A DNA stretch of 14,819 nucleotides from contig NZ_JAFREL010000093.1 of assembly GCF_017377655.1 (NCBI RefSeq), forward strand, positions 1 through 14,819. The letters are read 5' to 3'. The DNA is from Candidatus Enterococcus ferrettii. GTDB taxonomy: Bacteria > Bacillota > Bacilli > Lactobacillales > Enterococcaceae. Made by a program: the position numbers and the translations under genes. The notes beneath the pieces are model-generated. The model was not told where the DNA came from, made no database searches, and saw nothing but the letters and a program-made list of their open reading frames with translations. Each line of letters begins with the position of its first letter. Position 1 is the first letter of the stretch. Positions 1-14,819 of the stretch are shown piece after piece.

Positions 1-16
1 AGTACTATATAGTACT
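1..16. repeat. Perfect 16-bp palindrome at the window edge
   Basis: The sequence AGTACTATATAGTACT equals its own reverse complement. It lies beyond the terminator of the importer operon, so it probably belongs to the control or terminator region of a neighbouring gene outside the window. It could be an operator for a dimeric repressor or a chance AT-rich palindrome. The window edge prevents further judgement. Confidence 0.35.
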
Positions 17-65
17 ATTTTACACAAACCTTTTTTATGATTTAGTTAACCTCTACAATTGATAC

Positions 66-105
66 AAAAAAACTAGCCCTACCATGATGGTATGAGCTAG
101 TTTTT
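66..105. terminator. Bidirectional Rho-independent terminator after the importer operon
   Basis: AAAAACTAGC (68-77) pairs with GCTAGTTTTT (96-105), and an inner arm TACCAT (80-85) pairs with ATGGTA (87-92). Seven A residues (66-72) give a U-tract for minus-strand transcripts, and five T residues (101-105) give one for plus-strand transcripts. The hairpin begins 8 bases after the stop codon of the solute-binding lipoprotein gene. Confidence 0.85.
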
Positions 106-113
106 CAGATTGT

Positions 114-1205
114 TTAGTTATTCATTGTACGGTTCCATTGGTCGATCCACTTAGGCAGGTTTTTGTTGATCATTTTGAAATCAACTGCTTCTGCGCGATC
201 GGCAATTGCACCGTAAGTTTTGTTTTCTGCTTCTGCTTCAGTCAACTCAACATCTTTGTTAGTTGGACCTTCGTTTAATGATAAAGCTTTAGCCTTTTGT
301 GATTCCTCGCTGATACGGTGGTTCACGAATGCTAGTGCCAGGTCTTTATTTTCTGTTTCTTTTGGAATATTTACTGTGTTGTAATTTGCGTATGTGCCTG
401 ATTCAGGAACAACGTATTCAACATTTTCAGAAGCACCCTTAATGATGTCTACTGCAAAATCTGCCACTACAGCTACTTCAATCTCACCAGACTGGAACAT
501 GTTTGCCAGGTCGGAAGATTTAGAGTAAGTTTTTACTACGTTTGGTTTCAATTCTTCCATTGCTTTGAAGGCTGCTTCCCCATTGTCAGAAGCAATATCT
601 TTACCTGCATGGTCGCTTGCTACGTAGAGCATTAATGGTCCTGCTGTTACAGTGATATCTGGAACTGAAATTTTCCCTTTTAATTCGTCGCTCCAAAGAT
701 CATCCCAGCTAGTAATTTCTTTGCCAACTTTTTCTTTGTCATACACGATACCGATACTGTTTACGGCGATTGGCACACCCGCACCGCTTTCGTACACTTC
801 TTTCGCACCATCGGTTAAGTTTGCTAAGTTAGGTACGTCTTTTTCAGTAATATCCAAGAACATGTCATCTTGGTTTCCTTCTGTTGAATTGTTTTGAGCC
901 AATTCAATGACATCTACACCTGATTTCGGATTGTTTTTCAGTTTAGTGAACCGGTCAGCACTATTGCCGACTTCTAACGTAACCTTCGCATCATTTTCCT
1001 TTGAGAATGGATCCATGATGTCTTTTTTCACGATGTCTTCACTCAAACCAAAAGTAGAAACTACCAATGATTTACTGCCGGTACTTGAGCTGTTGTCATC
1101 TGAGCTTCCTGTACTGCCGCCACCATTGTTTGCTGCGCTGTTGCCACACGCTGCCAAGGCAATACTTGTTACTGCCACCATACCTACTAAAAATTTCTTT
1201 TTCAT
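114..1205 (-). CDS. ABC importer solute-binding lipoprotein, spermidine/putrescine-like group
   Basis: This 363-residue protein captures the substrate outside the cell for the importer encoded just upstream. It begins with a lipoprotein signal: a basic start (MKKK), a hydrophobic core, and a lipobox LAAC with the lipidated cysteine at residue 20. A Gly/Ser/Asn-rich linker of about 25 residues follows, then a periplasmic-binding-protein fold. The segments FGLSEDIVKKDIMDPF, VPIAVNSIGIVYDKEKV and TSWDDLW are typical of the group that binds polyamines, ferric iron, thiamine or 2-aminoethylphosphonate. The start is an ATG preceded by AAAAGGAG. The gene follows the ATPase gene by 14 bases and so is the last gene of the operon. 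The substrate cannot be read from the sequence. Polyamine is a guess from the family; iron and phosphonate remain possible. Confidence 0.85.
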   Translation of the reverse strand: MKKKFLVGMVAVTSIALAACGNSAANNGGGSTGSSDDNSSSTGSKSLVVSTFGLSEDIVKKDIMDPFSKENDAKVTLEVGNSADRFTKLKNNPKSGVDVIELAQNNSTEGNQDDMFLDITEKDVPNLANLTDGAKEVYESGAGVPIAVNSIGIVYDKEKVGKEITSWDDLWSDELKGKISVPDITVTAGPLMLYVASDHAGKDIASDNGEAAFKAMEELKPNVVKTYSKSSDLANMFQSGEIEVAVVADFAVDIIKGASENVEYVVPESGTYANYNTVNIPKETENKDLALAFVNHRISEESQKAKALSLNEGPTNKDVELTEAEAENKTYGAIADRAEAVDFKMINKNLPKWIDQWNRTMNN

Positions 1206-1219
1206 CCTTTTAGCTCCTT

Positions 1220-2251
1220 TTATTTTTCTAAAATGACTAATTTTTCAGCAGGGAAGCTCAGCGTAATGCTGTCCCCTGTTTGAAACACTTGTTGGTCACT
1301 GCCGTTAACCAGCAGCTTGCCTAATGATGATTCTACTTCGTATTGATGGCTCTTGCCTAAGAAGGTCCGAACGCTGATTTTGCCTTTAATCGGTCCATCA
1401 GGCTTAATTTCGATGTCTTCAGGACGAATTGTCGCTACCGCTTTTTCGTTGGTTCCTTGAGACAGCTTACTAGAAACACTTGTTCCATCAGCGGTTGTAT
1501 ACGTTCCATCGGCATTCTTGGTTACTTCAAAAAAGTTTTCAAATCCGATAAAATGAGCCACAAATTGCGTCTTAGGTAAACGATAAATGTTTTCTGGCGT
1601 ATCGTATTGTTCAATTACGCCCCCATTCATAATTGCAACCTTGTCAGAAATAGAGAAGCACTCTTCCTGATCGTGAGTTACGAAGACTGTTGTAATACCT
1701 AATTGGCGCTGGATTCGTTTGATTTCGATTCGCATCGCTACCCGCAATTTTGCATCTAAATTACTTAGTGGTTCATCTAATAGTAAAAGCTTTGGTTCAA
1801 TAATCAACGCCCGGGCCAAAGCTACTCGCTGACGTTGACCACCGGAAAGCTGTTTAGGATAGCGATCTCCTAAATCTTCCAATCCACAAATTTTCAACAT
1901 ATCAGCAACTTTTTGATCCATAATCTCTTTTTTCTCTTTACGCAATTTCAATCCAAAGGCTACATTTTCCGCAATGGTTAGATGTGGGAACAGTGCATAG
2001 CTTTGAAATACCATACCAAAATTTCGTTTGTGAACGGGAACCTTGGTTAAATTATCATTATCCAAAATAAAATCGCCATCGTTGGGTTGAATCAAACCGG
2101 CAATTACTCGTAAAGTCGTTGTTTTCCCACAACCACTTGGTCCCAGCAAAGAAACTAGTTCACCCTTTTCCATGGAAATATTTAAATCTTTTAGAATATC
2201 TTGCTTGCCGTCATAGCTGACACGAATGTCGCTTAATTCTACAAATGACAC
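1220..2251 (-). CDS. ABC importer ATPase, PotA/FbpC-like, with TOBE-type C-terminus
   Basis: This 343-residue cytoplasmic ATPase powers the importer. All catalytic motifs are intact: Walker A GPSGCGKTT at 37-45 (Lys43), Q-loop Gln83, signature LSGGQ at 135-139, Walker B LLLLDE ending at Asp159-Glu160, and switch His193. Residues from about 235 onward form the regulatory TOBE-like extension found in the polyamine/iron/sugar importer ATPases, including the hallmark ATIRPEDIEI. The start is GTG, preceded by AAGGAG with a 10-base gap. The gene is separated from the upstream permease gene by 298 bases holding two hairpin repeats, which is unusual within an importer operon and may set its expression separately. 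Family assignment is firm; the transported substrate is not. Confidence 0.9.
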   Translation of the reverse strand: MSFVELSDIRVSYDGKQDILKDLNISMEKGELVSLLGPSGCGKTTTLRVIAGLIQPNDGDFILDNDNLTKVPVHKRNFGMVFQSYALFPHLTIAENVAFGLKLRKEKKEIMDQKVADMLKICGLEDLGDRYPKQLSGGQRQRVALARALIIEPKLLLLDEPLSNLDAKLRVAMRIEIKRIQRQLGITTVFVTHDQEECFSISDKVAIMNGGVIEQYDTPENIYRLPKTQFVAHFIGFENFFEVTKNADGTYTTADGTSVSSKLSQGTNEKAVATIRPEDIEIKPDGPIKGKISVRTFLGKSHQYEVESSLGKLLVNGSDQQVFQTGDSITLSFPAEKLVILEK

Positions 2252-2314
2252 GATAGTTTCGCTCCTTGTTTATTCTTAATTTGTTAACAGTAACAGCGAT
2301 GTAGTGAGTACAAA

Positions 2315-2396
2315 TACCGTTCTGCTAAGTAGTTTTTCTTAGCAAGGCTTAGCTTATATGCTTCTAGCCTTTGATATACTGTGAAAAGCAGAACTG
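2315..2396 (-). repeat. Hairpin repeat, copy A
   Basis: This copy shares two blocks with copy B. The first, at 2315-2332 (TACCGTTCTGCTAAGTAG on the plus strand), matches 17 of 18 positions. The second, at 2378-2396, is identical over 19 bases (CAGTTCTGCTTTTCACAGT on the minus strand). The middle diverges. GTTCTGCT (2319-2326) can pair with AGCAGAAC (2387-2394) to close the whole element. Alternatively GCTAAG (2324-2329) can pair locally with CTTAGC (2338-2343). These two folds share bases and cannot form together. Confidence 0.75.
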
Positions 2397-2460
2397 ACAG
2401 CTAACTCACGATTAAGGAAATAATTTTTCTTTGGAAAAATTACTTTGATTTTCGTACGCT

Positions 2461-2546
2461 TACCATTCTGCTAAGTAGATTTATCCTAGCAAATCTCCAA
2501 AACAAAATTCTCCATGTAACTTGAACAACTGTGAAAAGCAGAACTG
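2461..2546 (-). repeat. Hairpin repeat, copy B
   Basis: This is the second copy of the element, offset by 146 to 150 bases from copy A. Conserved blocks are 2461-2478 and 2528-2546, with a divergent middle. TTCTGCT (2466-2472) can pair with AGCAGAA (2537-2543). It begins 4 bases after the stop codon of the second permease. Weak similarity to copy A continues across that stop codon, which hints that one copy arose by a local duplication including the end of the permease gene. I do not recognise the element. Confidence 0.75.
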
Positions 2547-2549
2547 GCA

Positions 2550-3329
2550 CTAAACTATTGATGCCAATCCTAGCGTCCGTTCAATTAGGAACATCAAACC
2601 AATTGTCAGAAGCATCAGCATGACTGAAATCGCAGAAACAGTTGGGTCATAGTTGTATTCCATGTAGCTTAGTAATGAGGTTGGCAGCATCGTAACTCCT
2701 GGGCCAGATAAAAACATCGACACCGGCACATTATTAAAGGAATTAACAAACGCCAACATAAAAGAAGCAAAAATACCGGACGAAACATTCGGCAGCACAA
2801 TTTGAACAAATGCTCGAAATCTCGTACAGCCCAATGTCCAGGCAACTTCCTCCATTGAATAATCCAACTGATCCATGCTAGAACCGACTACCCGAATAAT
2901 GTACGGCAAGCTAATTAGAAAGTGTCCCATCAGCAGGCCTTGGAAGACTGGCAAACCTAATGAAACAACAATAAACTGGAACAAAGTATAACCAACAACG
3001 ATTCCAGGAATCACAGTGGGTGATAAGAAGAAGCTTTTAATTAAGCTGCGGCCTTTCATCGGGAAGCGTGCTAAAGCATAAGAAGCTGGCACACCGACTA
3101 ACAAAGCCAAAAAAGTTGCCAGAACACCGATCAATAAGCTTAGTCTAAAACTACTCATGATTGATTCATTGGATAAGGCATTGGCATACCAATCTAGTGT
3201 GAAGCCCTTAATTGGAAACTGGATGGCCGCTGCTGTACCAAAGGAGGTAATCCCAATTAAGACTAACGGTAAAAATAGAAATGCGAATACTAAGATCGCA
3301 ATAACGGTCATTCCTTTTTGTCTACGCAT
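2550..3329 (-). CDS. ABC importer permease 2, PotC/FbpB-like
   Basis: This is the second membrane subunit of the importer, 259 residues from the chosen start, with about six hydrophobic segments. The cytoplasmic loop that contacts the ATPase is visible near residues 160-180, with EEVAWTLGCTRFRAF followed by VLPNVSSGIFASF, the EAA-type motif of binding-protein-dependent permeases. I chose the ATG at 3329 because AGGAGAGAG lies 7 bases before it. An upstream in-frame ATG at 3362 has no good ribosome binding site and would overlap the preceding gene by 41 bases. With the chosen start the gene overlaps the stop of permease 1 by 8 bases (ATGCGTAG), which suggests translational coupling. It forms a heterodimer with permease 1. 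Confidence 0.88.
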   Translation of the reverse strand: MRRQKGMTVIAILVFAFLFLPLVLIGITSFGTAAAIQFPIKGFTLDWYANALSNESIMSSFRLSLLIGVLATFLALLVGVPASYALARFPMKGRSLIKSFFLSPTVIPGIVVGYTLFQFIVVSLGLPVFQGLLMGHFLISLPYIIRVVGSSMDQLDYSMEEVAWTLGCTRFRAFVQIVLPNVSSGIFASFMLAFVNSFNNVPVSMFLSGPGVTMLPTSLLSYMEYNYDPTVSAISVMLMLLTIGLMFLIERTLGLASIV

Positions 3330-4155
3330 TATGAAACTCTCTCCTATCCACTTGTTTAGCAATGAAATTCAAGACCTTCATAACCACTAAGGTCGTAACA
3401 ATCATAATCAAAGCAATTACAGCTACGCCATTCCAATCTCCTAAGGTGGCTGCTCGCTGATACAAGAAGGTCGACATCAGCATTTTCTGATTCCCACCTA
3501 ATAGCTGCGGCGTAGTGTAGGCTGTTAATGTGCCAGTAAATACAAGAATACTTCCCACAATTGCTCCCGGAATAGATAACGGCAGCACAATTTTCATAAA
3601 GGCCGTAAATGGTGAAGCTCCCAGTGTTTCAGCAGCCTCAAGCATCTCACCTTCAATATTCTCCATGACCCCAACTAACGTCATTACCATGGTTGGCAAA
3701 AATAAATACACCGAGCCGATAATAATGGCAAACTCTGTGTATAGCAGATTCAATGGTTGTTCAATTAATCCACTCTTCAATAATAGGCTGTTCAAGACAC
3801 CATTTTTTCCTAAGATATTGATCCAGGCAAAACTTCGAATAACTGAGTTAGTCAATAGAGGAAACAGGGTCATCGCCATTAAAATTCCACGCCACTTTTT
3901 GTTCAACCCAGCAATAAAATACGCGGTAGGAATCCCAAAAACTAATGAAGCGACGGTTACAATACTTGACACACGGATGGTACGCCAGAAAATCCCCCGA
4001 TTGTACTCATCTTGGAAAAAAGATACATAATTGCCTAATCCACCGTTTTCTGGTAGAAAGCTTGGAAAAATACTTGCCACTAAAGGAAGAATCAAAAAGA
4101 ACACCAGTAGGACAAATCCCGGTAAAAGGATGAAATAAGGAACATTTTTCTTCAT
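3322..4155 (-). CDS. ABC importer permease 1, PotB-like
   Basis: This is the first gene of the importer operon, encoding a 277-residue inner-membrane subunit with about six hydrophobic segments. The EAA loop is present near residues 172-190, with EAAETLGASPFTAF then IVLPLSIPGAIVG, which places it in the polyamine/iron-type permease family. The start is the ATG at 4155 because CGAGGAG lies 7 bases upstream. The in-frame ATG at 4182 lacks a ribosome binding site and sits close to the predicted transcription start. A good promoter lies just upstream. The order permease, permease, ATPase, binding protein differs from the common ATPase-first potABCD order of Firmicutes, one reason not to name the substrate. 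Confidence 0.88.
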   Translation of the reverse strand: MKKNVPYFILLPGFVLLVFFLILPLVASIFPSFLPENGGLGNYVSFFQDEYNRGIFWRTIRVSSIVTVASLVFGIPTAYFIAGLNKKWRGILMAMTLFPLLTNSVIRSFAWINILGKNGVLNSLLLKSGLIEQPLNLLYTEFAIIIGSVYLFLPTMVMTLVGVMENIEGEMLEAAETLGASPFTAFMKIVLPLSIPGAIVGSILVFTGTLTAYTTPQLLGGNQKMLMSTFLYQRAATLGDWNGVAVIALIMIVTTLVVMKVLNFIAKQVDRREFHNA

Positions 4156-4188
4156 TTTAAACTCCTCGTTCGTTTTTAACATAGATGT

Positions 4189-4217
4189 AGTATATACGAT
4201 TTTTTTCGTGCGGACAA
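4189..4217 (-). promoter_or_regulatory. SigA-type promoter of the importer operon
   Basis: On the minus strand the -35 TTGTCC (4217-4212) and -10 TATACT (4194-4189) are separated by exactly 17 bases. The predicted transcription start near 4182 leaves a leader of about 27 bases before the first permease start. Confidence 0.75.
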
Positions 4218-4252
4218 TACAATCTTGCTAATAAAAATATTTTAGAGCTAAT

Positions 4253-4292
4253 ATAGTCAAAAAGCTGCATTATTCGACTCTTTTTTGACTAT
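4253..4292. promoter_or_regulatory. 11-bp inverted repeat upstream of the importer promoter
   Basis: ATAGTCAAAAA (4253-4263) is complementary to TTTTTGACTAT (4282-4292) across an 18-base loop. It sits 36 bases upstream of the -35 box. The left arm also contains a TTGACT that could serve as a -35 for another minus-strand promoter, but no good -10 follows. The position suits a regulator-binding site. There is no GC-rich stem, so it is a poor terminator. Confidence 0.4.
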
Positions 4293-4392
4293 TTTAGTTA
4301 GATACACATAGTCTCCATTTTAATCGGTCATCGTCTCACCAAATTAACGTTCGTGTTTTACCCGTTTTCAGAATGTTGAATATTTTATTGAT

Positions 4393-4428
4393 AAAAAAGG
4401 ATCAAAAGAACAGATTCGTCTTTTGATC
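4393..4428 (-). terminator. Rho-independent terminator after the SPFH/microprotein operon
   Basis: GATCAAAAGA (4400-4409) pairs perfectly with TCTTTTGATC (4419-4428) over 10 bp around a 9-base loop. On the minus strand the stem is followed by C and then six T residues (4398-4393). It separates the SPFH unit from the importer promoter. Confidence 0.85.
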
Positions 4429-4446
4429 ACTCTAATTACAGCTATA

Positions 4447-4542
4447 CTATTTTTCTTCTATTAAATAGCTTTCCAACTTCGAAATGCTACCCTCTTCTGA
4501 ATAACTCAGCTTTTTAAAAGTCTTGCCACTTATCTGGATCAT
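4447..4542 (-). CDS. Possible 31-codon ORF or frameshifted tail of the upstream microprotein
   Basis: An open frame runs from an ATG at 4542 to a TAG at 4447. It overlaps the end of the 48-residue microprotein gene in another frame. An AAGGA lies close before the ATG, but the gap of about 3 bases is short. The product ends with KKLSYSEEGSISKLESYLI plus a few acidic residues, a composition more protein-like than random. Alternatively this is the real C-terminus of the upstream gene, read after a shift at the TTTTAAAAA run at 4519-4511. Joining the frames by skipping one T gives a single protein of about 70 residues. I cannot decide among a separate ORF, a programmed shift, a mutation or a sequencing error. 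Confidence 0.35.
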   Translation of the reverse strand: MIQISGKTFKKLSYSEEGSISKLESYLIEEK

Positions 4543-4660
4543 TTTCCTTCTCTTCATCACTTTCCTTTGTATCCTTTTTAACGAAAAAAAAGTAAATAAT
4601 ATAAGATGCACTCCCAACTAAAATCAAAGCAATTAGAATTTTACTAATAAAAAAGCCCAT
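4514..4660 (-). CDS. 48-residue single-pass membrane microprotein
   Basis: An ATG at 4660 lies 2 bases after the stop codon of the SPFH gene. It is preceded by AAGGTGAG at good spacing, so translation is probably coupled. The product has a hydrophobic segment at residues 3-26 (ISKILIALILVGSASYIIYF) and then a charged, mostly acidic tail (KKDTKESDEEKENDPDKWQDF in part). I do not recognise a family. Its tight link with the SPFH gene and its membrane topology suggest a partner or stabiliser of the SPFH assembly, which is an inference. The stop TAA lies inside a T4A5 run, and an open frame continues beyond it in another register. Confidence 0.65.
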   Translation of the reverse strand: MGFFISKILIALILVGSASYIIYFFFVKKDTKESDEEKENDPDKWQDF

Positions 4661-4662
4661 GA

Positions 4663-5508
4663 TTACTCACCTTGTTGCGTTACAACTGTATCTGTTCCGT
4701 TAACTGTAACCCAACCATGTTTCTTTCTAGCCTGAGCTTCTTCATAGCGGATTAGTTCATCAGTCACCGATTCAGCAATTTTTTGGTTCGCTGCAGCCTC
4801 AGCTTCGGCTGCTTTAGTCATTTTATAAGCTTCACTATCAGCTTGAGTTTTAGCTGTTTCTGCATCAAGCTTGGCTTTTTCGTTTTCTTGACCAGCACGA
4901 ATAATAGCATCAATGGACTTTTGGGTTTCCGGATCGACGTCAGGAACACCTAGGGTTACATCTTCTACTTCAAAGCCCTTTCCTTCTACTGATTTTGCAA
5001 AATTCGTCAGTACCTCAGCTTCCACCTTAGAGGACTCGCCGGAAAGAATATCTAGTAAACTGTATTTTGCATAGACTTCTCGAGAAACCTTTTGGAGTTT
5101 TGATTTTAACCAGCCATTTTCGATATCCGTACTGGTAATATTTCCAAATTCCTTATACATTTTCGCAGCCTTAGTTGAATCGACCTTATAATCGTATTTA
5201 ATGTTGATGGAGGTTTTCTTGCCATCACTAGTTGACACCGAAACATTTTCAGCCTGAATCGTCTGTAGGCGAATCGGGTATTGAATGACCTTGTCGATAC
5301 CAACAAACTTCACCCCTTGTGTCAGGGCCTGATCTTTGATTCCGCCGTTCATTGAGTAGCGAACACCCACGTATCCGTTATCAATTCTCTCGAAGAATTT
5401 TAAAGCCGCAACAACGCCCACTACGACAACAACCAAAAAGATTATTATCCCCTTAAATCCTTTTGAATTTTTCATTTCAGTCATTTTTGGTTTTTTATCT
5501 TGTTTCAT
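4663..5508 (-). CDS. SPFH/prohibitin-family membrane protein
   Basis: This 281-residue protein has a short Lys-rich cytoplasmic start, one transmembrane segment at about 19-38, an SPFH (band 7) domain at about 41-200, and an Ala/Glu/Lys-rich coiled coil at about 205-262. The SPFH signature is seen in RIDNGYVGVRY, GVKFVGIDKVIQYPIR and the SVSTSDGKKTSINIKYDYKV region. Family members assemble into ring- or cage-like membrane scaffolds, some of which hold proteases or organise membrane microdomains. No protease or NfeD-type gene is next to it. Instead a microprotein gene follows by 2 bases. The start ATG is preceded by AAAGGGGA. A terminator-like hairpin sits 37 bases upstream of the start, which may make expression conditional. 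Confidence 0.85.
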   Translation of the reverse strand: MKQDKKPKMTEMKNSKGFKGIIIFLVVVVVGVVAALKFFERIDNGYVGVRYSMNGGIKDQALTQGVKFVGIDKVIQYPIRLQTIQAENVSVSTSDGKKTSINIKYDYKVDSTKAAKMYKEFGNITSTDIENGWLKSKLQKVSREVYAKYSLLDILSGESSKVEAEVLTNFAKSVEGKGFEVEDVTLGVPDVDPETQKSIDAIIRAGQENEKAKLDAETAKTQADSEAYKMTKAAEAEAAANQKIAESVTDELIRYEEAQARKKHGWVTVNGTDTVVTQQGE

Positions 5509-5537
5509 TTAAGAATCCCCTTTACTCCCCAATATAT

Positions 5538-5569
5538 AAAAAATGGTCATCGCAACAGCTTACGATGAC
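5538..5569 (-). terminator. Terminator-like hairpin in the 5' leader of the SPFH gene
   Basis: GTCATCG (5546-5552) pairs with CGATGAC (5563-5569) over 7 bp with a 10-base loop. On the minus strand the stem is followed by CA and six T residues (5543-5538). It is the only good terminator downstream of the ABC-2 permease gene. It also lies between a candidate SPFH promoter and the SPFH ribosome binding site, so it may act as an attenuator or a 5'-end stabiliser. Confidence 0.7.
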
Positions 5570-5577
5570 GTAATTTG

Positions 5578-5586
5578 AGAATACCA
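5578..5586 (-). promoter_or_regulatory. Candidate extended -10 promoter for the SPFH gene
   Basis: On the minus strand the sequence TGGTATTCT (5586-5578) matches an extended -10 (TGn then TATTCT, 4 of 6 to TATAAT). No convincing -35 is present at 17 bases. Transcription would start near 5571, right at the foot of the hairpin. Confidence 0.4.
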
Positions 5587-5683
5587 TAAATTGCTTTAAA
5601 GAAGAATACTATTTTGTGAAAAACAAAACAGAGAACGAATAGTTTACGATAGCTGCTTTTATAAAATCATTTATTTTTCGCCC

Positions 5684-6433
5684 TTACTCTCCATCCAACC
5701 CATTCTTTTTATAGGCATAGATAAACAGTCCAAAGCTAACCACCAACCAAGCAATTAAAACGAGAATATCTTTACTGTTCCATTGATAACCATCACCAGA
5801 AAATGCCTGATCAGCAAATTGACTGATTACGCCTGAATAAACGTAGCTGACTACCTTTGCCAAAGTAGGATTAAAAATACGAAACATCGGTGCTAAGGTA
5901 AGTGATAGTAAAATTGGCATGCCAATCAGACTTGATTGCATTTGGCCTTTAGCATAAATACCGATAACATAACCGATCAAAATACTAATTAGACTGCCCA
6001 CCGTAGTTAGTATCAGATAGGCACCTAACTGGATTTCTCCAAACGAAGCACCACTGACAGGAATTAATAGCAGATTAACGATTATCAGGATCATTAATGA
6101 AGGCAGCATGCTGCCGATAAAAAATTCTGCTCCATTTACTGATGAGGTCATTAATACGCGCAGAGTATTTTTCTCTTTTTCTTCGGCTAGTGGAAGACTG
6201 CTCATCATAATACCGCCCATAATAATATTGAACATAAGTCCAAAGCCTAACAAAAATGAATCTTTGGAAAAATGCATTCCCCCTTCTGTTGCATCCACCT
6301 CCGGCATCATTGCCTTCATCACTATAACAAAACCGATCGCCATAAAAGGAGCAACCATAATACTCATATTGCGTAAGATCGACTGCAGCTTCATCACAAA
6401 AATAGCATCGATTTTTCTAATAGATAATTTCAC
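5684..6433 (-). CDS. ABC-2 type exporter permease
   Basis: This 249-residue membrane protein has about six hydrophobic segments and the conserved cytoplasmic stretch LAEEKEKNTLRVLMTS, typical of ABC-2 permeases of the CcmA-partnered drug, peptide and sodium exporters. The large extracytoplasmic loop after the first segment (about residues 40-60) is also typical. I chose the GTG start at 6433 rather than an earlier ATG at 6523. GGGAGG lies 6 bases before the GTG, and GTGA overlaps the stop codon of the ATPase gene, a classic translational coupling. The earlier ATG lies deep within the ATPase gene. It should pair with the adjacent ATPase as a homodimeric exporter. The substrate is unknown. Confidence 0.85.
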   Translation of the reverse strand: MKLSIRKIDAIFVMKLQSILRNMSIMVAPFMAIGFVIVMKAMMPEVDATEGGMHFSKDSFLLGFGLMFNIIMGGIMMSSLPLAEEKEKNTLRVLMTSSVNGAEFFIGSMLPSLMILIIVNLLLIPVSGASFGEIQLGAYLILTTVGSLISILIGYVIGIYAKGQMQSSLIGMPILLSLTLAPMFRIFNPTLAKVVSYVYSGVISQFADQAFSGDGYQWNSKDILVLIAWLVVSFGLFIYAYKKNGLDGE

Positions 6434-7284
6434 ACTAATTCCCTCCCAGTTACTTCTAAAAAGACCTTTTCTAATGTTGGTTCGCAGGAATGAATGGCTG
6501 CCAGGCTGTCTTCTGCCAGCCATTGATCAATTTTAGCTCTCGTTTCATTCGAATGAGCCAAGGTTAGCTCCTTCCCATTCTTCAATGTTATCTGATAGAA
6601 CTTGTCACGATTGAATTTTAGACACAGCTCTTTTGGACTGCCACTCTCCACAATGAGTCCGTCATTCAGTAAAGCGACTTGATCACATAATTTAGCGGCT
6701 TCTTCCATATTATGAGTGGTTAAAAAGATGGCTGTTCCTTTTTGTTTTAATTCCAACAGTAATTGATAGACTGCTTCTGAGGTACTGGGATCAAGTCCGC
6801 TGGTTGGTTCATCCAAGAATAGAACCTTGGGCTCGTGTAAAATGGATCGGGCCAAAACTAAACGCTGCTTCATCCCTTTTGACAGCTTACCAGCCAGCTT
6901 TTTCTTGTGCTCCAACAAGCCGACCTTTTGCAGCAGCAGCTCAACGCGTTTTTTATCAATTCCCAATATCCGAGCGAAAAAGCTCAGATTTTGATAAACG
7001 CTCATCTTCTCATATAACCCGCTGTTGTCAGTAATGATGCCGATTTGCTGATAGATCGTCTCATTGATTTGTTCAACCGGTTTCCCTAAGACTGAGGCTT
7101 TGCCGGCACTTTGAGTAAGCTGTCCAGTCAATATTTTGATGGTTGTGGTTTTCCCTGCTCCTGATGGGCCTAAGAATCCAAAAATTTCACCTGGTTGGAC
7201 AGAAAAGCTTAAGTCTTTTAAAGCTGTTTCCTTTCTAAATTGTTTTGCTAAATGATCCACTTGAATCACGGATGAATTTTCCAT
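6430..7284 (-). CDS. ABC-2 exporter ATPase, CcmA family
   Basis: This 284-residue ATPase has intact motifs: Walker A GPSGAGKTT at 39-47 (Lys45), signature LSKGM at 134-138, Walker B VLFLDE ending Asp158-Glu159, D-loop SGLD, and switch His191. The C-terminus carries EPTLEKVFLEVTGREL, the hallmark of ATPases that pair with ABC-2 permeases. The start ATG has AAGGAG 10 bases upstream. It lies 177 bases downstream of the LytTR-type regulator gene, and that gap holds phased direct repeats. The permease gene overlaps its stop codon. Homologues export bacteriocins, antimicrobial peptides or toxic ions, and a self-protection or stress role is likely but unproven. Confidence 0.9.
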   Translation of the reverse strand: MENSSVIQVDHLAKQFRKETALKDLSFSVQPGEIFGFLGPSGAGKTTTIKILTGQLTQSAGKASVLGKPVEQINETIYQQIGIITDNSGLYEKMSVYQNLSFFARILGIDKKRVELLLQKVGLLEHKKKLAGKLSKGMKQRLVLARSILHEPKVLFLDEPTSGLDPSTSEAVYQLLLELKQKGTAIFLTTHNMEEAAKLCDQVALLNDGLIVESGSPKELCLKFNRDKFYQITLKNGKELTLAHSNETRAKIDQWLAEDSLAAIHSCEPTLEKVFLEVTGRELV

Positions 7285-7376
7285 GCTGATTCTGCTCCTT
7301 CACTAGTATCAATTAAGCAGTCGCTGTTTTCGACTTCTCTAACACCTATCTTAGCGAAGGAAATGGAAAAAGACGT

Positions 7377-7408
7377 AAAAAACGGGCGAATTGTACGCCA
7401 TTTCGCCC
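7377..7408 (-). terminator. Rho-independent terminator between regulator and exporter genes
   Basis: GGGCGAA (7384-7390) pairs with TTCGCCC (7402-7408) around an 11-base loop. On the minus strand a G and then six T residues (7382-7377) follow. The hairpin loop and one arm contain one of the GTAC direct repeats, so protein binding and RNA folding share the same bases. Confidence 0.7.
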
Positions 7409-7460
7409 CAAATGTACGAAATACAGGCTGAAAATAAGCAATTCCAACCTGAATTGTACC
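7389..7460 (-). promoter_or_regulatory. Phased GTAC direct repeats, likely LytTR operator
   Basis: On the minus strand three similar 9-mers occur: GGTACAATT (7460-7452), CGTACATTT (7418-7410) and CGTACAATT (7397-7389). Their offsets are 42 and 21 bases, that is four and two helical turns. LytTR-domain regulators such as AgrA, ComE and PlnC are known to bind direct repeats at about 21-base spacing. The array begins 1 base after the stop codon of the LytTR regulator and lies ahead of the exporter ATPase. A weak -10 (TAAGAT, 7353-7348) lies 35 bases downstream of the last repeat without a good -35, as expected for an activated promoter. Confidence 0.6.
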
Positions 7461-7461
7461 T

Positions 7462-8457
7462 TTATCCTTCAATTAATTGCTTCATTTCCTCCAAACGAGT
7501 TCGAGATAACGGAAGCTTGTTGGCAGAGTTTCCTTTCAGAATAAGTGTATAACTATTTTTAGAATAGCTGATTAGTTCAGAAATTCTTTGCAGATTTACC
7601 AGATACGAACGGTGACAACGGAAAAAACCAAAGTGTGCCAGCTTCTCTTCTAACTCAGTCATTGTTAAGACTGAAGGAAAATATTCTTCCCCAATGCGAA
7701 TATTGCTGACACTATTAATACTTTCAATATAGTCAATTTCATTGGGACTGAAAAAGATGGTTTTGTCAGCTAATTTGCACGCAACTTTAAAAACATTCCT
7801 TGGCTGTAAATGATGGCTTTCATTCTCTGATGTGGAGGGTGAATCTTCCGAAACCAAATCAGTTTTTTCTAGTCCAATAGTTCGTTGATAGCGGTAAATA
7901 TCTTTACTTAGCAATAACAACTCTTCAATATAGTAAGCAGTGAAAAGAGTCGCTATTTCTTGTTGGCGAATATATTCTAAGGCTCTTAAATACAGTTCGA
8001 TTCCCTCATCAGTCAAATTCGTTAAGGGACTCTCAATGAGCAGCACCTGAGGCTGAAATAAAAATAGTCGGAATAAGCTGACTCGCTTTTTTTGATCTGG
8101 ATTCAGCTGTTTCACCTTCGTTTGCCAAACATCTAGCAACGAGAAGGCCTCTATTTGCGACTCCAAATTTACAGGATAATTGGCTATCTTTTTGAAAAAC
8201 TTTAAATAGCCGCTGACAGTTAGATTCTCATACAACCCATCATCCTTCATTTCTGAAAGCAGTCCTGTTGTCTGACATTCAACAGTACCACTGGAGGGTG
8301 CCACTTTCCCTGTGATTAATTTAAACAATAGTTGACTTTCTTCATGGGTCATTTTGATGCCGACTTGATCATTCTTGTTGAGGGTCAAACTAATATTTTT
8401 CAGAATGAACTGATTGTTTTTTTGTTTCATTACATTTTCGAGGTTAATTAAGTTCAA
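7462..8457 (-). CDS. Regulator fusing a degenerate ABC domain to a LytTR DNA-binding domain
   Basis: This 331-residue protein has an ABC-ATPase-like N-terminal domain (about 1-195), a polar linker (about 196-220) and a LytTR DNA-binding domain (about 222-331). The LytTR hallmark is FFRCHRSYLVNL at 278-289. The ABC part keeps the fold pattern (LFKLITG, TVSGYLKFF, VLLIES) but lacks catalytic residues. The Walker A position reads GIKMTHEES with no Lys-Thr, the signature reads LNPDQ, Walker B has Glu-Ser instead of Asp-Glu, and switch His is Tyr175. It probably cannot hydrolyse ATP. It likely senses or docks to the adjacent exporter, which is an inference. The start is TTG with GGAAGTGGAG upstream. 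ATG at codon 10 is the alternative. Confidence 0.85.
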   Translation of the reverse strand: MNLINLENVMKQKNNQFILKNISLTLNKNDQVGIKMTHEESQLLFKLITGKVAPSSGTVECQTTGLLSEMKDDGLYENLTVSGYLKFFKKIANYPVNLESQIEAFSLLDVWQTKVKQLNPDQKKRVSLFRLFLFQPQVLLIESPLTNLTDEGIELYLRALEYIRQQEIATLFTAYYIEELLLLSKDIYRYQRTIGLEKTDLVSEDSPSTSENESHHLQPRNVFKVACKLADKTIFFSPNEIDYIESINSVSNIRIGEEYFPSVLTMTELEEKLAHFGFFRCHRSYLVNLQRISELISYSKNSYTLILKGNSANKLPLSRTRLEEMKQLIEG

Positions 8458-8489
8458 CGTATCTCCACTTCCAATAATTTGTTTTTCTC

Positions 8490-8495
8490 ATTATA
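8490..8495 (-). promoter_or_regulatory. -10 box of the regulator gene promoter
   Basis: A perfect TATAAT on the minus strand lies 33 bases before the TTG start and downstream of the asnS terminator. The -35 region at 17-18 bases (GCTTAT or AGCTTA) is poor, so activation may be needed. Predicted transcription starts near 8483. Confidence 0.65.
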
Positions 8496-8560
8496 CCTGA
8501 TTTTTTTGCCAAATAAGCTGAAAAAATTATCTTGCTGCATTCAGCGTTTAATAAACAGTA

Positions 8561-8589
8561 AAAAAGGCTAGGCAAATTTGCCTAACCTT
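8561..8589 (-). terminator. Strong Rho-independent terminator after asnS
   Basis: The bases 8564-8576 are complementary to 8577-8589 apart from one G-U pair in the transcript. In the RNA the core reads TAGGCAAATTTGCCTA with flanking AAGG and CCTT, followed by T residues (8565-8561). It begins 8 bases after the asnS stop codon and separates the housekeeping operon from the exporter module. Confidence 0.9.
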
Positions 8590-8596
8590 AAGCTGC

Positions 8597-9895
8597 TTAT
8601 GGATAAATCCGGTTCAACAGACGTGGGAATGGACTTGCTTCACGTACGTGTTCGATTCCTGCAAGGAAGGTAATTGTACGTTCTAAACCAAGACCAAAAC
8701 CAGAATGAGGAACGCTGCCGTATCTGCGTAAATCTAAATACCATGAGTATTCTTCTTCGTCCAGACCGGCTTCACGAATTTGTTCTAGCAAGTATTCATA
8801 ATCCGTTGCCCGTTCAGAGCCGCCGATAATTTCGCCGTAGCCTTCTGGAGCAATCATATCTGCACAAATGACCAGATCTTCTCTGGTTGGATGTGGCTTC
8901 ATGTAGAATGGTTTGATTGCCTTTGGATAATTCAAAATAAAGACTGGACGGTCAAAGGAATTGGCGATAAACGTTTCGTGAGGAGAACCAAAATCATCTC
9001 CCCATTCAATATCCTCAAAGCCATTTTCTTTCAATAATTCCACAGCATCATCGTAAGAAATACGTGGATAAGGTAATTGGGTATAGCGTTTCAAGACTTC
9101 TTTGTCACGACCTAAGACGTCTAGTGAGTATTCACAGTTATCTAAAACACTTTGTACCAGGTAAGCCACGTATTGCTCCTGAACTTCTAAACTTTCCTCC
9201 TGGTGCATGAAGGCCATTTCTGGTTCAATCATCCAGAATTCGATCAAATGACGGCGAGTTTTAGATTTCTCTGCTCGGAAGGTTGGTCCAAATGAGAAGA
9301 CTTTCCCCAATGCCATAGCAGCAGCTTCCATATAAAGCTGACCGCTTTGTGACAAGTAAGCTTTTTGATCAAAATAATTGGTTTCAAACAGGTCGGTGGT
9401 TCCTTCTGGAGCGGATCCAGTTAGAATTGGCGGATCAATTTTGACAAAACCGTTGTTGTTAAAGAATTCATAGGTCGCACGAATGATTTCGTTGCGGATC
9501 AGCATGATTGCGTGCTGCTGAGAAGAACGCAACCATAAGTGACGATGATCCATTAAGAAGTCAACGCCGTGTTCTTTCGGTGTAATTGGATAATCATGAC
9601 TTTCGCCAACGACTTCAATTGATTTGACACCTAACTCATAGCCAAATTTGGAACGAGTATCCTCACGAATTTCACCCGTGACCCAAACAGAGGTTTCTTG
9701 GGTTAAATCTTTGGCAAGCTGGAAGATTTCCTCGCCAACCTCGTTTTTTACAACCACCGCTTGAAAATAAGCAGTTCCGTCACGAAGCTGCAGGAAAGAA
9801 ATCTTTCCGCTAGAGCGCTTGTTGGCTACCCAAGCACCAATTTTTACGGTCTCGCCAACATGGTTTTTGGCATCAATAATTTGAATCTGTTTCAC
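8597..9895 (-). CDS. asnS: Asparaginyl-tRNA synthetase
   Basis: This 432-residue class II aminoacyl-tRNA synthetase joins asparagine to tRNA-Asn. The N-terminal OB-fold anticodon-binding domain is seen at about 15-100 ([24 protein letters not shown]). The catalytic domain follows with class II motif 2 at [21 protein letters not shown] (Phe206, Arg207, Glu209) and motif 3 at [16 protein letters not shown] (Glu405, Arg406). Length and full-length similarity match Bacillus AsnS of about 430 residues, and the absence of the bacterial AspRS insertion domain supports AsnS over AspS. The start is GTG with AGGAGAG 7 bases upstream. It lies 37 bases after aspB in the same operon and is followed by a terminator. 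No T-box leader is visible directly upstream. Confidence 0.97.
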
Positions 9896-9932
9896 AAACG
9901 TCTCTCCTATCTTTTATCCCGAACCGTCTTTT

Positions 9933-11120
9933 TTACTTTTGACTATTTTCGATGAAACGTCGAATGCGAACCACTGCTTCTTCTAAATCTTCCATACTGC
10001 TGGAGTAGCTCATGCGAACATTTTCCGGTGCTCCAAAGCCTTCACCTGTCACAAGGGCAACATGCTCTTGTTCTAATAGGTCATTTACCCAAGTAGTTAC
10101 GTTATTGTAACCACCAAGCTCCATAGCCCCTTTAATGTTAGGGAACAAATAGAAAGCCCCCTGTGGTTTTTTCAGCTCAAAGCCTGGCAATGCCGCAACC
10201 TTCGGATAAATTGTATTCAAGCGTTCTTCAAAAGCGATGCGCATTTCACGAACGGTTGATTGATCTCCTAGTAAAGCTTCAAGTGCTGCAACCTGACTGA
10301 CAGCGGTTGGATTACTTGTTGATTGGGAAACAATATCGGACATGCCTGTGATGATCTCTGCATTTCCAATCGCATACCCAATTCGCCAACCGGTCATTGC
10401 GAAGGTTTTAGAAACACCATTGATAATAATGGTTTGTTTTGCAATCTCGTCAGATAATGACGCCATATACGGCGCATGCTTGCCATTATAAACCAATCGT
10501 GCATAGATATCATCGGAAACGATCAGGATATCCTTTTCTACCGCCCATTCGCCGATTGCCCGCAATTCATCCTCAGTATAGATCATTCCTGTTGGATTAG
10601 AAGGAGAGTTCAGCAAAATAGCCTGAGTTTTATCGGTTAATGCTTCATCTAGCTGTTCTACTGTAATTTTATAATCGTTTTCCTGTTTAGTTTCCACCAA
10701 AACAGGGACGCCTTCAGCTAATTTAACCTGCTCACCATAGCTTACCCAGTAAGGAACCGGAATAATTACTTCATCACCGGCATCCAAAATTGTTTGGAAC
10801 AACGCGTACAAAGCGAATTTCGCTCCGCTGGTAACAATGACCTGGTTTGCTTCAAGATCCAAGCCATAATCGCGCTTAGTTACTTTAATGATCGCATCCT
10901 TTAATTCAGGAGTACCACCGGCAGCCGTATAGAAGCTGACTTTTCCACTTTTAATAGCCTCGATCGCTGCTTCTTCAATATTGTCTGGTGTAGTGAAGTC
11001 AGGTTCGCCGACCGTCAATCCAATCACGTTGTATCCTTTTGCTTTTAGTTCTCTTACTTTTGCGGTTGCCGCTAATGTTACTGATGATTCTAGGTTCTGC
11101 ACACGTTTTGATAATTTCAT
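9933..11120 (-). CDS. aspB: Pyridoxal-phosphate aspartate aminotransferase, class I
   Basis: This 395-residue enzyme transfers the amino group between aspartate and 2-oxoglutarate, supplying aspartate for asparagine, lysine and nucleotide synthesis. The PLP lysine is Lys238 in the motif NGVSKTFAMTGWRIGYA. The substrate and cofactor motifs SPSNPTG, SDDIYARLVY and the C-terminal VRMSYSSS arginine are present. I chose the ATG at 11120 because GGGGAG lies 8 bases upstream and the product then begins MKLSKRV, like Bacillus AspB (MKLAKRV). The ATG six bases earlier sits only 2 bases from the ribosome binding site. The gene is between ypmB and asnS, the conserved Firmicutes arrangement. Confidence 0.95.
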   Translation of the reverse strand: MKLSKRVQNLESSVTLAATAKVRELKAKGYNVIGLTVGEPDFTTPDNIEEAAIEAIKSGKVSFYTAAGGTPELKDAIIKVTKRDYGLDLEANQVIVTSGAKFALYALFQTILDAGDEVIIPVPYWVSYGEQVKLAEGVPVLVETKQENDYKITVEQLDEALTDKTQAILLNSPSNPTGMIYTEDELRAIGEWAVEKDILIVSDDIYARLVYNGKHAPYMASLSDEIAKQTIIINGVSKTFAMTGWRIGYAIGNAEIITGMSDIVSQSTSNPTAVSQVAALEALLGDQSTVREMRIAFEERLNTIYPKVAALPGFELKKPQGAFYLFPNIKGAMELGGYNNVTTWVNDLLEQEHVALVTGEGFGAPENVRMSYSSSMEDLEEAVVRIRRFIENSQK

Positions 11121-11144
11121 CGCCATAACTCCCCTACCAAGTTT

Positions 11145-11633
11145 TTAACTAACGTTTTGTATTTCTTCACCGTCTTCAAAGGAAAACAGGTAATAACTGA
11201 TGGCACCCTCTTGATCCTTGCCAGTAATTTCCCAGACCGGTTGATCTTTGAATTTGCCAAGACTGGCTTTTTCAATCATGATCTCCGGATGAGCGGCTTG
11301 CATTTGCTTCGTCACAGCGTCTTCTGTCAAACCATCGGCAGCGTCTATTACCTGGATATTTTGTCCGGATTTAGGAATAATCACGACAATTTCTTTGCCA
11401 GACTGATCCTCACCAGTAACAGTAAAGTACGTCTGATCGCGATTAAACCAATAGAAATTCTCTACCGTTTCAAGGTTAGCATGTTGCTTAGCTAAGTCGA
11501 CTGCTTCTTTCTTCGCTTGCTGCATCGGACGGTTGGAACGGATAAACAAAATTGTTCCCGACACAATGATAATCAGCAGTATAGCGACTAAACCGATGAT
11601 CCATTTATTTACTTTTGATCTCCATGTATCCAA
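11145..11633 (-). CDS. ypmB: YpmB-like membrane-anchored protein (DUF5590/PepSY-like)
   Basis: This 162-residue protein has a short positive start, one transmembrane segment at about 11-32, and an extracytoplasmic domain made of two PepSY-like repeats. The blocks NFYWFNRDQTYFTVTGEDQSGK and ISYYLFSFEDGEEI resemble the YpmB family of Bacillales and Lactobacillales. Its role is not established. The start is TTG at 11633, with AAAGGAG 9 bases before. The nearby ATG at 11640 is only 2 bases from the ribosome binding site and is in a frame that stops after 11 codons. It lies between dinG and aspB, as expected from Bacillus gene order, with an extended -10 promoter just upstream. Confidence 0.85.
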   Translation of the reverse strand: MDTWRSKVNKWIIGLVAILLIIIVSGTILFIRSNRPMQQAKKEAVDLAKQHANLETVENFYWFNRDQTYFTVTGEDQSGKEIVVIIPKSGQNIQVIDAADGLTEDAVTKQMQAAHPEIMIEKASLGKFKDQPVWEITGKDQEGAISYYLFSFEDGEEIQNVS

Positions 11634-11661
11634 AAAGCATAACTCCTTTCAGATAAGCCCC

Positions 11662-11670
11662 ATTATACCA
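11662..11670 (-). promoter_or_regulatory. Extended -10 promoter for ypmB-aspB-asnS
   Basis: On the minus strand TGGTATAAT (11670-11662) gives a perfect -10 with the extended TGn motif, within the 53 bases between dinG and ypmB. No matching -35 is present, which is usual for extended -10 promoters. It would let aspB and asnS be expressed apart from dinG. Confidence 0.65.
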
Positions 11671-11686
11671 AAAGAATTCATCTTCC

Positions 11687-14440
11687 TCACTCATTCTCAG
11701 TAGTTTTCTCAGAATTTAAAAATTCGTGGGTCTTTTCAATGATTTCTGGCAGACTAGCTTCTTCGATTGGCAGTTCTTTTGGTAAAGCCTTACGCAGCCT
11801 TTGACCATAACCAGCGGTTAAAAAGCGGCGATCCAAAAGAATCATAACCCCTTTGTCCGTTTCAGAACGAATCAGGCGTCCTAAAGCTTGCCGTAATCTC
11901 AAAGCGGTATGAGGGACTGCTTCTTGGAAAAAGGGATTCACACCCTGTTCCTCTAAATAATCGTTGCGGATTTTCACCAGTGGACGTCTCGGATTTTCAA
12001 ATGGCAGTCTCGTAACTACCATAATTTGCAAGACTTCACCAGGCAAATCCACACCCTCCCAAAAGCTGTCAGCACCAAACAGCAGCGCGTCTTCTGAAAG
12101 CAAAAAGCGTTTCAGCAGTTTTTCACGGCTGCCGCCAATCCCTTGAGCCAATACTTCACGACCTTCGTTTAACAAAGGTACCTTCAGGTGGTGATACACC
12201 CGATTCAAAATCTCATGAGAAGTAAACAAAACCAAAATAGGTCGTTTCTCAGCTTCAGCTAAGTCACGAATGACCTCCGCTAAATACTGAGCATAACGCT
12301 CGGATGAAGACTCTTGAATCGCAATTCCCTCATCTGGCAGGAAAAGCCGAGCCTGTCTAGCATAATCGTATGGACTTGGAATCACTTTTAATGAAGCATC
12401 TGGAATACCCCAGCGTTTCGGAAAATACTGACGATCACTGCCAGATTTCAAGGTTCCGCCAATGTAAAGAATCTGCTCATAGCGCTCGTACCACTTTGCT
12501 TCTGGCAGTAATGAAGCAGTCAAATCCTGAAAATGTAAGGTCTGGCCGCGATCATCCAGCCAATGTACGTACCGAGCCGCCCATTGTTCGCAAAAGGCTT
12601 CAAAGGCCTCTTGCTGCTGCTGCAAACCTTCAAACCAGTCAATAAACGTATTCCAGTGTGTTTGCTGCAAAATCGTAAAGCTTTCTTTATGGTTCATAAA
12701 ATAGTTCTGGCATTGATCGGCTAAGGTTAGAGCATCCTCATATAGTCGCTCCACTCGCTGAATCAAATGCTCCCCAGTTACCGACAAAGTGTCCATTTGC
12801 TCTTTAGAAATAATCGTTGAATCAGTCGTTGTCAGCTGCCCCAACTCTACATATAAATCTGTTAAGTCTTCAATTAATTCTTCGGCGATATCTTCCAGCA
12901 GTTCAATGCCATGGGAAATCGCCTGGTCTTTCACTGCTAATTCCTGCCATTGTTGAAAAGCTGCAGCCTCCTTTAAACGATTAATTTCTCGTTGAATGGC
13001 CAATATACTCAGCTGGCGAGTGCTGACCCGCTCCAATACCCGATTTAAATGATGCGCTTCATCAATGATCAAATACGGGCTGGCTGGAAGCTGAAAGGTC
13101 TTTCGCTGATTTTCCTGAGCCAAAAAGGCATGGTTAGTAATAATAATGTTGCTTTGTTTTAGCTTGGCTTGACGATGGCGCAGAAAGTCAACCTGATAGA
13201 AGGGATTATGAACAACCAAGGTATCTAGTCCTTGATGCCCTATTTCTTGCCAAAAGGTATGGCGCAGGCTGGTCATATTTAATTCATCAAAATCACCAGT
13301 TTCGGTTTGAGTTAGCCAAACCAGCACAGCCATTTGATAAAAGGCATATTGTTTTTGTTCTGTTTCTTTCTGCAAGGTTTGGTAAAAACGAGCCAAGTCA
13401 ATATAATGGCTGCTGCTTTTCATGACCACAGCCTGCAGCGGCTGATGCAGCAGCTGATTCAAAGCTGGCAAATCATGTACCAGCATCTGCTCTTGCAGCA
13501 ACAATGAAACGGTACTGACAATCAGCGGTTTCTCTGGTGTTGCCAGATAACTCATAGGCAGCAAGTAGCCCATGGTTTTCCCGAGACCTGTGGCTGCCTC
13601 TACCAAAACGTTCTTCTCAGTTTTCTTATTAAAAAAATCATAGACAAGATTCATCAGACGAGCCTGTTCTTTTCGAAAAACTAGTTGATCTTGATACAAC
13701 CCCTCTTTGGCTTTCTTGGAACGAGGATAGGGCTTTTTCTCATAATAAGTTTCCTCATAGAGAGGGACTTTCTTTTTCTTCAGAGCCAAGCCGTGAACAA
13801 TTTCCAGATTCGATGATAAAGGCGTAGGATGGTCCTTCATCTCCTCAGCCAGCTCGATTAAGTATTCTTGTGTTTGGAAAGCCATATGGTCAGATAAACG
13901 GATGATTTCCTCCACAGTCGCTAATGGCAGATTTTTGATCGTTTTTTCAATTTTTAACAATAATTGCGCCGTGACTTCTGCATCGCTGTCAGCTTGGTGA
14001 GGATTCTCATGGGTTAATTGAAATTCATGAGCTAAATCACTTAATCGAAAGCTTAAGGTTGTCGGGAAAAAGACTTGTGATAATTCAACAGTATCAATCC
14101 CGGGAATACGCAATTCAGGCATCCCACAGCGGGCCAATTCATTACTTAAAAAGGGATAGTCAAAAAATATATTATGTGCGACAAAGATTGTGTCAGCTAA
14201 CAGGTTATAAATAGTTAAGGCGACATCCTCAAAATAAGGGGCTTTACGAACACGCTGGTTAGTAAGGCCGGTTAGATGCTGGATCTGCTTTGAGATCTTT
14301 TGATCCGGGTTAATATCGGTGGCAAACCGACCGACGATCTTGCCAGCTTCTACCAGTACACACCCAAATTGAATAATTCGGTCGGTCTTTGGATCCGTCC
14401 CGGTAGTTTCGATATCAACAACCGCATAAGTTTTAGTCAT
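11687..14440 (-). CDS. dinG: DinG-type protein: DEDDh exonuclease fused to superfamily 2 helicase-like domain
   Basis: This 917-residue cytoplasmic DNA metabolism protein begins with a DnaQ-like 3'-5' exonuclease domain (about 1-165). Catalytic residues are Asp9 and Glu11 (VVDIETTG), Asp94 (VAHNIFFDYPFL), and His148 and Asp153 (HQADSD). A helicase-like region follows: Walker A EAATGLGKT at 281-289, DEAH at 460-463, and motif VI QALGRLIR at 851-858. The four cysteines of the iron-sulphur cluster of E. coli DinG are missing; no cysteine occurs between Walker A and the DEAH box. This matches the Gram-positive type, for which the Staphylococcus aureus protein is reported as an exonuclease without helicase activity. 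The ATG start has AAGGAGGGG 4 bases upstream and a good promoter. Confidence 0.95.
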   Translation of the reverse strand: MTKTYAVVDIETTGTDPKTDRIIQFGCVLVEAGKIVGRFATDINPDQKISKQIQHLTGLTNQRVRKAPYFEDVALTIYNLLADTIFVAHNIFFDYPFLSNELARCGMPELRIPGIDTVELSQVFFPTTLSFRLSDLAHEFQLTHENPHQADSDAEVTAQLLLKIEKTIKNLPLATVEEIIRLSDHMAFQTQEYLIELAEEMKDHPTPLSSNLEIVHGLALKKKKVPLYEETYYEKKPYPRSKKAKEGLYQDQLVFRKEQARLMNLVYDFFNKKTEKNVLVEAATGLGKTMGYLLPMSYLATPEKPLIVSTVSLLLQEQMLVHDLPALNQLLHQPLQAVVMKSSSHYIDLARFYQTLQKETEQKQYAFYQMAVLVWLTQTETGDFDELNMTSLRHTFWQEIGHQGLDTLVVHNPFYQVDFLRHRQAKLKQSNIIITNHAFLAQENQRKTFQLPASPYLIIDEAHHLNRVLERVSTRQLSILAIQREINRLKEAAAFQQWQELAVKDQAISHGIELLEDIAEELIEDLTDLYVELGQLTTTDSTIISKEQMDTLSVTGEHLIQRVERLYEDALTLADQCQNYFMNHKESFTILQQTHWNTFIDWFEGLQQQQEAFEAFCEQWAARYVHWLDDRGQTLHFQDLTASLLPEAKWYERYEQILYIGGTLKSGSDRQYFPKRWGIPDASLKVIPSPYDYARQARLFLPDEGIAIQESSSERYAQYLAEVIRDLAEAEKRPILVLFTSHEILNRVYHHLKVPLLNEGREVLAQGIGGSREKLLKRFLLSEDALLFGADSFWEGVDLPGEVLQIMVVTRLPFENPRRPLVKIRNDYLEEQGVNPFFQEAVPHTALRLRQALGRLIRSETDKGVMILLDRRFLTAGYGQRLRKALPKELPIEEASLPEIIEKTHEFLNSEKTTENE

Positions 14441-14460
14441 ACTGCCCCTCCTTCTTTAGC

Positions 14461-14490
14461 ATTATAGCTGAATTTCAGTCTTTTTAACAA
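14461..14490 (-). promoter_or_regulatory. SigA-type promoter of dinG
   Basis: On the minus strand -35 TTGTTA (14490-14485) and a perfect -10 TATAAT (14466-14461) are separated by 18 bases. The spacer contains the short inverted repeat CTGAAATTCAG. The leader would be only about 14 bases, starting right at the ribosome binding site. Confidence 0.75.
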
Positions 14491-14532
14491 CTTTCCAATT
14501 GAAGAAACAAATGAAAATTGAGAATTTCACAT

Positions 14533-14566
14533 AAAAAATAGTGCCAGTTTAGAAACGAACACTATT
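14533..14566 (-). terminator. Weak terminator-like hairpin upstream of dinG
   Basis: AATAGTG (14537-14543) pairs with CACTATT (14560-14566) around a 16-base loop. On the minus strand the stem leads into six T residues (14538-14533), two of them within the stem. It would end transcripts coming from beyond the window. An overlapping inverted repeat, AACGAA (14554-14559) with TTCGTT (14565-14570), competes for the same bases. Confidence 0.5.
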
Positions 14567-14819
14567 CGTTGATTTATTTTGGTCATTTAAGTCATTTCAC
14601 CCGCATAGTAATGATTGCTGGTGGAACATTGATAAACTCGGTTATCCATAGGCTTTAGCAAAGAATGTTTTACTAGTCCATGATTAAGGCTGTCCTTTTT
14701 GTAGGCATTAACTTTTTACTTGTTCGATCATGAAGAAATCCAACTCTCGTAAATGCAGGCCTTATCTGGAAAAGCACTGTTGAAAGCTAGATATTTTCCT
14801 ACAAAAAACTAAAAGGGAG
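14567..14819 (-). other. Stretch without a clear gene
   Basis: No start-to-stop gene is convincing on either strand. On the minus strand one frame is open from about 14720 to 14587 (after a stop) and, in the same frame, from about 14810 to 14729, giving protein-like text (for example FVGKYLAFNSAFPDKACIY and NHGLVKHSLLKPMDNRVYQ) broken by two stop codons. A second frame is open for about 37 codons over 14786-14673. This may be a decayed gene, an insertion-sequence remnant or chance. Confidence 0.3.

Follow-up and report, generated by a model that had tools for sequence, protein, structure and literature searches.

The locus described here raises the question of why a transcription regulator should carry, in front of its DNA-binding domain, an ABC ATPase-like domain that has lost its functional motifs, and what such a domain might sense when the genes that follow encode an ABC-2 exporter. 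The window is the whole stretch of 14,819 nucleotides from Candidatus Enterococcus ferrettii that was analysed. A preliminary description of it had suggested that the dead domain either docks on the exporter permease or dimerises with the active exporter ATPase.

The regulator and its ATPase-like domain

The gene and its parts are as follows.

7462..8457, minus strand: regulator gene (pseudo-ABC–LytTR), 331 aa, TTG start
7852..8457, minus strand: pseudo-ABC ATPase domain, residues 1–202
8326..8361, minus strand: lost Walker A region, residues 33–44 (GIKMTHEES...)
8194..8241, minus strand: Q-loop/helical-face stretch that is kept, residues 73–88 (DGLYENLTVSGYLKFF), putative permease-docking face
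8083..8109, minus strand: degenerate signature, residues 117–125 (QLNPDQKKR)
8026..8046, minus strand: degenerate Walker B, residues 138–144 (VLLIESP)
7921..7941, minus strand: switch region without His, residues 173–179 (TAYYIEE)
7768..7851, minus strand: linker, residues 203–230 (202–221 are below pLDDT 50)
7471..7767, minus strand: LytTR DNA-binding domain, residues 231–329

The start position is common to the relatives, and in Enterococcus pallens it is likewise a TTG. Residues 1–202 are predicted to adopt the nucleotide-binding domain (NBD) fold of the ABC ATPase superfamily, and the LytTR domain scores 82.8 bits in Pfam against a curated cut-off of 22.6. Pfam finds no receiver domain in the regulator, and the NCBIfam matches begin at residue 203 or beyond. 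The preliminary description had placed a LytTR domain behind an ABC-like half with no receiver domain, and had proposed structure prediction of the regulator alone as a check; the domain matches, and a predicted model in which residues 1–202 form an ABC ATPase, bear this architecture out.

The window protein has no Walker A motif, no signature, no Walker B Asp-Glu pair and no switch His. With all four functional ABC ATPase motifs lost, it is by sequence the pseudo-ATPase that had been described. A protein search with the regulator (E ≤ 0.001) returned 1063 matches, of which the best 120 were examined. The Walker A pattern is found in none of the 88 regulators at located loci, as against 87 of the 88 adjacent ATPases, and in none of the 120 proteins among the matches listed (of 1063). 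Because Walker A is missing across the family in this way, the sequences indicate that the nucleotide-binding loop was lost long ago and that the loss has been maintained; the decay of one single gene is ruled out by the family-wide loss. The signature Gly is retained at 3 of the 88 located loci and in 2 of 117 aligned proteins among the matches listed. The switch His is absent from all 88 regulators at located loci, yet present in 15 of the 117 aligned proteins among the matches listed, and an Asp-Glu-Pro pattern occurs in 3/88 regulators, on which grounds some members of the family are less dead than others. The second Walker B acid is kept in 74/88. The 15 proteins with a switch His (the close relatives P0007, P0018 and P0027, and 12 more) have all lost Walker A. 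One regulator match, at L101, contains two TAA stops and looks like a decaying copy.

Relatives of the regulator are found in E. pallens (90%), Enterococcus sp. 669A (75%), Paenibacillus (67–68%), Rossellomorea (66%), Abiotrophia (47%) and Alkalihalobacillus (31%). At the limits set, there were matches in 57 of 398 genomes sampled across the class, in 94 of 159 genomes of one family, and in 6 of 299 genomes across the phylum. In the Enterococcaceae 10 of 105 genomes matched at all, and three (the window genome and two others) have the ABC–LytTR fusion; the other seven have matches to the ABC half alone, at 22–34% identity, which look like plain ATPases and were set aside. Among the matches listed, many bear the NCBI name 'LytTR family transcriptional regulator DNA-binding domain-containing protein' and some 'ABC-2 type transport system ATP-binding protein', and therefore annotation pipelines recognise one half or the other.

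The exporter genes and the 21-nt array

The regulator gene is followed by two exporter genes.

6430..7284, minus strand: exporter ATPase, DrrA-like, motifs intact
5684..6433, minus strand: exporter permease, ABC-2 type, 249 aa from a GTG, overlapping the ATPase stop

The permease start was placed by comparison with the E. pallens orthologue, which has 249 aa, the open reading frame list giving 5684–6523 from an upstream ATG. The exporter ATPase adjoins the regulator in 46 of 47 loci (L001–L007 and L060–L099). BLAST finds an ABC-2 permease in 44 of these, and the other three have an open reading frame of 166–236 aa in its place. In a larger set, 106 loci reduced to 89 distinct regulators, with the ATPase at most 500 nt downstream in 88 of them and a regulator–ATPase gap of about 70–295 nt; these counts cover the loci returned among the matches, a subset of all matches. 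The claim that an ABC-2 exporter with an intact ATPase adjoins the regulator therefore holds well beyond the window, and the survey of gene neighbours that had been suggested along with it finds a linkage that is near universal. In Priestia, the plasmid annotations give the three genes as a LytTR regulator, an ABC ATP-binding protein and an ABC permease. Beyond E. pallens the outer flanks of the module vary. Two further candidates for membership were rejected. One, the Band_7 gene (4663–5508), is on the regulator's other side in E. pallens (L001). The other, an importer of the binding-protein-dependent type identified by Pfam at 114–4182, has an ATPase that stays in position in E. pallens but is not beside the module in L002–L007; there the importer query matches the exporter ATPase, and in L007 also one other ATPase and the regulator. 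A Pfam scan of 12 genes of the window recognised none for a kinase.

In Abiotrophia (L006:4239–4985) a second ABC-2 permease lies directly upstream of the regulator, as if to form a permease heterodimer. At L161, on the Priestia megaterium plasmid pBMV_2, two mersacidin-family lantibiotic genes lie 2.7 kb from the regulator start, with LanM beyond. This may hint that such exporters handle antimicrobial peptides.

The gap between regulator and ATPase (7285–7461 in the window, and the corresponding gaps of the relatives) contains 9-nt half-sites every 21 nt, together with promoter-like elements.

7451..7459, minus strand: array unit 1, GTACAATTC
7430..7438, minus strand: array unit 2 (CTTATTTTC), weak in the window, clear in Paenibacillus L003/L004
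7409..7417, minus strand: array unit 3, GTACATTTG
7388..7396, minus strand: array unit 4, GTACAATTC
7424..7451, minus strand: terminator-like hairpin inside the array, sharing bases with array units
7374..7379, minus strand: TTTACG element, -35-like, 8 nt below unit 4 (relatives compared by eye)
7348..7353, minus strand: -10-like TAAGAT (relatives compared by eye)

On the minus strand the units of the window start at 7459, 7438, 7417 and 7396. The array had not been mentioned in the preliminary description, and is noted here as an additional observation. There are four units in Paenibacillus L003/L004, where units such as ACCGTTCGG in L003 presumably fit the LytTR consensus, and in a more distant clade the units are CTCCATTCA-like. 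The resulting 9-bp direct repeats with a 12-bp spacer, as for LytTR operators, are present in the window and across the family, and make the array a candidate operator.

Over the 88 gaps there are 251 9-mer self-matches at a lag of 21 nt, compared to a mean of 17.8 in five mononucleotide shuffles, with more peaks at 42 and 63. The excess survives removal of redundancy. Clustering at 60% identity leaves 38 representatives with 104 matches at lag 21 (200 shuffles: mean 7.9, maximum 22), spread over 26 of the 38 loci, and clustering at 45% leaves 19 representatives with 59 (shuffles: mean 3.3, maximum 16), spread over 13 of the 19. Among lags of 9–70 the highest in the representatives are 21, 42, 20, 63 and 41; the 20-nt lag being enriched too, the spacing varies. 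By a three-unit score, period 21 is best or joint best in 50/88 gaps, and the units are unclear in some loci, for example L079, L087, L093 and L112. In the whole 5.4-Mb genome the two-unit pattern has a single exact match, at the regulator locus. Six more places match with 2 mismatches, compared to one for a reversed control, and a clear wider regulon in the window's genome was rejected on these numbers. One of the six, at L156, falls within the 3' end of a gene resembling, by eye, an MFS transporter.

Strong autoregulation from upstream is not supported as a rule, there being no lag-21 excess above the regulator gene in the non-redundant loci: in a stretch of equal length upstream of it, the lag-21 counts are 6 and 3 (38 and 19 representatives), within the noise (other lags ≤32). 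In the full set, period 21 is the commonest best period upstream by the three-unit score (20/88; mean 13.5 vs 12.1–13.2), and there may therefore be a weak signal above the regulator gene.

In close relatives a TTTACG or TTGACG lies, by eye, 8 nt below unit 4, with a -10-like TAARMT about 20 nt further on. The spacing between the -35-like and -10-like elements is long, and a consensus-based promoter scan made no call there. Hairpins with stems of 12–13 bp lie between units 1 and 2 in L004, L005, L100 and L101. As a family-wide feature the hairpin was rejected, since one of -10 kcal/mol or better is found in 13/88 gaps only (vs 1/88 shuffles); by the family scoring, the best hairpin in the window is another one, over units 3–4.

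Taken together, the sequences make it very probable that the regulator governs exporter expression by way of the array. By analogy with known LytTR promoters, it would act as an activator. If instead it repressed the exporter promoter, with relief by transport or by substrate, one could point to the terminator-like hairpin, which the array overlaps both in the window and in several close relatives, so that binding could hinder transcription; the array ends 8 nt above the -35-like element, however, which is near the layout of the LytTR-activated LRS promoters discussed below, and we regard repression as very improbable.

Two other readings concern the ATPase-like domain itself, and both draw on the evidence so far. 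Array and linkage require no contact between regulator and exporter, as would be the case if the domain were a mere scaffold for dimerisation or for a small ligand (such as the exported compound), the exporter being target and not sensor. Alternatively, the adjacency of the ATPase gene at 88 of the 89 distinct loci suits a regulator that pairs with the live exporter ATPase, NBD to NBD, as in exporters in which a single site is degenerate, and that senses how much ATPase there is, or the ATP state, instead of the permease. The pattern of conservation bears on both.

Conservation of the ATPase-like domain, and loci without an adjacent ATPase

Conservation was compared between the 88 regulators and their 88 neighbour ATPases. 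In the regulators, residues 73–88, a stretch picked once the conservation profile had been seen, rank first among 185 16-residue windows (residues 1–200, 88 loci), while the aligned Q-loop stretch of the neighbour ATPases ranks 77 of 200. For the Walker A window the order is reversed, with rank 120/189 in the regulators and rank 1/204 in the ATPases. Within the stretch, Y76 is kept in 83/88 regulators, and the R and L of LYERL in 71/88 each. Walker B (10/194), the switch (13/194) and the signature (23/193) are conserved windows of the regulators too, and in a closer set of 117 sequences, from among the matches listed, residues 73–88 rank 14 and Walker B ranks 2; these ranks, like the choice of the stretch after the event, weigh against a docking role. 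The exporter ATPase of the window (6430–7284) has Asp at residue 86, as have the 87 other live ATPases aligned (88/88); this is presumably the position where the Q-loop Gln is expected.

In ABC structures, the Q-loop/helical stretch lines the groove that receives the coupling helix of the permease. To judge from the alignments, the constraint on Walker A has gone from the regulators, and the permease-facing stretch has kept or gained constraint. That no part of the domain is better conserved than this stretch at the 88 loci speaks against a mere scaffold. The conserved Walker B and switch windows could be cited in favour of pairing with the live ATPase. However, in the ABC mechanism a subunit requires its own signature motif to complete the nucleotide site of its partner; the signature Gly is kept at so few loci that the partner site should not be completed. 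The dimer with the active ATPase, one of the two options first put forward, is thus disfavoured as a working pair because the regulator has lost its signature too.

Further evidence comes from L090, one of the 89 loci, in which regulator and permease are 18 nt apart with no ATPase. With its regulator as query, 14 of the 29 genomes of its family gave matches, at 22 loci (L132 is L090 again). A permease match is present in all 22. The ATPase comes next in 12, the permease followed by the ATPase in one, and the permease with no ATPase between in nine, all from one family and found with a query biased towards such loci. In wider flanks of about 11 kb, five of the nine (L090, L163, L164, L167 and L170) have no ATPase homologue. 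In the other four an ATPase lies 0.8–1.4 kb downstream, and in the two tested the next open reading frame is an ABC2_membrane_5 permease; having a permease of its own, the downstream ATPase would therefore belong to a separate transporter, although it could nonetheless serve the regulator-linked permease. An array above the regulator gene is clear in L136 (1 of 200 shuffles as high) and less sure in L135 (10/200), and none is clear upstream of the regulator in the other seven of the nine loci.

Since the permease is present in 22/22 loci and the ATPase is not, the permease is the more constant partner, and docking on the permease is therefore favoured over pairing with the ATPase. The nine loci count against such pairing, and the persistence of the permease where the ATPase is missing counts against a scaffold; we consider both readings unlikely, and about equally so. 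Docking of the pseudo-ATPase on the permease, the other option first put forward, gains indirect support from the conservation of residues 73–88 and from the loci without an ATPase between regulator and permease, and is rather probable.

A proposed circuit and its relation to known systems

A close parallel is with the LytTR Regulatory Systems (LRS). As described in PMC6193735, these systems (HdrRM, BrsRM) consist of a LytTR regulator without a receiver and a membrane protein partner encoded nearby, with 9-12-9 direct repeats immediately upstream of the promoter; ABC genes are linked to two of the five LRS of S. mutans, and one LRS half-site, ACCATTCAA in S. aureus, resembles the array unit of the more distant clade. 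The module described here shares with them the receiver-less LytTR regulator, the nearby membrane protein, and a 9-12-9 spacing equal to that of the window array. The differences lie in the pseudo-ABC domain of the regulator, in an ABC-2 permease as the putative inhibitor, and in the place of the array, which is mostly downstream of the regulator gene, any 21-nt signal upstream being weak at best. In LRS the regulator gene is followed by that of the membrane protein; here too a permease gene follows, usually after that of the ATPase and directly in nine of the 22 loci of one family. LRS are further marked by positive autoregulation through repeats upstream of the regulator gene, where the module has the weak signal of the full set and the arrays of L136 and, less surely, L135. 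By this analogy, the circuit may be compared to an LRS in which the exporter itself, through its permease, supplies the membrane inhibitor. Of the 13 LytTR domains in the window's genome, two belong to short frames of 158 and 169 aa, possible regulators of the LRS type.

On the basis of these observations, we propose that the regulator is an exporter-type ABC ATPase stripped of its nucleotide-site motifs, to which a LytTR domain has been attached. The LytTR domain would bind the 21-nt array and activate the exporter promoter, a step that is well supported by sequence. The pseudo-ATPase would retain the face for the coupling helix, and so could dock on the permease without ATP hydrolysis. When docked, the regulator would be held at the membrane and inactive, and when free it would activate transcription, release coming when the permease is engaged. 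It follows that idle or surplus permease would close the promoter, and occupied or scarce permease would open it. We give this whole account, of an exporter module with a built-in gauge that combines activation at the array, docking and sequestration, a little better than an even chance. It is a good deal more doubtful that the transport state itself is the signal. Equally tentative is the idea that the pseudo-ATPase replaces the motor subunit on the permease, with a grip that shifts as substrate binds or moves, and that the LytTR domain relays this to the promoter.

The fold of residues 1–202 and the permease-facing LYExL stretch resemble those of ABC-2 exporter ATPases (DrrA, PmtC, NosF), but the regulator lacks Walker A and an intact signature, has mostly lost the switch His, and is fused to LytTR. 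With LytTR response regulators (AgrA, ComE, PlnC) it shares the LytTR domain and not the receiver. In heterodimeric ABC pairs the degenerate subunit retains an intact signature, which the regulator does not (Gly in 3/88 and 2/117). In E. coli, MalK, a live ABC ATPase, holds a separate transcription activator, MalT; the likeness is that an ABC subunit is tied to an activator, while here a dead copy of the ATPase would be part of the activator. Pseudo-enzymes as regulators are well known among kinases.

The ABC–LytTR fusion itself is already visible in databases; the InterPro/PIRSF entry PIRSF036612 is reportedly for such fusions. LytTR domains were reportedly surveyed in 2002. A literature search of titles and the starts of abstracts, with most subscription journals outside its scope, recognised no paper on an ABC–LytTR fusion, and none in which a pseudo-ABC ATPase forms the sensing part of a one-component transcription factor. 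The passages available of PMC10620731 have no such fusion, and those of PMC11237479 have LytTR only alongside a Toastrack domain.

The array, the shift in constraint and the branch without an ATPase combine into a coherent, partly supported picture of an LRS-like circuit with a transporter-derived sensor. If the pseudo-ATPase does relay the state of the permease to the promoter, the permease itself would report exporter flux, no kinase, second messenger or ligand-binding regulator being required, and in the branch without an ATPase the permeases would have been retired to pure sensors. The module is compact and its matches are common in some groups; it would make direct signalling from transporter to promoter testable, and would provide a sensor for the cargo of these exporters.
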